Of a DNA stretch of 64,000 nucleotides, positions 1 through 64,000 are shown piece by piece. The notes beneath the pieces were generated by a model. It saw only the letters and a program-made list of their open reading frames with translations, was not told where the DNA came from and did no database searches. A program made the translations under genes and the position numbers. The stretch lies in NCBI GenBank assembly GCA_011524645.1, contig WTJY01000161.1, positions 1 to 64,000 of the forward strand. Reading direction: 5' to 3'. Each line of letters begins with the position of its first letter. The first letter of the stretch is position 1. The DNA is from Anaerolineales bacterium. Its GTDB lineage: Bacteria; Chloroflexota; Anaerolineae; Promineifilales; Promineifilaceae.

Positions 1-2
1 GG

Positions 3-218
3 TGTGGGCTGGGGAGTGCTTTGGTGCGTGAGTTGTGTGATATTGCGACGGCGCGGGCGTGGCGGCCGTTAGAAATAGGGGTGCTGACTACCAATTTGGG
101 GGCGTTGCGCCTATATCAGAGATTGGGGTTTCGTCAGGTCAAGATAATTCAGCTGGCCAATGAGAAAAATGCGCTGGTTTTGAGACAAGTGAATGATGAG
201 ATAGACGTGCTTGTCTAA
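3..218 (+). CDS. GNAT-family N-acetyltransferase, C-terminal part
   Basis: The frame is open from the left edge of the window, so the start is missing. The visible 71 residues contain the acetyl-CoA-binding piece GLGSALVREL and the typical GNAT C-terminal motif with TNLGALRLYQRLGF, where the conserved Asn and Tyr of motif A/B are expected. Proteins of this family move an acetyl group from acetyl-CoA to an amine. The substrate cannot be told from this fragment. It ends 149 bases before the next gene, on the same strand, with no sign of coupling. Confidence 0.75.
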   Translation, partial: CGLGSALVRELCDIATARAWRPLEIGVLTTNLGALRLYQRLGFRQVKIIQLANEKNALVLRQVNDEIDVLV

Positions 219-367
219 AGGGTATGTGGTTTGTTTGGGACGGAAGAGCTACTTTTTTTTTCAGAGGAAAAAGTAATATATAGGGTATTGCTTATTATTT
301 TGACCTCCTTGTCTTTTGTCACTTTCCAACACAAAAGATAGTTTTAACTAAATTACAAAGTGGATAC

Positions 368-1807
368 ATGAATTCTCTAGCCAATAGACAATTTGCTCGG
401 TGGTGGTTTCATATTTTTCCCCCACCTTCGAAGGAGAATCTGCCCCCTGAAACATACCTTAGAAGCTGGCGGATGTATGTTTTTCTGGTGATGGGTTTGT
501 TCGTCTGTGTCAGTGTTATTCCCATCTTTTATGTGTTGGGTGATTTTTTCAGTGTCTCGCTCTCCGTTTTTTTTCTGATATTTGATTTGGTTTCGATGCG
601 GTTTTTAACATCTTTGCGCATTGGTCGCATTGCGTTTGCCTTTGTTTGGGGCACTTTCATACTCACGGTTTTGTGGGTATCTGCAACTGATACGAGTTTT
701 TATAACTCCGCGCTAGAGTTACTTTACATTTTAATGATTATTAGCGCGTTTTTTGCCAGCAGTAGCTTGATCCCTTTGGGAGTCGCCTGTATTTCATTTC
801 ATGCATGGCTATATTTTGCAGGTAGATTCGGCTGGATCGAGATTGTCGGTGTGCAACCTAAGTTCTATGAACTGATATTGATCGCCTTTTGGTTTGTGAT
901 CGAGATGTCTTATCTCAATTTTACGATTAATTTATTGAAGCAAAGCTCTTCACGTATACAGGATCAGGCGGATAAGTTAAAGAGTCAGCAAAGTGAGCTG
1001 GAAACCTATCGCGATGATTTAGAAGAGTTAGTCACACAAAGAACGATTGAATTGGAGGCGGCACGTAAAGAGGCGGAGCAGGCAAACAAAGCGAAAAGTG
1101 CTTTTCTGGCCAATATGAGTCATGAACTGCGGACCCCCCTCAATGCGATTATCGGCTATGGCCAATTGCTGGTGGAATATGTTCATGATGAGGATTTTAG
1201 TAAGCCTACCCTAGTTGAAGATTTAGATCGGATTACTCACTCTGGGACCCATTTATTATCGGTCATCAATCAGGTACTCGATTTGTCGAAAATCGAAGCG
1301 GATATGATGGATTTGCATCTGGACCGAGTCGAGTTGCAGCAAATCATCCAACATATATGGGCGATTATAAAACCGTTGGCGGAGCAGAAAGATCTCGATT
1401 TGACTTTGAATGATCGCATCGATGCATCCGTTATAATGCGTACCGATCGCCTTAAAGTTAGCCAAATTTTAGTCAATTTACTGGGGAACGGTATCAAGTT
1501 TACGGAGAATGGAGGGGTTTCTTTAGGTGTAGATATATTTGTTGAGGCGGGGGATTCTTTTGTCTGTCTTACGATTGAAGATACAGGGATAGGTATGGAG
1601 CAAGAGGTGTTAAATCGGGTTTTCCAGCCGTTTTGGCAAGCGGAAGATAGCTACGTGCGTAATTACACGGGAACCGGTTTGGGTTTGACGATTACCAAGC
1701 GTTTTTGTGATGCTTTAGGAGGGCGGATTAGCGTTCGCAGCCAGATCGGGGAGGGGACGACATTTCAGGTTTTGTTGCCGGTTGATTCTAAGCCCCCAAT
1801 TGTTTAA
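368..1807 (+). CDS. Membrane sensor histidine kinase
   Basis: This 479-residue protein has five or six hydrophobic segments between about residues 35 and 190. A coiled coil rich in Gln, Glu and Lys follows (about 192-245), then a HisKA domain with the phospho-acceptor His252 in the H-box [11 protein letters not shown], then a HATPase domain. In the latter the N-box ([16 protein letters not shown]), G1 (EDTGIGM) and G2 (GTGLGLTI) are all readable, so it should be an active autokinase. There is no PAS or GAF domain, so sensing is presumably by the membrane part. No response regulator is adjacent: it is an orphan kinase whose partner lies elsewhere. The start ATG is preceded by a weak purine stretch. 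Confidence 0.9.
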
Positions 1808-1833
1808 TGTGGGAAAGCGATCTTGCGTGTATC

Positions 1834-2451
1834 CTAGCTGCCTCCCCAGATCGTGTTGGTATCCATTTCTAGTTTGGCGAAATTGGCGAAGGTCATATCG
1901 TCAAATGTGAATGGATAACGGTCGCGTACATCTTCCATTAAGTCCCAATAGCTGGCGAGAATACGGCTTTCCCAATTCAGCTGGAGCTGGGCTACACACG
2001 CTTTGAGGTCATTTTCTGCCCCTTCTAGTTCAATAAAATAGCCGAATGGCATTTCATCTAGGACGATTTCGACCGCGCCATAAACCCATGTTTCGCGATA
2101 CTTTTCATAGAGACGCTGTTCTGTCAGCCCTAATTTTGCCAAAATTTGTTCCATACGGCCGTAGTCAGATACCTCAAGCTCGATTTCTTCGCGTACTTTG
2201 GCTTCGGTTTGAGCTTGCACGGCCGTGGGCGCTGGCCTTTTAAATGTGAGCCGAATGCGTTGATCTTGACGCAAGCGAACCACTTCATGTTTTTTTCGAT
2301 ATGTACCCGCTGGGGTGTCATAGACTGCGTTTCTTTCATAGTAACGCGGTTTGGTGCAGGTCGCCCCTATATCGGCTAAGACGGCTTTAATCGGGGTGAA
2401 ATCGGCCGTCCAAAATTTAACTTCTACTTCTAAGCTTTGATCAGTATTCAT
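1834..2451 (-). CDS. CYTH domain protein (class IV adenylate cyclase-like)
   Basis: A 205-residue soluble protein of the CYTH superfamily (CyaB adenylate cyclases, thiamine triphosphatases). The signature ExExK is seen as E8, E10 and K12 near the N-terminus. The alternating charged strands expected for the tunnel fold follow (RLRQDQRIRLTFKRP, EEIELEV, LDEMPFGYFIELEG). These enzymes act on triphosphate substrates with metal ions, and the exact reaction cannot be read from sequence. I chose the ATG at 2451. An upstream in-frame ATG at 2520 would add 23 residues encoded entirely by the heptamer-repeat hairpin, which is unlikely to be protein. It lies 86 bases downstream of glmU on the same strand. 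Confidence 0.8.
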   Translation of the reverse strand: MNTDQSLEVEVKFWTADFTPIKAVLADIGATCTKPRYYERNAVYDTPAGTYRKKHEVVRLRQDQRIRLTFKRPAPTAVQAQTEAKVREEIELEVSDYGRMEQILAKLGLTEQRLYEKYRETWVYGAVEIVLDEMPFGYFIELEGAENDLKACVAQLQLNWESRILASYWDLMEDVRDRYPFTFDDMTFANFAKLEMDTNTIWGGS

Positions 2452-2454
2452 GGC

Positions 2455-2543
2455 TTTTCGTAAGTATGAAGTATGAGATATGAAGTATGAAAGAGCCTCG
2501 CGATTCTTTTCATACTTCATACTTCATACTTCATACTTCATAT
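2455..2543. repeat. Heptanucleotide-repeat hairpin between glmU-like and CYTH genes
   Basis: One arm is made of tandem TATGAAG-type units and the other of CATACTT units (four in a row), so the two arms pair over about 30 bases around a GC-rich loop. The same kind of element occurs at 8341-8418, and looser versions lie at 27361-27418 and 51517-51578. It could act as a terminator or mRNA-stabilising structure. There is no U-tract on either strand. Confidence 0.8.
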
Positions 2544-3578
2544 TTGGTCTTCGTGTTTGTGAGTGAGCGGCGGAATCACTTCATCGTCCGCTAGCGATGT
2601 TCCGGCGATATTGACTTGCTGTGCGGTAATGGCACGGCCGAGGGTGCTATCGCAGATGATGGTGTTTGGTCCAATGATACAATCTTCACCAATGTGGGTG
2701 TTGCCTTGTAGATAGGTGTTGGGCCAGATAATGGTATCTTGACCGATCGTAACCGAGGCATCGATATAGGTGCTGGTTGGATCGATAATGGTGACTCCAT
2801 TGTCTAGCCAATGCCGAATGGTTCGTTGGCGAAAGGCGCGATCCACATCGATGAGTTCTGCGCGGGTGCCTGCACCTAGACATTCATCTACATCGGAGAT
2901 AATGACGGAATCGACAAGGCGGTTTTGGATTACGGCCGTGGCGACCATATCGGTCAGGTAATATTCCACGCCACTTCTCGCTTGGCGTAGGGGGAGGTTG
3001 GGCAGATTTTTCCACAGGAAATCGGCATCAAAGCAGTAGACGCCAACATTAAGCTCACGGATATTAAGAAGTTCATCTGTGTTGTCTCGCTGCTTGGCTT
3101 CCGCAACTTCAACGATTTCGATGACATGGCCTTCTGCGTTGCGTACGACACGGCCGAAGGTTGAGGATGGCTCCCCCATGACCGATGTCATAATCACGGC
3201 CGCGCCACTTTCTACCTGCATTGTTGCGAGTTGCTGGAGTGTTTCGGCACGAAGAAGGGGCATATCACCATAGGTCACGGCGACCTGTTTCGCTTTGCCC
3301 CGCAAGACATCTGTTGCGACCATCGTGGCATGTCCGGTGCCTAGCTGTTCTTCTTGAACGACATAGTGAGCATCTTCTCCCACCAATTGTTTAACCTTAT
3401 CTCCCCCGATGGGGCCAATGACCATTGTGGGGGGGTGTTGGCTGACCGCGCGTGACGCGTTGACTACATGCATGACCATCGGGGCTCCGCCTACCGCATG
3501 AAGAATCTTTTGCGTTTTTGATTTCATGCGTTTGCCCATACCGGCGGCCAATATGACTACGGCTAAATCTGTATTCAT
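2538..3578 (-). CDS. glmU: GlmU-like N-acetylglucosamine-1-phosphate uridylyltransferase, shortened
   Basis: The N-terminal nucleotidyltransferase domain is intact: the LAAGMGKRM pyrophosphorylase motif is at residues 10-18, with QLGTGHA, GDMPLL and GVEYYLTDM downstream. It should make UDP-GlcNAc from UTP and GlcNAc-1-phosphate for peptidoglycan. After about residue 250 come only four or five hexapeptide coils of a left-handed beta helix, and the protein stops at 346 residues. Usual bifunctional GlmU is about 455 residues long, and the acetyltransferase active-site segment is missing here. The acetylation step must therefore be done by another protein. A purine-rich AGG stretch precedes the ATG. 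Confidence 0.85.
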   Translation of the reverse strand: MNTDLAVVILAAGMGKRMKSKTQKILHAVGGAPMVMHVVNASRAVSQHPPTMVIGPIGGDKVKQLVGEDAHYVVQEEQLGTGHATMVATDVLRGKAKQVAVTYGDMPLLRAETLQQLATMQVESGAAVIMTSVMGEPSSTFGRVVRNAEGHVIEIVEVAEAKQRDNTDELLNIRELNVGVYCFDADFLWKNLPNLPLRQARSGVEYYLTDMVATAVIQNRLVDSVIISDVDECLGAGTRAELIDVDRAFRQRTIRHWLDNGVTIIDPTSTYIDASVTIGQDTIIWPNTYLQGNTHIGEDCIIGPNTIICDSTLGRAITAQQVNIAGTSLADDEVIPPLTHKHEDQI

Positions 3579-3724
3579 CCTACATTTCCTGTATTGTGCT
3601 TACTTTTATTCTCAATCCACAAGGGACTTAGGAATTTTACAAGGGTTATGCGCTGAGGGGTATTGTTTGTTTTGTCGGACGTGATGAGAGGCTACTCGTG
3701 CTGAAAGCTGTTGTCTAAAGCATC

Positions 3725-3779
3725 GAAGCTCAGCGTTTGTTCGCAAAATCGTTGAGATTTGGCTAAAAAGCTGAGCTTC
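3725..3779. repeat. Inverted repeat downstream of greA
   Basis: GAAGCTCAGC at 3725-3734 is exactly inverted at 3770-3779, with a 35-base loop, in the 231-base gap between greA and glmU (both on the minus strand). It may end the greA transcript, but no U-tract follows. The rest of the gap shows only the glmU ribosome binding site. Confidence 0.45.
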
Positions 3780-3809
3780 TTGTCGTTTGAGAGCACCTAA
3801 CGGTGATGA

Positions 3810-4295
3810 TTAGTATTTAATTTTGATGATTTTGAATTCTGTTTCACCATTCGGGGCGGAAATTGTTACCGATTGTCCTTTCTTTTTGCCTAGAAGTGCT
3901 TTACCAAGAGGGCTTTCATTAGAAATCCGGCCGTCTACAGGGTCCGCTTCGGCCGGGCCAACGAGATGGTATGTCTCTTCTTCATCTTCATAACCGACTT
4001 CAACAACGGTGACATGCGCACCGATACCGATGACACTTTTCTTGACCGTGAGTTCGCCGATGAGTTGGTAGTTTCCTAGAATCGCTTCGAGCTCTTGGAT
4101 ACGTCCTTCAAGGAATGATTGTTCATGTCGAGCGGCATCAAGCTCTGCGTTATCGACAAAGTCATCATCTTGGCCGTCTTCCAGCGCCTGTTGGAGACGC
4201 TCTGCAAGCCGTTCACGGCCTTCCGTTTTAAGATTATCAAGCTCATTGCTGAGCCGTTGGACACCATCTTTGGTGAGTAGATAGGGTTTAACCAT
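3810..4295 (-). CDS. greA: Transcription elongation factor GreA/GreB
   Basis: A 161-residue protein with the normal two-part Gre layout. The N-terminal coiled coil (about 1-75) carries an acidic tip at residues 43-51 (DDDFVDNAE) that reaches into the RNA polymerase secondary channel to trigger transcript cleavage. The C-terminal FKBP-like domain includes VVEVGYEDEEETYHLVGPAEADP and ESPLGKALLGKKKGQ. It rescues backtracked polymerase. It is transcribed alone on the minus strand. The upstream gap of 594 bases holds its promoter. An AAGG-type ribosome binding site lies about 10-15 bases before the ATG. Confidence 0.92.
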   Translation of the reverse strand: MVKPYLLTKDGVQRLSNELDNLKTEGRERLAERLQQALEDGQDDDFVDNAELDAARHEQSFLEGRIQELEAILGNYQLIGELTVKKSVIGIGAHVTVVEVGYEDEEETYHLVGPAEADPVDGRISNESPLGKALLGKKKGQSVTISAPNGETEFKIIKIKY

Positions 4296-4615
4296 TTTTA
4301 ATACCTTTACCTTCGAGTTTTATATCTACATGTTTACTCATAAGAGAGTTGTGCAATATGATGTGTAAGGTCATTCAGAACAATGAATTTTTAGGATAAA
4401 TTGATGGGGGCTAGAGATAGATGAGATAAATAGATCCCCGTGAATGATTGTTTTGCTGACGCGCATGAGATATTTGATTTGCTATAAAAAATGCCATTTA
4501 CAATAAGTTTGAACAGCATAAGGTCGAACATCCGTTTTAGGCGGAGCATTATACCAAAAAGTTTTTGTCTGTAAATAGCATTTTTCTCATGTTCACAGAG
4601 AAAAGCGGGTTTAAT

Positions 4616-4637
4616 CTGTTATCAGGCCTGATAACAG
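4616..4637. promoter_or_regulatory. Perfect 22-bp palindrome, possible operator
   Basis: The half-site CTGTTATCAGG is followed immediately by its exact reverse complement, then by GCTGTTTTC. It lies about 250-270 bases from both flanking genes. A dyad of this length without loop is typical of an operator for a dimeric repressor rather than an RNA terminator. The protein is unknown. Confidence 0.5.
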
Positions 4638-4821
4638 GCTGTTTTCTATTGATTTAAGGAATCGGCAATTATTGATTTGATACAGAAGGGTGGTTGAGCT
4701 TGTCAAAACCGCCTTGCGACCGGTTCAGGGTTCCTTGTGTCATGTAAATGTCGTTTCTGCGGGTTACTTAATGATTTGATTTATTGTTTGCTTAGACAAT
4801 AGTTTTACAATAGCTGTGCCG

Positions 4822-4840
4822 CTTGTGCTTTTTGTACAAG
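4822..4840. promoter_or_regulatory. Dyad with TTGTACAA upstream of carotenoid operon
   Basis: CTTGT at 4822-4826 is inverted as ACAAG at 4836-4840, and the centre-right part is the 8-bp palindrome TTGTACAA (4832-4839). TTGTACA-rich sites are known for the light-responsive LitR/CarH repressors of carotenoid genes. Its place 50-70 bases before the first carotenoid gene suggests such a role. No litR gene is in the window, so this is a guess. Confidence 0.3.
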
Positions 4841-4889
4841 TAAGCTGAAATTAAAGCTGTTCATTAGCTTAGCTTGGAGTGAATTTGGA

Positions 4890-5726
4890 ATGACCTATTT
4901 CGGTTTTTTAGCACGGTTTTTATTGATCCCTATCGGAATCATGTTGTTTTTGTTGTGGCGTGACCAGCAACAGGCACGGCCGGTTGCCCATCCGTTTCGG
5001 ACTTGGCCTGCGTGGACTGTTGTCGTTGGCTTAATCGGCTTGGCGATGGTGTATACAACCCCATGGGATAATTATCTGGTCGCGACCTCTGTATGGTGGT
5101 ACGACGAGGCGTTGGTGACCGGACTCACATTGGGATATGTCCCGATTGAAGAGTATACATTTTTTGTTTTGCAGACATGGTTAACTGGGATGTGGGTGAT
5201 TTGGTTGATGCAACGGCCGTTTTCATGGCTAGGGCTACGGCCGTTTCAGCCAAACAGCATCGCTCGTTGGGGGATTACCGCCGTGATTACCTTGATTTGG
5301 ATCGTATCGACTTGGGCCTTGTTCTTTGCTGGGGATCAGTACAACTATTTGACCCTGATTCTGTCATGGGCGTTGGTGCCGATTCTAGTCCAGACGATAT
5401 TTGGCGGGGATATTTTGTGGCATTACGGCCGTTTGCTGCTCCTTGGCATTGTTCCTTCGACCGCCTATCTAGCCACGGCCGATGCGCTCGCCATTCTTTC
5501 AGGAACATGGACGATTAGTGATGGACAAACGGTCGGTATTTTATTGGCCGGTGTACTCCCCTTAGAAGAATTTCTCTTTTTCTTGATCACAAACGTTTTG
5601 GTGGTGTTCGGCATGGTGTTATTTCTGGCGCAGGCGAGCCATCAGCGGGCAGGGCCATATTTGCCGGATCGGGTACGTGTAACGCGAGCTGATTCGTTTG
5701 ACACGCTGGTTCATGCTGAACTATGA
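4890..5726 (+). CDS. Lycopene cyclase, fused CrtYc/CrtYd type
   Basis: A 278-residue integral membrane protein with six or seven hydrophobic helices. It contains the lycopene cyclase domain twice: the motif PIEEYTFF begins at residue 85 and its counterpart LPLEEFLFF begins at about 223. The paired acidic residues (E87, E88 and the second EE) are the catalytic signature of the small heterodimeric CrtYc/CrtYd cyclases, here as one chain. It should cyclise lycopene ends to beta rings. It starts at an ATG with GGAG about 10 bases upstream. Its stop overlaps the next start (ATGA), so the operon is translationally coupled. Confidence 0.85.
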   Translation: MTYFGFLARFLLIPIGIMLFLLWRDQQQARPVAHPFRTWPAWTVVVGLIGLAMVYTTPWDNYLVATSVWWYDEALVTGLTLGYVPIEEYTFFVLQTWLTGMWVIWLMQRPFSWLGLRPFQPNSIARWGITAVITLIWIVSTWALFFAGDQYNYLTLILSWALVPILVQTIFGGDILWHYGRLLLLGIVPSTAYLATADALAILSGTWTISDGQTVGILLAGVLPLEEFLFFLITNVLVVFGMVLFLAQASHQRAGPYLPDRVRVTRADSFDTLVHAEL

Positions 5727-6532
5727 GGTCGTTCATGATTTTAGAGAAAAGATTTGGGCAGATCGATTCATTCAGGATTGAGTTGTCAGCCTCCTTGTGG
5801 GCCTTGCTGGCCGTTTGGTTTTTGGTGATGACGGCGGTCCCGATCGGGATTTGGACAATCGGAGATCGTTCTATTCCGGTGACGATGCTACTGGGTGTGA
5901 CCATGCAAGCTTTGTTTGTGGGGACGGTTCTGTGGCGTATGATCGGCGAGCGACATGCACTGGCTGTATTTTTCGGTGTGGGGGCGATGGGCTTGGGGCT
6001 AGAGGTTGTGGGGACACAAACCGGCTGGCCCTTTGGTGTGTACACCTATACAGAGCTGCTACGGCCGCAGGTTTTTCACGTGCCGATCTTGATCCCTTTG
6101 GCGTGGTTTATGATGATGCCGGTCGCTTGGGCGGTCGGTTTGATTTTAGTCGGCCGTGAGCGATTTTGGCCTTTTGTCTTGGTTTCGGCCGGTGCGATGA
6201 CCGCATGGGACCTCTTCTTAGATCCGCAAATGGTTAATTGGGGGTTTTGGATTTGGCTTGAACCAGGGGTATGGACCTATTTTGGCATTCCTTGGCTCAA
6301 TTATTTCGGCTGGTTTATCGGTGCGGCCGGAATGACGGCCGTTTTTTACCCGTTTTTAACCACATGGGACGAGCGGGTGACACGGCCGTTGTGGTTAATT
6401 TATGGCTTGACTTGGTTTTTTGAAACTTTTGGGTTGTTGCTCTTTTGGGGCTTGCTCGGCCCCGCATTTGTCGGTGGTCTGGTCATGGGGGGCTTCGTCT
6501 GGGGGGCCGCCTATCGGTTAAGGCGCGTATGA
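5723..6532 (+). CDS. cruF: CruF-like carotenoid biosynthesis membrane protein (DUF422)
   Basis: A 269-residue protein with about seven transmembrane helices. It resembles the DUF422 family that includes CruF (gamma-carotene 1',2'-hydratase) and archaeal bisanhydrobacterioruberin hydratase. Recognisable family pieces are GLGLEVVGTQTGWPFGVY, TAWDLFLDPQMV and GIPWLNYFGWF, with acidic and aromatic residues inside membrane helices. The expected reaction is adding water to the psi end of a monocyclic carotene, giving the hydroxyl that is later glycosylated. It overlaps its neighbours on both sides by ATGA, so expression is coupled. The symbol is given by family, and the exact substrate is an inference. 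Confidence 0.75.
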   Translation: MRSFMILEKRFGQIDSFRIELSASLWALLAVWFLVMTAVPIGIWTIGDRSIPVTMLLGVTMQALFVGTVLWRMIGERHALAVFFGVGAMGLGLEVVGTQTGWPFGVYTYTELLRPQVFHVPILIPLAWFMMMPVAWAVGLILVGRERFWPFVLVSAGAMTAWDLFLDPQMVNWGFWIWLEPGVWTYFGIPWLNYFGWFIGAAGMTAVFYPFLTTWDERVTRPLWLIYGLTWFFETFGLLLFWGLLGPAFVGGLVMGGFVWGAAYRLRRV

Positions 6533-7116
6533 TCGGATTTTGGATGTTACTGGCATATTTAATGGGGGCGATGCCGCTTTCATATTGGCTTGGGTTGGTG
6601 GCCGGAATCGATATTCTGGCTGAAGGAGATCGAAACCCAGGGGCGACCAATTTACTACGCACCGCCGGTTGGCCGTGGGGTGTGGCCGCATACATGCTTG
6701 ATTTTAGCAAAGCGGCCGTTCCGGTCGGGCTCGCCTATGTGGTGTTTGGGGTACAAGGTTGGGCGGTCGTTCCGATCGCCTTGGCTCCGGCCGTGGGGCA
6801 CGCATGGAGTCTGTTTTTACGCGGCCGTGGTGGCAAAGCTCTAGCGACTATTTTCGGGACATGGATCGGGCTAACCCTATACGAGATGCCTTCAGTTATT
6901 ATTGGCTTATTGCTCTTTTGGTTTCTTCTATTAAAAACAGATGGCTGGTCTGTTGTTTTTAGCGCCATTGGCATGGGGCTTTATCTTTGCTTTTTCTTGC
7001 CCGATCCGGTCTTCGGCGCGGTATGGGCGGGACAATTTTTACTCGTCATTTGGACCCATCGAAGCGATCTGAAAGCGCGCCCTGCCTGGCGTGATTGGGT
7101 CAACAGCAGGGCATAA
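6529..7116 (+). CDS. PlsY-like glycerol-3-phosphate acyltransferase family protein
   Basis: A 195-residue, five-helix membrane protein. PlsY motifs are clear: GDRNPGATN at residues 33-41 and GHAWSLFLRGRGGKALAT starting near residue 90. PlsY uses acyl-phosphate to acylate glycerol-3-phosphate. Its place inside a carotenoid operon between the CruF-like protein and a glycosyltransferase suggests it may instead, or also, serve acylation of carotenoid glycosides; this is inference only. I chose the ATG at 6529, which overlaps the previous stop. A longer frame starting at 6445 would run inside the upstream gene and add a non-membrane leader. Confidence 0.75.
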   Translation: MIGFWMLLAYLMGAMPLSYWLGLVAGIDILAEGDRNPGATNLLRTAGWPWGVAAYMLDFSKAAVPVGLAYVVFGVQGWAVVPIALAPAVGHAWSLFLRGRGGKALATIFGTWIGLTLYEMPSVIIGLLLFWFLLLKTDGWSVVFSAIGMGLYLCFFLPDPVFGAVWAGQFLLVIWTHRSDLKARPAWRDWVNSRA

Positions 7117-7133
7117 ATTGGTAAAATAGCGAT

Positions 7134-8339
7134 ATGTTGTGGTCTTGGTTTTCTATTACTTGGTTACCGGTTTTATATACGGCCGGTGTTGCGGTTGTAT
7201 TATTGGCCCTATTATCAACAACGCTGTTGAATTGGGTCTTTTTTCCGCGCCTTTATTCGCGCCGTTTTCCCGAATCGGATAAATTGATTTCGATTTTGAT
7301 ACCGGCACGGAATGAAGGAACGATTATCGGAGATACCGTTTATCGTATTTTGTCGCAGAGCTATACCGGCTTTGAGCTACTGGTTTTAGACGATAATTCT
7401 AGTGATGAAACGGCCGCGATTGTGCGTAACTGGCAAGAACGAGACCCTCGAGTAAAGCTATTATCGGGTCAGCCATTGCCTGCCGGTTGGCTGGGGAAAA
7501 ACTGGGCTTGTCACCAGTTGGCCCAAGCGGCCACCGGAGAGATGCTTATCTTTATCGATGCTGATGTCCAGTGGCGACGATACACGCTGGCGTCGATTTT
7601 GGCTCTGCAAGCGGAAACCAAAGCATCTTTGTTGACCGTCTGGCCCACACAAATTCTCTCTAGCTGGGCGGAGTTTTTTGTCGTGCCACTGATGAAATTT
7701 TCGATTATTAGCTATTTGCCGATTTTGGGCGTGCACTTTACCCCTTTTACCGCGTTTGCGGCCGCAAATGGTCAATGTTTGTCCTTTTCACGTCAGGCAT
7801 ATGAGTTGATTGGTGGACATGCGGCTGTGCGACAAGAAATTATCGAAGACGTGATGTTGGCCAAAGCGATTAAGCGGGCCGGTTTGCGGTTATGGATGGC
7901 GGACGGGGCTCGTTTGGTCGCTTGCCATATGTATCGGGGCTGGACGGCCGTGCGACGTGGATTTGGTAAAAACATCTTGGCGGGGCATGGCAATAGTCTC
8001 ATCTTGCTGCTGTTATCTACTATTTTTCACTGGGCGGTTTTTGTGGGGCCTTGGCTGTGGCTCATCTTTGGTGGGGGCTGGGCCGCCTTATCTCTGGTGG
8101 CTTTGGTGTTGGTTTTGCGTGGTTTGAGCGAATGGGTCGTTAATCGCCGCTGGGGGCGCACCCTGCTTATGGCTTTTGCGCTACCGATCGGGGTTTTTCT
8201 GATGACATTGATTGCGGGGCAAGCGTTGCGTTGGCATTTGGGCAGTGGACCTGAGTGGAAGGGGAGAACCTTGCAGAAGAGAGATGCTAAGGTTGCAGTT
8301 AAAGAATTAGAGTATGGGGGAGAACGGCGCAAGCTGTAG
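7134..8339 (+). CDS. Family 2 glycosyltransferase, probable carotenoid glycosyltransferase
   Basis: A 401-residue protein with an N-terminal membrane helix (about 10-32), then a GT-A fold domain: ILIPARNEG, VLDDNSSDET and the metal-binding DAD in FIDADVQW. Three or four C-terminal helices follow. A QALRW sequence near the end matches the QxxRW motif of membrane-embedded GT2 enzymes. CruC-like GT2 proteins attach a sugar to hydroxylated carotenoids, and the adjacent CruF-like hydratase would supply that hydroxyl. The gene starts 17 bases after the PlsY-like gene. The sugar and acceptor cannot be read from sequence. Confidence 0.75.
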   Translation: MLWSWFSITWLPVLYTAGVAVVLLALLSTTLLNWVFFPRLYSRRFPESDKLISILIPARNEGTIIGDTVYRILSQSYTGFELLVLDDNSSDETAAIVRNWQERDPRVKLLSGQPLPAGWLGKNWACHQLAQAATGEMLIFIDADVQWRRYTLASILALQAETKASLLTVWPTQILSSWAEFFVVPLMKFSIISYLPILGVHFTPFTAFAAANGQCLSFSRQAYELIGGHAAVRQEIIEDVMLAKAIKRAGLRLWMADGARLVACHMYRGWTAVRRGFGKNILAGHGNSLILLLLSTIFHWAVFVGPWLWLIFGGGWAALSLVALVLVLRGLSEWVVNRRWGRTLLMAFALPIGVFLMTLIAGQALRWHLGSGPEWKGRTLQKRDAKVAVKELEYGGERRKL

Positions 8340-8340
8340 G

Positions 8341-8418
8341 AAATATGAAATATGAAGTATGAAGTATGAGGGGGGAGGAGTCCCTTTTTCATACTTCATA
8401 TCTCATACCTCATATTTT
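8341..8418. repeat. Heptanucleotide-repeat hairpin between GT2 and desaturase genes
   Basis: The left arm is AAATATGAAATATGAAGTAT continuing as TATGAAG units. The right arm (CATACTTCATATCTCATACC and on) is its reverse complement with a few mismatches, around a G/C-rich loop of about 20 bases. It has the same build as the element at 2455-2543. It lies inside the carotenoid operon, so it may adjust relative mRNA levels of the desaturase gene. Confidence 0.8.
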
Positions 8419-8427
8419 ATTTTTGAT

Positions 8428-9915
8428 ATGAATAGCAATGAAAAAATAATTATTATTGGTGGCGGGATCGCTGGATTGAGTGCCGCGATTCGCTTGGCGG
8501 CTGCCGGTAAATCGGCCGTTGTGTACGAGCAGAATGGGACGGTGGGGGGGAAGATGAGCGAGGTCACGGCCGCTGGCTATCGCTGGGATACAGGGCCATC
8601 TGTGATTACGATGCGTCATGTTTTGGCCGATTTATTTGCTGCGGCGGGGCGACAGCTAGAAGATTATGTTACGCTGTTGCCGGTGGAGCCATTAACACGC
8701 TATTTTTATCAAGATGGAACGGTGTTAGATGTCACACGAGATTTACCCCGTATGCTCGATCAAATCGAGGCGTTGTCGGCCGGTGATGGGGAAGGGTATT
8801 TGCGCTATCTGGCCCATGCTGCCAAGATTCATCGGATTACAGGGCCGGTGTTTATCTATGATGAACCGCCGACTGTCGGGACGTTTTTGCAGACACCGCC
8901 CCATCATGTTTTACAGATCGATGCGTTGAAAACGATGAGTCGCTCGATCGAACGGTTTGTTAAAGGAAAACATTTGCGCCAGATGTTGATGCGCTTCGCT
9001 ACGTATGTGGGGGCCAGTCCTTATCTGGCACCAGGGACCTTAAATGTGATTGCGCATGTCGAGCTAAATGGTGGGGTTTGGTATCCGCAGGGGGGGATTT
9101 ATCAGTTGGCGGTCGGTATGGTTCGTTTGGCTCAAGAATTGGGGGTTGAGATTCAGCTAAATGCGCCGGTTCAAGAGATTTTGGTGCAGGACGGCCGTGC
9201 ACAAGGGATTCGAAGTGATGGGGCTGTTATACCGGCCACTGCGGTTGTAGCCAATGTCGATGTGACGACCGTCTATCAGAAATTACTGCCCCATGAGGTG
9301 GGGCAAATCGGCCGTAAGGCGGCCAAAATGGGGCGGGCTGATACATCATGCTCCGGTTTTATTTTGCTATGGGGAATCGAGGGCGAATTCCCTCAACTGG
9401 CACATCACAATATCTTTTTTAGCCAAGATTATCAGCAGGAGTTTACCCAGATATTTGGGGATAAGGTGATGCCGGATGATCCCACCGTTTATGTCTCGAT
9501 TACGAGCAAAAGTGATGCGGATCATGCGCCAGAAGGGTGTGAAAACTGGTTTGTGCTGGTCAATGCGCCGGCTGTGAGTACCGCTTGGGATTGGCAGACG
9601 GAAGCTACGCGGTATCGTGATGTTGTTTTGGCTATTCTCGCCAAGCACGGCGTTGATTTATCCGGCCGGATTCGCTATGAGCAGATCATGACACCACATG
9701 ATTTAGAGCAGAATACAGGGGCGTTTCGCGGGGCGCTCTACGGCCGTTCTTCAAACGATCGCATGGCCGCTTTCCAGCGTCCTCACAATCGTTGCCCTGA
9801 TGTGGCTGGGCTGTATTTCGCTGGTGGGACCACCCATCCCGGTGGTGGCGTGCCTATGGTGACCTTGTCGGGCAAGGTCGCGGCCGATCTGGTTCTGCGG
9901 GATTTGGCGGGATAA
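8428..9915 (+). CDS. CrtI/CrtD-type carotenoid desaturase
   Basis: A 495-residue flavoprotein. The N-terminal Rossmann fold reads IIIGGGIAGLSAAIRLAAAG with the downstream acidic residue and GGKM. The C-terminus has the bacterial phytoene desaturase signature (YFAGGTTHPGGGVPMV and GKVAADLV). Enzymes of this family desaturate phytoene to lycopene, or introduce the 3,4 double bond (CrtD), and sequence alone does not separate these. I chose ATG 8428: an in-frame ATG at 8359 would translate the repeat hairpin. No phytoene synthase (crtB) is in the window, so the pathway's first step is elsewhere. It is the last intact gene of the carotenoid operon. Confidence 0.88.
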   Translation: MNSNEKIIIIGGGIAGLSAAIRLAAAGKSAVVYEQNGTVGGKMSEVTAAGYRWDTGPSVITMRHVLADLFAAAGRQLEDYVTLLPVEPLTRYFYQDGTVLDVTRDLPRMLDQIEALSAGDGEGYLRYLAHAAKIHRITGPVFIYDEPPTVGTFLQTPPHHVLQIDALKTMSRSIERFVKGKHLRQMLMRFATYVGASPYLAPGTLNVIAHVELNGGVWYPQGGIYQLAVGMVRLAQELGVEIQLNAPVQEILVQDGRAQGIRSDGAVIPATAVVANVDVTTVYQKLLPHEVGQIGRKAAKMGRADTSCSGFILLWGIEGEFPQLAHHNIFFSQDYQQEFTQIFGDKVMPDDPTVYVSITSKSDADHAPEGCENWFVLVNAPAVSTAWDWQTEATRYRDVVLAILAKHGVDLSGRIRYEQIMTPHDLEQNTGAFRGALYGRSSNDRMAAFQRPHNRCPDVAGLYFAGGTTHPGGGVPMVTLSGKVAADLVLRDLAG

Positions 9916-9924
9916 TCAGATTTT

Positions 9925-10482
9925 ATGGTGGATCATCGTATTTTAATTGTTTCGGCCCCGCTGACTCAGGCCGGTTTGGGGCTGTTGCTGGATCAGGAAG
10001 AGTGGTTGACCGTTGTTGCCCAACTATCTCCTAATGAGATCGGCCGACGGTGATTGTGTGGGATATTGGTTGGGAGGCGGATTTAACGGCCGTTGATTGG
10101 GAGAAATGGCTAACGCCGCGTGAGAGTAAGGTCTTGCACTTGATGGGCCAAGGGATGACCAATAAGGGGATTTCTGGCGCATTAGGGATTAGTGCCCATA
10201 CAGTTAAATTTCTAGCCCTGTCGGATTTGGTGGGAGTTGATCAATTAACGATTGTCATTCCCACGAAGGTGGGAATCCAACTCTGTTTGAGCGGTGGATC
10301 CCCGCCTACGCGGGGATGACACCCCTGTAAATCGACTATTTTTGAACGATTTACACTTATCCCACCAAATTCGGCAGTATCAGTTAAATTTCATGTGACC
10401 GCGATTATGGATAAATTGGATGCGCAAATCCGAACAGAGGCGGTTGTTCAGGGAATGCGGTCTGGCGTTTTGAGGATATGGA
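9925..10482 (+). pseudogene. Decayed NarL/LuxR-type response regulator, split by a MITE
   Basis: The frame from ATG 9925 gives the start of a receiver domain (MVDHRILIVSAPLTQAGLGL) and stops at 10051. A different frame continues with RPTVIVWDIGW, which looks like the region of the phospho-acceptor Asp. The LuxR helix-turn-helix follows (LTPRESKVLHLMGQG, then ISAHTVKF). The 171-bp repeat then interrupts it, and after the repeat the helix resumes as HVTAIMDKLDAQIRTEAVVQ. Removing the repeat and one copy of its 9-bp duplication restores KFHVTAIM exactly. The receiver is also much too short, so there were at least two lesions: a deletion/frameshift and an insertion. It lies right after the carotenoid genes, which it may once have regulated. 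Confidence 0.85.
10212..10382. mobile_element. 171-bp MITE, copy 1 (inside luxR-type pseudogene)
   Basis: The ends are imperfect terminal inverted repeats: CTGTCGGATTTGGTGGGA on the left, and on the right the reverse complement of CTGCCGAATTTGGTGGGA. The flanking 9-bp target duplication is GTTAAATTT (10203-10211 and 10383-10391). The match extends to 12 bp if the neighbouring CA and C are counted. Inside are two strong hairpins (ATTCCCAC GAAG GTGGGAAT and ATCCCCGC CTAC GCGGGGAT) that are also inverted relative to each other. It has no coding capacity, so it must be moved by a transposase encoded elsewhere. Confidence 0.92.
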
Positions 10483-10675
10483 TGGGATGTGCCCCTACGA
10501 ATGGTTATTCGTCATTCCCGTACGGTTTCGATTTGCACCGAAATCGTTTGTATCATCGTAGAATTATGTTAAACAAATGTGAACATTTTGAGTCGCATAA
10601 GCTATTTTTAATGTAAGCCGTTTATATTTATAACATTTATCGCTTAGTTTCAACAAAAGCACAGGATATTTAGGC

Positions 10676-12682
10676 ATGCTAGAAGAACGACGCCAAAATC
10701 CTTTCTTTAATCGCCAGCGAATCACTGATCCGGTCTATTTTTATGGTCGAGAGCGAGAAGTCGAATCGCTCTATAGTGCCATTATTACCCGTCAGTCTCG
10801 GTCGATTGTTGGTGAAAGAAAGATTGGCAAAAGCTCACTCATGACTCAGCTCTCTTGCCCCTCGGTCATGAAAACTCACGGGGTAGACCCTGCACAGTAT
10901 ATTTTCCTCTACGTCGATTTAGAAGGATTGTCCAATATTTCGTATGATGAATTTTGGCCGGAGATTATGGATTTGCTTGAACAAGCGCTTCCCGATAGCC
11001 AGCCGAAATTACAAGAGATGGCGGCCGATTTGGCAGACAGTACCGATGTTCGCTTTACACAGGTGCGCCGCTTATTTAGGCGTATTAATCGAGCGGGACT
11101 CACGTTGGTGATGATGCTGGATGAGTTTGAAAGTTTGGCTCGTAACGCTGAATTTGATGCCAGCTTCTACGGTGAATTGCGTAGCTTAGCCGGTGAGATC
11201 GGTGTGGTTTACATCACGATCTCTAAGCTTAGTTTGTATGAATTGACCTATCAGCACGAAGATACGCTGTCATCCCCTTTCTTCAACATTTTTTCCGAAG
11301 TTCGTTTGAATTTGTTGACGATAGAGGATGCACGGAGTTTGTTGTGCTATTTGTCAGAATTGCACGGTGGGCAAACGTTCACCGATGTTGAATTGGATGT
11401 TTTGCATGAGTTGGGTGGGTTCCATCCCTTCTTTTTACAAGTTGCGGGCCACCAGATTTTTGTGGACAAGCAGCAAAATAACGGCCGTTATGATTTAGAT
11501 CGGGTGCGTCGCCGTTTCCGGGCTGAATCAGAAGACCATTTCCGTTATTTATGGGCCCAACTGTCGGTTGATGAACAATTGGCTCTGCGTCGACATAATT
11601 CGTCTGATCCGGCCTTGCTAAAGCGGTTGCAGTCGAAAGCGTTGCTTGTTGAAAAGGCGAATGGCCGGTATGCCCCGTTTAGCGATTCATTTGATCAATT
11701 CCTTAAACGACAAGACACCAATGCGCCGGTTTCCGGTAGCCAAACCGGTAAAGTGCCGGTGCAGTTTAATCAACCGAGTAGCGGTTCTGGAACCGATTTG
11801 ACCGGCAAAACATTGGGCCGGTATCGGGTTTTGGCTCCGGTCGGCCGTGGGGGGATGGCAACCGTTTATCGGGCGTATCAATCCGCGCTAGATCGCTATG
11901 TGGCGATCAAAGTGATGTCACCACAGTTGGCGGGTGACCAGAGCTTTGTTGATCGTTTCCAGCGTGAAGCGGCCAGTGTGGGGCAATTGCGCCACAACAA
12001 TATTGTGCAGATGTTTGACTTCGGTTTGCACGATGGCATTTCTTATATGGTGATGGAATTTATCGATGGCTTGACATTGAAAGATCGTTTGGCTGATGTG
12101 TTTGTCGATAAAACGAAATTGCCCGAGATCGATGAAGTGGCCCGTGTGTTGCGCGGGATCGCGGATGCGCTTGATTATGCCCATGCGCACAATATTGTGC
12201 ATCGGGACATAAAACCGGCCAATATTATGTTGCGCCAAGAAGAGCAGTTGGCTCGCCTGACCGGTGGTATTCCATTTACGGCGGTGTTAACTGATTTTGG
12301 TGTCGCTCGGATGCTTGAAGGGGTTGCTTTGACCCAGCCGGGCGCGGCCGTGGGGACACCTGATTATATGTCCCCTGAACAAGCGAGTGGGCAAAGTGCC
12401 ACGACCGCTTCCGATATTTATGCGTTGGGGATTGTGCTTTATGAGATGTTGACCGGTGAACGGCCGTTTCGCGGTGATACACCGGTTGCGGTGCTGTTAC
12501 AGCATATCGATGCAGACCCTCCCTCTGTTATTTCCCGTGTGCCCCATTTGCCACGGGCTTTAGATGAAATTATTAATACCGCTATGGCCAAAGACCCGTT
12601 GCTGCGATACAGCACGGCCGGAGCGATGGCGGATGCCTTTGATAAAGTCGCCCAAGCTAGAAAAGTGGTTAGTGATTCATAA
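10676..12682 (+). CDS. STAND-like NTPase fused to a Hanks-type Ser/Thr protein kinase
   Basis: A 668-residue cytoplasmic protein. Residues 20-330 form an AAA_16/STAND-like NTPase: YFYGREREVE, Walker A GERKIGKSS and Walker B LVMMLDEFES. A helical part ending HFRYLWAQLSVDEQLAL is shared with the next gene product. Residues 375-660 form a complete protein kinase: GRGGMATVY, VAIK, catalytic HRD at 509-511 in HRDIKPANIM, DFG at 540 and the activation loop GTPDYMSPEQAS. There is no transmembrane helix or PASTA domain. NTPase state and phosphorylation are probably coupled. The substrate is unknown, with the adjacent membrane NTPase a natural candidate. The 81-base gap to it suggests co-transcription. 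Confidence 0.88.
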   Translation: MLEERRQNPFFNRQRITDPVYFYGREREVESLYSAIITRQSRSIVGERKIGKSSLMTQLSCPSVMKTHGVDPAQYIFLYVDLEGLSNISYDEFWPEIMDLLEQALPDSQPKLQEMAADLADSTDVRFTQVRRLFRRINRAGLTLVMMLDEFESLARNAEFDASFYGELRSLAGEIGVVYITISKLSLYELTYQHEDTLSSPFFNIFSEVRLNLLTIEDARSLLCYLSELHGGQTFTDVELDVLHELGGFHPFFLQVAGHQIFVDKQQNNGRYDLDRVRRRFRAESEDHFRYLWAQLSVDEQLALRRHNSSDPALLKRLQSKALLVEKANGRYAPFSDSFDQFLKRQDTNAPVSGSQTGKVPVQFNQPSSGSGTDLTGKTLGRYRVLAPVGRGGMATVYRAYQSALDRYVAIKVMSPQLAGDQSFVDRFQREAASVGQLRHNNIVQMFDFGLHDGISYMVMEFIDGLTLKDRLADVFVDKTKLPEIDEVARVLRGIADALDYAHAHNIVHRDIKPANIMLRQEEQLARLTGGIPFTAVLTDFGVARMLEGVALTQPGAAVGTPDYMSPEQASGQSATTASDIYALGIVLYEMLTGERPFRGDTPVAVLLQHIDADPPSVISRVPHLPRALDEIINTAMAKDPLLRYSTAGAMADAFDKVAQARKVVSDS

Positions 12683-12763
12683 CTTGTCATGGTTGAGGGG
12701 ACGTTTTTCTTTCCTTCTTAACGATTACGAGTTGTTAAGTGCTAATGACTTACTTTAAATTTT

Positions 12764-15700
12764 ATGAAAATTCGTGTCCTAACCACAGGATTAATCGCTG
12801 GTATTTTAATGAGCCTGACCGCTCTCTATCCAGCCATCAGCTTGATTGCACCGACAACGATTCCTTCGCTGATCCGGCCGATTGAAAACGAGCTATGGCA
12901 TGGGATCGCGCTGATGGTTTCGGCCGCTGCGGCCGTGTTTATTTTGCTCGATTTCGGGATTATTGCGGCGCGTATAGCCGGTGTAACCGATTGGCGTTTC
13001 GGGGCTAAAGCGGGGGCTGTGGCCGGTTTGCTGGTCGGGGTTGTGACATTCGTCACTATTTTGTCTCCCTTATTGGCGCTTGATGCGTTTGCAGATATCG
13101 CCCATTTCCAGCCCCATGTTGATGGGGAATTGCCTTCTCATGCCGTGATTAGTCGATACCGAGACCAGATGTTACGGCGGCCGTTAGATTGGATGTTTAC
13201 CAGCCTGTTGGTAAATGCGATTGTGGGGGCGATGTCTGGGGCACTTTATGGTTGGCGGCATAAAGAAGATAAGCCTAAGAAAAAAGAATCTTTAGGCAAT
13301 TATATTTTGGCTGGGGGAAGTCCACGCCAATGGCTTGGGGAAAATACGCACGCGATGTCGGTGGCAACATTGAGCGGTTTAGCGTTGGGCGTTTTAATCA
13401 GTTTGGCCAATCTAGAACTCTTTAATCGGCTCGGTGAAATCGGGCGTGATGTGGTGATCGGGGAAGCCGCGTTTGCGGATATGGTTTATTCACCGATTGC
13501 GACCCTTTCCGCCTGGTTGTTGGGCGGAGTGGTTGTGTGGTTAATTCATAACCCTCATACACGCTGGCGGGATCGTGTGGGTGGCGTCGTTTTGGCTTAT
13601 AACGTTACGATCATCCCGATATTGCTTCTCACCTTTCGTTTTGTCGCTTATTTCTTGGGCTTGGCTCCCTACTTTGTGGTCCATCAATGGCTTGATCCGC
13701 TGTCGGGCGAGTTGATGCTTGAAGAATGGATTTTGAGCGATTTGCTCTATATTTTCGGTGGACAAGTTTTGCGGCCGGAATTCTTTGGGACTTTGATTTT
13801 CGTCATGCCTTGGCTTTTGATATTGTTGTCATTGGTCTTTATGGGGGCCTTTGGATTGATTCAAGGGGTTGTTTTCGGGACGATCATTCCACTGATAAGC
13901 CCACGGCCGGTAGACAAAGCTTGCGTGATTGCGCGACGGATCAGCCGAAGTGAAAAAGAGATTTTGCCGGACATTTATAATATCTTCAAAACGGAAGAAA
14001 AAGCGTATGATGTGTTGGCCCATTTGGCGAATCGGACTTATCGTACGCAGCCGGAAATTTCTCAGCTAGCGGGTTATTTTCATACCTTGGGGACGAGTGA
14101 TGTGCCGAAAGAACATGCTTTAGCGGTGCGCGGGATTTCTGAGATTACGGCCGCGCATAAAGAATGGCGTTGGGCTCGGGATTTCAGCATGGTCTTTTGG
14201 GCATTGTACGAAGTTCTTGAAGCACGAACTTTGGAAGACATTTTAGAGATTAAAGAACCGGCCGAGCATACGACGACTTCATTGCCCGCCCCGATCGTTA
14301 AAAATGTCCGTTTGATTACCGAGATTATTCGTGAAATCGGTAAAACCGAGAGGGTCAATGATTTGCAAACAAAAGCGATCTTTTTAGAGAATGCACTGAA
14401 AGCGATTTCTCGGGCCAAAGAAGCGAATTTAATCGAAGATAAAGAAAACCTACTCGCCTCTTCGCCTGAGCGCTCGGCCGTGGTCGTGGTGATGAACCAT
14501 TGGCAAGAAACGATTGTCGATGTGTTGCAACGCTTAAAAGGAAGAGCTTTGATCAATAGCAATCTTGAATGCCAAACCTGCCCGATCTCGGCACAAGTCC
14601 CCTTGGTGTATTCGATTAAAAATAGTGGGTTGAATGTGGCGCAGGGGGTGCAGTTGCGGGTGCGTGAAAGTGCTGATTATCACTTGGTGAAAAACGGTCA
14701 TAGCGATGTGTTTGTCGATATTTTGCCTCCTGGTGAAGCGTTTGAAGCCCACATTCCGATTGTGCCACGTGAAGGGGTTCGCCGCTTGCGGATAGAATGG
14801 GAAGTTTTATACGACGATGCGGTTGATGACAAACGAACCGTAGAGTTTGCCGATGTTATGGAGTTTACTGATCCGGATAAGCCATTTAAGCGAGTTTTCC
14901 CGATCCCTTACGTGACCGGCACACCGTTAAAATCAGATGATGTGTTTGTCGGCCGTGACGAGATATTCTCCTTTATTCAAGAGAATCTGCTTGGGGCGCA
15001 TCAAAATAATGCGATTATTTTGCATGGTCAGCGTCGGACCGGAAAAACATCGGTTTTGTATCGTTTAGGGCGGGTGATGAGTGATACGCACATCTCTGTT
15101 TTAATCGATATGCAAGGGAAACCGGCGCGAAGCACGGCCGAATTTCTCTACTCGATCGCTGATGATATTACCTTTGAACTTGAAGAACATGACATCGATA
15201 TCGACCCTCCGGAATGGGACGATTTTGCGGAAAATCCGGAATTTTTCTTCCGGTCTCGTTTTTTGCGTAGCTTGAAAAAGAAATTAGAGGGTAAGAATAT
15301 TTTGTTGCTCTTTGATGAATTTGAAGAACTGCAGATGCGGGTCGAAAGCGGCCGTTTGTCACCTGAAATATTCCCGTTCTTGCGTAATTTGGTGCAACAT
15401 GAAGACCATGTCGATTTTGTATTCTCGGGAACCCATAAGTTAGAAGAACTCGGGGCGGAATATTGGTCTATTTTGTTCAATATTGCGGTGTACAAACCGA
15501 TTACCTTCTTAAGTCAAACGGAAGTACGGCATTTAATTTCCGCACCTGTCGAAGGGTATAACATCGAATACGACCCCTTGGCGGTGAAGCACATTAGCAA
15601 AGTCACGGCTGGTCATCCTTATTTTACGCAGCTCGTGCTCCATGAAATGATGGTCTATCACAACGAAACGGAGCGGAACTATTTCACCGTGGTTGATGTG

Positions 15701-16018
15701 GATCAGGTGTTTGAACGGATCGTTGAGCGGGGTGAAGCCCACTTTAAGTATATTTGGGCGGAATCGACCGAAGCGGAACAAACGGTTTTGCGCGCTCTGA
15801 CCGATATGCTCATGGGTAAAGATGCGGTGCCGAAGAAAGAACTGAAAGCGTATTTATACGAACGTGGCCATGAATGGGATGAAAATTATGAAGCGGGCTT
15901 AAATTCTCTATTGTCACGCGACATTTTGGACCATTTGGGTCAACAAAGTTCGATTTACCGCTTTAAGGTTGATCTGATTCGTTTGTGGATCGGCCGTGCG
16001 CGGGAAGTAATTTTGTAG
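12764..16018 (+). CDS. Polytopic membrane protein with Ig-like and C-terminal NTPase domains
   Basis: A 1,084-residue protein. The first 395 residues hold seven or eight transmembrane helices. A soluble helical part follows to about 610, then a beta-rich domain at about 615-715 (CPISAQVPLVYSIKNSG to RRLRIEWEVLYDD) of CARDB/Ig-like look. The C-terminal NTPase starts VFVGRDEI, with Walker A GQRRTGKTS at 755-763 and Walker B NILLLFDEFEEL near 845. Its tail HPYFTQLVLHEM and HFKYIWAESTEAEQTVLRAL matches the NTPase half of the upstream kinase fusion, so the two NTPases are paralogues. I do not recognise a named family for the whole. It may be a membrane platform that signals through NTP-driven assembly. 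Confidence 0.8.
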   Translation: MKIRVLTTGLIAGILMSLTALYPAISLIAPTTIPSLIRPIENELWHGIALMVSAAAAVFILLDFGIIAARIAGVTDWRFGAKAGAVAGLLVGVVTFVTILSPLLALDAFADIAHFQPHVDGELPSHAVISRYRDQMLRRPLDWMFTSLLVNAIVGAMSGALYGWRHKEDKPKKKESLGNYILAGGSPRQWLGENTHAMSVATLSGLALGVLISLANLELFNRLGEIGRDVVIGEAAFADMVYSPIATLSAWLLGGVVVWLIHNPHTRWRDRVGGVVLAYNVTIIPILLLTFRFVAYFLGLAPYFVVHQWLDPLSGELMLEEWILSDLLYIFGGQVLRPEFFGTLIFVMPWLLILLSLVFMGAFGLIQGVVFGTIIPLISPRPVDKACVIARRISRSEKEILPDIYNIFKTEEKAYDVLAHLANRTYRTQPEISQLAGYFHTLGTSDVPKEHALAVRGISEITAAHKEWRWARDFSMVFWALYEVLEARTLEDILEIKEPAEHTTTSLPAPIVKNVRLITEIIREIGKTERVNDLQTKAIFLENALKAISRAKEANLIEDKENLLASSPERSAVVVVMNHWQETIVDVLQRLKGRALINSNLECQTCPISAQVPLVYSIKNSGLNVAQGVQLRVRESADYHLVKNGHSDVFVDILPPGEAFEAHIPIVPREGVRRLRIEWEVLYDDAVDDKRTVEFADVMEFTDPDKPFKRVFPIPYVTGTPLKSDDVFVGRDEIFSFIQENLLGAHQNNAIILHGQRRTGKTSVLYRLGRVMSDTHISVLIDMQGKPARSTAEFLYSIADDITFELEEHDIDIDPPEWDDFAENPEFFFRSRFLRSLKKKLEGKNILLLFDEFEELQMRVESGRLSPEIFPFLRNLVQHEDHVDFVFSGTHKLEELGAEYWSILFNIAVYKPITFLSQTEVRHLISAPVEGYNIEYDPLAVKHISKVTAGHPYFTQLVLHEMMVYHNETERNYFTVVDVDQVFERIVERGEAHFKYIWAESTEAEQTVLRALTDMLMGKDAVPKKELKAYLYERGHEWDENYEAGLNSLLSRDILDHLGQQSSIYRFKVDLIRLWIGRAREVIL

Positions 16019-16050
16019 AAAGGCAAAAGGGAAAAGGAAAAAGGGAACAT

Positions 16051-17076
16051 TTGAGACGATCTGTCAAAATATGGGGTTCGATGTTTGTAGGGTGTTGGTT
16101 TTTTGTTGTGGTGGGCTGTTCGGCCGTGGCCACGCAGAATCGGGCGGAGGTTGCGGTTGTGTTAACCGCGACAGAGCCGTTGCCGACAAATACGGAAACG
16201 GCTGAACCGACGGCGACTTATACGGCTACGCCGGAGCCGACAGCGACCGCTACGGCGACACCGAGTCAGACCCCGACGAAGACGGCGACACCGACGGCGA
16301 CCCATACGCCAACCATTACCCCTACCCCGTGGGGGGATGAGCGGGAATACGGCCGTAGCACCCAAGATATTCCTCTCACAGTGGCCCAGTTTGGTGCGGG
16401 AGAGCGGGTTATTTTGTTGGTGGGGGGCATTCATGGGGGATATGAATGGAATACGATTCTGTTGGCCTATGACATGATCGATTACTTTACGGCAAACCCG
16501 AAAGAGATACCGGATGATGTGACCCTTTATATTATTCCGTCGGCTAATCCGGATGGACAGTATACGGTGACATTTCGGACCGGCCGGATCGGGCGAGAAG
16601 ATATTCCGGTGGGGACCGATACGAGTTGGGGCCGCTTTAACGGGAATGGGGTCGATCTAAATCGAAATTGGGATTGTAATTGGTCCCCTGAAGCGTACTG
16701 GCGAGATCGGGTTGTAAGTGGAGGCAGTGCCCCGTTTTCTGAACCGGAGACGGCCGCGCTACGGGATTTTATTTTAGAGATTGAGCCGGAGTCGGTAACG
16801 TTTTGGCATAGCGCTGCTGGGGCGATTTATGCGTCATGGTGTGGCGAGGACGTGTTTACCTCTTCTGTAACGCTAGCTGAAATTTATGCACAGGCTTCCG
16901 GTTATCCTGTTGGGGGTGGTTTTAGTGCGTACCCGATTACGGGAGATGCTGGAAACTGGTTGGCAACACAAGGAATCCCAACGATTGCGGTTGAGTTTTA
17001 TACTCATACCGATACCGATTGGTCGCAAAATTTGGCTGGTGTGCAGGCTTTGTTGGCCCGGCCGTTGTCACCCTAG
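16051..17076 (+). CDS. M14-family zinc carboxypeptidase-like lipoprotein
   Basis: I chose the TTG at 16051, preceded by AAGGGAA, because it gives a classic lipoprotein signal: RR and K, a hydrophobic core, then the lipobox VVGC with Cys22. A Thr/Pro/Ala-rich linker (TATPEPTATATATPS-like, about 35-92) leads to an M14 metallopeptidase domain. Zinc-ligand candidates are H128 and E132 in GGIHGGYEWN (one residue longer than the usual HxxE) and the His in FWHSAAG. The substrate-binding Asn-Arg lies in GVDLNRNW and the general base Glu in VEFYTH. It likely trims peptides or peptidoglycan outside the membrane. The first ATG is at 16081 and would shorten the signal. Confidence 0.82.
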   Translation: MRRSVKIWGSMFVGCWFFVVVGCSAVATQNRAEVAVVLTATEPLPTNTETAEPTATYTATPEPTATATATPSQTPTKTATPTATHTPTITPTPWGDEREYGRSTQDIPLTVAQFGAGERVILLVGGIHGGYEWNTILLAYDMIDYFTANPKEIPDDVTLYIIPSANPDGQYTVTFRTGRIGREDIPVGTDTSWGRFNGNGVDLNRNWDCNWSPEAYWRDRVVSGGSAPFSEPETAALRDFILEIEPESVTFWHSAAGAIYASWCGEDVFTSSVTLAEIYAQASGYPVGGGFSAYPITGDAGNWLATQGIPTIAVEFYTHTDTDWSQNLAGVQALLARPLSP

Positions 17077-17104
17077 TGTCGCGACAGATTGTCACGACCT
17101 AGGG
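17071..17104. terminator. Hairpin between convergent M14 and P450 genes
   Basis: The arms CCCTAGTGTCGCGAC and GTCACGACCTAGGG pair almost fully (one bulge, one mismatch) around AGATT. The M14 stop codon lies inside the left arm. The place between two convergent genes suits a two-way terminator, although U-tracts are short. Confidence 0.6.
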
Positions 17105-17146
17105 ATCGGATTTTGTAAAAGGTAAAGGCCTACATGGGAGTCGGCA

Positions 17147-18526
17147 CTAAGCGAAAGCTGGTACCTGTGCGCGGTTGGTCACCTTCATTTTTAGCCCTTC
17201 TTGAATCGACATCGTAATGAGTGGGAGAGGGGTGATCGTTTGATCGGGAACCATCTCGAACTCATAATTTTGGATCATAGTGGCTAAAATGAGACGTGCC
17301 TCCATCATAGCGAACGCTTGGCCGATGCAGACCCGTGGGCCAGCCCCAAAGGGGAGGTAGCTGTATTTTTGAATGTTGGATTCGTTTTCGGTCGAGAAGC
17401 GTTCCGGATCAAACGTTTTCGGGTTTTCGAAATGTTCTGATAGATGGTGTAACACATACGGTGCGATGAAAATGACCGATTCCGCATCGATTTTGTAATC
17501 GCCGATCATGGTGTCTTCTGTCGCATAGCGGGCATTGAGGGACCAGACTGATGGGTGAAGACGCATCGCTTCTTTGATCACCATTTCGGTATAGGGTAAG
17601 TTAGCGAGATCTTGATAATTGGGTGTCCGGCCGTCTAGTACATCATCGATTTCCGCTTGGAGCTTTGCCATGACATCTGGGTTTTGTCCCAGCGCGTACA
17701 TCGTCCAGGTGAGCGCATTTGAGGTGGTTTCATGTCCTGCTCCAAAGAGGGTGACGACTTGATCGCGTAACTCTTGCGCCGTCAGGAAGCTGTCATCTTC
17801 TTCTTGAGAGAGGAGTAGCATCGAAAGCAGGTCGCCGCGATCTTCGATCCGGCCGTCTGGCCCCGGTTGGCGACGGGTGGTGATAATGTCATGAATCGCA
17901 CTATCTAGGACTTTCCGCTCACGACGCCGTTTAATATTTAAGGGGATTGGGAGCCATTCTGGCAAATCGATCGGTGTGCTCATGTCTTGATCGGTGAGCT
18001 GTTGCAAACGATGAATCGCTTCCCCGATGCGGTTCGCTTGATCGACCATCACTTCTTTATCCACATCGAAAATCGTTTTGGTAACGATATACATCGTGAC
18101 GCGTAACATTTCTTGGCTGATATCGATGACAGATTGATCTTCCCATGTATCGACCATATCGGTCGCATAATTTGACATAATGTCGGCATACGAAATGATT
18201 CGCTTCATGTGAAACGCAGGTTGGGACATTTTGCGTTGCTTTTTGTGGTGGTCTCCCTGACTGGTGACAAGGCCACGGCCGAGGAAACGGCCTAAGATTT
18301 TGACATCCCGTTCCCATTTGGGGAAGCGTTTTGATTTTGTGACCAGTACTTCACGGACCAATTCCGGTTTTGTGACCATTGTGACTGTCATTGGTCCTAA
18401 ACGAAACTTAAATATTTCCGGATATGTTTCAGCCATGCCCAATAAAAAGTCTAGTGGGGCATTGGTAAATGAGCTACCGTTTGCAAAAAAACTATCGCCG
18501 TAATGGATAGGTATTTCTCGTGTCAT
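17147..18526 (-). CDS. Cytochrome P450
   Basis: A 459-residue soluble P450 with no N-terminal membrane anchor. The oxygen-activating I-helix motif GAGHETT is near residues 262-268, the ExxR of helix K is KEAMR, and the heme-thiolate loop is FGAGPRVCIG with Cys400. The sequence style (HDI, QEGLKMKV tail) is close to bacterial class CYPs that act on fatty acids, terpenes or carotenoids, such as CYP110, CYP102 and CYP97-like enzymes. The substrate is not determinable. It is divergently transcribed from a TetR regulator, which probably controls it. A strong ribosome site, AAGGA, precedes the ATG. No ferredoxin gene is adjacent. Confidence 0.9.
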   Translation of the reverse strand: MTREIPIHYGDSFFANGSSFTNAPLDFLLGMAETYPEIFKFRLGPMTVTMVTKPELVREVLVTKSKRFPKWERDVKILGRFLGRGLVTSQGDHHKKQRKMSQPAFHMKRIISYADIMSNYATDMVDTWEDQSVIDISQEMLRVTMYIVTKTIFDVDKEVMVDQANRIGEAIHRLQQLTDQDMSTPIDLPEWLPIPLNIKRRRERKVLDSAIHDIITTRRQPGPDGRIEDRGDLLSMLLLSQEEDDSFLTAQELRDQVVTLFGAGHETTSNALTWTMYALGQNPDVMAKLQAEIDDVLDGRTPNYQDLANLPYTEMVIKEAMRLHPSVWSLNARYATEDTMIGDYKIDAESVIFIAPYVLHHLSEHFENPKTFDPERFSTENESNIQKYSYLPFGAGPRVCIGQAFAMMEARLILATMIQNYEFEMVPDQTITPLPLITMSIQEGLKMKVTNRAQVPAFA

Positions 18527-18549
18527 GGTTATTTTTCCTTAGGTCATTT

Positions 18550-18575
18550 GTTGAAGATAATCAACACTCTGTTGA
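18550..18575. promoter_or_regulatory. Candidate TetR operator (GTTGA/TCAAC half-sites)
   Basis: Three alternating half-sites GTTGA-N6-TCAAC-N5-GTTGA lie at 18550-18575 and touch the -35 box of the tetR promoter. A second dyad, TACACGTGTA, is at 18655-18664 in the tetR leader. Either could bind the TetR dimer. Confidence 0.4.
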
Positions 18576-18624
18576 CAAACTGCTTTTATATCTACAAAAT
18601 ACAAGGGAAATAGTGGGTTGTCAA
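18572..18624. promoter_or_regulatory. Symmetric divergent promoter for P450 and tetR
   Basis: On the plus strand, TTGACA (18572-18577) is followed 17 bases later by CAAAAT (18595-18600). On the minus strand, TTGACA (reverse of 18619-18624) is followed 17 bases later by TATTTT (reverse of 18596-18601). The two promoters thus share one -10 segment and have perfect -35 boxes on either side. The predicted leaders are about 80 bases for tetR and 60 for the P450. Confidence 0.65.
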
Positions 18625-18687
18625 TCACGAAAATTGTGTATGTGTTGCTTAACGTACACGTGTAATTTAATTTTTGGGAGGATTTTG

Positions 18688-19317
18688 ATGGGACAAAAAA
18701 AACTAGATCGCCGAGTGCGCCGAACACGCCGTCTTTTGGCCGATGCGTTGGTCCAACTGATTAAAGAACGAGGATATACGCCGATTTCGATTGCAGATAT
18801 CACAGACCGTGCTGAATTAAATCGAGCGACCTTTTATTTGCATTACAGCAATAAAGATGAACTATTGATCGATTTGCTGGAGTCCCATTTTGACCCACTG
18901 GTGGAAGAGATTAACCAGCTTGAAGCTTCGGCCGATTTACAGCCGTGGCAGAGCTATGATGCGGAGCGTTTGGTTTTTGAGCATGTGGCTGAGAATGCGG
19001 AGCTGTATAAAGTGTTGTTGGGCCCCAATGCGGTAGGGTTTGTAATTTTGCGGGTGATTAGTTATACGGCTGCCGTGATCGAAAATGAGTTTCACAAAGC
19101 GGGTGTTGCTGAAATGGGGAGTATCCCGATTCCATTGATTGCACAGCATGTGGCTGGCACATTGTTTGCCCAAGTTTATTGGTGGTTAGCCAATGATATG
19201 CCTTATCCGCCCGAGTATATGGCTCGTTTGACCTACGAAATGTGTATGTTTGGATCGATGCCGGTTGTTGAGCAACAGCAATCCGATTTGCTCCCGTTAA
19301 CTATGTTGCCCCGATAA
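18688..19317 (+). CDS. TetR/AcrR-family transcriptional regulator
   Basis: A 209-residue regulator. The N-terminal helix-turn-helix is clear: RRTRRLLADALVQLIKERGY, then ISIADITDRAELNRATFYLHYSNKDEL. The C-terminal ligand domain is all-helical with a TetR_C look, including HVAGTLFAQVYWWLANDMPYPPEYMARLTYEM. ATG 18688 is preceded by a good GGGAGG site; earlier in-frame starts would run through the promoter. It faces the P450 gene across 161 bases, so it probably represses the P450 and itself in answer to the P450 substrate or a related lipophilic compound (inference from layout). Confidence 0.87.
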   Translation: MGQKKLDRRVRRTRRLLADALVQLIKERGYTPISIADITDRAELNRATFYLHYSNKDELLIDLLESHFDPLVEEINQLEASADLQPWQSYDAERLVFEHVAENAELYKVLLGPNAVGFVILRVISYTAAVIENEFHKAGVAEMGSIPIPLIAQHVAGTLFAQVYWWLANDMPYPPEYMARLTYEMCMFGSMPVVEQQQSDLLPLTMLPR

Positions 19318-19319
19318 TG

Positions 19320-20315
19320 TTACGGCCGATCTGTGAGGGCGTGACCGTCTTTATTGGTTGTGACTGCCACTATAGACAGGTTCTTATTTACCCAATCCTC
19401 GCGTAACGTCATATCTAGAAAATCGGGATTGATATACGTTGCATAAGCTTGATAGAGGCCCCAGTAATCTTGTTCTGTGGCGGGAAGCCCGAGTAGATGG
19501 GGACTCGGGAGAAGAAGCTCTGAAGTAATTTGGGGGTTGTTAGCCGCCCAAAGTGCGGCCGGATCGGGGGAGAATGAGAGCTGGATTTGGAACGTGTTCG
19601 GTGAACACATCAGATCGACAAACCGATTACATACATCTTGAAGCGTTTGCTCCATGTCCGCCAACAAGCGACGCGTGAGTTCCGCTTCTTCGGCTGGGTA
19701 ACGGGCTTGAATATACTCCCCTTGATAGGTTTCATTTTGTGCATCTTCGAGCGGGTCGGGTGGGGATAGAAGCCAACGATCCACCCCTTGTTTATAAATT
19801 GAGGTGTGTTCGAGCTGAATCGGCATGGTGGTATGTTCCGCTTCATACGCGATTTGGGTGACAACCGTTACTGTGGCGAGATTGGGTGAGAACTCAGTCA
19901 CGCTATAAGTTGATGTGGTCTCTAGCTGGGAGAGTCCGAACGTGGTGCGGCCGAAAAAAGAGCCGGTTGAAACCAAGTGAAGCTGATTTTCGACCCACGA
20001 TAAATCACGGCCGGAAATCAAATTGGCCATGAGCTCTTGATCTTGTTGTGAAACCGCTTCTAGGGTTAGTTGATGGCTGGCGAGTACATCGGCTTTGATC
20101 GCTTCTATATTGGCTGTGATTCGATTTTGTACCCGGCTGAAGGTAAACCAGCCCGCACCAAGTAATATGATGGTTAGTAGCGTGAGAGCAAGCCATATAC
20201 GGCCGGACATCGGACTAGACGGTGTGGTTGGTTCCTCTGTCGGATCATCTGTGAATGTGGGAATCGTTTCATCCCAATCTGTATCTTCATCTGTTTGCCA
20301 GTTAAGTTCAGACAT
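19320..20315 (-). CDS. Single-pass membrane protein of unknown function
   Basis: A 331-residue protein with an acidic cytoplasmic N-terminus (TDEDTDWDETIPTFTDDPTEE), one transmembrane helix at about 39-60 (IWLALTLLTIILLGAGWFTF) and a large exported domain of mixed alpha/beta content. The latter repeats the theme of a DUF-like NTF2/SnoaL-type fold (VTVVTQIAYEAEHTTMPIQLEHTSIYKQGVDRW with the YxxEHT spacing), which I only suggest. No enzyme motif is seen. It converges on tetR with 2 bases between the stops and is not in an obvious operon. Confidence 0.65.
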   Translation of the reverse strand: MSELNWQTDEDTDWDETIPTFTDDPTEEPTTPSSPMSGRIWLALTLLTIILLGAGWFTFSRVQNRITANIEAIKADVLASHQLTLEAVSQQDQELMANLISGRDLSWVENQLHLVSTGSFFGRTTFGLSQLETTSTYSVTEFSPNLATVTVVTQIAYEAEHTTMPIQLEHTSIYKQGVDRWLLSPPDPLEDAQNETYQGEYIQARYPAEEAELTRRLLADMEQTLQDVCNRFVDLMCSPNTFQIQLSFSPDPAALWAANNPQITSELLLPSPHLLGLPATEQDYWGLYQAYATYINPDFLDMTLREDWVNKNLSIVAVTTNKDGHALTDRP

Positions 20316-20374
20316 AGAAATTTGAGGTTATTGATTTGTTTGGCTGATGTGCCACTATTTTGTCAGAGGTGAGC

Positions 20375-21472
20375 ATGATAAAATGGGGGGCGGGCATCCC
20401 CGATCTATCAATTTTCCTAACGCTATCACTCTATTTCAACATGGGCAACGACTCTAATTTACGCCAAACTATTCTGATTTTTATCATATCTAGCTTGGTT
20501 ATATCCATGTTTGGAACCATTGGGTATATGCTCATCGAAGAATGGACCGCAGTTAATGCGTTTTACATGACCGTTATTACATTGACCACGGTCGGGTTTG
20601 GTGAAGTCGAGCCGTTGTCGCAAGCGGGGCGATTGTTTACCGTATTGTTAATGATTGTGGGGATTGGAGCTTTCGCTTATGGATTCAGTATTATTAGCCA
20701 ATATTTATTTACGATGAGCTTAAATCAGATCGCGAAGGAACGGCGTATGACGCAGAAAATTGATAAATTAGAAGGACACTTTATCGTTTGTGGTTACGGC
20801 CGTGTGGGGCAGAACGCGACAGAGACGATGCGAGACGAAGGGCATAATGTCGTCATTATCGATAATGTCGAAAACAAGTTCGAAGATATACAACTTAACC
20901 ATCCCGATTTATATTATGTGGTGGGTGATGCGACCGATGATGATATTTTGCTAAGAGCAGGACTTTTGAAAGCGCGTGGCTTGCTCGTTTGTACAGGGGA
21001 TGATGCCAATAACTTATTTGTCGTGTTGTCGGCTCGTGCTTTACATAAAAATCTTTTGATTGTGGCGCGAACCTCTGATGTGCATAATGAAAGCAAAATG
21101 ATGCGAGCTGGAGCGGACAAAGTAATCTCCCCTTATCGTATTGGTGGGCAACGTATGGCCAACAGTTTAATCCGGCCGCAAGTGTTGGAAATGCTCGATG
21201 TGGTGACGACTCGTTCCGGTTTAGAGCTATGGTTAGAGGATGTCCATCTCTTGCCCGGATCATTTTTAGATGGCAAAACGATCATCGAAGCGGATATTCG
21301 GCGGCGGACAGGGGCGACCGTTGTGGTCCTGAATCGAGCGATGCACAATGTGACCTCACCGAGTGGGGATACCCAACTCTTGGCGGGTGATCATTTGGTG
21401 GTAATCGGGACACGAGAGCAAGTTGAAAAGTTAGAAATGTTGGCCGAAGGGAAAATTTCGAAGAAAGATTAA
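20375..21472 (+). CDS. Two-helix potassium channel with RCK/TrkA domains
   Basis: A 365-residue protein of MthK-like layout: TM1 (about 30-55), a pore loop with selectivity filter TVGFGE at 72-77, and TM2 (LFTVLLMIVGIGAFAYGF). An RCK/TrkA-N Rossmann domain follows (FIVCGYGRVGQNATETMRDEGHNVVIID), then a TrkA-C domain from about 270. The filter is the GFG variant of GYG, still compatible with K+ selectivity. RCK domains gate in response to nucleotides or Ca2+. I prefer ATG 20375, with AGAGGTG upstream, over the TTG five codons earlier. Its stop is 3 bases from the convergent DapF-like gene. Confidence 0.88.
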   Translation: MIKWGAGIPDLSIFLTLSLYFNMGNDSNLRQTILIFIISSLVISMFGTIGYMLIEEWTAVNAFYMTVITLTTVGFGEVEPLSQAGRLFTVLLMIVGIGAFAYGFSIISQYLFTMSLNQIAKERRMTQKIDKLEGHFIVCGYGRVGQNATETMRDEGHNVVIIDNVENKFEDIQLNHPDLYYVVGDATDDDILLRAGLLKARGLLVCTGDDANNLFVVLSARALHKNLLIVARTSDVHNESKMMRAGADKVISPYRIGGQRMANSLIRPQVLEMLDVVTTRSGLELWLEDVHLLPGSFLDGKTIIEADIRRRTGATVVVLNRAMHNVTSPSGDTQLLAGDHLVVIGTREQVEKLEMLAEGKISKKD

Positions 21473-21475
21473 TGT

Positions 21476-22306
21476 TTACTTAATAATCGGCTCAGTTGGC
21501 AGATAAACACGGCCGTTGGCGATGGGCTGGACCTTATTTTGAATGACGATGTGGTTATTTGGGGTGAGCTGTGCGGGGAGCACGCCACCTGGCATATGGA
21601 GGTTGACGGCCGGATTAACCAGACCGAGTTGGTGGCAGGCGGCAAATGTGGCACACGCGCTGCTCCCAGAGGCTAAGGTATAGCCTGCGCCACGTTCCCA
21701 AATTTGTAGCGCGATATTTTGCTGGTCTTGAACTTCGACAAATTGGACATTGGTTCGATTGGGGAAGGCGGGATCGGTTTCGATGAGCGGGCCGTAGTAG
21801 GCGACTTGGTCGGCAGAAAAACGGCCGAAAATCACACAGTGAGGGTTGCCCATGCTGATCGGGTAGGCGGTTAATAATTGATCATCAACTTTTAATTGAA
21901 TAGGGGGAAAGTAAATGGGTGCCCCCATATCAACCGTGATGGCGATGCTATGATCGGGCTGTGTTTGGTGGTTGTGTACGATGACTTCGGCCTGTTCGAT
22001 CATAATGGCAAACATAGGGGGGAGTGCAGCCGTGGTTTGATGCAGATATGCGGCGAAAATTGAAAGGCCGTTGCCACTTTTTTCCGCTTCGCTACCGTCA
22101 GGGTTATAGATCCGGATCGGAAAGCGATCGGTGTTGTTTTCAACTGATTTTGGAGGGATTAAGAGCCCATCTCCGCCTAACCCATAGGCGGAGTGACATA
22201 GGGTTTGAATACCGGCCGTCGTTAAGCTGATTTGTTTTGGCCAATCAGGGATAACGGTATAAGCATTGCCGAACGCATGATATTTGTGAAAGTAAATCGG
22301 GATCAT
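21476..22306 (-). CDS. DapF-like protein lacking both catalytic cysteines
   Basis: A 276-residue protein with the full diaminopimelate epimerase fold: FHKYHAFGNAY at the N-terminus, then RIYNPDGSEAEKSGNG and ERGAGYTLASGSSACA. In normal DapF the two catalytic bases are Cys in xxxCGNG and TxxCGxG. Here both are Ser (S77, codon AGT; S213, codon TCT), read directly from the DNA. The frame is otherwise intact with no stops, so it is maintained as a protein. It may have become a different racemase, an isomerase or a binding protein. The real DapF, if the cell needs one, is elsewhere. It ends 15 bases after the MutS-like gene and may be co-transcribed. Confidence 0.8.
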   Translation of the reverse strand: MIPIYFHKYHAFGNAYTVIPDWPKQISLTTAGIQTLCHSAYGLGGDGLLIPPKSVENNTDRFPIRIYNPDGSEAEKSGNGLSIFAAYLHQTTAALPPMFAIMIEQAEVIVHNHQTQPDHSIAITVDMGAPIYFPPIQLKVDDQLLTAYPISMGNPHCVIFGRFSADQVAYYGPLIETDPAFPNRTNVQFVEVQDQQNIALQIWERGAGYTLASGSSACATFAACHQLGLVNPAVNLHMPGGVLPAQLTPNNHIVIQNKVQPIANGRVYLPTEPIIK

Positions 22307-22321
22307 GATCGCACCGTCAGA

Positions 22322-24043
22322 TTAATCTTGATCTGTTTCACCAAGTATCCCTCTATTTTGGAGTGTGTCGGTCAACTGTTCATAGCTGATGCCATACCGC
22401 TGGGCGATCTCTTTCGCATAGCTGTGGCCGAGTGGCGGGCCGGGGATAATTTTATAATTGCGTTGAATCGCGCCTGAGTGATCGGCCGTTTTTTGAGCAG
22501 ACGCGATCATGCTAATAATGCGACTCATACCGGCTGTGTCTCGATTAAGTTGGTCGACCGATGCGGCGAGCTCGTGCAGATGGGTATTAAAGACCGCACG
22601 AGCCCCCATGCGACGCAGAATACGGACAATATCTTGGGCCAAATAGATGCTTTCGCCGGGGCTTGTGCTGGCCAATGATTCATTGAGCAAAATAAGGCTG
22701 CGGGGGGTCGCGGCCGCAAAGATTTCGGCGAGCCTCTGAGCTTCGTCCCCAAAGCGGCCGGTTGCCAGCTCTAACTCTTCTTCAACCGGATAGTGGGTGT
22801 AGATATTGTCAACGGGGGTAATGCGAGCGGCCGTTCCTGGCACATAGAGACCCGCCTGCGCCAAAATTTGGTTGATGCCCACCATTTGGGTGTAGGTTGT
22901 CTTTCCTCCCTGATTGGGGCCGGTTAAGATTTGAATGGCTCCATCCTGATTAAGACGTATGTCGTTTTGGATCACCCGATTGGCGATCTGAGCACCCGGA
23001 TGTGTGGTCATAAAGTGATGGGCTAAGTTTAGGTTATAGCTTTGATCGATTTCACAAACCGGCAAGTCAGAATCGACGATTTCAGGTTGACATAACGGTA
23101 GATTTTGTTCACGTAGGCGGTGGGTGAGTTGGATTGCGGCCAGATAAAAGCTAATGTCTCGGCGCAAATTTGATAAGAAGTGGCCGTTTAGATTGACATA
23201 ATGTTGTAATGCTTGACTGATCGGCTTGCTGATTTTCTCCAAGACATTTGCGAGATCGCGAAAGAGAGGGGCGAGCAACGGGTTATTACGGCCGTGGCGA
23301 CTGTATTCCCCATCTGAACCGGAAGCCCCATAAATATCGATTGGGGCTTTGTGAATCGGTGCGATTCCGTGAAATTCTTTGTCGCGGCGGCCGAGTAAGC
23401 GATCGAGTAGCGGGGCGGTATCAAACTTTTGTTTATTAATCGATACCAGCGTTGCTTCAACCGGCCGGAGTTCTCTGTCGAGATTCACGCCGATTGTCAC
23501 ACTCACATTGGATCTGAGTTTGGGGAGAATTTCGGGGAGCTCTTTTTTGAGCCGTTGGAATGGTTCACTTTGAGCAACTTGGTTGATGAGTTGATATAGC
23601 CCTTGGAGCCCAGCCGATTTTAAGTGGTGTGGGCCGACTGTGGTGAACGCATTTTGTAAGATCGTGACACTGTCCAGCAAGTATTCCAGTTCGCTGGCGC
23701 GCCAAGCGACTTCTTGTAGCGAGAGTTTGCGACGATCATGAGATTGGCGATAGGCACCGATGGCGTTGATGAGGGGGAGCACTTGGGAAAAGGCGTCGAA
23801 TAGGGCTGGAGAGGCGTCTATGTCCGCTAAAATCGCTTGTCTATAGCGTATGACGGCCGGATCTGTGGTGAGATTAAAGATAATTTGGCGCAGATTGTCT
23901 TGTATGGGCCGATTGCGATCAAATGCGGCTAGTGTGTTGTCTAATGATAAATCGTTTACTGCGCGTGGATTTAAGTGGCTTGTAGGATGTGGGGGATAGT
24001 TAGCTGGCCAGAGTAGACTATAGGATTCTGGTTTTGTGGACAT
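22322..24043 (-). CDS. MutS-like DNA-binding ATPase (MutS domain III/V only)
   Basis: A 573-residue protein with the MutS core/lever helices (about 1-350) and the ABC-type ATPase domain. Walker A GPNQGGKTT begins at residue 375. The Walker B strand reads SLILLNESLAST, so the usual Asp of LLDE is Asn while the Glu is kept. The H-loop FNTHLHELA is present. It lacks the mismatch-reading domain I and the Smr nuclease domain of MutS2. Such short MutS homologues are common in bacteria and their roles are mostly unknown. It starts only a few bases after a strong terminator and runs into the DapF-like gene. Confidence 0.8.
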   Translation of the reverse strand: MSTKPESYSLLWPANYPPHPTSHLNPRAVNDLSLDNTLAAFDRNRPIQDNLRQIIFNLTTDPAVIRYRQAILADIDASPALFDAFSQVLPLINAIGAYRQSHDRRKLSLQEVAWRASELEYLLDSVTILQNAFTTVGPHHLKSAGLQGLYQLINQVAQSEPFQRLKKELPEILPKLRSNVSVTIGVNLDRELRPVEATLVSINKQKFDTAPLLDRLLGRRDKEFHGIAPIHKAPIDIYGASGSDGEYSRHGRNNPLLAPLFRDLANVLEKISKPISQALQHYVNLNGHFLSNLRRDISFYLAAIQLTHRLREQNLPLCQPEIVDSDLPVCEIDQSYNLNLAHHFMTTHPGAQIANRVIQNDIRLNQDGAIQILTGPNQGGKTTYTQMVGINQILAQAGLYVPGTAARITPVDNIYTHYPVEEELELATGRFGDEAQRLAEIFAAATPRSLILLNESLASTSPGESIYLAQDIVRILRRMGARAVFNTHLHELAASVDQLNRDTAGMSRIISMIASAQKTADHSGAIQRNYKIIPGPPLGHSYAKEIAQRYGISYEQLTDTLQNRGILGETDQD

Positions 24044-24082
24044 AAAAAAGAATCCCGAGAGCTTGTTTAAACTTTCGGGATT
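24044..24082 (-). terminator. Rho-independent terminator of the V4R gene
   Basis: On the minus strand the stem AATCCCGA (reverse of 24075-24082) pairs with TCGGGATT (reverse of 24051-24058) around a 16-base loop, and is followed by CTTTTTT. It ends transcripts of the V4R gene just before the MutS-like start codon. Confidence 0.85.
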
Positions 24083-24208
24083 GAGGAAATATTACATGTT
24101 ATGGTGTTCGATTGTTGTTAGCCTAATGGCTGGTTAAGAAGCACCATTAATTTTGGGATCTTAATTAAAGCTGTGGTTGCAATTGTAATTGAAGCGAACC
24201 GTTTGAAA

Positions 24209-24844
24209 CTAATCTTCGATCGGCTTCTTTTCAATTGCGAATTTGCTTTCCGCATCACCCATAGAAATACACTGGGTTTGCATAATACGAAATTCTTTTC
24301 CTGCGCTCGCCCAATGCAACGCCCCTTGCAATACACCGATTGCTAGATGTCCTACCGGCTTGTCCGATGTTCGGCCGCAAGAAAGAGGGTCTTTTTCAAT
24401 GAACCAGTACCAGTACTCATCGTCTTCATCGACACGTACGACTTGGTCACTGACATTGTTAAAGAATTTACCGAAGAAGATGAGACCTGCTTTGATACGT
24501 TGTTCCATCGTACCGAGCTTCATGGTCATTTGTGCGGCGCGGGCCACAGTACCGAAGCTGGTCAGACCGTCTTTGAAGGATTGACGGCCGGCACGGATCG
24601 CGAATACACGCGCGCCACGTGGGCCATACATATCCCAAAACGCTTGCTGAAGCTTGCCAATCTCGGTAAAAGAAAATTCTTTGTTCATATTGTCTGGCGG
24701 GTAGTTGTTGATGTACTTTTGCAACCCCGCCATGTTAAGCAATGCTGTAACACCCTTAGCACCTACGATTTCTTCTGCCGAAGTCAAGATGATTCTGGCC
24801 CAGCGATTTGGGTAAAAGTATTTTTGTCCTTCAATGGCGTCCAT
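24209..24844 (-). CDS. V4R (4-vinyl reductase-type) domain protein
   Basis: A 211-residue protein whose second half matches the V4R small-molecule-binding domain: IGVLQGALHWASAGKEFRIMQTQCISMGDAESKFAI, with the conserved Cys and the Gly/Asp/Phe pattern at the C-terminus. V4R domains occur in BchJ, in XylR/DmpR activators as aromatic-binding modules, and in stand-alone proteins of Chloroflexota that bind hydrophobic ligands. There is no DNA-binding or enzymatic partner domain here, so a ligand-binding or chaperone role is most likely. It is a monocistronic unit with its own terminator. Confidence 0.75.
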   Translation of the reverse strand: MDAIEGQKYFYPNRWARIILTSAEEIVGAKGVTALLNMAGLQKYINNYPPDNMNKEFSFTEIGKLQQAFWDMYGPRGARVFAIRAGRQSFKDGLTSFGTVARAAQMTMKLGTMEQRIKAGLIFFGKFFNNVSDQVVRVDEDDEYWYWFIEKDPLSCGRTSDKPVGHLAIGVLQGALHWASAGKEFRIMQTQCISMGDAESKFAIEKKPIED

Positions 24845-25272
24845 TATTACCTCTCGTGTGAAAACTACTGGGTCGCTATTTTCGTAACCAGCGATTGGTC
24901 AGACATTATATTTAAGTTAATGAAAGATGCAGATTTAAGCATGGTCATGTCTGATAGTTGGTTGAATGAGTTTTCTACTTGGTTGAGTAAATTATGTTTC
25001 TAAAAGTGGTTTGACACACTTTAACTTTTTGTATAAGTAGTTGTCGTATGCTAACCGACCCGATTTCAAATGACGATGGGATTTCTTTACCCCGACATAT
25101 TATAGAATAAAACTAAAAATTTGGCGCATACTGCCCTAATTTTATTGTGTGTCATGGGGTTGTCAAGAGACGTTGGTGATACCTTTTACCTAAATTGCAT
25201 TGTCACACAGGGTGTTTGCTCTAAATTCTTTATAAATGTTGGTTTTTGAGGGCACTTATGACCTGCTTGGTT
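24845..25272. other. Intergenic region upstream of the V4R gene
   Basis: This 428-base AT-rich gap has no credible gene. On the minus strand TTGACA (reverse of 25161-25166) and TAAAAT (reverse of 25139-25144), 16 bases apart, could be the V4R promoter, which would give a leader near 290 bases. An ORF on the plus strand reaching into this gap is antisense to the V4R gene and not coding. Confidence 0.5.
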
Positions 25273-26646
25273 TTATCCTAGAGGCAAGAGAATGTCAAAT
25301 CGTGTCCCTTGTCCTTTTTCACTAAAAACGGTGATTTTTCCTTCATGTGCTTCGATAATTGATTTTGCGATCGCTAAACCGAGCCCAGATTCCCCTGTAT
25401 CTTGCGCCCGATTGTTGTCTGCGCGGTAAAAGCGGTCAAAGATTTTGGGTAAATCTTCACTGTCGATGCCGACACCAGTGTCCGAAACGACTATTTGTAA
25501 GTAACTGTGAGTCGTTTGTGCTTGTAACCGAATTCGACCTCCATTGGGTGTATACCGTAGCGCATTGCTGACTAAATTGCTAAGAACTTGGAGAATTCGT
25601 TTTTTATCAACATGAATGAGCGGTAGCTGGTGGGGTGTATCAATATCGAGTAAGATGTTTTGTTCGGCCGCTTTCTGTTTATAGGTTGCTACGGTGTGCT
25701 TTAGTAACTCGGCCACAGATATCGGTTCTTGATAGAGAGGTAGCTCACCTGAATCCGCCAGCGACAAGGTGCGTAAATCGGTTACAAGTTGACTGAGTTG
25801 CTGAACTTCTTGGTGCATGACTTCAAATCGTTCTGGCGTTGGCTTAAGGACTTCGTCGCGTAGTGATTCGATATACCCGCTAATGACAAGCAGAGGATTA
25901 CGTAGATCGTGAGCGATATCGGCCGTCATCTGTTTGCGAATTTCATGAGCTTGGGAAATGTCGCGACTCATTTGATTAAATGTTGCGGTTAATTCTCCGA
26001 TTTCATCATGCGATCGGATGGGTATTTCTTGTTGCAAATTCCCTTTGGCTATCAATTGCGCCGCTTCGATTAGTGCTTGGATAGGGTGTGTTAATTGGCG
26101 AGCTAGCCAGACTCCGAGAAGAATCGAGATAATTAAAGAGACAATGGTGCCTCGCCAAAGTGAGCTATATAAAGTTGTTAAAAACTCATCTGTCTCGTCA
26201 TTAAACCCACGGCCGTTTGGGGGGCGTACGACATAGGCTAATACTTCTCCTTGGTATTCGATAATAATGCTTCCCTGCTCGATCGAGCTAAAATTATCGA
26301 ATAGATCATTTACTTGGAACGTATTACCACTTGATGAGATTACAATGCCATTTGCATCTGTGATGAGTGGTAATGGCGGAAGTCCATTGCGGGTTTGTAG
26401 ATTGACATCATCCATGAATGGATCGAAATTATCGAATGCGCCATGTTCTTCATAATAGTCAATGATGATTTTATTGATGCGTTCTTCTTCTTGGGTGTTT
26501 AGAAACGTGCCAACTGTACGGGATAGGGCGTCTCTAGTTAAGAAGCCGCTGAGGATTGTGCCGACTAAACTGACAATTACAAAAGAAACAATGAGTTTTA
26601 TAAAGAGGGATTTGATTGAGAAGAAGCGGAAAATGCGCGTTAGCAT
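25273..26646 (-). CDS. Sensor histidine kinase with HAMP domain
   Basis: A 457-residue kinase of the classical BaeS/VicK layout: TM1 (about 12-34), an exported sensor of about 125 residues, TM2 (GTIVSLIISILLGVWLA), and HAMP (LTHPIQALIEAAQLIAKGN to IGELTATFNQM). HisKA follows with His246 in DIAHDLRNPLL, then HATPase with N-box LVSNALRYTPNGG, G1 VSDTGVGI and G2 SGLGLAI. It starts 15 bases after its cognate response regulator, so the two form one operon. Being at the end of a long surface-locus strand, it may sense envelope state. All catalytic boxes look intact. Confidence 0.93.
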   Translation of the reverse strand: MLTRIFRFFSIKSLFIKLIVSFVIVSLVGTILSGFLTRDALSRTVGTFLNTQEEERINKIIIDYYEEHGAFDNFDPFMDDVNLQTRNGLPPLPLITDANGIVISSSGNTFQVNDLFDNFSSIEQGSIIIEYQGEVLAYVVRPPNGRGFNDETDEFLTTLYSSLWRGTIVSLIISILLGVWLARQLTHPIQALIEAAQLIAKGNLQQEIPIRSHDEIGELTATFNQMSRDISQAHEIRKQMTADIAHDLRNPLLVISGYIESLRDEVLKPTPERFEVMHQEVQQLSQLVTDLRTLSLADSGELPLYQEPISVAELLKHTVATYKQKAAEQNILLDIDTPHQLPLIHVDKKRILQVLSNLVSNALRYTPNGGRIRLQAQTTHSYLQIVVSDTGVGIDSEDLPKIFDRFYRADNNRAQDTGESGLGLAIAKSIIEAHEGKITVFSEKGQGTRFDILLPLG

Positions 26647-26661
26647 GATGGATTTTTGCGG

Positions 26662-27348
26662 CTAGCTATTGAGCCGGTAGCCGATGCCGAATACGGTTTC
26701 AACATAGGAGGGATTGCGTGGGTCTGTTTCGATTTTATTGCGTAAATTCCGGATATGAACGTCTATCGTTCGTTCAGACCCTTCGGCTAGTGGACCCTGC
26801 AATCTTTCTAGCAAATCGCCACGCGAGAACACACGGCCGGGATTGGCTAAGAAGATCGCCAATAAATCAAATTCTGAAGGGGTTAAGCTGATGTATTGAT
26901 CTGAAACCTGAACTTGCCTACTGCTCTCGTCGAGCGAAATGTCGCCAGCTTGCAGTATTTTGTGTGTCGATTGATTCCGCTGGCCTGATGTGCGTCGTAA
27001 GACCGCACGGATACGGGCTAACAGCTCACGCATGGCGAACGGTTTAGTGATGTAGTCATCCGCACCAAGCTCTAACCCGAGCACTTTGTCGGTCTCTTCG
27101 AGCTTGGCGGTCAGCATGATGATGGGGGTTTCATGTTCACGACGATAATGTCGTACAAATTCATAGCCATCTAGCTCTGGCATCATGATATCGAGCAAGA
27201 TGAGGTCTGGTCGTTGTTGTTGCGCGATGATCAGGGCTTCACGGCCGTTTTGTGCCGTCACCACATAGTAACCTTGTTCTGATAAATAATCGCGAACAAG
27301 AATGCGAATACTTGTTTTGTCGTCTACAACAAGGATTGTTTGAGCCAT
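26662..27348 (-). CDS. OmpR/PhoB-family response regulator
   Basis: A 228-residue regulator. The receiver domain has the acidic pair D9/D10, phospho-acceptor D53 (LLDIMMPELDG), T80 and K102 (TKPF). The winged-helix domain follows at about 130-228, with LTPSEFDLLAIFLANPGRVFSR and RTIDVHIRNLRNKIE, the typical recognition helix. It is phosphorylated by the next gene product, the HAMP kinase, and binds direct repeats in target promoters. All key residues are present. It lies 78 bases downstream of the SH3b gene, separated by a hairpin. Confidence 0.95.
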   Translation of the reverse strand: MAQTILVVDDKTSIRILVRDYLSEQGYYVVTAQNGREALIIAQQQRPDLILLDIMMPELDGYEFVRHYRREHETPIIMLTAKLEETDKVLGLELGADDYITKPFAMRELLARIRAVLRRTSGQRNQSTHKILQAGDISLDESSRQVQVSDQYISLTPSEFDLLAIFLANPGRVFSRGDLLERLQGPLAEGSERTIDVHIRNLRNKIETDPRNPSYVETVFGIGYRLNS

Positions 27349-27360
27349 GATAGGGAGGTG

Positions 27361-27418
27361 AGGAGAAGATGGTGTATGAGTAAGAAGGGTCTTGTCCGAT
27401 TTTACTCATACCCTATCT
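27361..27418. repeat. Hairpin between SH3b gene and response regulator
   Basis: GGTGTATGAGTAA is inverted as TTTACTCATACC, with about 18 bases between. It resembles the TATGAAG-type repeat hairpins elsewhere in the window. It may separate the surface locus from the two-component operon. Confidence 0.55.
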
Positions 27419-27426
27419 GTGTTTGT

Positions 27427-28545
27427 TTATTCAGATCCGATTGTACCAGTTTGGAAACGCTGGAACACATAAGCGCCACCGCCAAGCCCGATTAATATGA
27501 TACCGCTAATAATAAACCAATTGATTCCGCCAGATTCGGTTGGCGTTTCTTCTTGATTTGCTGTGGTGTTTACGATCTCTATTGGGTTTGTTTCTTCGTT
27601 CGATTCGGCCTCAGCTTCCTCTACATTTTCTTCACCATTTTGGTCGCTGTCGGAGATGTCTATATTCTCAACTTCGGCGACCGTTTCTGCTGTTGGTGAG
27701 GGGGTAGGTGTGGCCGTTGGTGGAGCTGGTGTAAGTGATGGTTCAGCCGTGGCTGTTTCTGTGACAACAACTTGTGTTGTCTCTTCTTGGTCAACGGTTT
27801 CGTCCGTTGTTTCTTGGCCAGACGTATCCGCTACAGGTGTATTTGTGGGTGTGTTGGTGGGAAGAATGGGGGTGGCCGTCGGAGGGATGGTCGTGGCGGT
27901 AGGTACCGCTGTTGGGCAGTCCGGATTTGGTGTTGGATTCCATGTGGGTGTATCTGTAATAATATTTCCAGATTCGTCAACGATCGGAACCGTTGTAATA
28001 TTACCCGTGATGTTGCCTGCGATATCCGCTACCCAACCTAGACCACCACTCGGGAGCTCGATGTACCACCATTCGGCCGTGGCTGACCGGCCGATGACCG
28101 GCCGGACTTCAAGAAACACAAGCTGGCTGATGGTGCGAAAATCTTGTGATGGACCGCTACGTACATTGGCTGATCCTTGGTTAGATTCAAAGGTTACCTG
28201 TCCACATGTGGATGGGATATAGATCGTGCCCGAGTCAATTGTTGCCGCAAGGGTGACCGGTACAGATGTGGCTGTTGCCGTCGCGGGGATAGCAGTGCTG
28301 GTTGGTGCTGGTGCATTACCACCACTGTTGCCGCCGCTGTTGCCACTGCTGCCGCTGCTACCACTGCTGCCGCTGCTACCACTGCTGCCACCGCTCGAGC
28401 TTGTGGGGGCTGGTACTGGTGTACGCGTTGGAATTGTTTGCTCTGTCCATCGTGCTTCTAATACCGTTGCCTCGAAGAGATAATTGGCACTAAAAAGGCC
28501 GATGAGTATGAAAAAAAATAGCCAAGTTGTTGTTTTTTTGAACAT
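27427..28545 (-). CDS. Exported SH3b-domain protein with Gly/Ser and Thr-rich linkers, C-terminal membrane anchor
   Basis: A 372-residue protein: an N-terminal signal/anchor helix (WLFFFILIGLFSANYLF), a GSS-repeat linker (about 50-75), a short TPT linker, and a bacterial SH3-like domain at about 110-180 (SANVRSGPSQDFRTISQL, WWYIEL, GLGWV). A long acidic Thr/Pro/Glu region follows, then a C-terminal helix (WFIISGIILIGLGGGAYVF) with a short tail. SH3b modules usually bind cell-wall peptides or polysaccharide. The design suggests a wall-spanning surface protein held in the membrane. It belongs to the same strand as the DUF4012 and glycosyltransferase genes, 29 bases after DUF4012. Confidence 0.75.
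   Translation of the reverse strand: MFKKTTTWLFFFILIGLFSANYLFEATVLEARWTEQTIPTRTPVPAPTSSSGGSSGSSGSSGSSGSSGNSGGNSGGNAPAPTSTAIPATATATSVPVTLAATIDSGTIYIPSTCGQVTFESNQGSANVRSGPSQDFRTISQLVFLEVRPVIGRSATAEWWYIELPSGGLGWVADIAGNITGNITTVPIVDESGNIITDTPTWNPTPNPDCPTAVPTATTIPPTATPILPTNTPTNTPVADTSGQETTDETVDQEETTQVVVTETATAEPSLTPAPPTATPTPSPTAETVAEVENIDISDSDQNGEENVEEAEAESNEETNPIEIVNTTANQEETPTESGGINWFIISGIILIGLGGGAYVFQRFQTGTIGSE
28346..28381. repeat. 18-bp tandem repeat coding GSS linker
   Basis: Two identical 18-bp units abut at 28346-28363 and 28364-28381, inside a broader Gly-Ser-Ser coding stretch (about 28315-28395). Slippage here would change linker length by six residues without shifting the frame. Confidence 0.8.
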
Positions 28546-28574
28546 GAATTCTCCTAGAATTGTTCCATAAATCC

Positions 28575-30602
28575 CTATGGTGCAAAGTGAACTGTGATTT
28601 CTTGATCCTGATCAATTATCAAATCAAATTTTATGATTGAGGATGATGATGATACGGGAGTATGGCTTGTGTCTATAAGCGTCGCTCCTATAGGTAGATT
28701 GATTTCGACATGGAGTGGATAAGCCTTTGCTCCAGCCTGTTTTTGTATGGTTAAGGCATAAGAAAATTGCCCGTTTGATGGATCGGTGTTGACAATTTCT
28801 GATGGGAGTCGATATGAGAATGAGGTGGGAATAGTTTGTTCTTGGGGCACAATTACAAAATTGCTTAGGACTGTATGGTCTGTTACTGTGTCAATTTCTT
28901 GTTGGGCTTTGCCTTGGTTAAGCGCATTGAAAAAGTAGTCCGGCGGGTAAATGTGTACACTGTGATCTAATAATTCCGTGTTGCTTGGCGTTAGGATACG
29001 CAAATAGTTACGGTAGCAACCTGCAGTTAAGTCGAGATAAGAAACTTGACCCTCTGTGTATATTTTGGTTAGTTTTGGACAGTCAGTACTGGTTATCTGG
29101 CTTTTGTTTGTATACTCGATATTTAGATCTGCTATATATTGATTGGGAGTTTGTAGATCGATTGAGTAGGTAACAAATCTTTCGATATTGGGATTCACTT
29201 TGTTGAACCCTGTATTGGATTCAACAATACTTAATACATCACTTTGGTTTGGGGCGACCATTTCCCCGAGCCAGCCGATTTGGCTTAGGGAGATATTGAG
29301 TTCTTGATTGGTGGTGTAGATTTGTAAATTGCGCCCTTTCGTCGCTTGATTTACCGCTTGGCCTAGTTTGATCCAATTGACAGATCCAAAATCTTGTTCT
29401 ATACGATTACGCATCGCTTGTGCTATAGGGCCCATAAATGATTTACGACTACGGAACCAGTCTCCTAGATTTTCCTCCTGCGATACCTCGCCAGCTGTCC
29501 AAATACCATAAATGGCATCACGTACATTTTCTTGGGTTAAAGTCGTATCAAGATCGGGAATATAAAGTGGTTCCAATGCGCTGACTAATAAGATAAGCAA
29601 GTTAAAGTCGATCGCAATTACACCATTAATTGCTCGTGGGTCAATGTCTGTAGAGTAAGCGTAACGATCAATGATTTGTTCTGCCGAGGTTGGGAAATGT
29701 GGCCAAAAATTCGCGTCTCGCAGTAGGAAGAGTTCCAATCCCATATAGTCATAAAGTGGCTGTGGGGGAAAGGGGTGGGGTTTGCTAAAATCTTCGTCAA
29801 TCGCATAAATATCTTGAAAATCGATATTGTCGATTTGCCCTTGATTAATAACAAGAGGTGCAAGTGCGCTAATAAAGCCCCCCGTGGCCCGTAATTCGTC
29901 TGAATTTTGGGCTACAACAAGATATGTGACCGGTTCTGGGTAACCTGCTAGGGCTGGCGTATTGGGTGCAAATTTGAGCAACTCATAAGCGAATGGAAGT
30001 AAGGGATCGATTTCAGCTTGGCGTTGTAAGATGCTGTCGGGCAGTAGTGCCATAACGGCCGGATCCGCCTTGAGTGTTTCATAATCATTTAAGATCGCTG
30101 CAAATAAGGGATCTGCCGCTTTTAGATTCGGCTCCGCCTGTTCAATTGTTGCCATTAAGCTTGGTAGCTTGGTTGTTAAGTCTCCGTCCGCTTGCATTAT
30201 TTCGAGAGCCGGATGAAGTCCATCCACTAGTGTGACCGCTAATTGTGTGCCATTGTCACCGAGACGTATTAAGGTTTCCGCGTGTGGCATGAGAGGACCA
30301 ACACGTGGAACCCATTCTAAGTAGGGGGTGATGGGGAGGAAAGGTTCGGCTTCTGCAATTAGATCAACTGTGTCTGCGCGAAGGTCATGGGTGAGCGTGA
30401 CAATTGTTTCAGGGTTCGCTTGTTGCCAGCCGTTTGCAAGGAGGGATTCGGCCGTCGTTTGATGATCGCGGAAGGATTGTGCGATGCGAAAAACGCGCCA
30501 CCCTTTTTGTCCAATAGCTAACAAAAGTAAGAGGATTCCGCCCCAAATAAAGAGGCGTGGCCAGCGAATGTTGCCCGATGTTGAAGCGTTTTGGCGAGTC
30601 AT
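28575..30602 (-). CDS. DUF4012-family exported protein
   Basis: A 675-residue protein with a cytoplasmic basic N-terminus, one membrane helix at about 17-35 and a large exported region. The centre fits DUF4012: YLVVAQNSDELRATGGFISALAPLVINQGQI and the DANFWPHFPTSAEQIIDRY segment. DUF4012 proteins occur in exopolysaccharide loci of Chloroflexota, Actinobacteria and Patescibacteria, often beside sugar transferases. They are distantly like LytR-type attachment proteins, so a role in surface-polymer assembly is likely but unproven. It starts 9 bases after the GT2-sugar transferase gene, clearly in one operon. Confidence 0.82.
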   Translation of the reverse strand: MTRQNASTSGNIRWPRLFIWGGILLLLLAIGQKGWRVFRIAQSFRDHQTTAESLLANGWQQANPETIVTLTHDLRADTVDLIAEAEPFLPITPYLEWVPRVGPLMPHAETLIRLGDNGTQLAVTLVDGLHPALEIMQADGDLTTKLPSLMATIEQAEPNLKAADPLFAAILNDYETLKADPAVMALLPDSILQRQAEIDPLLPFAYELLKFAPNTPALAGYPEPVTYLVVAQNSDELRATGGFISALAPLVINQGQIDNIDFQDIYAIDEDFSKPHPFPPQPLYDYMGLELFLLRDANFWPHFPTSAEQIIDRYAYSTDIDPRAINGVIAIDFNLLILLVSALEPLYIPDLDTTLTQENVRDAIYGIWTAGEVSQEENLGDWFRSRKSFMGPIAQAMRNRIEQDFGSVNWIKLGQAVNQATKGRNLQIYTTNQELNISLSQIGWLGEMVAPNQSDVLSIVESNTGFNKVNPNIERFVTYSIDLQTPNQYIADLNIEYTNKSQITSTDCPKLTKIYTEGQVSYLDLTAGCYRNYLRILTPSNTELLDHSVHIYPPDYFFNALNQGKAQQEIDTVTDHTVLSNFVIVPQEQTIPTSFSYRLPSEIVNTDPSNGQFSYALTIQKQAGAKAYPLHVEINLPIGATLIDTSHTPVSSSSSIIKFDLIIDQDQEITVHFAP

Positions 30603-30611
30603 AATTCTATT

Positions 30612-32255
30612 TTAATGGGCCCCTCTCCCTTTTATAATGGCAGGGATTGTTTTCCAAATAATTTGTAAGTCGGACAGAATTGTGTAGTTTTCGATGTAAT
30701 TGAGTTCGTATCTGATACGTTCGTGAAAGGGGAGGTCTCCACGGCCGTTGATTTGCATAGGTCCACTCATGCCGGGTTTGACCATTAGACGACGTCGGTG
30801 ATGATCTTCGTATAGCTCTACAATACGTGCTTCTTCCGGCCGTGGCCCGACCAAACTCATATCCCCTTTGAATACATTCCAAAATTGAGGTAGCTCATCC
30901 AAGCTCCAGCGGCGTAGCCATGCGCCGACTTTGGTGATACGAGGGTCCCCCTTGATTTTGAAGGCGGGTTCTTCTAGCTTTTCAATGTCGATAAGCTGAT
31001 CAAGCCGTTTTTCGGCATCTTCGTACATCGAGCGGAATTTATAGATTGTAAAAGGCTCGCCTTCTTGTCCGATTCGTCGCTGTGTAAAGATAATCGGACC
31101 TCGTGACTCACTTTTAATGGCGATGGCGATAAAGGGGGAGAGCAAAATTGTGAAAAATAGGCCAATCGTAGCCCCGAACACATCAATTGAACGTTTTAGA
31201 AGATAATGAATGCCCCCAATCGTGGGTAATTTTTCTGTGTCGAGTTGTTTCGGGTTTAGAACGCCCCATATATAGCCGATGCTTAGTGCTGTTGCTCGAA
31301 CAATGAGCAAGAAAGGAGATGCGATGGCAACAAGACGATCTTTTGGCCACGCTTTGCGAATGAATGGGACGGTGGTTGCGATAAAACTGAGCAAGAATAG
31401 GGGGGTAAAGATGCTTAACCATCCCCAAGGTAATTGGGGCATCATTGCGCGCAGGACCGGAAGTAAGGGAAGGGCGATCAAGCTAGCCCAAAAAAGCATG
31501 ATCAAACCCATCTGGATTTTCATAACTTGGGGAGTATGAGAGTCTTTTACTCCTCGCTGGGGGAAACGACGAACAACTTGTGCTTTCCAATAGGCGATTA
31601 GGTATTTTTTGCGGAAGTATTTACGCAAGGTATTGCTGTGTAAGTGGAACACTTTTGCAGCGGGTTGGAAGGCCATTTTATACCCTCTCGCGGCTAAGCG
31701 AAATGAGAGTTCTTGATCTTCTAGATAAGTAAATCGTTCATCAAAGCCACCATCATTGGCGACGAGAATGTCACGACGGTAGGCGGCGCTATAGGTGTCG
31801 ATAAAATTGATATATGTTTGCGGGAGAAGCAAATCATATTTATCTTCATATTCGATTTGAACAAATCGTGCGGTAATTTCTGATTGTTCAGTTAGATAAG
31901 TTCCTTTTGTGGCAACGATTTCAGGATTGTTTTCTAATGGCCGACAAACCTCTTCTAGCCATGATGCCACGGGCGCACAATCCGCATCTGTAAAGCAGAT
32001 GATGTCACCTGATGCATGAGAGATTCCTGCATTGCGTGCTGCCCCTGCGCCGGGAGTGGATTCTTGGATCAGGGTCACATTATCGAATGTTTGGGTAATT
32101 TCGGCCGTGCGGTCTGTGCAATTGTTATCAACGACAATAACTTCATGCAAAAAATGGTGATATGTCTGATTTTCGAGTGCTGTAAGGCACTGGGCTATGC
32201 TGTTTTCTGCATTATGAGCAGGAATGACAACAGAAATTCTCATGAGATATGCCAA
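30612..32255 (-). CDS. Fusion of GT2 glycosyltransferase and polyprenyl-phosphate sugar transferase
   Basis: A 547-residue fusion. Residues 5-230 form a GT2 domain (VVIPAHNAENSIAQCL, VVDNNCTDRT, CFTDADCAP, EDQELSFRL). Helices follow at about 250-340. From about 350 comes a complete WbaP/WcaJ-type initiating sugar transferase: KRSIDVFGATIG with a membrane helix, FTQRRIGQEGEPFTIYKFRSM, SLDELPQFWNVFKGDMSLVGPRPE, and the C-terminal GRG. The second part should start a repeat unit by putting a sugar phosphate on undecaprenyl phosphate, and the first could add the next sugar. Such fusions are uncommon. It is the catalytic centre of the surface-polymer locus. Confidence 0.88.
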   Translation of the reverse strand: MAYLMRISVVIPAHNAENSIAQCLTALENQTYHHFLHEVIVVDNNCTDRTAEITQTFDNVTLIQESTPGAGAARNAGISHASGDIICFTDADCAPVASWLEEVCRPLENNPEIVATKGTYLTEQSEITARFVQIEYEDKYDLLLPQTYINFIDTYSAAYRRDILVANDGGFDERFTYLEDQELSFRLAARGYKMAFQPAAKVFHLHSNTLRKYFRKKYLIAYWKAQVVRRFPQRGVKDSHTPQVMKIQMGLIMLFWASLIALPLLPVLRAMMPQLPWGWLSIFTPLFLLSFIATTVPFIRKAWPKDRLVAIASPFLLIVRATALSIGYIWGVLNPKQLDTEKLPTIGGIHYLLKRSIDVFGATIGLFFTILLSPFIAIAIKSESRGPIIFTQRRIGQEGEPFTIYKFRSMYEDAEKRLDQLIDIEKLEEPAFKIKGDPRITKVGAWLRRWSLDELPQFWNVFKGDMSLVGPRPEEARIVELYEDHHRRRLMVKPGMSGPMQINGRGDLPFHERIRYELNYIENYTILSDLQIIWKTIPAIIKGRGAH

Positions 32256-32342
32256 TATATAGTGAGTCTCAATAATCTATCGGATGGTAGATTGGATGGA
32301 CTTGCTTTAAATTAATCGTAGTGAATTGGGAAAGATGGTGGT

Positions 32343-34475
32343 TTACGGCCGAATTATTAAGGCGCTGGGATCACCTAGCAAACCGAACGTATCACTGACT
32401 TCTCGTGAACCATTGGTTTGAACATCAAGATCCCCTTTAGCACTTTGCAAGGCATCTCCCATTCGAAGTTGATCTGTATTTTGCACAGCGGTTAGTAGTT
32501 GCTCTGCAAAAAATCGTTGATCGTGCGAATAGGTTAGGCTGGTGGCACTAATTAATAGGACGGGGCCAGCTTCGTGGGTAAGCATTAGTTCAGAGATCGA
32601 ACGTTGGGTAGGGTGGGCGAAATAACCTGTTAAACATGTGAATTGTAACACAATTGGGGGAGCATATTCACTTTGATTTAAAAGAGAGACAGCATCTCTG
32701 GTAAATACTTCATCTTTCCCCCATAGATTAATGCTACCATGACCTACATATGTGACGAGCCATGAACCCTCATTCCAAGCATTGGCTACATCGGTAAATG
32801 GAGAGCCGTATAGTTTTTCTACATTGGATGTTGGTAATTGGCTATGTTCCAATAAACGGTCTGCGAGTCCGGTAAATTCGGAACTCGTGCCATCGGCCGT
32901 AAATATCGTATCTGGCGCAGCCGTTCCTTGTTCATAGGCGAGCGTGCGAGAGACAAGATTCGCAACCTCTTGACTGCTATTCACCGGCCAACGGCCGACC
33001 GCGATATCCGGTTTGTTGTCTTGATCAATATCGACTAGACGTGCATCACTGACCGTTTCTCCGCTATGAACAACCTTTACGAGAGGTGCTGGGACTTGAT
33101 TGGGATATTGGTCCAGATATTCACGATAGTCATAAACGCTCGTGCCGATAAGGAGGACATATTGTGGAGCTGGGTCTTGCCATTGCTCTGCCGCATATCG
33201 TAAAAATGTACGGATGCTTTCAGGGGATTCTTCACCCGCTCCGAAATTGTGATAAATTTCAGTTGTTGTGGCGATTGTGGCCGATAGTCCTTGAGCTTCT
33301 CTGGCTATAATCAGTGGTTCGGCGGCCGTTGCGAGTTCTGGTGTTGTAATAACGATGAGATCCGCTTGGTTATTTGCCTCTAAAAGGGCTGTGTTCTGTT
33401 GGATTTCGACTTTAGCTGGGAGTGGGAGGTCGGAAATTTCAGCGGCGATTAAGTTTGTGCCGACTGTGTGATTGAAATGAATGAGGCCGTCTTGTCTCAT
33501 CCAATCGATAAGGCGCAGGGGGCTATCTGGATTGGTCACATCAACAAGAATGCTATTGTCTGAAAAACCACCTAGAGTAATGTCTTGTGTTTGAGCGATG
33601 AACTGAAGCTGACCCGTATCCGGCGCGATTGCCGGTGTTGGAACTGTAAATTCAGCCCAATCGAATTGCATAATGTCGATAAAAGTGGTGCCCTCTGGTG
33701 TGTTATCGAGGACGATTGTATTGCTACCTGTGCGTAATGTATTTACAGGGAGTTCTTGTTCTGCGATGTAGTGGATTGGGCCATCCCATACAATTGTTGT
33801 TTGAGGCTGATCATTAATGATTAAATCAAGATCATGGTCATTCTCGAGATTTCTATCTTGAGATGTGCCGTACAAGTGCATGGTCAAACGGCCGGACCCG
33901 TCGGTTAGTTCCGGTAATTCGGCCGTGAAAGAAAATTTTTGTTGTACGTGGATTTCATGCCAATACCAAGTATCTAGGTATTCATCTGTGCGGGTGGTAC
34001 TTTTGTAAACAAAATTTTCTTCCGCATGGATAATTTGGGTCACTGTACTTGGTGTATCCCCTGTTGTGGTCGGGGGAACTGATTTTGTGTCTAAATGTGG
34101 ACTCTCGACCGCTGGGACAAGGGTTAGAATGTAGGGGCGATAGCGGGTGTAAATGCTGTCTGTGCCACGGCCGTAAAATATGAGGGTTTCGTCTTGCCAA
34201 TGAAATGGGATTGCATCACCATTCGACTGAAGCGTGACAACATCGGCCGCCCATTGTTCCGCTGGGATTGAAAGGCCTGCCTGTTTCAGGTTAGTTAGAT
34301 TAATTCCGTAGAGACCATCTTCCTCGATCGATAAGACGAGCCCCCCACTTGAAAATTCAACTTGAGGAACCGGTGGGGTAAAAAGAAGCCCCCACCCGTA
34401 CCAAACGAGGCCGCCGCTACCTAAAAGTGCGGCGACGATTAAGATGATTGAGAGACGCCAAGAAAGTTTTGTCAC
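32343..34475 (-). CDS. Gingipain-like C25 cysteine peptidase, membrane-anchored (710 aa)
   Basis: An N-terminal signal anchor (LSIILIVAALLGSGGLVWYGWG) is followed by a beta-rich domain and, from about residue 370, a Peptidase_C25 domain. The latter has the family steps YVLLIGTSVYDY, PDIAVGRWPVNS, catalytic His579 in TYVGHGS and catalytic Cys614 in LQFTCLTGYF. C25 enzymes cut after basic residues and often mature surface proteins. It is the shorter of two paralogues in this locus: both start with a module containing YxIxxxxTGIYxI/DGLYGI and DLxxAGL. It lies downstream of an FN3-like membrane protein, with 19 bases between. Confidence 0.85.
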   Translation of the reverse strand: MTKLSWRLSIILIVAALLGSGGLVWYGWGLLFTPPVPQVEFSSGGLVLSIEEDGLYGINLTNLKQAGLSIPAEQWAADVVTLQSNGDAIPFHWQDETLIFYGRGTDSIYTRYRPYILTLVPAVESPHLDTKSVPPTTTGDTPSTVTQIIHAEENFVYKSTTRTDEYLDTWYWHEIHVQQKFSFTAELPELTDGSGRLTMHLYGTSQDRNLENDHDLDLIINDQPQTTIVWDGPIHYIAEQELPVNTLRTGSNTIVLDNTPEGTTFIDIMQFDWAEFTVPTPAIAPDTGQLQFIAQTQDITLGGFSDNSILVDVTNPDSPLRLIDWMRQDGLIHFNHTVGTNLIAAEISDLPLPAKVEIQQNTALLEANNQADLIVITTPELATAAEPLIIAREAQGLSATIATTTEIYHNFGAGEESPESIRTFLRYAAEQWQDPAPQYVLLIGTSVYDYREYLDQYPNQVPAPLVKVVHSGETVSDARLVDIDQDNKPDIAVGRWPVNSSQEVANLVSRTLAYEQGTAAPDTIFTADGTSSEFTGLADRLLEHSQLPTSNVEKLYGSPFTDVANAWNEGSWLVTYVGHGSINLWGKDEVFTRDAVSLLNQSEYAPPIVLQFTCLTGYFAHPTQRSISELMLTHEAGPVLLISATSLTYSHDQRFFAEQLLTAVQNTDQLRMGDALQSAKGDLDVQTNGSREVSDTFGLLGDPSALIIRP

Positions 34476-34494
34476 AAGCTTGTTTCGTCCCCTA

Positions 34495-35700
34495 CTAGCT
34501 AGATGAGGGTGGTGGTTCGCGGCGGCGATAGATTACAACCGCGCCAAGAACAGCTGCGATGAATAAGAATATCGCCGCTAAGAAACTGCCCCAAAGAATA
34601 ATTTGGTTATTCTCGCTTGGGGTTTCTTCTGTGGCTGCACTATTTTCTTCAGCTGTATTGTTTTCTTCACCAATCCCTGTCGATGTCCCATTCTCTTGAC
34701 TATTCCCAATAACGGTTTCGACTTCTACTTGTTCGCTTGATCCTTCTGTTTCCTCTGATTGATTGTCCTGCTCTTCATTTAAGGTGTCATAGCCTTCAAT
34801 GGTTGGCGTTGGTAGGACACTGTCAGGTGCTGGGTATTCTTCTTGATTAATTGTGCCTGCTTCTGCGACATTGCCACTGGCTACGGCCGTGGCGACAAAG
34901 GTTGCTGTCGCTTCGATCACTTCAAAATTTTCATCTACGGTCGCTTCTGGCGTTGGTGTAAATGTGGGTGGGTTATTCTCCTCAGAACTAGACGTTTCTG
35001 TGGGGGTGGCTTCGCTATTTTCTCCAGAGCTAGAAGGGGTAATTGTTGCCCGTGCGCCTGTATTTTCCGTTTCTGATACAGAGCTAGACTCTGTCCCCTC
35101 TGTGTTACCGCTTGAACCATTATTATTGTTCGATGCGGTTTCTGAGGTGTTGGCAGGGATTGGCGTATTCGTGGGGATTGTGGTGCTAGTCGGTTGCGGT
35201 GTATTGGTCGGCTGTGGTGTATTGGTCGGATTATTGTTCGTTGTGCTATTGCCGCCTAATTGAGATGAGGAATTCGGGTCTTCGATCGTCAGCCTTAAAT
35301 TAATTACAAACGACTCTGTGCCATCTGTTTCGACTTCGAATAGGTTGTAGGTGTATGTTTGCCCGTCTTCCACATTTCTGTCATAAACGACATAATCGGC
35401 ACCCAAATCCCCGCCTACTGCTGGTATAAAATCGGTTTCACTGCCATCCTTTTCAACCGAAATAATGACTTGCTCTTCCCCATTGCCAGACCGTTTGATT
35501 CTGTAACCGGCGGTTTCTTCGAGCTCGACACCCCATTCAAGTTTTGCATCTAGGGTATCGGTTACTTCGGCACGGAAGTAGCGGATAGTGACTGCCGCAT
35601 GTAGGGATGAGACGGCCGCGAATATAATTGCGGCCAAGATAGACATTAGAGCCAGTTGGCGCCAATGGGATCGTACTGGTGATGTTGTGGTGCGAATCAT
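34495..35700 (-). CDS. Exported FN3-like protein with low-complexity stalk and C-terminal membrane anchor
   Basis: A 401-residue protein: a signal peptide (WRQLALMSILAAIIFAAVSSLHA), a beta-sandwich module at about 37-140 (AKLEWGVELEETAGYRIKRSG, like fibronectin III or the modules of C25 peptidases), and a long Thr/Pro/Asn/Ser/Glu stalk (NTPQPTNTPQPTSTTIPT and acidic parts). It ends in a membrane helix near 375-395 with an RRR stop-transfer tail. It has no enzymatic motif. The pairing FN3-like anchor plus C25 peptidase occurs twice in the locus (this gene with its two neighbours; 39221-39676 further up), suggesting substrate and protease or a docking pair. 9 bases separate it from the upstream C25 gene. 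Confidence 0.72.
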   Translation of the reverse strand: MIRTTTSPVRSHWRQLALMSILAAIIFAAVSSLHAAVTIRYFRAEVTDTLDAKLEWGVELEETAGYRIKRSGNGEEQVIISVEKDGSETDFIPAVGGDLGADYVVYDRNVEDGQTYTYNLFEVETDGTESFVINLRLTIEDPNSSSQLGGNSTTNNNPTNTPQPTNTPQPTSTTIPTNTPIPANTSETASNNNNGSSGNTEGTESSSVSETENTGARATITPSSSGENSEATPTETSSSEENNPPTFTPTPEATVDENFEVIEATATFVATAVASGNVAEAGTINQEEYPAPDSVLPTPTIEGYDTLNEEQDNQSEETEGSSEQVEVETVIGNSQENGTSTGIGEENNTAEENSAATEETPSENNQIILWGSFLAAIFLFIAAVLGAVVIYRRREPPPSSS

Positions 35701-35709
35701 AGGATTAAA

Positions 35710-38496
35710 TTATGGCTTGACGACTATAGATAGATAAACAAGATCATTCAGTGTGGTACTGACGGATTCCGATATACCGTATGAATTAAATTCAGCTTCC
35801 AATGGGGAGAGCGATGCCCCATTGGTGTTAGCTTCAAGGGTTAAATTGAAAGCGATTGTTGATTCTCCGGGTATCCCTGCAGGAAAGGTAATGATCGCGA
35901 TGGTTTCCCCATTTTCATTAATCGTTGTGACTACCGTAATATTGCTACTTGAGCCCACGATTGTTGTGTTGGGAGGTAGTGTATATTCGACTGTACTTTG
36001 GTTTGATGCAGTATAAGGAGATTGATTGGTCCATGTAAATGAAACGGCCGTTTGTTGACCAGCTGCCAAAGAAGCTTGGCTACTGGTCACTGTGGGTGAC
36101 TCAAGTTCTGGTCGATAAAGCAACATGGCAGGGTCCCCTTGGAGTAAGAAGGAATAGACCTCAGATTTGTGTTGACCTTCGCTCATGTAGTTTGCTTTTG
36201 CATAATTAATGGCATCACCAATGGTTGTTTCCCCATACTCGAACAAGCCTTGATAGAAATGCTTGGCTAGTACTTCATGTTCCCAAGGGAAACCGAGCCC
36301 TGTTGAAGACCAATGTGCGGCTGATCCGACTGAGTTGAGGCGCAATACCGTTTCACTTAAAGAATCATAGGCTTGGTTACCCGAGATACGATCTGGCCAC
36401 GCGAAATTTCCATCTAGGCAGTCCATGCTTAAAATAACAACCGGCTGGTTGAGGTTGTTAAAGAAACTGGCGGCACTTTGTGAGTCGATAATCGTGTCTG
36501 CGCCACCGCTCCAAGAAACAGTTGAGCCATGACCACGCCAATTGAGGAGGAGCATGCCACTACTGAGTTTGTTTTTTAAGGCGGTTTGGACCGGTAAGAC
36601 GTTATCTTCGCCTAAGGTAGATTGCCCCGCGATCTCAATATTGAATTCGTCTGGGATGTAGGGGGTTGTCTTGGCGATTTCCGAATTAAAGTCATAGCCA
36701 TCGGGTTGATCATGCACGAACATGATTTCATCTTGCCACGCAGCATCTGTTAAGAGATTGGTTTCATACTGAATGATTTTGTTGACGACATTGTTTGTTT
36801 CGGTCAAAGTTTCTACCGAAAAACGGCCGATGGCGATGTCTGGTATTAAATCATTTCCTGCTAATAAGCTAAAGTCATAATCTGAGGGAACAACCCCTTG
36901 AAAACGATCGCTTGTCGCATAATTGAAGGGCATATAGCTGACATCATTCGTATCCCAGTCGAATCCTGTGTTGGTTGCATAAGAGCAATTCACACAAAGA
37001 TCACCTGTAGGGTCGAAGCTGCTATCTCCGACTAATAAGACATATTTCGGTTGGGGCGACCAAGTATCATAGGTTTCTTGAAGGTAGTTTTTGATGGCTG
37101 ATGGGCCAACGAAACCATGATTGTGTATATTGGCGATATCATCGATTGTGACGACATGTGTGTCGAGATTGGAATAAGATGCGCGATGGGGGGCGAGAGT
37201 TTGCACGGCCGTGAGAAAGGTTTCATGGGTAATGGCGATCCATTCAGCACCATTTCCATTGGCGGGTGAAATATCTGGCACAGTATAGGCATTGATGCTT
37301 TGCACAGATGAGATGCCATTGGCATCGGTCGCATGGTATCGATCACCGCTTTGATGAGAGGCATTAAATGTGTGTCTGTAAACACCAGATGAATTAGAGA
37401 CTTGAGATGCCGTGTGTGCGACCGGTTGGTATGGGTTGGTAACATCCCAAATGAGCGAGTCGGCCGCATCACTGGTAAATCCACCCACTTCAAATGTGAC
37501 ATTCCCTGTTGAATCAGCACTAAACGCGAGATTGTTGTTGTGTAAGATGAGCTCGGCCGGATAAGTAACCGTCATAAAGTTATAAACAACTTCTGCCCTA
37601 TAATTGTTACTTGCTTCTGTGCGTAATAGGGTGATGTCTAAAGTTTGCGCCACATCATTTAGGTCTGAAATCGGGATTGTTTGCTGTGCCGACATAAAGT
37701 CCCCAAATGAAATGAAACTATGTGTGGCACTGCTGGTTTGTTGACTATTAATAACGAAGATTAAATCGTGGTTGATACCGGGGGTGTTGAATATTTTGTT
37801 GGATACAATATGATGTTCTATTTCAACAGTTTGATCCGCATTGTTTTTGTCGGGATAAGGGAGCTCGAATGTGATCTGCTCCGTAACCGATTCGGCTGAG
37901 GTTGGTCGGTAAATTTGTTGCCAGAAAACCGCATCTAAATTGAACTCAGATTCATTAGAATGATCGTATCCTAAGCTATCAAAAATATGATTTTCTTCTA
38001 AACGAAGGGTTGCTTGAAAATTAGTAATGGTTGTGCCGGCACCGACTGTTGGAGCCTCTGCAATATTGTTTGCGGTCCCATTTGGTAATAACCAATACAC
38101 ATTGTCGGTAATGAAATATCGGTCATCGTTATCAGCTTGATAAGCTTCTCCGAAAAAACGGATTTTTTCGCCAGCTTCAAAAACGGTGTTTGTATTGCCG
38201 ATGAATTGATAGGCGACTGTGTTACCACGGTGAATTAGCTGTAGATTATTGGGGTTGGCGCTTGTTAGCCCTGCATTTTGTAAATCTGTATAAGTGATTT
38301 CATAAATGCCAGTTGATTCGACTGAAATTTTGTAGACAGTCTCCCCTATGGGCAGAGAAACAAGAGCTTGTTCGGCCGTTGATGCTTCTGAGAAATCGTT
38401 TTCAGCCGCTTGAACATTAAGCAAAAATGCCCACCCGCTTAGGGTCAACATCGCTAAAACAAGAATAATCGTCAAGGAACGCGTTTGTATAAACAT
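35710..38496 (-). CDS. Gingipain-like C25 cysteine peptidase, secreted (928 aa)
   Basis: A signal peptide (SLTIILVLAMLTLSGWAFLLNVQA) leads to the same N-terminal module as its paralogue (YKISVESTGIYEITYTDLQNAGL) and the C25 catalytic domain: KYVLLVGDSSFDPTGD, PDIAIGRFSVET, catalytic His656 in NWRGHGS and Cys693 in LSMDCLDGNF. The last 110 residues are a DUF11/CARDB-like beta domain (LPPNTTIVGSSSNITVV), perhaps for surface attachment. There is no C-terminal membrane helix. It is the first gene of the downstream part of the locus, with a 446-base gap before it that must hold its promoter. Confidence 0.87.
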   Translation of the reverse strand: MFIQTRSLTIILVLAMLTLSGWAFLLNVQAAENDFSEASTAEQALVSLPIGETVYKISVESTGIYEITYTDLQNAGLTSANPNNLQLIHRGNTVAYQFIGNTNTVFEAGEKIRFFGEAYQADNDDRYFITDNVYWLLPNGTANNIAEAPTVGAGTTITNFQATLRLEENHIFDSLGYDHSNESEFNLDAVFWQQIYRPTSAESVTEQITFELPYPDKNNADQTVEIEHHIVSNKIFNTPGINHDLIFVINSQQTSSATHSFISFGDFMSAQQTIPISDLNDVAQTLDITLLRTEASNNYRAEVVYNFMTVTYPAELILHNNNLAFSADSTGNVTFEVGGFTSDAADSLIWDVTNPYQPVAHTASQVSNSSGVYRHTFNASHQSGDRYHATDANGISSVQSINAYTVPDISPANGNGAEWIAITHETFLTAVQTLAPHRASYSNLDTHVVTIDDIANIHNHGFVGPSAIKNYLQETYDTWSPQPKYVLLVGDSSFDPTGDLCVNCSYATNTGFDWDTNDVSYMPFNYATSDRFQGVVPSDYDFSLLAGNDLIPDIAIGRFSVETLTETNNVVNKIIQYETNLLTDAAWQDEIMFVHDQPDGYDFNSEIAKTTPYIPDEFNIEIAGQSTLGEDNVLPVQTALKNKLSSGMLLLNWRGHGSTVSWSGGADTIIDSQSAASFFNNLNQPVVILSMDCLDGNFAWPDRISGNQAYDSLSETVLRLNSVGSAAHWSSTGLGFPWEHEVLAKHFYQGLFEYGETTIGDAINYAKANYMSEGQHKSEVYSFLLQGDPAMLLYRPELESPTVTSSQASLAAGQQTAVSFTWTNQSPYTASNQSTVEYTLPPNTTIVGSSSNITVVTTINENGETIAIITFPAGIPGESTIAFNLTLEANTNGASLSPLEAEFNSYGISESVSTTLNDLVYLSIVVKP

Positions 38497-38942
38497 AAAA
38501 ACCTGAACTATCTATCAATACCTTGGCCAATACAAAGCGTCTGATTGGATTTGCGCCGGGCTGGGGGATGGTTGATTCCCTCTCTCTCCCAACGGGTGCG
38601 GGGAGCTTTTGATCCGACGCGAATTAAAATAATTGCGCTAACAGCCTGAGATATTTTTAATTCAATGAGCAAATTTACCTTAAAGGCAAATTATTTGTCA
38701 CCAGAGGCCTAAAAATAGCGAAGGTATTGACCTATAATGATGAATCAATTCTAACTTATCTGTCAATTCAGCTTATCTGAAAAGAAGAATACTTGAATTC
38801 TAATCTTTACAAAAGCCAAAATATACCAGATTTATGGCAAACATAAGCCATCTATATTCAAGTTGTAATAAGTCGTAAAGGGCGCGATTTCGTTAATGTG
38901 CTCTCAAAATAGTGAGATTTCGGCTTGCAATTCAAACTATGA
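38497..38942. other. Gap between PqqD-like and C25 genes
   Basis: 446 bases without a gene. It contains the left arm of the long inverted repeat (about 38570-38682), with a GC-rich part (CCCTCTCTCTCCCAACGGGT) and an AT-rich part. The remaining 260 bases (38683-38942) are AT-rich and show no repeat or ORF. The promoter of the C25 gene is expected here but I cannot fix its boxes. Confidence 0.6.
38570..38682. repeat. Left arm of a long inverted repeat
   Basis: The reverse complement of 38644-38682 matches 41832-41870 at 38 of 39 positions. Beyond that the match continues more loosely (AATTCGCGTCGGATCAA here, ATTCGTGTCGGATCAA at 42070 on, then CCGTTGGGAG and CCAACGGGAG-type tracts). This arm has no MITE, so it shows the state before insertion in the other arm. 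The 3.15 kb between the arms holds four genes. Confidence 0.8.
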
Positions 38943-39224
38943 TTACTGCCATAATATGAGTTGTCTATTGCTTAGATCTGTAACAAATGTGTCTAGGTCA
39001 CGTTCTAGCTGTTGAGCCGGAATGGATGGGTGATTGTTGTTGAGGTGCTGTAAGATGTCCGACAGACTTAAATGTCCATCTATCATTCTCCAAATATCTG
39101 CCCCGATTTGATTGAGCGCACGGACTTTGCCCGCTGTCGGTGTGACAATGACTACCCCATCATCGACTTCTTGCCAAACTATATTGGGGTGATGGATAGG
39201 AATTTTTTGCAAATTTTGAGTCAT
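38943..39224 (-). CDS. PqqD-family protein (RRE fold), stand-alone
   Basis: A 93-residue PqqD-like protein: HHPNIVWQEVDDGVVIVTP, KVRALNQIGADIWRMIDG (the family hallmark of Asn before a hydrophobic IWxxIDG), then DILQHLNNNHP and a final coil. PqqD-type RRE domains bind leader peptides and hand them to modifying enzymes, usually a radical SAM protein. No radical SAM gene or short precursor peptide is visible nearby. Its start codon overlaps the stop of the FN3-like gene (4 bases), so the two are translated together. PqqD-like proteins are also known in exopolysaccharide and PEP-CTERM loci, where their job is unknown. Confidence 0.85.
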   Translation of the reverse strand: MTQNLQKIPIHHPNIVWQEVDDGVVIVTPTAGKVRALNQIGADIWRMIDGHLSLSDILQHLNNNHPSIPAQQLERDLDTFVTDLSNRQLILWQ

Positions 39225-39676
39225 GACAAGCGTATTTCTTTGATGCCTGTGACTAACAATGCCAAGCTAAGCACCAAACTGGTTGCAGCCAGAAGGATCG
39301 GAGCCCAACTAAGCGTTTCGGCTGAGCCTTCGAAAATATTGTGGCGCTCGCGTGTATTACTGAATTCCACATCTTCTAGCTGATAATAATATGTTTGCAG
39401 AGGTTCTACGCTGGTGTCTTCATAGCTATAACTTGCGCCAATAGTCGGTCCCCCTTTACTCGGAATGAGTTGGGGGTTTATCGCTACAAATTCACCGTCT
39501 GGTGTATCGCTTCGATAAATATTGAAACCGGCTGTATCTTGCTCGCTTTCCGTTTGCCATTGAATGGTTATGACAGGCGGTTGTGTAACACCATAAACAA
39601 TAATAGATACACCAAATGCGAACCACAAACATCCCAGGTAAATAAGAGCTTTTGATGATCGGCCAGAAGATTTCAT
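39221..39676 (-). CDS. Membrane protein with one FN3-like module
   Basis: A 151-residue protein with TM1 at about 10-28 (ALIYLGCLWFAFGVSIIVYGV), an exported beta module at 33-115 (VITIQWQTESEQDTAGFNIYRSDTPDGEF to YYYQLEDVEF) and TM2 at about 125-145. The module is clearly related to that of the larger protein at 34495-35700 (AGYRIKRSG compared with AGFNIYRSD). It overlaps the PqqD-like gene by ATGA and follows the tyrosine kinase gene by 27 bases, so all three form one operon. The function is unknown; a small membrane partner of the surface-protein system is my inference. Confidence 0.7.
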   Translation of the reverse strand: MKSSGRSSKALIYLGCLWFAFGVSIIVYGVTQPPVITIQWQTESEQDTAGFNIYRSDTPDGEFVAINPQLIPSKGGPTIGASYSYEDTSVEPLQTYYYQLEDVEFSNTRERHNIFEGSAETLSWAPILLAATSLVLSLALLVTGIKEIRLS

Positions 39677-39703
39677 ATTGGCTAACGTGGCTACTCTGGT
39701 GAT

Positions 39704-41365
39704 CTAGCCTAGGAGGCTTGTAAGCCATTGGGGAATCCAACGGCGGCCGTTGGGATTTGTTCTTCTCTTTTGGTCGCCATATTCGTAGGTGTAATAGCGA
39801 TAATAATAATAATAGCTACCACCATCGCGCGATGTGGCTCGATTTAACACGACACCAAAGAGCTTCGACTTTGTGCTTTCTAGGGTATGAATGGTTCGTT
39901 CAATCGCATCTTCACGCGTTTGTCCGATTCGTGTGACAACGAGTGCTCCATTTGTTTTTGTTGTAAGAATGGAGGCATCAGCAACTGTTAATGCGGGTGG
40001 TGTATCGATTAAAACGATATCGAATTGTTCTTTTAGTTCATCAAGAATTTGTTCCATACGTTTTGAGCCAAGCAGTTCGGCCGGATTTGGTGGGAGTGGC
40101 CCACTGGTCATAATTTGCAAGCCACGTACTTGTGTATCTTGGATGTGATACTTAAGGGGTGACTCATTATCAAGTAGTGCGGTGGTTAAACCTTGACTGT
40201 TATTTGTCGAATCGAAGATTTTGTGTTGTGATGGCTTGCGTAAATCGGCATCTATCAAGAGAACTTGATGCCCAGATTGTGCTAGAACCGTAGCCAGATT
40301 CGCAATTGTTGTCGATTTCCCTTCGCTTGGAGATGGGCTAGTGACAAGCAGGCTACGTAATGGCTCATCGACAGACATATATTCTATATTAGTGCGTAAA
40401 ATACGAAATGCTTCAGATGTTGGATCCCTCGGCTTGACATGAGTGATTAGCGTTTGGCTTCGATCTTGATTATCTTTAATATAAGGGATGACACCAAGGG
40501 CTGGGCGACCGATTAAGTCTCGTAATTGATCCGGTGTACGAACTGTGTCATTTAAATAGTCAAGTAATAAAATAAGACCAACCGAAATGAGGATTCCCGC
40601 TATGATGGCCAGAATCATATTGCTGGTTGTGCGTGGGCTAATAGGCCGAGTCGTTGCTTTCGCTTCATTTGCGATAACCACATAATTAGTTGAGGTTGAT
40701 GATTGAATACGAATGTCTTGCGCATCATTAAATAACTTGTTGTAAATGTTTTGCTGTTCATTTAATTGTAATTGCAAAGAAGACATTTGTGCCGCTTGTT
40801 CTGGTGATAGATTCCCATCTGGCGCAGTTGAATCATTAAGTTCATTGATTTGAGTCTCTATTTGCTGAATTTCTGCGCCAACAGCTTCCCTCTCTGCATC
40901 AAATAAACCTAGAACTTCTTCGAATCGACTCCCTTCTTGCTCTGCCAAGTATTGGATAAACTCTTCCGATAATATATTTCCAATCCTTGCAGCTCGTTCC
41001 GGATCAGTATCAATGATACTGATCGTCATTAATTGTGTGTCGATTTGCGAAGCAGCTTGAACTTGACCAGCTAAATTTTCCGCACTTATATAGATATTCT
41101 CATTTTCTAATTGCTTTGATGTTCGTTGTAATACAGGCTGGAAGGCGATCAACTCCACATATGTTGCTTTTAGCTTCTCAATGCGAAGCACATTTGCATA
41201 GGATTCATCTCCGGCCGCTTCCGAAACCATCAGATGTGCTGTGGCTCGATATATGGGTGTTGTATTCAGGCTGATTAGGAGGACCGCTCCTCCGGCGATA
41301 ATTGTTACCAGAAGGATAAGCCACCAGCGGTGTAAGAGGAGTAAGAAGTATCTTCTAAGTTCCAT
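39704..41365 (-). CDS. Wzc-like polysaccharide co-polymerase with BY-kinase domain
   Basis: A 553-residue protein: a Wzz domain with TM1 (about 13-32), a periplasmic coiled coil with EQAAQMSSLQLQLNEQQNIY, TM2 (MILAIIAGILISVGLILLL), then a cytoplasmic tyrosine kinase. Walker A SEGKSTT is near residue 350, Walker A' VLLIDADLRKPSQH follows, and Walker B is FDIVLIDTPP. The C-terminal tail carries a cluster of about ten Tyr (YYYYYRYYTYEY, about 514-528), the autophosphorylation tail. Such proteins set the chain length and export of surface polysaccharide. It is the first large gene of the locus and probably works with the GT2-sugar transferase fusion. No Wzy, Wzx or Wza homologue is present here. 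Confidence 0.9.
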   Translation of the reverse strand: MELRRYFLLLLHRWWLILLVTIIAGGAVLLISLNTTPIYRATAHLMVSEAAGDESYANVLRIEKLKATYVELIAFQPVLQRTSKQLENENIYISAENLAGQVQAASQIDTQLMTISIIDTDPERAARIGNILSEEFIQYLAEQEGSRFEEVLGLFDAEREAVGAEIQQIETQINELNDSTAPDGNLSPEQAAQMSSLQLQLNEQQNIYNKLFNDAQDIRIQSSTSTNYVVIANEAKATTRPISPRTTSNMILAIIAGILISVGLILLLDYLNDTVRTPDQLRDLIGRPALGVIPYIKDNQDRSQTLITHVKPRDPTSEAFRILRTNIEYMSVDEPLRSLLVTSPSPSEGKSTTIANLATVLAQSGHQVLLIDADLRKPSQHKIFDSTNNSQGLTTALLDNESPLKYHIQDTQVRGLQIMTSGPLPPNPAELLGSKRMEQILDELKEQFDIVLIDTPPALTVADASILTTKTNGALVVTRIGQTREDAIERTIHTLESTKSKLFGVVLNRATSRDGGSYYYYYRYYTYEYGDQKRRTNPNGRRWIPQWLTSLLG

Positions 41366-41442
41366 AAATGATATCCTGCACCAAAATGAGAGGTATTTAG
41401 GGGACTAAATCAAAAATAGTGTGGGGTAAAATAGTTTGTTGT

Positions 41443-41727
41443 TTATCTGAGCTTTTGCCAAGATTCATACGCATAGTAAAAACTACCAACCATAAGGATA
41501 CCCCAAATCGCAATTTCCCACCAAGTATCGCTGGTTCCCGCAAAGCCTAATGCCGCTAAACTGAGCGCTGACCATATCGACTGCCAGATTTTGGGTTGCT
41601 TTAGTTGTATTCGTAAGGATGATACGGTTGTTTGAGCGAGCCAATAGTGATAGCTGAAGGTGGCAAGGAGTATCGCAAACCCGAGGAACCAACAAAAGCT
41701 GAAACTGAGATGTATCCAATCAATCAT
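41443..41727 (-). CDS. Small three-helix membrane protein, unknown
   Basis: A 94-residue hydrophobic protein with three predicted helices (about 8-27, 48-64 and 70-86), separated by a basic loop (SLRIQLKQPKIW) and ending in a charged tail. I do not recognise a family. It is the first gene of the minus-strand surface locus, 77 bases before the tyrosine kinase gene. Many small membrane proteins sit in exopolysaccharide loci, but nothing in this one shows a role. Confidence 0.55.
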   Translation of the reverse strand: MIDWIHLSFSFCWFLGFAILLATFSYHYWLAQTTVSSLRIQLKQPKIWQSIWSALSLAALGFAGTSDTWWEIAIWGILMVGSFYYAYESWQKLR

Positions 41728-41831
41728 AGATGGTATCGATTATAACAAAACCTGATTGTAAACAATGGGTAAGGAGAGATTTTTCAGGGTAAATTTATTT
41801 TGGCGTGATAATGGAAACAAATGTGCTATGC

Positions 41832-42110
41832 TAAGGTAAATTTGTTCATTGAATTAAAAATATCTCAGGCCAATAGCTCAATGATTTTTCTAGTCCTGTC
41901 GGATTTGGTGGGAGTTGATCAATTAACGATTGTCATTCCCACGAAGGTGGGAATCCAAGTCTGCTTGAGCGGTGGATCCCCGCCTACGCGGGGATGACAG
42001 TCCTGTCAATCGACTATTTTTGAACGATTTACGCTTATCCCACCAAATTCGGCAGTATCAATGATTTTTCATTCGTGTCGGATCAAGAGCCCCCTTCTCC
42101 CAACGGGAGA
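41832..42110. repeat. Right arm of the long inverted repeat, interrupted by MITE copy 2
   Basis: 41832-41870 is inverted relative to 38644-38682 (38/39). The match resumes on the far side of the MITE at ATTCGTGTCGGATCAA (42070 on). The MITE therefore went into an older repeat. Together with the next repeat this explains nearly all of the 517-base gap between the small membrane protein and radA. The only other thing in it is the short AT-rich leader at 41728-41831. Confidence 0.8.
41890..42060. mobile_element. 171-bp MITE, copy 2
   Basis: Same length and ends as copy 1, with only a few base differences. The target duplication is ATGATTTTT (41881-41889 and 42061-42069), extending to 12-13 bp if the flanking TCA and C are counted. 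It lies inside one arm of the inverted repeat, and the other arm gives the empty site. Confidence 0.92.
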
Positions 42111-42195
42111 GGGGCTGGGGAGAGGGGTAATCCACCTTCCCCAACCCCTCCTCATAATAGGAGGGGAGTAAAACAAATTAGACGATTTGTATTGG
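42088..42195. repeat. GC-rich dispersed repeat, copy upstream of radA
   Basis: The unit reads CTCCCAACGGGAGAGGGGCT, GGGGAGAGGGG, then CCACCTTCCCCAACCCCTCC and AGGAGGGGAGTAAAACAAAT, with internal hairpins. The same string of blocks returns at 50717-50822, including CCAATTAGACGGTT against CAAATTAGACGATT. A shorter relative is in the left inverted-repeat arm near 38580. It is a dispersed intergenic repeat without coding capacity. Confidence 0.75.
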
Positions 42196-42244
42196 CGAAG
42201 GCATTGCGCCAAATAGAACAATTGACAAAAAGTGAAAAAATACA

Positions 42245-43624
42245 ATGGCGAAAACTAAAACTCGATATGTGTGTCAGTCTTGCGGCCGGATCACTCCCGC
42301 ATTTATGGGCAAATGTCCTAAATGTGGTGAGTTCGGCACCATGGTAGAAGAGGTCATTGCACCGGCGAAAACGATTGCAGCCCAATCACGAAGCGGTATT
42401 GGGCGTTTGTCACGCGCACCACAGCGTTTATCTGATATTCAGGCTGAACAATTTAACCGCTACCCGTTACCGATTAGTGAGTTCTCCCGTGTTTTAGGCG
42501 GGGGAGTTGTTCCTAGTTCACTGGTTTTGTTGGGAGGGGACCCCGGAATTGGTAAGTCAACACTGCTTTTGCAAGCGGCCGCACTTTTCGCCAATACACA
42601 AGGCCCTGTTCTTTATATATCTGGTGAGGAAAGCGTGCAGCAAATTAAAATGCGTGCGGAGCGAATGGATCTTAAATCTGACCGTTTGCTATTGGTGACT
42701 GAAACCAATATCGATGTAATGATTCAGCATATCGAGCAAACAAAGCCATTACTCGTTATTGTCGATAGTATCCAAACCACTTATACAGATGATTTGAAGT
42801 CGGCCGCAGGCAGTGTGAGCCAAGTGCGTGAATGTGCGACCCGCTTGCAGGAATTGGCAAAAGTGGGCCAGACAACGATCTTTTTAGTCGGTCATGTGAC
42901 GAAAGAGGGGACGATTGCAGGGCCACGCGTGTTAGAACATATTGTAGATACGGTTTTGCAATTACAGGGTGATCCTTTTCATCGCTATCGTTTATTGCGC
43001 GGGATTAAAAACCGCTTTGGGGCGACAAGCGAGGTGGGGGTATTCGAAATGATCGATAAAGGGATGGCAGAAGTCACCAATCCCTCTGAAGCGTTTTTGG
43101 CGGAGCGGCAGGTAAACGCTTCGGGATCATCGATTGCGGTTACTATGGAAGGGACTCGGCCGCTCTTGGTTGAAGTGCAGGCATTGGCTACCGCTTCTGC
43201 GTTTTCGAACCCACGACGCACGGCGAATGGGATTGATCACAATCGATTGCTGTTGCTAACGGCCGTTCTCACCAAACGGGTGAAACTGCACCTCAATGAA
43301 AAGGATGTTTTTGTCAATGTAATCGGAGGGCTACAAATCGACGAACCAGCGGCCGATCTCTCGATCGCCGTGGCGATTGCCAGCAGCGCAAAAGACCGAG
43401 CCGTTAATGCGGATATGGCGTTTGTTGGTGAAATCGGGTTGAGTGGGGAGATTCGGGCGGTTAGCCATTTGGAAACCCGTTTGCGTGAAGCGGCGAAATT
43501 GGGCTTCCGTCGTTGTGTGATTCCACTCCCAATTGGCAAACGGAAACCTCAATACCCGAAAGAGATTAAGACAATCGAATGCCGAACCTTGCGCGAGGCG
43601 ATCGATTCGGCATTGGTGCGATAA
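42245..43624 (+). CDS. radA: DNA repair protein RadA (Sms)
   Basis: A 459-residue protein of full length. The four-Cys zinc finger is C10/C13/C24/C27 (CQSCGRITPAFMGKCPKC). A RecA-like ATPase has Walker A GGDPGIGKST from residue 97, Walker B LVIVDSIQT and the RadA-specific KNRFG motif. The C-terminal Lon-like domain (from about 350) lacks the protease Ser as usual for RadA, and ends FVGEIGLSGEIRAVSHLETRLREA. It moves branches of recombination intermediates. The gene is alone between a repeat-filled leader and a convergent thioesterase gene. Confidence 0.96.
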   Translation: MAKTKTRYVCQSCGRITPAFMGKCPKCGEFGTMVEEVIAPAKTIAAQSRSGIGRLSRAPQRLSDIQAEQFNRYPLPISEFSRVLGGGVVPSSLVLLGGDPGIGKSTLLLQAAALFANTQGPVLYISGEESVQQIKMRAERMDLKSDRLLLVTETNIDVMIQHIEQTKPLLVIVDSIQTTYTDDLKSAAGSVSQVRECATRLQELAKVGQTTIFLVGHVTKEGTIAGPRVLEHIVDTVLQLQGDPFHRYRLLRGIKNRFGATSEVGVFEMIDKGMAEVTNPSEAFLAERQVNASGSSIAVTMEGTRPLLVEVQALATASAFSNPRRTANGIDHNRLLLLTAVLTKRVKLHLNEKDVFVNVIGGLQIDEPAADLSIAVAIASSAKDRAVNADMAFVGEIGLSGEIRAVSHLETRLREAAKLGFRRCVIPLPIGKRKPQYPKEIKTIECRTLREAIDSALVR

Positions 43625-43675
43625 AGCGAGAATCTGGAAGAGTGGGCGAGATGTTTCTGCTCGTCTCCCCGCTTT

Positions 43676-44164
43676 TTAATCATCTACACGCCAGCCAAGA
43701 GCCTCTAGATTCAGGCCATCTCCCAAAACATCTTTCGGGACATCGGCCAAGGTCATTTCTGATTCGGCCGTTAGGGTTCCGTCTGGCAAGTAGACCCCAC
43801 CGACCGCTTTGCCAAGACGGCCGCGTAATTTGACGATACGGCCGACAATCCGCAACGGCGTGTTGGTGGGAGTCGGGTGACGATACTTCACTTCCAGTTT
43901 GACTGACATCATTAAGTGGTGGTGATCACCGATCATCGAAACGCGTGCGACCGCTTCGTCGAGCATGGCGGCCACAATACCGCCATGCACAACCCCCGGA
44001 TACCCTTGATAAGGTTCCGCAACGGTATATTCGCAATACACTTCGTTGGCACCATTGTCATAAAATTTCATATACAAACCGACCGGATTATCACGGCCGC
44101 AAATAAAGCACATATTTGAATTCGGTTGGGGGTGTAGGTTCGCGAAATCGAGTGGTTCTAACAT
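43676..44164 (-). CDS. PaaI-like hotdog thioesterase
   Basis: A 162-residue single hotdog domain. The central motif YPGVVHGGIVAAMLDEAVARV gives the long helix with the HGG turn and the catalytic Asp of PaaI/YbgC-type acyl-CoA thioesterases. MCFICGRDNPVGLYMKFY at the N-terminus is typical of the Chloroflexota/cyanobacterial group. The substrate is an acyl- or aroyl-CoA, not further definable. It converges on radA, with about 50 bases between that include a GC-rich imperfect hairpin near 43642-43672. Confidence 0.85.
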   Translation of the reverse strand: MLEPLDFANLHPQPNSNMCFICGRDNPVGLYMKFYDNGANEVYCEYTVAEPYQGYPGVVHGGIVAAMLDEAVARVSMIGDHHHLMMSVKLEVKYRHPTPTNTPLRIVGRIVKLRGRLGKAVGGVYLPDGTLTAESEMTLADVPKDVLGDGLNLEALGWRVDD

Positions 44165-44227
44165 AATCTCTTACTACTAGACGGCGGTCTTTATTTCTTG
44201 TGAAAACAGAGTCGCTTCTCTTTGTGA

Positions 44228-47200
44228 TTAATTATCAACAATAAAATATTCTAAATTCGCATCATCAGATTGTGTTGCTAAGCTAAAAGTGAGTGTTGTC
44301 CCTTCGTTCGTACTGCGTGCTACCCATATTTTTTGTTGGTGCGCTTCGAGGGCCATTCGGCAAAAAGCGAGCCCTAAGCCACTACCACGTTCCTCTTGTC
44401 CCCCTTTGGAGAACTTTTCGAATAGCTTCACCCCTTCAGGGATCCCATTGCCGTTGTCTGCCACAGAAACAAACAAGCTATTTGTGTCATCATCGACATA
44501 TGAACTGATGGTTACTTTTCCACCAGATGGGGTGAATTTAATCGCATTATCGATCAAGTTTTGCATCACACGTTCAATGAGATCGATGTCAGCCCACACC
44601 AACGGTAAATCTGTGGGTAGATCGATGTCTAAGTTGATCTCTTTTTGCTGTGCGAGCGTTTCTTGTTTTACGGCCGATTGCGTCAAAAGAAAGGCAGGTT
44701 CTACCCAGCTTGGGTTCACCGGCATACTTTGATCTTCTAACCGACTAATTTCTAAGATGCTGGTGACAAGATTGAGCGATTTTTGGAGGGCGGTTTCAAT
44801 GCCGTTTAAGACTTCCATATCATCGGCATCCCATTCATATTGGAAGCGATCTCGAAAGTATTGAATCGACATGTTGGCGATACCGATCGGATTTCGTAAG
44901 TCATGCACCATCGTATAGACTAAATCTTCGCGGAGCTCTTGGAGCTGGTGACTTTCACTTACATTGTAGACCACAAACAAACGGCCTTGGCGATGCCCAC
45001 TTTCTTCAACCGGTACACAGACCCAATCTAGATAAAGATCACCTTGTCGTGTTGACCCTTTCCATATTTGGGAGTTTTCGGTGACAGCCGCTTTTTGGGC
45101 GTGACGCAATTGGGTAAACAGGTCCCAAATATTTTCGCGAATCGCCCGAACCAGATGACGTAAATGACGATTGCGCCACGCATCTGGTGTCTGTTTGAGA
45201 CCTAGAAGTGAGACGGCCGTTTCATTCAGCACTTGCACCTCACCACTCTCGCCGATCATGATAATCCCTTCATGGCTGGACCGTATGACCGTTTGTAAGC
45301 GCTGGCGTTCGCTTCGAATCGTATTAACCAAACGGGCATTCGCCACCATCGCCCCTGTTTGTTGGGACAAAGCAAGATGGACCGATCTTTCCTCTTCAGA
45401 CAGCGTTTTGGCTTTACCATGAAAGAGACAGAGCGTCCCCAATGATTTATTTTGATAAAACAGCGGGGCTCCGGCATAGGCGATATACCCCATGTCTCTT
45501 AAGAGTTGCATCGCTTCCGGTCTGTTTTTCGAGACCATTTTGCGCGTGAGTGATGGGAATAGACTATTTTCCAGCAGGACATAAGAGGCTCGATGATGAA
45601 CCATGCCACTGACCGTCGCACTGAGATCGATTTCCGCTGTTAAGCTATCCGCAAATCGGTTCATGCCCGATTTGTGGGCCAATATCAGTTTTTTCCCGTC
45701 CTGTTCTAAACTAATCAACCCCGCTTCAAATCCGGTAAAGCGGATGGCGGTGTTTAGCGCTTCCTGAAAAATCTCATCGATATTAAGCAAGCGGCTGATT
45801 CGCTTTGTCGCATCGAAGAGAGCGGTTAGATTGTTGGCATATTGATGGGCTTGATCGTGGAAGTGAGCATTAGAGAGTGCAACCCCTACCGCCTCGCCTA
45901 AGGATTCTGCGAGCAATACATCTTCTTTACTAAAGGCATCATGCCGGTCGCTACCAATGGTTAAGACCCCTATTCGTTCACTTCCTTGTGTTAATGGGAT
46001 ACAAATCAAGCTCATCATCGGGGGCTGTTCGATCGTACCGGTACTATTGATTCCCTCTGTGATGACTTGGGTTTCACCCGTTGTAAAGGCTTGTCCGCTA
46101 AAGCTTTGGTCTAGTGGCAAATCATAGTTGCTTTGCATATAAAGCCGGGTTTTGATCCCCAATATTGAGAGAAGTTCTTTGTCCGGCCGCTGTTTCAGGA
46201 TTGCGACCATCATCCAGCTTGTTTGTTCGACCACGAGGTCGGCCATTTTTTGAGCCAGATCGGCCGCTTGCCCCGGCTGACCGACCAAATGCAAAATATG
46301 ATCAATCAGTTTTTGGCGGGTACTAAAGCTCACCTGCTCTTCATAATTTTGTGAGTTCGCTAAAATTTGGCTAATTAGAGTGGTCCCTGTATTGATAAGC
46401 TGGAGCTGATCCCCACCAAATCGATTGGCTTTGGTATGGGTGAGCGTAATCACACCACGAACCTCTTTTTTGTGCATCAACGGGACGGCCAAGACAGAAC
46501 GCAGAGGAACTCGACTTGTATGTAGGTGCTGCCACCGTTTGCTGGTTGTGATATCGCCCGCAAGTAATTTCTCTTTGCTTTGTAGGACCTCTTGTACAAA
46601 CCCTTGATGGGTGGCTTGCGCGGCCGTTTCATCGTCCATGACGCGAACTTGAGCATTCCCTTTGCTCATGCTGATCCCGAGAGCGACATCTTGTTGCCGA
46701 TCAAAGACCAGCAAGTTGCCCCCTTCCGCTTTCGTCATATCGATCAAGTTTTTCAAGATCGCGGGTGCTGTATGGCGCATGTGAGGGGCACGTGTGGCCT
46801 GATCGGCGATGGTCATGAGGTCTTTGTTGACCTGCAAGGCTTGTTGTTCAGCTTGGGTTGAATCAGGATTTTGAGCGGTTAGGGTGACCAAATAAGAGAT
46901 GTCGTGTAGCCAAATTTGAATCGGGCTAATTTGTAGCTCGTATGTACGGACCGAATCATCCGCTATGACGGCTGTAAATCGAGTGCGTTCACTCATTGAC
47001 CTGAGCGATTTGGGCCATGATCCTTTAAACAATGGCCGTAATCGACTGCCGATTAGAGGGTCTTTAATTTCTAGCAGAAGTTGTGTGGCGCGTTGGTTTG
47101 CGACCATAATCTCGCTTTTGTTGTCGATTACAACAGCTGCGTGATCAAGCATATTTACTAAATCTTGCTGTTTGTTTTGCGGCCACAATAAGCGCCAGAG

Positions 47201-47272
47201 TAAATATGCGCCCCCGATCCCGCCAACAATGACAATTAACCCCAAAAGGATGATAAAAATAATATAGGTCAT
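44228..47272 (-). CDS. Large multi-GAF/PAS sensor histidine kinase
   Basis: A 1,014-residue kinase: one N-terminal membrane helix (about 2-28), a PAS-like domain (35-130, VIDNKSEIMVANQRATQLL), three GAF domains (about 150-310, 325-470 and 490-655; for example LVFDRQQDVALGISM, VLTIGSDRHDAFSKEDVLLAESLG and LIDE-type GAPLFYQNKSLGTLCLF) and a PAS domain (about 670-780). HisKA has His790 in YTMVHDLRNPIG, and HATPase has N-box LIDNAIKFTPSGG, G1 VADNGNGIP and G2 GSGLGLAF. It is mostly cytoplasmic, so it probably senses small molecules, light or redox via GAF domains. There is no adjacent response regulator, so it is an orphan. Confidence 0.92.
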   Translation of the reverse strand: MTYIIFIILLGLIVIVGGIGGAYLLWRLLWPQNKQQDLVNMLDHAAVVIDNKSEIMVANQRATQLLLEIKDPLIGSRLRPLFKGSWPKSLRSMSERTRFTAVIADDSVRTYELQISPIQIWLHDISYLVTLTAQNPDSTQAEQQALQVNKDLMTIADQATRAPHMRHTAPAILKNLIDMTKAEGGNLLVFDRQQDVALGISMSKGNAQVRVMDDETAAQATHQGFVQEVLQSKEKLLAGDITTSKRWQHLHTSRVPLRSVLAVPLMHKKEVRGVITLTHTKANRFGGDQLQLINTGTTLISQILANSQNYEEQVSFSTRQKLIDHILHLVGQPGQAADLAQKMADLVVEQTSWMMVAILKQRPDKELLSILGIKTRLYMQSNYDLPLDQSFSGQAFTTGETQVITEGINSTGTIEQPPMMSLICIPLTQGSERIGVLTIGSDRHDAFSKEDVLLAESLGEAVGVALSNAHFHDQAHQYANNLTALFDATKRISRLLNIDEIFQEALNTAIRFTGFEAGLISLEQDGKKLILAHKSGMNRFADSLTAEIDLSATVSGMVHHRASYVLLENSLFPSLTRKMVSKNRPEAMQLLRDMGYIAYAGAPLFYQNKSLGTLCLFHGKAKTLSEEERSVHLALSQQTGAMVANARLVNTIRSERQRLQTVIRSSHEGIIMIGESGEVQVLNETAVSLLGLKQTPDAWRNRHLRHLVRAIRENIWDLFTQLRHAQKAAVTENSQIWKGSTRQGDLYLDWVCVPVEESGHRQGRLFVVYNVSESHQLQELREDLVYTMVHDLRNPIGIANMSIQYFRDRFQYEWDADDMEVLNGIETALQKSLNLVTSILEISRLEDQSMPVNPSWVEPAFLLTQSAVKQETLAQQKEINLDIDLPTDLPLVWADIDLIERVMQNLIDNAIKFTPSGGKVTISSYVDDDTNSLFVSVADNGNGIPEGVKLFEKFSKGGQEERGSGLGLAFCRMALEAHQQKIWVARSTNEGTTLTFSLATQSDDANLEYFIVDN

Positions 47273-47454
47273 AGATTAATGTGATTGCTCACTAAAAATA
47301 GGAAAATAAGTGAAATGAGGTAAAAATAGAAGCAAGTCACAACATTCTATAACCGTTTCAGGCGTATGCAAAGTAAGAGGCGGTCTATTTTTCGTAATCT
47401 TCGCGTTTCACATCGGCTTTATTAAATTTATTCAAATATCTGGGTAACAATCTC

Positions 47455-48297
47455 ATGCAAAATCGATTTAATTCCTCTCTAAAATCCCCTGCAATTTATC
47501 CTGAAGCATCTTGGTGGTTTGTGTTTGCTGGTCATCGCTTGCTTGTTATGGTCGATCCAGAAAAACCGAAACAGGCAACCGGTGTACCTCGTGTGCAAGA
47601 TATTCGCTCACTCGGCTTTGATATTTTGCGGGAGCATTTTCTTGGCTATTTAGATGGGATCGCTTGTTATGCTGCCGAAATCGCTAAAGAAACGGAGCTG
47701 GCTGATGGGTATGCGGCCGTCAATTTACGCCGTCTCTATGGGCAAATTGATGATGGATTGACCCGTGTGGCCGGCCGTGGGGTTCAAATTATCGATTGGG
47801 ATCGCAATAATCAATTTTGCGGCCGTTGTGGAGCCCGAACTGACATCGCATCTGATCGGGCGAAGGTTTGTCCATCTTGTAATTTGCGCGCCTATCCTCG
47901 TTTATCTCCGGCCGTTATCATGCTGATTCGTCGCGATGATAAACTGTTGCTCGCCCATTCAAACCGCCACCCGGCCGGTTTCTACAGCGTCTTGGCCGGT
48001 TTTGCCGAGCCGGGGGAAACACTCGAAGAGTGTGTGGCCCGCGAGATCAAAGAGGAAGTCGGCATTGAAGTCAAAAATATCACCTATTTTGGGAGCCAAC
48101 CGTGGCCTTTTCCAGACTCTCTCATGATCGGTTTTATGTGTGATTATGCGGGTGGCGAAATCAACCTAGAAGACGACGAAATCGCCGATGCCGACTGGTA
48201 TACGATCGACAATATGCCGATGATGTTGCCCCCATCAACGATTAGCATCGCCGGACAGTTAATCGAAGCGTTTATTGCGGAGCAAAAAGAAAAATAG
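47455..48297 (+). CDS. nudC: NADH pyrophosphatase / RNA-deNADding Nudix hydrolase
   Basis: A 280-residue NudC. It has an N-terminal domain, a zinc ribbon with C122/C125/C139/C142 (CGRCGARTDIASDRAKVCPSC), and a Nudix box running from GFAEPGETLEECVAREIKEE to VGI. Immediately after is the NudC-specific SQPWPFPDSLM, where the canonical SQPWPFPxS identifies NAD(H) pyrophosphatases. It cleaves NADH and removes NAD caps from RNA 5' ends. It stands alone on the plus strand. The start ATG is close to a weak upstream purine stretch. Confidence 0.95.
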   Translation: MQNRFNSSLKSPAIYPEASWWFVFAGHRLLVMVDPEKPKQATGVPRVQDIRSLGFDILREHFLGYLDGIACYAAEIAKETELADGYAAVNLRRLYGQIDDGLTRVAGRGVQIIDWDRNNQFCGRCGARTDIASDRAKVCPSCNLRAYPRLSPAVIMLIRRDDKLLLAHSNRHPAGFYSVLAGFAEPGETLEECVAREIKEEVGIEVKNITYFGSQPWPFPDSLMIGFMCDYAGGEINLEDDEIADADWYTIDNMPMMLPPSTISIAGQLIEAFIAEQKEK

Positions 48298-48369
48298 GGA
48301 AATATGAAGTATGAAATATGTTCAAGAATTTGCGATGCAAGCTGGAAGACGATGCGGGGGGGACAATTT

Positions 48370-48392
48370 TACCGACGATTAAGTCGTCGGTA
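48370..48392. terminator. Hairpin between convergent nudC and DUF72 genes
   Basis: TACCGACGA is exactly inverted as TCGTCGGTA with the 5-base loop TTAAG. It lies between convergent genes, preceded on the plus strand by a T-rich stretch. It could end transcripts from either side. A single TATGAAG-type repeat piece lies just before it (48301-48320). Confidence 0.55.
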
Positions 48393-48439
48393 GAAACAGC
48401 TTTTGTCTGTGCAAACAAGAAATAAGTTGGGGGTCTGAC

Positions 48440-49228
48440 TTAGAACAAGCGCCCTTGTTGTAGCACCTTGTTTTCGGCCGTTTCTAAGCCCATCATCTTC
48501 TTAAATCGATTGCAGCTTTGGGGGGAATAACCTGCATAGTCATTATTGAAATAGCCGTAAATATCGCTGACTTGATTTGAATCAAGTAGCGGTTTGATTT
48601 GTTGTTGCCAACGACGTAAATCGGCTGTCGGATCGCGTAGCTCTTTGTCTTTCGTTTGGTATTGACCATGACGGCCGAGGAAACGAAGATAGAGAAAATC
48701 GGCCGTGTGGATAATCGTCTTGGGCATGATGACATAATCGGCCGCGACGATGGCGATGCCAAACGGCCGTAATAGTTCGGCCGTTTCCGGTGTATGCCAT
48801 GATTGATGACGAAATTCAATCGCAAAACGTAGCTCTGATGGGAGTGTTTGACAAAAACGGTGCAAAACCTCTTTCTCCGCTAGCGTAAAATCGGGCGGGA
48901 GCTGGATCAGGATCGGCCCCAATTTGGGACCTAAGGTGCGCAAAACATCGATAAACTCAGCCATCTTTTCTGTCGCACCGACCTGTAAACGGCAATCATG
49001 GGTGATTTGGCGGGGTGTTTTGGGACAAAAGGTAAAATCGACCGGTGTTTGCTGGCTCCAATTTTGCAACGTAGACGGCCGTGGGGGGCCATAAAACGTC
49101 GTGTCGATTTCGACCGAATTAAATTGCTGCGCATAGTGAGAAAGTTGACGTTTTGTTGCCAATCCGGCCGGGTAAAAAATCCCTTGCCATTGTTTATAAC
49201 CGAAGCCTACCGTTCCAAGATGCCACAT
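48440..49228 (-). CDS. DUF72 (YecE-like) TIM-barrel protein
   Basis: A 262-residue protein matching DUF72: GTVGFGYKQWQGIFYPAGLATKRQLSHYAQQFNSVEIDTTFY at the N-terminus, then FCPKTPRQITH, LGPILIQLPP, LRFAIEFRHQSW and the DIYGYFNNDYAG end. The fold is a TIM barrel. The biochemical role is not established, although some members are suspected to act in DNA or nucleotide processing. The conserved acidic and aromatic residues (VEIDTTFY, FAIEFRH, FNND) are all kept. It is transcribed alone. Confidence 0.9.
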   Translation of the reverse strand: MWHLGTVGFGYKQWQGIFYPAGLATKRQLSHYAQQFNSVEIDTTFYGPPRPSTLQNWSQQTPVDFTFCPKTPRQITHDCRLQVGATEKMAEFIDVLRTLGPKLGPILIQLPPDFTLAEKEVLHRFCQTLPSELRFAIEFRHQSWHTPETAELLRPFGIAIVAADYVIMPKTIIHTADFLYLRFLGRHGQYQTKDKELRDPTADLRRWQQQIKPLLDSNQVSDIYGYFNNDYAGYSPQSCNRFKKMMGLETAENKVLQQGRLF

Positions 49229-49421
49229 AAGTAAGAGTAAGAGAAAAGAGACAGAGACAGAGACAGAAAGATTCTACGATTCAATTCAATCATCGTAAAA
49301 CCATATGTAGGGGCAAAAGGGATGCGGTAATCGAATTGAGTCGTGCCAAAAGTTGGAGATGTCATCCCTTTTGCCCGCTGGTAGCGGTGCCCCATTTCAC
49401 ACCCTACCACCCCATGATTGT

Positions 49422-49796
49422 TTAGATTTCATCCAACGTCGCAACCATCTTATCATCATCGGTCACATTACCGGTATTGAGTGTCCCCGCCGGTTCAAAT
49501 AGAAGCACATGGACCTCCTCGACCGCATTCGGCCGATGTTCCACCCCGCGTGGCACAATACAAAATTCCCCCTCATTGAGCGTCACGGTTCGATCTCGGT
49601 ATTCCATATCGAAAGAGCCTTTTACGACAAGAAAAAGCTCATCTTCGTGGTCATGATGGTGCCAGACAAACGGGCCTTGGAATTTGGCTAATTTGACATG
49701 TTGACCATTGAGTTCTCCAATGATTTTGGGAGACCAGTGGTCACTGAATTGGGCGAATTTTTCTGCTAGATTGATTGCGTTCATAGGTTTGTTCAA
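49422..49796 (-). CDS. Cupin-domain protein
   Basis: A 124-residue single cupin. The metal-binding motif 1 is FVWHHHDHEDELFLVVKG, giving HxHxxxE-type ligands, and motif 2 is GEFCIVPRGVEHRP with the second His. Small cupins of this kind bind a metal and may be isomerases, dioxygenases or sugar-binding proteins. No more specific call is justified. It is a monocistronic gene; upstream lies MITE copy 3. Confidence 0.85.
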   Translation of the reverse strand: MNKPMNAINLAEKFAQFSDHWSPKIIGELNGQHVKLAKFQGPFVWHHHDHEDELFLVVKGSFDMEYRDRTVTLNEGEFCIVPRGVEHRPNAVEEVHVLLFEPAGTLNTGNVTDDDKMVATLDEI

Positions 49797-49813
49797 AAGT
49801 AAATGGTTTTTAG

Positions 49814-49984
49814 CTATTCCTGTCGGATTTGGTGGGAGTTGATCAATTAACGATTGTCATTCCCACGAAGGTGGGAATCCAACTCTGTTTGAGCGGTGGA
49901 TCCCCGCCTACGCGGGGATGACAGCCTTGTAAATCGACTGTTTTTGAATGATTTACGCTTATCCCACCAAATTCGGCAGTATCA
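49814..49984. mobile_element. 171-bp MITE, copy 3
   Basis: Same 171-bp length, terminal inverted repeats and internal twin hairpins as the other two copies. The target duplication is GGTTTTTAG on the left (49805-49813) and GGCTTTTAG on the right (49985-49993), with one mismatch. It lies 18 bases upstream of the cupin start. Confidence 0.9.
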
Positions 49985-49993
49985 GGCTTTTAG

Positions 49994-50169
49994 AGGGTCC
50001 GGTGAAACGCGCTGCTACTGGGGGCAAAAAGTAGCTTTGCCAATTGGATAAACGACAGGCAGGACGGTCGGTTGACACACGGTTCTGCGATACTGGGGAA
50101 ATATGCCCCGACCGTCACGGCTCCTACTAAGCTGTCCGCCCCTCAACGCGGGGCTACTTGCTTACCTGA
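49994..50169. other. Remainder of the gap between cupin and glyoxalase genes
   Basis: After MITE copy 3 this stretch has no gene. It holds an inverted pair GGACGGTCGG / CCGACCGTC (about 50060-50117) and GGCAAA/TTTGCC, perhaps the end of the glyoxalase transcript. Confidence 0.5.
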
Positions 50170-50589
50170 CTACCAAGAGCCGGTGCTGGGCATGCTTTTC
50201 CACGGTTCTTCAATCGGTAGTGCGCCACCCGCTTGTAAGAACTCAAGCGAAATGCCGTCTGGTGTTTTGACAAACGCCATCCGGCCGTCCCGTGGCGGCC
50301 GTAAAATTGTAATGCCGTTGTCTTGCAACATTTGGCAGGTTTCGTAGATGTTGTCCACTTCAAACGCCAAATGACCGAAGTTGCGGCCGCCACCGTACTC
50401 TTCTTCTTGATCCCAGTTATAGGTCAGTTCGACCGGTGGATCCCCCGGTTGAGATTCAAGGTAGATTAAGGTAAAACGCCCCTTTTCAGATTCGTAGCGG
50501 CGTACCTCTTTGAAGCCGAGTAAATCACAAAAGAAGTGCATACTTTTGTCGACATCTAAAACGCGAACCATCGCATGTAAATATTTCAT
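50170..50589 (-). CDS. gloA: Lactoylglutathione lyase (glyoxalase I, VOC family)
   Basis: A 139-residue VOC protein of glyoxalase I type: [26 protein letters not shown] at the start, [12 protein letters not shown]-like strands, [20 protein letters not shown] and GISLEFLQ. The four metal ligands expected for GlxI can be placed: His5, the Glu of VELTYN, the His of GHLAFEV and the Glu of SLEFLQ. It detoxifies methylglyoxal as a thiol adduct. A strong GGAGG ribosome site precedes the ATG. The organism's thiol may not be glutathione. An MBL hydrolase that could finish the pathway lies divergently 286 bases away. Confidence 0.88.
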
Positions 50590-50716
50590 CTGTCCTCCAA
50601 ATAAGAGTCTAAGTGATAGTAATTGTGTGTGGTATCATCCGGCACAGACTTTAGCACGATAAACTATGCGCTAGATTAGAACATCATTTGTAACTATTCA
50701 GTAGCTTTCTTAACTC

Positions 50717-50822
50717 ATCTCTCCCTTGAGGGAGAGGGGCTGGGGGAGAGGGGAAATTTATTTAAATCCACCTCCCCCACCTCCTCCTGATAGGAGGGGA
50801 GCAAATCCAATTAGACGGTTGC
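50717..50822. repeat. GC-rich dispersed repeat, copy upstream of the MBL hydrolase
   Basis: Block by block this matches 42088-42195: GGGAGAGGGGCTGGGGGAGA, CCACCTCCCCCACCTCCTCC, ATAGGAGGGGAGCAAATCCA, TTAGACGGTT. An in-frame ATG inside it (50726) would add 50 proline- and arginine-rich residues to the next gene and should not be used as the start. The rest of the 286-base gap is AT-rich with nothing recognisable. Confidence 0.75.
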
Positions 50823-50875
50823 TGAATAATTACCATCATTTTAGTACAAGCGCGACCACACTATGGAGAAAGCTG

Positions 50876-51511
50876 ATGGGTCAATTATTCGTTCATCAAA
50901 TGGCGATCGGTCCGGCCGATAATTTTATCTATTTCTGGGGAGATGCGGAAAGCAAAGAGGTGGCGATTGTTGACCCCGCTTGGGATGTCCCCTTTATTTT
51001 GCAAGAAGCGGAGCGGCTGGGACTTACGATTACCACGATCTTACTGACTCACGGCCATGTGGATCATGTGAACGGGGTGGCCGATATGTTGAAAACGCAC
51101 GATGTTCCGGTCTATCTTTCTGCCAACGAACATGAAAAATATCGGCCGAAGGTCGATCTAATCGATTTGAATGATGGGGATAAGCTGACTATCGGTAACA
51201 TCACTTTTGATGTACTGGCGACTCCCGGCCACTCCCCCGGTGGCATGTGTTTCCTCTATGAAAATCATATCATTGTCGGCGATACCCTGTTTGTTAATGG
51301 CTGCGGCCGTTGTGACTTCGTCGGTAGTGACGTGAACGCGATGTATGACAGCATCCACGGCCGTTTGATGAACTTGCCAGATGACACCATTATCTATGTG
51401 GGGCACAACTATGGCCCTAGCGCAACAGACACGATTGGTAACCAAAAGAAAACCAATCGATTTATGTTGGCAAAAACACGCGAAGCGTTTATCAAAGAGC
51501 GTATGGGTTAA
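50876..51511 (+). CDS. MBL-fold hydrolase (glyoxalase II-like)
   Basis: A 211-residue metallo-beta-lactamase-fold protein of the YcbL/GloB group. The metal motif THGHVDH is near residues 58-64, with DVLATPGHSPGG and the bridging Asp in VGDTLFVNGCGRCDFVG. The C-terminal GHNYG supplies the last His. There is no HAGH C-terminal domain, so it is the short type. It is a plausible thioester hydrolase paired with the divergent glyoxalase I, or a persulfide dioxygenase relative. I chose the ATG at 50876 (GGAGAAAG upstream) over an upstream start within the dispersed repeat. Confidence 0.87.
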   Translation: MGQLFVHQMAIGPADNFIYFWGDAESKEVAIVDPAWDVPFILQEAERLGLTITTILLTHGHVDHVNGVADMLKTHDVPVYLSANEHEKYRPKVDLIDLNDGDKLTIGNITFDVLATPGHSPGGMCFLYENHIIVGDTLFVNGCGRCDFVGSDVNAMYDSIHGRLMNLPDDTIIYVGHNYGPSATDTIGNQKKTNRFMLAKTREAFIKERMG

Positions 51512-51516
51512 ATCTA

Positions 51517-51578
51517 AAAGATAGGGATAGAGGATAGGGAGATTCGTTATCCCTATCCTCTATCTCTGTCCCTATCTT
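51517..51578. repeat. Hairpin of GATAGGG-type repeats
   Basis: GATAGGGATAGAGGATAGGG on the left is inverted as CCCTATCCTCTATCTCTGTC on the right around GAGATTCGTTAT. The units are 6-7 nt tandem repeats, like the TATGAAG hairpins but of different sequence. It sits between two plus-strand genes. Confidence 0.8.
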
Positions 51579-51584
51579 TCCACT

Positions 51585-52322
51585 ATGTCAGAATTACTTT
51601 CACGAAGAAATCCGGTTTTAGAAGCGTTACGAGCCAAACGGCGCGGCAATAAAAAACTTTGGCTACAGAAAGGGCTTCCCGCTAAACAAACCAAGCAATT
51701 GGCCCATTTAGCCCGCAAGCAAGGGCTGAAGATTGAAGAAGCACCCAAGGGGAAAATTAGTCAGTTGGTTGGGGCAGGGGATCACCAAGGTGTTGTACTG
51801 GAAACAAGTGCATACCCCTATGTCGAGGTAGACGAGATGATTGTGGCCGCGCAGGACAGCGGTGAGCCAGCTTTGATTTTGATCCTTGATTTGGTGCAGG
51901 GAATGTATAACGTGGGCACATTATTGCGTTCGGCCGAAGCGTGTGGGGTGCATGGGGTGATCATGCAGGAACGACGCGCACCTGATGTGACCCCGGCTGT
52001 GGTACAACATGCGCAGGGGGCGACCGAGCATTTGTTGATCGCGAAAGTCACTAATTTGGTGCAAGCGATTAATCAATTAAAAGAGGCGGATATTTGGATC
52101 GCTGGTTTAGATATGGATGGGGAGCTTTGGGGAGAGGTTGATTTGAACCGGCCGTTGGCCCTTGTTGTCGGCCATGAAGGGGATGGATTGCGTCGCTTGA
52201 CGCGACAGGCCTGCGATTTCATTGTGCAATTGCCGATGCGGGGCAAAGTGGAATCATTAAATGCGGGCGTGGCCGGATCGGTGATGTTGTATGGGGCGTG
52301 GCAGGCGCGTGGGTTCAAATAG
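51585..52322 (+). CDS. SpoU/TrmH-family rRNA 2'-O-methyltransferase (RlmB-like)
   Basis: A 245-residue SPOUT methyltransferase. The N-terminal substrate-binding domain (SRRNPVLEALRAKRR) is followed by the SpoU domain with motif 1 (LDLVQGMYNVGTLLRSAEACGVHGVI), motif 2 (LALVVGHEGDGL) and motif 3 (VQLPMRGKVESLNAGVAGSVMLY), which form the trefoil-knot SAM site. The catalytic Arg lies in LLRSAEA. It likely methylates 23S rRNA or tRNA ribose. The gene starts a few bases after the GATAGGG hairpin. Confidence 0.92.
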   Translation: MSELLSRRNPVLEALRAKRRGNKKLWLQKGLPAKQTKQLAHLARKQGLKIEEAPKGKISQLVGAGDHQGVVLETSAYPYVEVDEMIVAAQDSGEPALILILDLVQGMYNVGTLLRSAEACGVHGVIMQERRAPDVTPAVVQHAQGATEHLLIAKVTNLVQAINQLKEADIWIAGLDMDGELWGEVDLNRPLALVVGHEGDGLRRLTRQACDFIVQLPMRGKVESLNAGVAGSVMLYGAWQARGFK

Positions 52323-52583
52323 AACCGTGTCGAAAGGTGTAGGGGATAGGCAAATGGCGGTCCCTATTTGACCCTAAAATTAGATAACAGCCATTTGTCT
52401 CGCCCCGGACCAATCGACAATATCAATGGGCCTGTAGCGAAACAAACGGTGGTTATTTAGATCGCAATATCAGGACCATGCATCGTTTAACCATCTCTAC
52501 AAAGGTCTGTAGAAATCAAGAGAATAAGATTATGGGTTTAGATTGATACCGTGACCACATCGAAATTACAGGCTCGCTCAAGC

Positions 52584-55500
52584 TCAAAATGCCTCTGTGT
52601 CATTCCTATAACGCATCAGCTGAATAAAATCTGAATGCAACTCAAGCCCATTATCTCTAAAAACAACGGCCGCTTTTTCATAAAGCGCTTTCGCCGATAT
52701 CCTGTCCCCGTCGGCCTCAGCCAATTCCCCTTCAGCCCAAAAGCGATAAGCATAATCAAACGGGAGAATATGTGGCCTCTCCCCTTGTAGGGGATCTAAA
52801 CGTCGCACCGTTTCTCGAGCCTTTGTTAGCTTTTTCAATGCTGTGTAAGTGCGGATTAAATAGGCCAATATGAGTGGTCTTTCTCGATTGTATAAATTAA
52901 TTGAGTCGAATAATTCGGCCGCATAGCTTAAACAATGCTCCGCTTGTTCAAACTTCTGTGTCAAATAATAGTATTGACCCAAACAACCATGAACAAAGCC
53001 GATTTGACGTGGTGTTGCGGTGGCACTTTCGTTCATCCACAATTGAGCCGCTTCTAAATGGCTTAACGCAATGTCATGATTATCAACCCGACCATACAGC
53101 AATCCCAGTCTTGCCTGTGTAATTAATGTACTAGGGTGTCTTTTACCAAATATCTTTTGCCGAATGACCCAAGCTTTTTCAGCAGGGGGAACCCCTTGTG
53201 TATACGCACCTTGCATATAATAAACATGTCCTAGAGTCGAGAGAGACTGAGTGATATAGGGTGTATTTTCCGGTAAAATAGCCCTTAATGTGTCCAATGA
53301 TTGTAGTAAATATGTAACAGATTGATTTAAGTCGCCCGCTTTGTAATAGGTTAATGCTAAATTGTAAAGAGTATTACCGATCTGCTTCAGATCGGAGGGC
53401 TCAATTGAGTTATACACTTCAAGCGCCTGTAAATAGTGCGCCCCCGCCTCTTCAATACGGCCGGTTCGAGCATACAGGATCGCCAAATTTTGCAGGCTTT
53501 GTGCCGTGAGCGTATGATTTTCACCAACAATGTGCCGACGAATAGCCAAGGCTTCTTCATAGTAAGGCCAAGCATCATCTAAGGAACCGAGTTCCCAAGT
53601 AATTGTTCCCAATGTATTGAGCATGAGAGCCAACAAAAGATCCGGTTCGCTTCGTCGGGTTCGTTTTTGTTGTATGGCTGTTTCTAATACGGTCCGTGCA
53701 ACAACCCGGTCACCAATGTCCCGCAGATGCCAAGCCCACAAAAAAGCGAGCCGAGTGCCAAAGTCATTATTTTGGATCGCCATGGCCGCCGTAATCGTTT
53801 GCAAATGAGCTGTATCTATAAGCAAATGGCCCAAGAAACGGGTATTGTCATATTGCTCATCTAGTAAACGAATCAGATATTGAGCGACAATAGTTTGTGC
53901 CTCGGTTGCCCGTTGGCTAAATTTTTTCTGGGCATAGACCGCTAATAAGCGATGAATTTGGACAGTTTCAGCCCCCTCTGCATGCAAAATGCCGAGATCA
54001 ATCAACCGATTTAAGCCATCCGTCGCCAATAAAATTTCTCTATAATCAGCCGACTCGCCCGCTACACAATCTATCAAAGTTGACTGGGGAATAGGTATAC
54101 CATAGGCGAAATTGACCACACACGCGAGCAAAAGAAGAGCCATCGCATCCACTTCATCTTCTGGGCTCAGCTTCTCCAAAATTAAAGCAAATGTCCGGGT
54201 GATACGGAGCTCATGACCTGTAGGGGACTCAGTTAGCCCATGCGCTTGTAGCGATGGGTGTTGAAATAAATCTCCATCACTGAGTTGCGCCAGATATTGA
54301 TCAGGCTTGAGTCGCTGATAACGACGCAAAAAACGGCCCGCTAGATAAAGTGCTAAGGGCAGATGCTCTAATTCTATAGCGATTTTTTTAGCGGTCTGGG
54401 GAGCTAACAGAGGAACAAGCTTTTGGAGTAGAGTGATGCTTTCTATTGGCTGCAAGGTGGTTAGTGGGTGAAGAATATGATTCAAATGGGTTGGCCACCG
54501 GCCACGTCGGCTCGTGACCAAGATGCGACAACCTCCCGTGACAGGAAGCCATTTTGCCAATAATTCGGCCGATTCACAGTTATCAAATATAAGCAAGCGA
54601 GGTGTCTCTTCTTGCCATGCCTGACAAACACGGCCGACCTTGTCCATATGACTCAACTTTTCCGCATCTCGGTAGAGTCGCATGCCTCTTTCTCCCCCTA
54701 TTCTGACAAGCTCATCCTCTATGGTTTGTTCATTCGCAAAGCTAAGCCAATAACAACCGCCTAAAAAACGATGGCCATAGCGGTAGCAAAACTCAACAGC
54801 CAGCTGCGTTTTGCCAATCCCTCCCATCCCGACAATGATAGCCGTAAATGTCCCAGTAACAGATTCAAAAGCCTGTGCAATCTCTAGCAATACATGCTCA
54901 CGGCCGACAAATTCAGAATTTCGCTGATAGGGGATAATCGAATTACTTGGCAGTCCTTTCAATCGGTCTGGGCTAGCCGTGTTCTCTACAGAGACCACAC
55001 GATTAGTCCCCTCACGCTGTTGCATCTGACGCATCGCTTGTGCCAATTGATAAGTCTCTGGCTGCGGTTCAAGTTGTAATTCATCCCAGAGTTGCCGCCG
55101 ACTCAATTCATAGAGTTGCCAAGCTCGCTCCCCTTGGCCAGTGTGTCCTAGAAACTGTAAGACAAAAGTCAGCGGCGCTTCATCGAGTGGGTCCAATGCT
55201 AGCCAACGCTGTGCAGTGCTTAGTCCATCGAGCCACAGTGACTGCGCCAAATAGGATTGGCAAACCTCCTCATAGGCGAACCAAACGCGCCGTCTCCATT
55301 GTGCACGAACTATTTGAAGCCATTCATTAAATACCGGGGCGTCTTCCACATATAAATTGTTTAGCAATGGCCCTTTGTAAAGCTCTAAAGCATGATTAAT
55401 TTGCGCCACGTCCCTAGATTCTAGATGAGATTCTAATTGATGCAGGTCAATTAACGTGTTTGAGTAAGGGATAAAGCTCAGATGCGTTCGTGAAGACTCA

Positions 55501-55778
55501 ATCATCGGCACAAGCTGACGCACCCGCTTCACAGTTGTGCGTAAAGCGGCCTGTGCTTTTCTTGTACTCCCTCTTTCCCACAGCAAATCGATAATGTGCT
55601 CGCGTGATTGCGGCCGGTTTTGAAGAATCAGATACGCTAAAAGAGCTGAGCCCTTTTGTCTACGGATGATCGGAGATGTTTGTCCATCTTTTTCTATTGA
55701 TAAGTCGCCAAACAGTTTAATGTTGAACATCGTGGTTGAGGTGTTTGAGATGGTTGATTTGTTGTATTCATGGCTCAT
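52584..55778 (-). CDS. SARP-type transcriptional regulator with NB-ARC and TPR domains
   Basis: A 1,064-residue regulator of AfsR-like layout: an N-terminal winged helix (LFGDLSIEKDGQTSPIIRRQKGS, LLWERGSTRKAQAALRTTVKRVRQ), a BTAD domain (about 105-245), and an NB-ARC/STAND ATPase with Walker A GMGGIGKT at 317-324, Walker B RLLIFDNCE and RILVTSRRGRW. At least six TPR units run from about 680 on (WPYYEEALAIRRHIVGENH and similar). Ligand or phospho-signals on the TPR part would drive NTP-dependent oligomerisation and activation. It faces the giant surface-protein gene across 303 bases, where SARP-like direct repeats lie. The ATG at 55730 (MFNIKLFGDL) is a possible shorter start. Confidence 0.9.
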   Translation of the reverse strand: MSHEYNKSTISNTSTTMFNIKLFGDLSIEKDGQTSPIIRRQKGSALLAYLILQNRPQSREHIIDLLWERGSTRKAQAALRTTVKRVRQLVPMIESSRTHLSFIPYSNTLIDLHQLESHLESRDVAQINHALELYKGPLLNNLYVEDAPVFNEWLQIVRAQWRRRVWFAYEEVCQSYLAQSLWLDGLSTAQRWLALDPLDEAPLTFVLQFLGHTGQGERAWQLYELSRRQLWDELQLEPQPETYQLAQAMRQMQQREGTNRVVSVENTASPDRLKGLPSNSIIPYQRNSEFVGREHVLLEIAQAFESVTGTFTAIIVGMGGIGKTQLAVEFCYRYGHRFLGGCYWLSFANEQTIEDELVRIGGERGMRLYRDAEKLSHMDKVGRVCQAWQEETPRLLIFDNCESAELLAKWLPVTGGCRILVTSRRGRWPTHLNHILHPLTTLQPIESITLLQKLVPLLAPQTAKKIAIELEHLPLALYLAGRFLRRYQRLKPDQYLAQLSDGDLFQHPSLQAHGLTESPTGHELRITRTFALILEKLSPEDEVDAMALLLLACVVNFAYGIPIPQSTLIDCVAGESADYREILLATDGLNRLIDLGILHAEGAETVQIHRLLAVYAQKKFSQRATEAQTIVAQYLIRLLDEQYDNTRFLGHLLIDTAHLQTITAAMAIQNNDFGTRLAFLWAWHLRDIGDRVVARTVLETAIQQKRTRRSEPDLLLALMLNTLGTITWELGSLDDAWPYYEEALAIRRHIVGENHTLTAQSLQNLAILYARTGRIEEAGAHYLQALEVYNSIEPSDLKQIGNTLYNLALTYYKAGDLNQSVTYLLQSLDTLRAILPENTPYITQSLSTLGHVYYMQGAYTQGVPPAEKAWVIRQKIFGKRHPSTLITQARLGLLYGRVDNHDIALSHLEAAQLWMNESATATPRQIGFVHGCLGQYYYLTQKFEQAEHCLSYAAELFDSINLYNRERPLILAYLIRTYTALKKLTKARETVRRLDPLQGERPHILPFDYAYRFWAEGELAEADGDRISAKALYEKAAVVFRDNGLELHSDFIQLMRYRNDTEAF

Positions 55779-56081
55779 TTTAATGGATTCTATAACGATC
55801 CAGCATATTTAGAAAAATTTATTTCTAGCGTCATTTTTACCGATTTTACGCGCTTGTCCAGCGGTCACGCACCGGTCACGCAACTATTTTATAATAAATA
55901 GTCAACTAAATTTTACGAGATGCTAAAAAATCAATTGATACAGTACAAAACGCCTATTTCCCCTTAAAAAATTTAAGATCGATTTAACATTTCTTGCTTT
56001 TTAGCCTCTAGACTTAGTTACACGGTCGCCTCCGGCTGGCTCTTGCTAGTTGTTTATCGTCGCTACTTCTTAGGAATTATT
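55779..56081. other. Divergent regulatory region between SARP gene and giant surface gene
   Basis: A 303-base AT-rich spacer with no ORF. It holds the SARP-style operator/promoter listed separately, a leader of about 180 bases for the giant gene, and a TAGGA ribosome site 7 bases before its ATG (56082). I see no clear promoter for the SARP gene itself. Confidence 0.7.
55863..55895 (+). promoter_or_regulatory. SARP-type direct repeats and -10 box for the giant gene
   Basis: GGTCACGCA occurs at 55863-55871 and again at 55874-55882, exactly 11 bp apart, and TATAAT follows at 55890-55895. Known SARP sites are direct repeats spaced 11 bp (one helical turn) that take the place of the -35 box, ending about 8 bp before the -10. 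The fit is close. The site is read toward the giant gene. Confidence 0.7.
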
Positions 56082-59000
56082 ATGTCGTATAAATCCCTTA
56101 AATTCTGGGCCTTTGCATTCATCTTATCCGGTATTGCAATCTTACAAACCATTTCCCCAGTTGCCTTAGCGCAACAAGCGGACCCTACGGCCGCTGATGC
56201 GGTTCAAAGCGCATGGGATTTGGCCAAAGACGCAGCAACATACCACTACACATCTGATATCAAACAAACCACTTATCCCGCACCGGCCATAGAAAATATA
56301 GGCAAGCCGCCACGTGTAGATAACTTTCTGGCGATTGGTGAATTTGACCAAATCGCGGAAAAAATGAGCCTTGAGTTGACCACGCAAGACAAGCAATGGG
56401 TTGAAGTCGAAATTGATGGCTTAGAAGCACGTGGCCGAACCAGTGTAGATGGGGAATGGGAATCACTGGGTTCATTAGATGAGTTTCTGATTCCTGGTGG
56501 CGACCCACTCGGTTTTCTAGCCGGAGCCACCTATATCAAAGCTTTGCCAGCAACAAATAGTAACGGTGATGAATCGCTTTCTCTTTACGCCTTCTCTTTC
56601 TCAGGCTACCAGTTCGGCCGTTTCATTACCGACGAGGTGACCCAAAAATTGATCGCTTCGGGAACATTAATGCCTGACCATCAAGCAGAAATCCCACCGA
56701 TCTATCATCAAATGACAGGCAGCGGGGAAATAGCGATCAATTCGGCCGGTTATCCCACTTGGATCAAGATCGATTTAGACATAGGGACATTAGAAACGGG
56801 TGAAGAAGCGACAATCGATGTCTTTTTGACCTATAAGGATTTTTCGGCCGAGCCGGCCGAACTAATCGATAACCCAACAGCCGTTTGGTTTACCCCTCAA
56901 ACATTTCTACAAAACGTCGCGGTGCAAAACCCAGAGCTACCGAATCAAGTCGCCATCACGATCGCCCTCTTACTCTTTTCTCTAGCGCTATCATTCCTCG
57001 TTTGGCATACATGGCGTAGCCAGTTGTTCTATAAAGCGGTGGCAGGCTCAATTACAGTTTTAATGCTGGCGGGCCCCTTCTTGCAAGTGGCCAGTGCCCA
57101 AGCCTATCATGGCCGTTTGCAACCACTCTTGAATGAACCGAACAACCAAACCCCAGAAGAAGCGGCCTATGAAGCGATCGCCGAGCACCAAGCAAGTGAT
57201 GTTTGGCATCCGCAACAGGATCCTTTAACACGCGAGCAAGACATGTTCGCTTTTCCGGAATTATCAGCAGAACTAGATGGCTCGGCGGCCGTTTCGGCCG
57301 TATCCAGCAACGCCATTACCTCTACGGTTGATACCGATGGAGATGGGGTCAGTGATGTCATTGAAGAATCGCTCGAATTGTGTTCCGGCCCAAGCGGGAC
57401 CTTTTGTGCGGGAGTAACGAACTCGACAGACAGCGATGGGGATGGCCTAACGGACGGGGAAGAGGTCAACCAGCTAGGAACCCTTGCCGATCATGCCGAC
57501 ACAGATCATGATGGTTTAAGCGACTATCTTGAAGTAAAAGGATTTTCTTTGGGAGGTCAACAGTGGCACCTAGATCCAAATCAACCAGATACCAATAGTG
57601 ATGGCTTACTTGATAGTCAAGAATGTCCGATTTGGGTTGAAGCGGACCCGACTTATGATGCAAATGGGGTTTGCCCCGATTCAGATAACAACGGAACACC
57701 CGATGTATTCGATCATGATAATGATGGGGATAGTGTGCCAGACGCGGCCGATGTGTCTCCCAATCGACACTGGAGCCCCGCGGGGGGATTTAGTGATGCA
57801 ACACCATTTGAGCTAACCATAGATGAATTGACAATCGATAAGCCAACCCAAGTTCAGCTACAAATTGTGCCTACAAATCGAGATAATTTATACAATGCGG
57901 ATCGGGTGTTTGATTGGCCTTCGCCCGATTTAGCAGGACAAATTCAACGGCGTTTTACGACAACATTTGCCACAACGACCAATCCCAATATTCGGGATAC
58001 GGTGAGTTACAACAGCCGATATGGTGATGTCCGTATAACCCCATTGCTCGAAATCAAAATCCCTGCGGCTGCAGGCCACTACGGTAATTTACCAGTGAAA
58101 ACGGGTATGCCAGCGCAACGAACAAGTGCTATAACTTCTACCCAATGGCTAGATACCAGCAAAACAGACCCATTGGGCTTATCGGTCCTCGATAATCCGG
58201 CCGATAATTCCTTGACCGTTTTTGTACCAGTACAAGTCGAAACAGACCGAGCCGAAAGCAACCGCGTCGCATTTCGTGCGAACATGATGTACTACCCGTC
58301 ACAAGGAAACAATGGCGTAGCAGATTGGGGAGCGGCACATGAGTATCGGCTGATTTGGCTGGTACAAATGATTACAGAGACTTGTACAGATCCGACCAAT
58401 AATTCGACCTGCACGGAAGAACTAAAACTGGTACATATCTATAATGATGAATTTAATCTAACCGGATTAAATGTTCAAGAAGAGCATGGCTTGTCAGTGG
58501 CGGTTATGTATGAGAATCCCTCGACCGATAGTGATCGTACGAGCGAAGACTCGTTATGGCAATTAGCCTATGGCTTGGGAAACACCTTTTTGCGCGGTCG
58601 TGACTGTGATTCTTTAGACGCCAGCAATGTCTGTCAAAGTGATGGGAATCGTGATGTGACAATCGCCAATATGGCGACCTTTGTTGGCCAATATGATTTA
58701 GACACCCAACCGGTCTCTACGGCCGTATTTAATTATGAACATACCGGATTTCTGTCCCACATCATGATGACAGAGACCAAAAAGATCTTAAACACCCATT
58801 TCGACCCCTATAAAACCCAAATGAACCCAACAATCTTGTTCGCCCAAGAACAAGATGCACGTGCTTTAAATTTAGAGTCATTTAGCAGCATGCCGACCAG
58901 TGGAACCGGCATTACCGTCACAATGAGTGCCACCAATGCGCCACGACGTATTATCGGGGGGATGAGCTGGGGGCCATTCACCTATAACACCACAACGAGC

Positions 59001-62000
59001 GATTGGGAATCGATGAATGTCACTCAGTATGTGAGTGGGCTAAAGACGCGATTACAGCAAATTCCTTACTTTCAACCAGCTACAAACGACTTGACGAATC
59101 AGTATGAAGCACTCGGCCGTGTGCGCTTTATGCAAGCCTATTATTTAAGTTTAGTCAAAGGTACTTCGGCGATTTTATCAATTGATGGAATCACAATATG
59201 GTCCCCCTCACCAGATGTGCCTGAGTATCGGTACGGGCCAGAGACCCCGGGAGGAACCTTTTCTGGGGCGACATATACCGCATATTACACGTTTCTTGGT
59301 CTGCAATATGCCTATGGCAATGCACAACGAGGCAAGGCTCGTGTTCGCGCCTTTTTATTGGGTATGGGCAAATCATTTGGCGAATTTTCGAATGGCCATT
59401 TAAGCACTTGGCAACGTGCCTCGACGTTACAAGGCGCGAAAAAAGGCTTTTTTATTGCGACCAATGCGATCTCAGCCGGTGCTGCGGCCGCCTCCTTTGC
59501 GGGTGTAGTCATTTTTACAATAGCGGCCTTTAGTGGTGACCAGCGACTGATGGATCAAGCGGTTATCGTGCTAAACGTCACAACCGCTGTTTCGTCATTA
59601 TTAGTAATAAACTCAAACATCTCGTACATGATTCATCTCAACAAGGCGCGAGGTGCCTCGGACTTATCGGCAAAAGCACAAACACTCAAAAAAGGGGGAG
59701 GGGTTAACGCCTTGACCACCAGCAACCTAGTGATGCAGGTCGCCACCATTTGGGCATTCGCTTTGATTACATTGGCCGTTAAGCAAATTCGACATGGGAC
59801 GATCCTTTATGACTTGACCGTCGCAAATGCGATCGCTCAAACGATGGTGGCGGTCATTGTGTTCGCCTTTGGGGCGTTAGTCGGCTATGTGGCGGTGCTT
59901 TTGGTCGCTGGCCTAGCTGGGCCGCTAGTCGGCACCATTGCGGTTATGGTCATCTATTTAGTAGACGCGCTCGTCTATTTAGTAACACTGCTTCTTTACC
60001 ATGTGTTCGGTGTGGGTCGGCCGTTCTCAATTCTGGAAGAGCTAGCCAAAGTGATCGCCGAAGCCTTATACGATATCCAGTCAATTGTGACCAATCTCAA
60101 TCCAAATGGCCGACTTCAGTTTGCGCCATCATTTGCCTTAGGCGATGATAAATATGGATTCACCTTGCAGAATACAGGGGTATTAACCTTTAATATCACC
60201 AATACGATTACATTTAATGGCACACCAAACGAAGGGCGTATGCCGACCTTCCGCTATCGTTTAGGAGAATATTCACGCGAGGGGCATGCAGGATTGGCTC
60301 AAAATCAAATGTTGTTTGAATGGCGCAATGTGAGTCAAGCTTATAACAACACACAAAACTATACGACGCGAACCCTAACCACAACCGTTAACTTTGCAAA
60401 TGTGGGTGCCGGCCGTGATCGTGTGTTGAATGATCTCTACCTGATCGAATCATTTGCGGTGCCGACCAAAGGATGCTGGACTGTTGCGGGTCAGTGTACC
60501 TATGATGATGTAAAAGACTCCATTCCGATCAATATCGGGGCGTCCCAAGCGTTCGATATTTTACCCAACACAATCGCCGAATTTGCAAATTGGTATAGCT
60601 GGCTGGGAGATGGCAATGCGATATCTCCGACCGTGTCGGTCGCAGCAATTCCAGTCCCTATCGATTATGACAATGACCAAGTAATTGCCAGTCTGGATGG
60701 AGATGACACGCGTTGGGATATGGATAGTGATGGCTTAACTGACTATTACGAATTAACCCATGGCACGGACCCAGGCAATGAGGACACAGATGAAGATGGC
60801 TTGTCTGATGCGGCTGAAATACGTGAAGGGACCGACCCCCGAAAAGCGGACACAGATGGCGATGGGTTGAACGACTATATCGAAACGGTGGAAGGATGGT
60901 TAATTCCTTACGCGGGTGGAACAACCCGTATCTGGTCCAACCCATTCTTAAGTGATGCGGATGGGGACAAACTAAGCGACCTTGAAGAGTACATGTTCGG
61001 CTTTAATCCTTATGTACATACCGACCCAAGCTTAATCGATACCTTAATTCAAATCGATGACTTTACGGTCAATGAAACGAAAGCGCCAATCCTTTATCTG
61101 CCCTTTGATGAATCGACTACAGCCGATGTCTTCACCGACCTCGCCACCAACAACCTAGATGCAGTTTGTGACCGCACCAATGGGAAATGCCCTCAAGTAG
61201 GCGTGACCGGCCGGTACGGCAACGCTATTTTATTGGATGGCAGTGATGACTCAGTCTATATCGAAGACAACGATTTGGTTGATTTTGGTCCCAATGACGA
61301 CTTTACCGTCGCGGTCTGGGTAAAAGTGGGTACACAAGTAAATACAACAAACCCCGACAATGACATTATCGAAGAATGGGGCACCGGCACCGGTGGTTAC
61401 CCATTTGTCATTCGCTATCTCCGCAGCTCTGGCACAATCAGTGCGGGTCGATACGATGAAGCCAATAACCCTTATATCAACTCAACCACATCGATTAATG
61501 ATGGTGATTTCCACCATATCGCTTTTACGCGCTTAAATGGGACACTCTCTTTGTATATCGATGGACAATTAGAAGGCTCAATGGCCGATAGCACAACCAA
61601 TTCAACGGCAAACACCAGCCGCTTACATATTGGTAGTCGCGGGGCACATAACTACTTTGCCGGCGCGATCGACGAATTGGTGATCTATGATCGCGGGATG
61701 ACAGCCGCTCAAGTTCAGCGGGTACAGGCCGGAGAGTACAATTTTGACGACCTCGTCGTCTCTCCTGGTGATAACTTGCAATACAGTGCAACCGTGACCA
61801 ACACCAACGCAGCCCGTGGCGCAGATGGTCTGCTCTTTGCTGAATCAACCTATATTTCTCCAACGATTCCTATCCCAGAGACCCGTTTAGAGTTTGAGGT
61901 GGATGAGACCCGTACTTCATGGGGGTATTTCAATGGGGGTGGTACGCTGACATGTGCCACGGCCGGTGCGGCCGATTGCCCCGCCGTAGACAATGGTGTA

Positions 62001-64000
62001 GTCACCCTTGACGGCGCAGATGATCATTTCGACATCACCTCGATGTCAGCCACGCGGATCAGCTTTGACGTCAATTTAGACCGCGCTCCGGCAGTCGGAG
62101 AGAAAATGTACGTTCTCGATAGCGCCGAGCCCTTTGCTAGCCAGTATTACTTCCAATATGTCGACATCTATTTTGAATACGATACAGCCACAACCGCCCG
62201 CTTGGTCATGGAGACCCGCTGGTCACAACAAGCAAACGATGAGGTGATTAACATTGTTAGTTACCCCAGTTTCCCCATCAATACATGGCGCAAAGTTGAA
62301 TATACAGAGACCGATGTCAATGGCTTCGGGGTGGATGGTGTCCGGATTTATGATCAAGCGGGGACATTAGTATTCATAGAAGAGATCGTTCCTCCCAGCG
62401 TGCTCGTAACGATTGGGCCAGGGGCGGTTGGCAACAGTAACGATGGATCTGGAGGCCTTGATGGGCAACTCGATAATTTGAACGTGCAAGCTGGCACCTT
62501 CTACCAGCTCTTAGCGGCCGACTTTAACCACTACCCCGAAATGTTCCAAAGCAAGCCACGCACATCTAGCGTGCCAGTTAATGCGGGTGAGTGTGCCCAA
62601 GCTAACTGTCCAACGTTGACCCGTACGGGTCAGTTTGACTCAGCCGTCAACTTTAATAACGATACAACCAAGAAAATCGTCATCTCGAATGTCAATTTAA
62701 GTGGCGATTTCACCTTATCTGGTTGGTTTAATGCCAATGGCACAACGCTTGGATTCCTAGCAAATACGTTTGCCGATGCAGTCGATGCCTCTAGTAACAC
62801 GGACAATATGCAACTGACAGTTGATTCCGGTCTCTTAAAAGTATGGGCCGGCAATAGCGGGAACAACCAAAATCTTCAGGTTGCTCATCCGGCCGGATGG
62901 AACCATTTCACCTTTGTGCGTGACAGCACAGGCATTCATCTTTATCTAAATGGTGCTCTTGCCGCTTCAGACACCAGCCGGACCCCAAATTTACTGGCAA
63001 ATGACACCGTTGTGCTGGGGAACTTTATAGATGCTATCGGCTATGACGGGTCACTAGATGAATTCGCGATCTTCTCTTATGCCCTAGACGTGAGTGAAAT
63101 TGAGCTGTTAGCTGCAGGGAAATATCCAAATCCCGGTATCAATATCGCCAATCCCTATCAGAATTTTAATGTGCCAGCCAGTTCATCACGGATCATAACC
63201 GGAACAGCACAGATCGAACCAAGCGTGGTTCCAAACAGTGTGCATCGCTTCGACCAAACGGTTGATGTAGCCTTTGACACGACCATTCCGGCCGTGACAT
63301 TGCCTTCATTGGCGGCGCACCTCAGTGGCTCCCCTCCAATCCTCCATATCCACATGCCGTTCGAAGAACGGCCGGGCCATATTGGTGCCTATGAAAATAC
63401 AGCATCTGTATTTACCGGATTCACGTGTGCAACGGCCGCAACTTGCCCAGAATCAGGGGTCGAAACAGTATCCGGCCGAGGCATCTATTTCGATGGTGTG
63501 GATGACCTTCTTACAGATGACAGTTCAAATATGGCACATCTGGCATTCTGGGTAAAACCGGAGCAAGAGACAGGAACAATAGCCGCAAGTGTAGACAATA
63601 CCGATCCCACCATTAACTACCACTTCGATATGAGTGGGTTTACGGCCGCCACAGAGTTTAGCTGTAACATCTCGATTCCTTATAGTCTCACCCCACAAGA
63701 ATGGACCCATATTATTCTGGGTCATAGTGATAACACGACTGATCTATATGTAAATGGGCAACTAGCAGGTAGCGTCTCCGGCGGCTATACAGTTTGTGGT
63801 TCACTCGGAACCCTCAGGCGTTTGGGGAATAATATGGCGGGCACCTCAGCATTCAAAGGGTTTCTAGATGATGTCCGCGTTTATAACAACAACTTTATGA
63901 ACGCCTCCCATGCGCAAGCCATCTATGAAGGGAGTGCGCCACTCATGCACTTCGACTTTGACGAAGAAAGCGACCGCGTAAACTTCAAAGATCGGACAGC
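56082..64000 (+). CDS. Giant exported TSP3/LamG surface protein, C-terminus beyond the window
   Basis: One frame stays open from ATG 56082 to the window end (at least 2,639 residues), checked by translation. It has a signal peptide (cleavage after ALA, about residue 30) and an N-terminal domain (35-280) reminiscent of lipid-carrier LppX/LolA folds. One or two helices lie at about 287-341. Calcium-binding thrombospondin type 3 repeats (DTDGDGVSD, DSDGDGLTDGEE) follow at 417-560, then a large unknown region with a four-to-six-helix membrane cluster at about 1120-1310. A second TSP3 block lies at 1525-1647 (DSDGLTDYYELTHGTDP). Then come four LamG-like jelly rolls (about 1668-1880, 1933-2143, 2143-2343 and 2419-2617) and the start of a fifth. 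It is likely an adhesin or sheath protein controlled by the divergent SARP regulator. Confidence 0.85.
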   Translation, partial: MSYKSLKFWAFAFILSGIAILQTISPVALAQQADPTAADAVQSAWDLAKDAATYHYTSDIKQTTYPAPAIENIGKPPRVDNFLAIGEFDQIAEKMSLELTTQDKQWVEVEIDGLEARGRTSVDGEWESLGSLDEFLIPGGDPLGFLAGATYIKALPATNSNGDESLSLYAFSFSGYQFGRFITDEVTQKLIASGTLMPDHQAEIPPIYHQMTGSGEIAINSAGYPTWIKIDLDIGTLETGEEATIDVFLTYKDFSAEPAELIDNPTAVWFTPQTFLQNVAVQNPELPNQVAITIALLLFSLALSFLVWHTWRSQLFYKAVAGSITVLMLAGPFLQVASAQAYHGRLQPLLNEPNNQTPEEAAYEAIAEHQASDVWHPQQDPLTREQDMFAFPELSAELDGSAAVSAVSSNAITSTVDTDGDGVSDVIEESLELCSGPSGTFCAGVTNSTDSDGDGLTDGEEVNQLGTLADHADTDHDGLSDYLEVKGFSLGGQQWHLDPNQPDTNSDGLLDSQECPIWVEADPTYDANGVCPDSDNNGTPDVFDHDNDGDSVPDAADVSPNRHWSPAGGFSDATPFELTIDELTIDKPTQVQLQIVPTNRDNLYNADRVFDWPSPDLAGQIQRRFTTTFATTTNPNIRDTVSYNSRYGDVRITPLLEIKIPAAAGHYGNLPVKTGMPAQRTSAITSTQWLDTSKTDPLGLSVLDNPADNSLTVFVPVQVETDRAESNRVAFRANMMYYPSQGNNGVADWGAAHEYRLIWLVQMITETCTDPTNNSTCTEELKLVHIYNDEFNLTGLNVQEEHGLSVAVMYENPSTDSDRTSEDSLWQLAYGLGNTFLRGRDCDSLDASNVCQSDGNRDVTIANMATFVGQYDLDTQPVSTAVFNYEHTGFLSHIMMTETKKILNTHFDPYKTQMNPTILFAQEQDARALNLESFSSMPTSGTGITVTMSATNAPRRIIGGMSWGPFTYNTTTSDWESMNVTQYVSGLKTRLQQIPYFQPATNDLTNQYEALGRVRFMQAYYLSLVKGTSAILSIDGITIWSPSPDVPEYRYGPETPGGTFSGATYTAYYTFLGLQYAYGNAQRGKARVRAFLLGMGKSFGEFSNGHLSTWQRASTLQGAKKGFFIATNAISAGAAAASFAGVVIFTIAAFSGDQRLMDQAVIVLNVTTAVSSLLVINSNISYMIHLNKARGASDLSAKAQTLKKGGGVNALTTSNLVMQVATIWAFALITLAVKQIRHGTILYDLTVANAIAQTMVAVIVFAFGALVGYVAVLLVAGLAGPLVGTIAVMVIYLVDALVYLVTLLLYHVFGVGRPFSILEELAKVIAEALYDIQSIVTNLNPNGRLQFAPSFALGDDKYGFTLQNTGVLTFNITNTITFNGTPNEGRMPTFRYRLGEYSREGHAGLAQNQMLFEWRNVSQAYNNTQNYTTRTLTTTVNFANVGAGRDRVLNDLYLIESFAVPTKGCWTVAGQCTYDDVKDSIPINIGASQAFDILPNTIAEFANWYSWLGDGNAISPTVSVAAIPVPIDYDNDQVIASLDGDDTRWDMDSDGLTDYYELTHGTDPGNEDTDEDGLSDAAEIREGTDPRKADTDGDGLNDYIETVEGWLIPYAGGTTRIWSNPFLSDADGDKLSDLEEYMFGFNPYVHTDPSLIDTLIQIDDFTVNETKAPILYLPFDESTTADVFTDLATNNLDAVCDRTNGKCPQVGVTGRYGNAILLDGSDDSVYIEDNDLVDFGPNDDFTVAVWVKVGTQVNTTNPDNDIIEEWGTGTGGYPFVIRYLRSSGTISAGRYDEANNPYINSTTSINDGDFHHIAFTRLNGTLSLYIDGQLEGSMADSTTNSTANTSRLHIGSRGAHNYFAGAIDELVIYDRGMTAAQVQRVQAGEYNFDDLVVSPGDNLQYSATVTNTNAARGADGLLFAESTYISPTIPIPETRLEFEVDETRTSWGYFNGGGTLTCATAGAADCPAVDNGVVTLDGADDHFDITSMSATRISFDVNLDRAPAVGEKMYVLDSAEPFASQYYFQYVDIYFEYDTATTARLVMETRWSQQANDEVINIVSYPSFPINTWRKVEYTETDVNGFGVDGVRIYDQAGTLVFIEEIVPPSVLVTIGPGAVGNSNDGSGGLDGQLDNLNVQAGTFYQLLAADFNHYPEMFQSKPRTSSVPVNAGECAQANCPTLTRTGQFDSAVNFNNDTTKKIVISNVNLSGDFTLSGWFNANGTTLGFLANTFADAVDASSNTDNMQLTVDSGLLKVWAGNSGNNQNLQVAHPAGWNHFTFVRDSTGIHLYLNGALAASDTSRTPNLLANDTVVLGNFIDAIGYDGSLDEFAIFSYALDVSEIELLAAGKYPNPGINIANPYQNFNVPASSSRIITGTAQIEPSVVPNSVHRFDQTVDVAFDTTIPAVTLPSLAAHLSGSPPILHIHMPFEERPGHIGAYENTASVFTGFTCATAATCPESGVETVSGRGIYFDGVDDLLTDDSSNMAHLAFWVKPEQETGTIAASVDNTDPTINYHFDMSGFTAATEFSCNISIPYSLTPQEWTHIILGHSDNTTDLYVNGQLAGSVSGGYTVCGSLGTLRRLGNNMAGTSAFKGFLDDVRVYNNNFMNASHAQAIYEGSAPLMHFDFDEESDRVNFKDRT

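Follow-up and report, generated by a model that had tools for sequence, protein, structure and literature searches.

A giant TSP3/LamG protein with a mid-chain membrane block and its family in Chloroflexota

Can a chain of several thousand residues that places a cluster of hydrophobic helices between two β-rich, apparently external halves be a single protein, and how might such a chain be held and switched on? The question is raised by the end of a 64,000-nucleotide stretch of DNA (the window), which is the start of a 77,396 bp contig (G000:C325) in a draft genome of 5.8 Mb. Giant surface proteins built from LamG, TSP3 and Ig domains are already known as a kind. Chloroflexota grow as filaments, mats and activated-sludge flocs, and some are predators; to our knowledge, their giant surface proteins are largely unannotated.

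The reading frame and its family

The frame is open from its ATG to the end of the window, and an in-frame TTG lies upstream at 56043. A sequence-only reading had reported a single frame of at least 2,639 residues leaving the window, with no stop codon inside it. Both statements were borne out: when the contig was followed further, as had been proposed, the stop was found at contig position 68825, giving an uninterrupted protein of 4,247 amino acids (Table 1). A frameshift or stop, or homologues with the two halves as separate genes, had been named as evidence against one protein; the frame is intact and homologues keep both halves together. The order of signal peptide, N-domain, TSP3, β-region and polytopic block is real. 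A single conserved core spans the first ~1,650 residues and is made up of the signal peptide, an LppX/LolA-fold domain, a TM pair, TSP3, a β-region, the polytopic block, a second β-region and a second TSP3 block.

Table 1. Features of the giant gene and its divergent neighbour (positions in the window).
Feature	Coordinates	Strand	Basis
AfsR-type large SARP regulator (BTAD, NB-ARC, TPR), 1,064 aa, divergent neighbour	52584..55778	-	Pfam
SARP-type operator, CGGTCACGCA twice (55862-55871 and 55873-55882), 11-bp period	55862..55882	+	Sequence
TATAAT −10 element pointing at the giant gene	55890..55895	+	Sequence, spacing
Giant ORF	56082..64000 (stop at contig 68825)	+	Residues 1-2639 of 4,247 aa
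N-terminal signal peptide, residues 1-31, without lipobox cysteine	56082..56174	+	Sequence, hydropathy
N-domain, LppX/LolA/RseB fold, residues 32-285	56175..56936	+	AlphaFold2 model and Foldseek
TM1, residues 286-309, then basic, presumably cytoplasmic loop	56937..57008	+	Hydropathy, loop charge
TM2/internal signal-peptide-like segment, residues 319-341, putative signal peptidase I site after A341	57036..57104	+	Column conservation
TSP3 block 1, residues 415-560	57324..57761	+	Pfam TSP3_bac; invariant Asp columns
β-rich region 1, residues 575-1045, without known family or fold	57804..59216	+	AlphaFold2, Foldseek, alignment A1
Polytopic block, residues 1057-1304	59250..59993	+	Hydropathy, loop charge
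β-rich region 2, residues 1330-1515, conserved C1465/C1472 and 'DILP' motif	60069..60626	+	Alignments, AlphaFold2
TSP3 block 2, residues 1525-1640, GWL..Y..TRVWSDP insert	60654..61001	+	Pfam, alignment conservation
LamG domain 1, residues 1719-1879	61236..61718	+	Pfam PF13385, 4e-27
LamG domain, residues 2195-2340	62664..63101	+	Pfam PF13385, 1e-17
LamG domain, residues 2487-2603	63540..63890	+	Pfam PF13385, 5e-17

A search with residues 560-1520 alone found relatives in 14 of the order's 56 genomes, with at least nine further copies in the genome of the window itself and many in genome G007; nearly all sit within very long frames free of stops. The whole of the first 1,660 residues aligns in nineteen members at 25-46% identity. 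An HMM of residues 30-1655 matched more than 40 proteins, in most of them without a break, and these homologues keep the core order in one frame, closed genomes included. A search for homologues of the same order across Chloroflexota, which had been suggested with the sequence-only reading, placed the family in 77 of 396 genomes of the class (60 of 222 genera; frames of up to 9,247 aa) and, at a stricter threshold than that used for the class, in 22 of 400 genomes of the phylum. A tblastn search of genome contigs with the window core alone gave no relatives, viral contigs contained no relative of the family and plasmids gave no tblastn match to it. Alignment A1 was too divergent for patterns; the tighter alignment A3 gave usable ones.

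The members are mostly MAG sequences, and copies with a broken frame (L059 and others) were taken frame by frame as they stand. Named relatives include Herpetosiphon giganteus DSM 589, a Herpetosiphonaceae MAG and a Caldilineaceae MAG. Full-length copies are present in a closed genome of 5,258,541 bp (3,857 aa), in a closed genome of 4,684,931 bp (4,024 and 3,856 aa) and in a genome whose main contig (of three) has 6,346,587 bp (4,379 aa); we take the three closed genomes with copies to be those of Chloroflexus aurantiacus J-10-fl, C. aggregans DSM 9485 and H. aurantiacus DSM 785. With H. giganteus DSM 589, these make the family testable in culture. Copies from the genome of the window fall into several regions of the tree, where they form clades of four, three and two such copies, which indicates that the family expanded within this lineage. 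At G085:C1:600226-602492, in a one-contig genome, a copy contains in-frame TGA codons and short frames and is either a pseudogene or affected by sequence errors. A MAG labelled uncultured Ilumatobacter (L054) contributes a full member on a contig assigned to Actinomycetota; in the tree this copy clusters with one from Chloroflexota, which points to transfer or mis-binning.

Downstream of the giant gene lies a gene for a PMP β-helix protein of 1,535 aa (C325:69002-73609) that has a C-terminal ending in common with the giant; a consensus scan found no terminator or promoter between the two. Directly after this gene, past the window, a remnant similar to window residues 64-106 of the N-module (C325:73708-73854) is a sign of recent duplication and decay.

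Head, membrane block and tail

The signal peptide of the sequence-only reading is supported by hydropathy; residues 1-40 contain no cysteine and so lack the lipobox cysteine of LppX-type lipoproteins. The N-domain had been called LppX-like, and structure prediction agrees. The AlphaFold2 model has a pLDDT of 85-94 over most of residues 32-285, and its best Foldseek match is LppX (2byo; E 1e-6, probability 1.00, TM 0.61 by target), with LolA and RseB next among the fold matches. By sequence, Pfam LppX_LprAFG matched one of 19 members at E 0.054, too weakly for an assignment.

The conserved TM pair that follows was absent from the earlier list of parts. The loop between TM1 and TM2 is very basic, and TM2 has all of the features of a signal peptidase I substrate, namely a basic n-region, an h-region, a helix-breaking proline and small residues at −3 and −1. 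Among 44 aligned members, P332 (−10) is present in 43, residue 339 (−3) is V, A, T or S in 41, and residue 341 (−1) is Ala or Gly in 41 (Ala in 39, Gly in two more); the site pattern agrees in other copies, closed genomes included. Several members have a poor −1 residue (L090 ends YRD, L092 WQR). TM2 looks like an internal signal peptide and the giant may be made as a polyprotein; a signal peptidase I cut after A341, separating an LppX-like membrane piece of ~310 residues from the main giant, would fit this pattern. A search of eight genomes found no separate N-domain gene other than short frames; the short stand-alone N-module frame that was checked, in G000:C416, stops at the contig end.

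Pfam finds TSP3 in the protein, in keeping with the two calcium-repeat blocks read earlier. Structure prediction of residues ~560-1520 had been suggested; in the AlphaFold2 core model, β-region 1 was modelled well (pLDDT about 80-90); Foldseek gave no PDB match for the β/membrane core at E ≤ 0.001. By sequence, calcium-binding repeats were the sole PDB matches of note, and Pfam and NCBIfam detected nothing convincing beyond TSP3 in the core of the 19 members scanned. The conserved Cys pairs and calcium-type Asp repeats fit an extracytoplasmic site of the core.

The helix cluster that had been placed mid-chain (about residues 1120-1310) was recovered as five hydrophobic segments, a-e (1128-1150, 1160-1179, 1212-1233, 1248-1273 and 1282-1304), with a weak one at 1057-1078 (mean maximum KD 0.68) that in most members is not strongly hydrophobic. 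Hydropathy gives five segments in 32 of 45 members, four in seven and three in four, and no TM peak beyond residue about 1312 of the giant. Segments d and e make up a hairpin whose turn is almost devoid of polar residues, and D1295 is nearly invariant. The AlphaFold2 model of the block is of low confidence (pLDDT about 45-78). The loops before segment a (1079-1127) and after segment b (1180-1211) are basic, those at 1151-1159 and 1234-1247 are slightly acidic, and the flanks before 1056 and after 1305 are acidic. This charge pattern would describe an N-out/C-out block, provided that the weak sixth segment also crosses. Since five clear segments make an odd number and both flanks are apparently external, an even count needs segment 1057-1078 or a re-entrant helix; a re-entrant or hairpin-type insertion is possible because that segment lacks strong hydrophobicity in most members.

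A Bacillota relative, a single frame of 3,334 aa in a genome of the same family as L059, has the order signal peptide, TSP3, β-region, membrane block, β-region 2 (DxMP motif), TSP3, Ig-like tail and three SLH domains. It lacks the whole N-module, so the core is older than, or separable from, that module. Its block has about two to three strongly hydrophobic segments, and the stretch before them is very basic. The terminal SLH domains place the C-terminal half outside the cell, with the distal half bound to the cell wall in that lineage. No Omp85 protein was found in the genome of the window by a search that was positive in 7 of 14 control genomes, which makes a monoderm envelope likely. The sequence-only reading had offered a self-anchored or self-translocating surface protein; with the C-terminal half of the SLH-tailed relative placed outside, the self-anchored form is the best reading, and nothing positive spoke for self-translocation. 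Few Bacillota genomes have a member (2 of 41 in the family of L059, 1 of 391 in that class). The Bacillota copy at L059:9752-13328, from a Peptostreptococcaceae MAG, is split into two frames near an A-run; the intact relative is in another genome of the family.

After residue 1,650, Pfam shows that the tails diverge among members. At least four LamG domains had been read in the window; three are recognized there by Pfam together with one divergent stretch, and the fourth recognized domain (residues about 2680-2840) lies just past the window end. Beyond the window the tail comprises LamG and Ig-like domains, two PMP/β-helix regions and a short C-terminal domain ending VGVFNFSLTPGQ. Across the family, some tails carry four to eight LamG domains, and PMP, β-helix and Ig types also occur; that of L045 consists of cadherin/Big/PKD arrays and that of L095 of fourteen CARDB domains and DUF11. 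Judged by this domain content, the tail is the interchangeable part of the family. Pfam scans of the tails gave no convincing enzyme or toxin domain. Matches to Toxin_R_bind_N, Pentaxin and Sialidase overlie LamG/ConA-like stretches and reflect that fold only.

A domain of ~70-80 aa ending G[VIF]FxFxL..G forms the C-termini of P0002 (C325:68553-68822) and P0003 and occurs at 26 places in the genome; all 20 matches checked end at or within two residues of the stop codon. In P0002 and P0003 neither Pfam nor NCBIfam recognizes it, and it is a candidate sorting or anchoring tag. Other family members end in YLPLV-like motifs instead. In L038, L040 and L050 the frame breaks inside the LamG tail, with the sequence continuing in another frame in at least L038; the breaks are either sequencing errors or on/off variation.

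The divergent regulator and the operator

Pfam assigns BTAD (2.5e-13), NB-ARC (5.8e-7) and TPR regions to the neighbouring regulator (P0004), which gives it the BTAD, NB-ARC/NOD, TPR layout; AfsR has the layout BTAD-NOD-TPR and afs-box operators (PMC10936776). The sequence-only reading of the giant had left out this regulator and its operator, as well as the tail domains past the window. An AfsR-type gene lies immediately upstream of the giant gene in 16 of the ~35 loci with enough sequence, and of the 12 BTAD genes in the genome of the window four flank family members. In Herpetosiphon copies the divergent neighbour differs and is histidine-kinase-like by sequence.

SARP regulators follow a rule in which 11-bp direct repeats stand 8 bp before the −10 box (PMC10936776, PMC4393881). 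Upstream of the giant gene, the TATAAT at 55890 is exactly 8 bp past the 9-nt core of the 3′ repeat. Over the 16 regulator-giant intergenic regions, a lag of 11 bp between direct repeats stands out against lags of 7-33: five loci reach p ≤ 0.01, where no other lag gives more than two, and the mean repeat run is 6.3, compared with 3.7-4.6 at the other lags. The repeats mostly have a CACG core on the strand of the giant, and −10-like hexamers, where repeats exist, usually point toward the giant rather than the regulator. An operator with the right spacing is present at the window locus and several others, and binding of the regulator to it is predicted. That the operator faces the giant gene suggests that the regulator acts on the giant and not the reverse; by analogy with SARP biology, it would switch the giant gene on.

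Proposed display, alternatives and known systems

We consider it probable that the giant is a Ca2+-stabilized adhesin or scaffold anchored in the cytoplasmic membrane of a monoderm Chloroflexota cell. The AfsR-type regulator would activate the gene through the 11-bp-period operator just upstream of the −10 box, and the chain would enter the Sec pathway by its N-terminal signal peptide. With the LppX/LolA-fold N-domain outside, TM1 would cross inward and TM2 would re-start export; TM2 would probably be cut after A341 by signal peptidase I, leaving a ~310-aa membrane-anchored LppX-like piece and a main piece of ~3,900 aa. TSP3 block 1 and β-region 1 would fold outside the membrane, the polytopic block, with its five clear segments and probably the weak sixth, would remain embedded in it, and β-region 2, TSP3 block 2 and the long LamG/Ig/β-helix tail would be displayed outside. 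The block would thereby pin the chain in its middle, with one short and one long external arm. From its domain types, the variable tail may bind glycans, surfaces or other cells. More tentatively, the core may be a self-contained display device that combines a polyprotein cut by signal peptidase I, a giant pinned mid-chain, swapped adhesive tails and an AfsR-type switch; in the strongest form of this proposal the LppX/LolA-like piece would help to insert or lipid-load the giant, or the block would be a conduit.

Whether the chain is cut at all can be argued from the TM2 site. An uncut anchored protein, in which TM2 is an ordinary helix and the LppX-like domain an attached lipid- or lipoprotein-binding head, would account for the members with a poor −1 residue and for the lack of a separate N-domain gene in the eight genomes searched, short frames aside. 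We consider it rather unlikely, as Pro at −10, a small −3 residue and Ala at −1 keep a fixed spacing in about 90% of members across deep divergence, and Bacillota members lack all of the N-module, which is therefore separable. The central block may instead be a pore or translocation module that inserts into membranes, like those of colicins or large translocating toxins; the giant would then be released or extended, and the block would enter another membrane or pass part of the chain through its own. The d-e hairpin, the nearly invariant Asp and the reduced, basic-preceded block of the Bacillota relative favour such a module, and the parity problem vanishes if the block is no classical anchor. 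It is nevertheless unlikely: the tails carry no enzyme or toxin domain in Pfam scans, Foldseek gave no match to a pore or toxin-like fold, the Bacillota form is kept on its own cell wall by SLH domains, and the five separate long segments of most members, with positive-inside-like loops, are typical of co-translational insertion.

A contact or surface sensor, with an RseB-like N-domain, a block that signals to the cytoplasm and the AfsR-type regulator as output, is suggested by RseB among the fold matches and by a regulator that adjoins the giant and an operator that faces it. We regard it as very unlikely, since no cytoplasmic signalling domain is present, the cytoplasmic loops are short and poorly conserved (alignment A1), the operator points to control of the giant by the regulator, and the Herpetosiphon copies have a different neighbour. 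That the frame is an artefact or two genes wrongly joined can be practically dismissed. The contig is from a MAG, and L038, L040 and L050 change frame inside the LamG tail; against this, the core is conserved without interruption in more than 40 frames, some of them from closed genomes, and the sole apparent split, in G000:C110, was rejected as a scaffold N-gap with duplicated flanks.

The preferred reading, an anchored and displayed adhesin or scaffold, concerns a family that is apparently undescribed and widespread in Chloroflexota. The sequence-only reading knew of no described family with this domain order; no paper describing the core family was found in the open-access literature, and Pfam and NCBIfam see only TSP3. 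What is new here is a polytopic anchor placed mid-chain with an external half on either side, a polyprotein head of LppX fold and control by a SARP, each proposed at the strength given above. The results define one family by its 1,650-aa core and suggest how it is displayed, through a mid-chain anchor, an exchangeable tail and a probable cut within the chain, and how it is switched on.

Several established systems share single elements with the giant. RTX/LapA-type features are absent: Pfam and NCBIfam find no RTX repeat family, and an N-terminal signal peptide takes the place of a type I signal. The C-terminus, VGVFNFSLTPGQ, lacks the hydrophobic tail of an LPXTG sortase anchor; for an autotransporter, Pfam finds no C-terminal barrel and the genome of the window yielded no Omp85. 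The myxobacterial CglD, MtsC and MtsD also carry TSP3 repeats on cohesion or adhesion proteins, but their NCBIfam matches are weak, restricted to TSP3 and far below the cut-offs (41.5 bits versus 400), and the matched part has no polytopic block. The LppX/LprG/LolA/RseB superfamily shares the fold of the N-domain; its members are stand-alone lipoproteins or periplasmic carriers and sensors, whereas the N-domain, without a lipobox, heads a giant polypeptide. Bacillota SLH S-layer and surface proteins resemble the Bacillota relative in its ending, whereas Chloroflexota members end in other C-terminal tags and have the polytopic membrane block in the middle. AfsR matches the neighbour in domain layout and in 11-bp repeats 8 bp before the −10 box, but its known targets are antibiotic genes in Streptomyces (PMC10936776) and the apparent target here is a giant surface protein; SARP control of the giant would extend AfsR-type control from antibiotics to cell-surface proteins. 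The SPEARE-type giants of nanohaloarchaea, exported proteins of 8,000-9,000 aa thought to mediate cell-cell contact, likewise combine a long external array with a membrane anchor; in these, about 75 Ig-like domains are followed by a TM domain and, close to the C-terminus, a cytosolic VirB4/TraG-like ATPase (PMC10266531). Pfam finds no such ATPase in the full 4,247 aa of the giant, and its membrane block, in contrast, lies at residue about 1,100-1,300 with both flanks apparently external.
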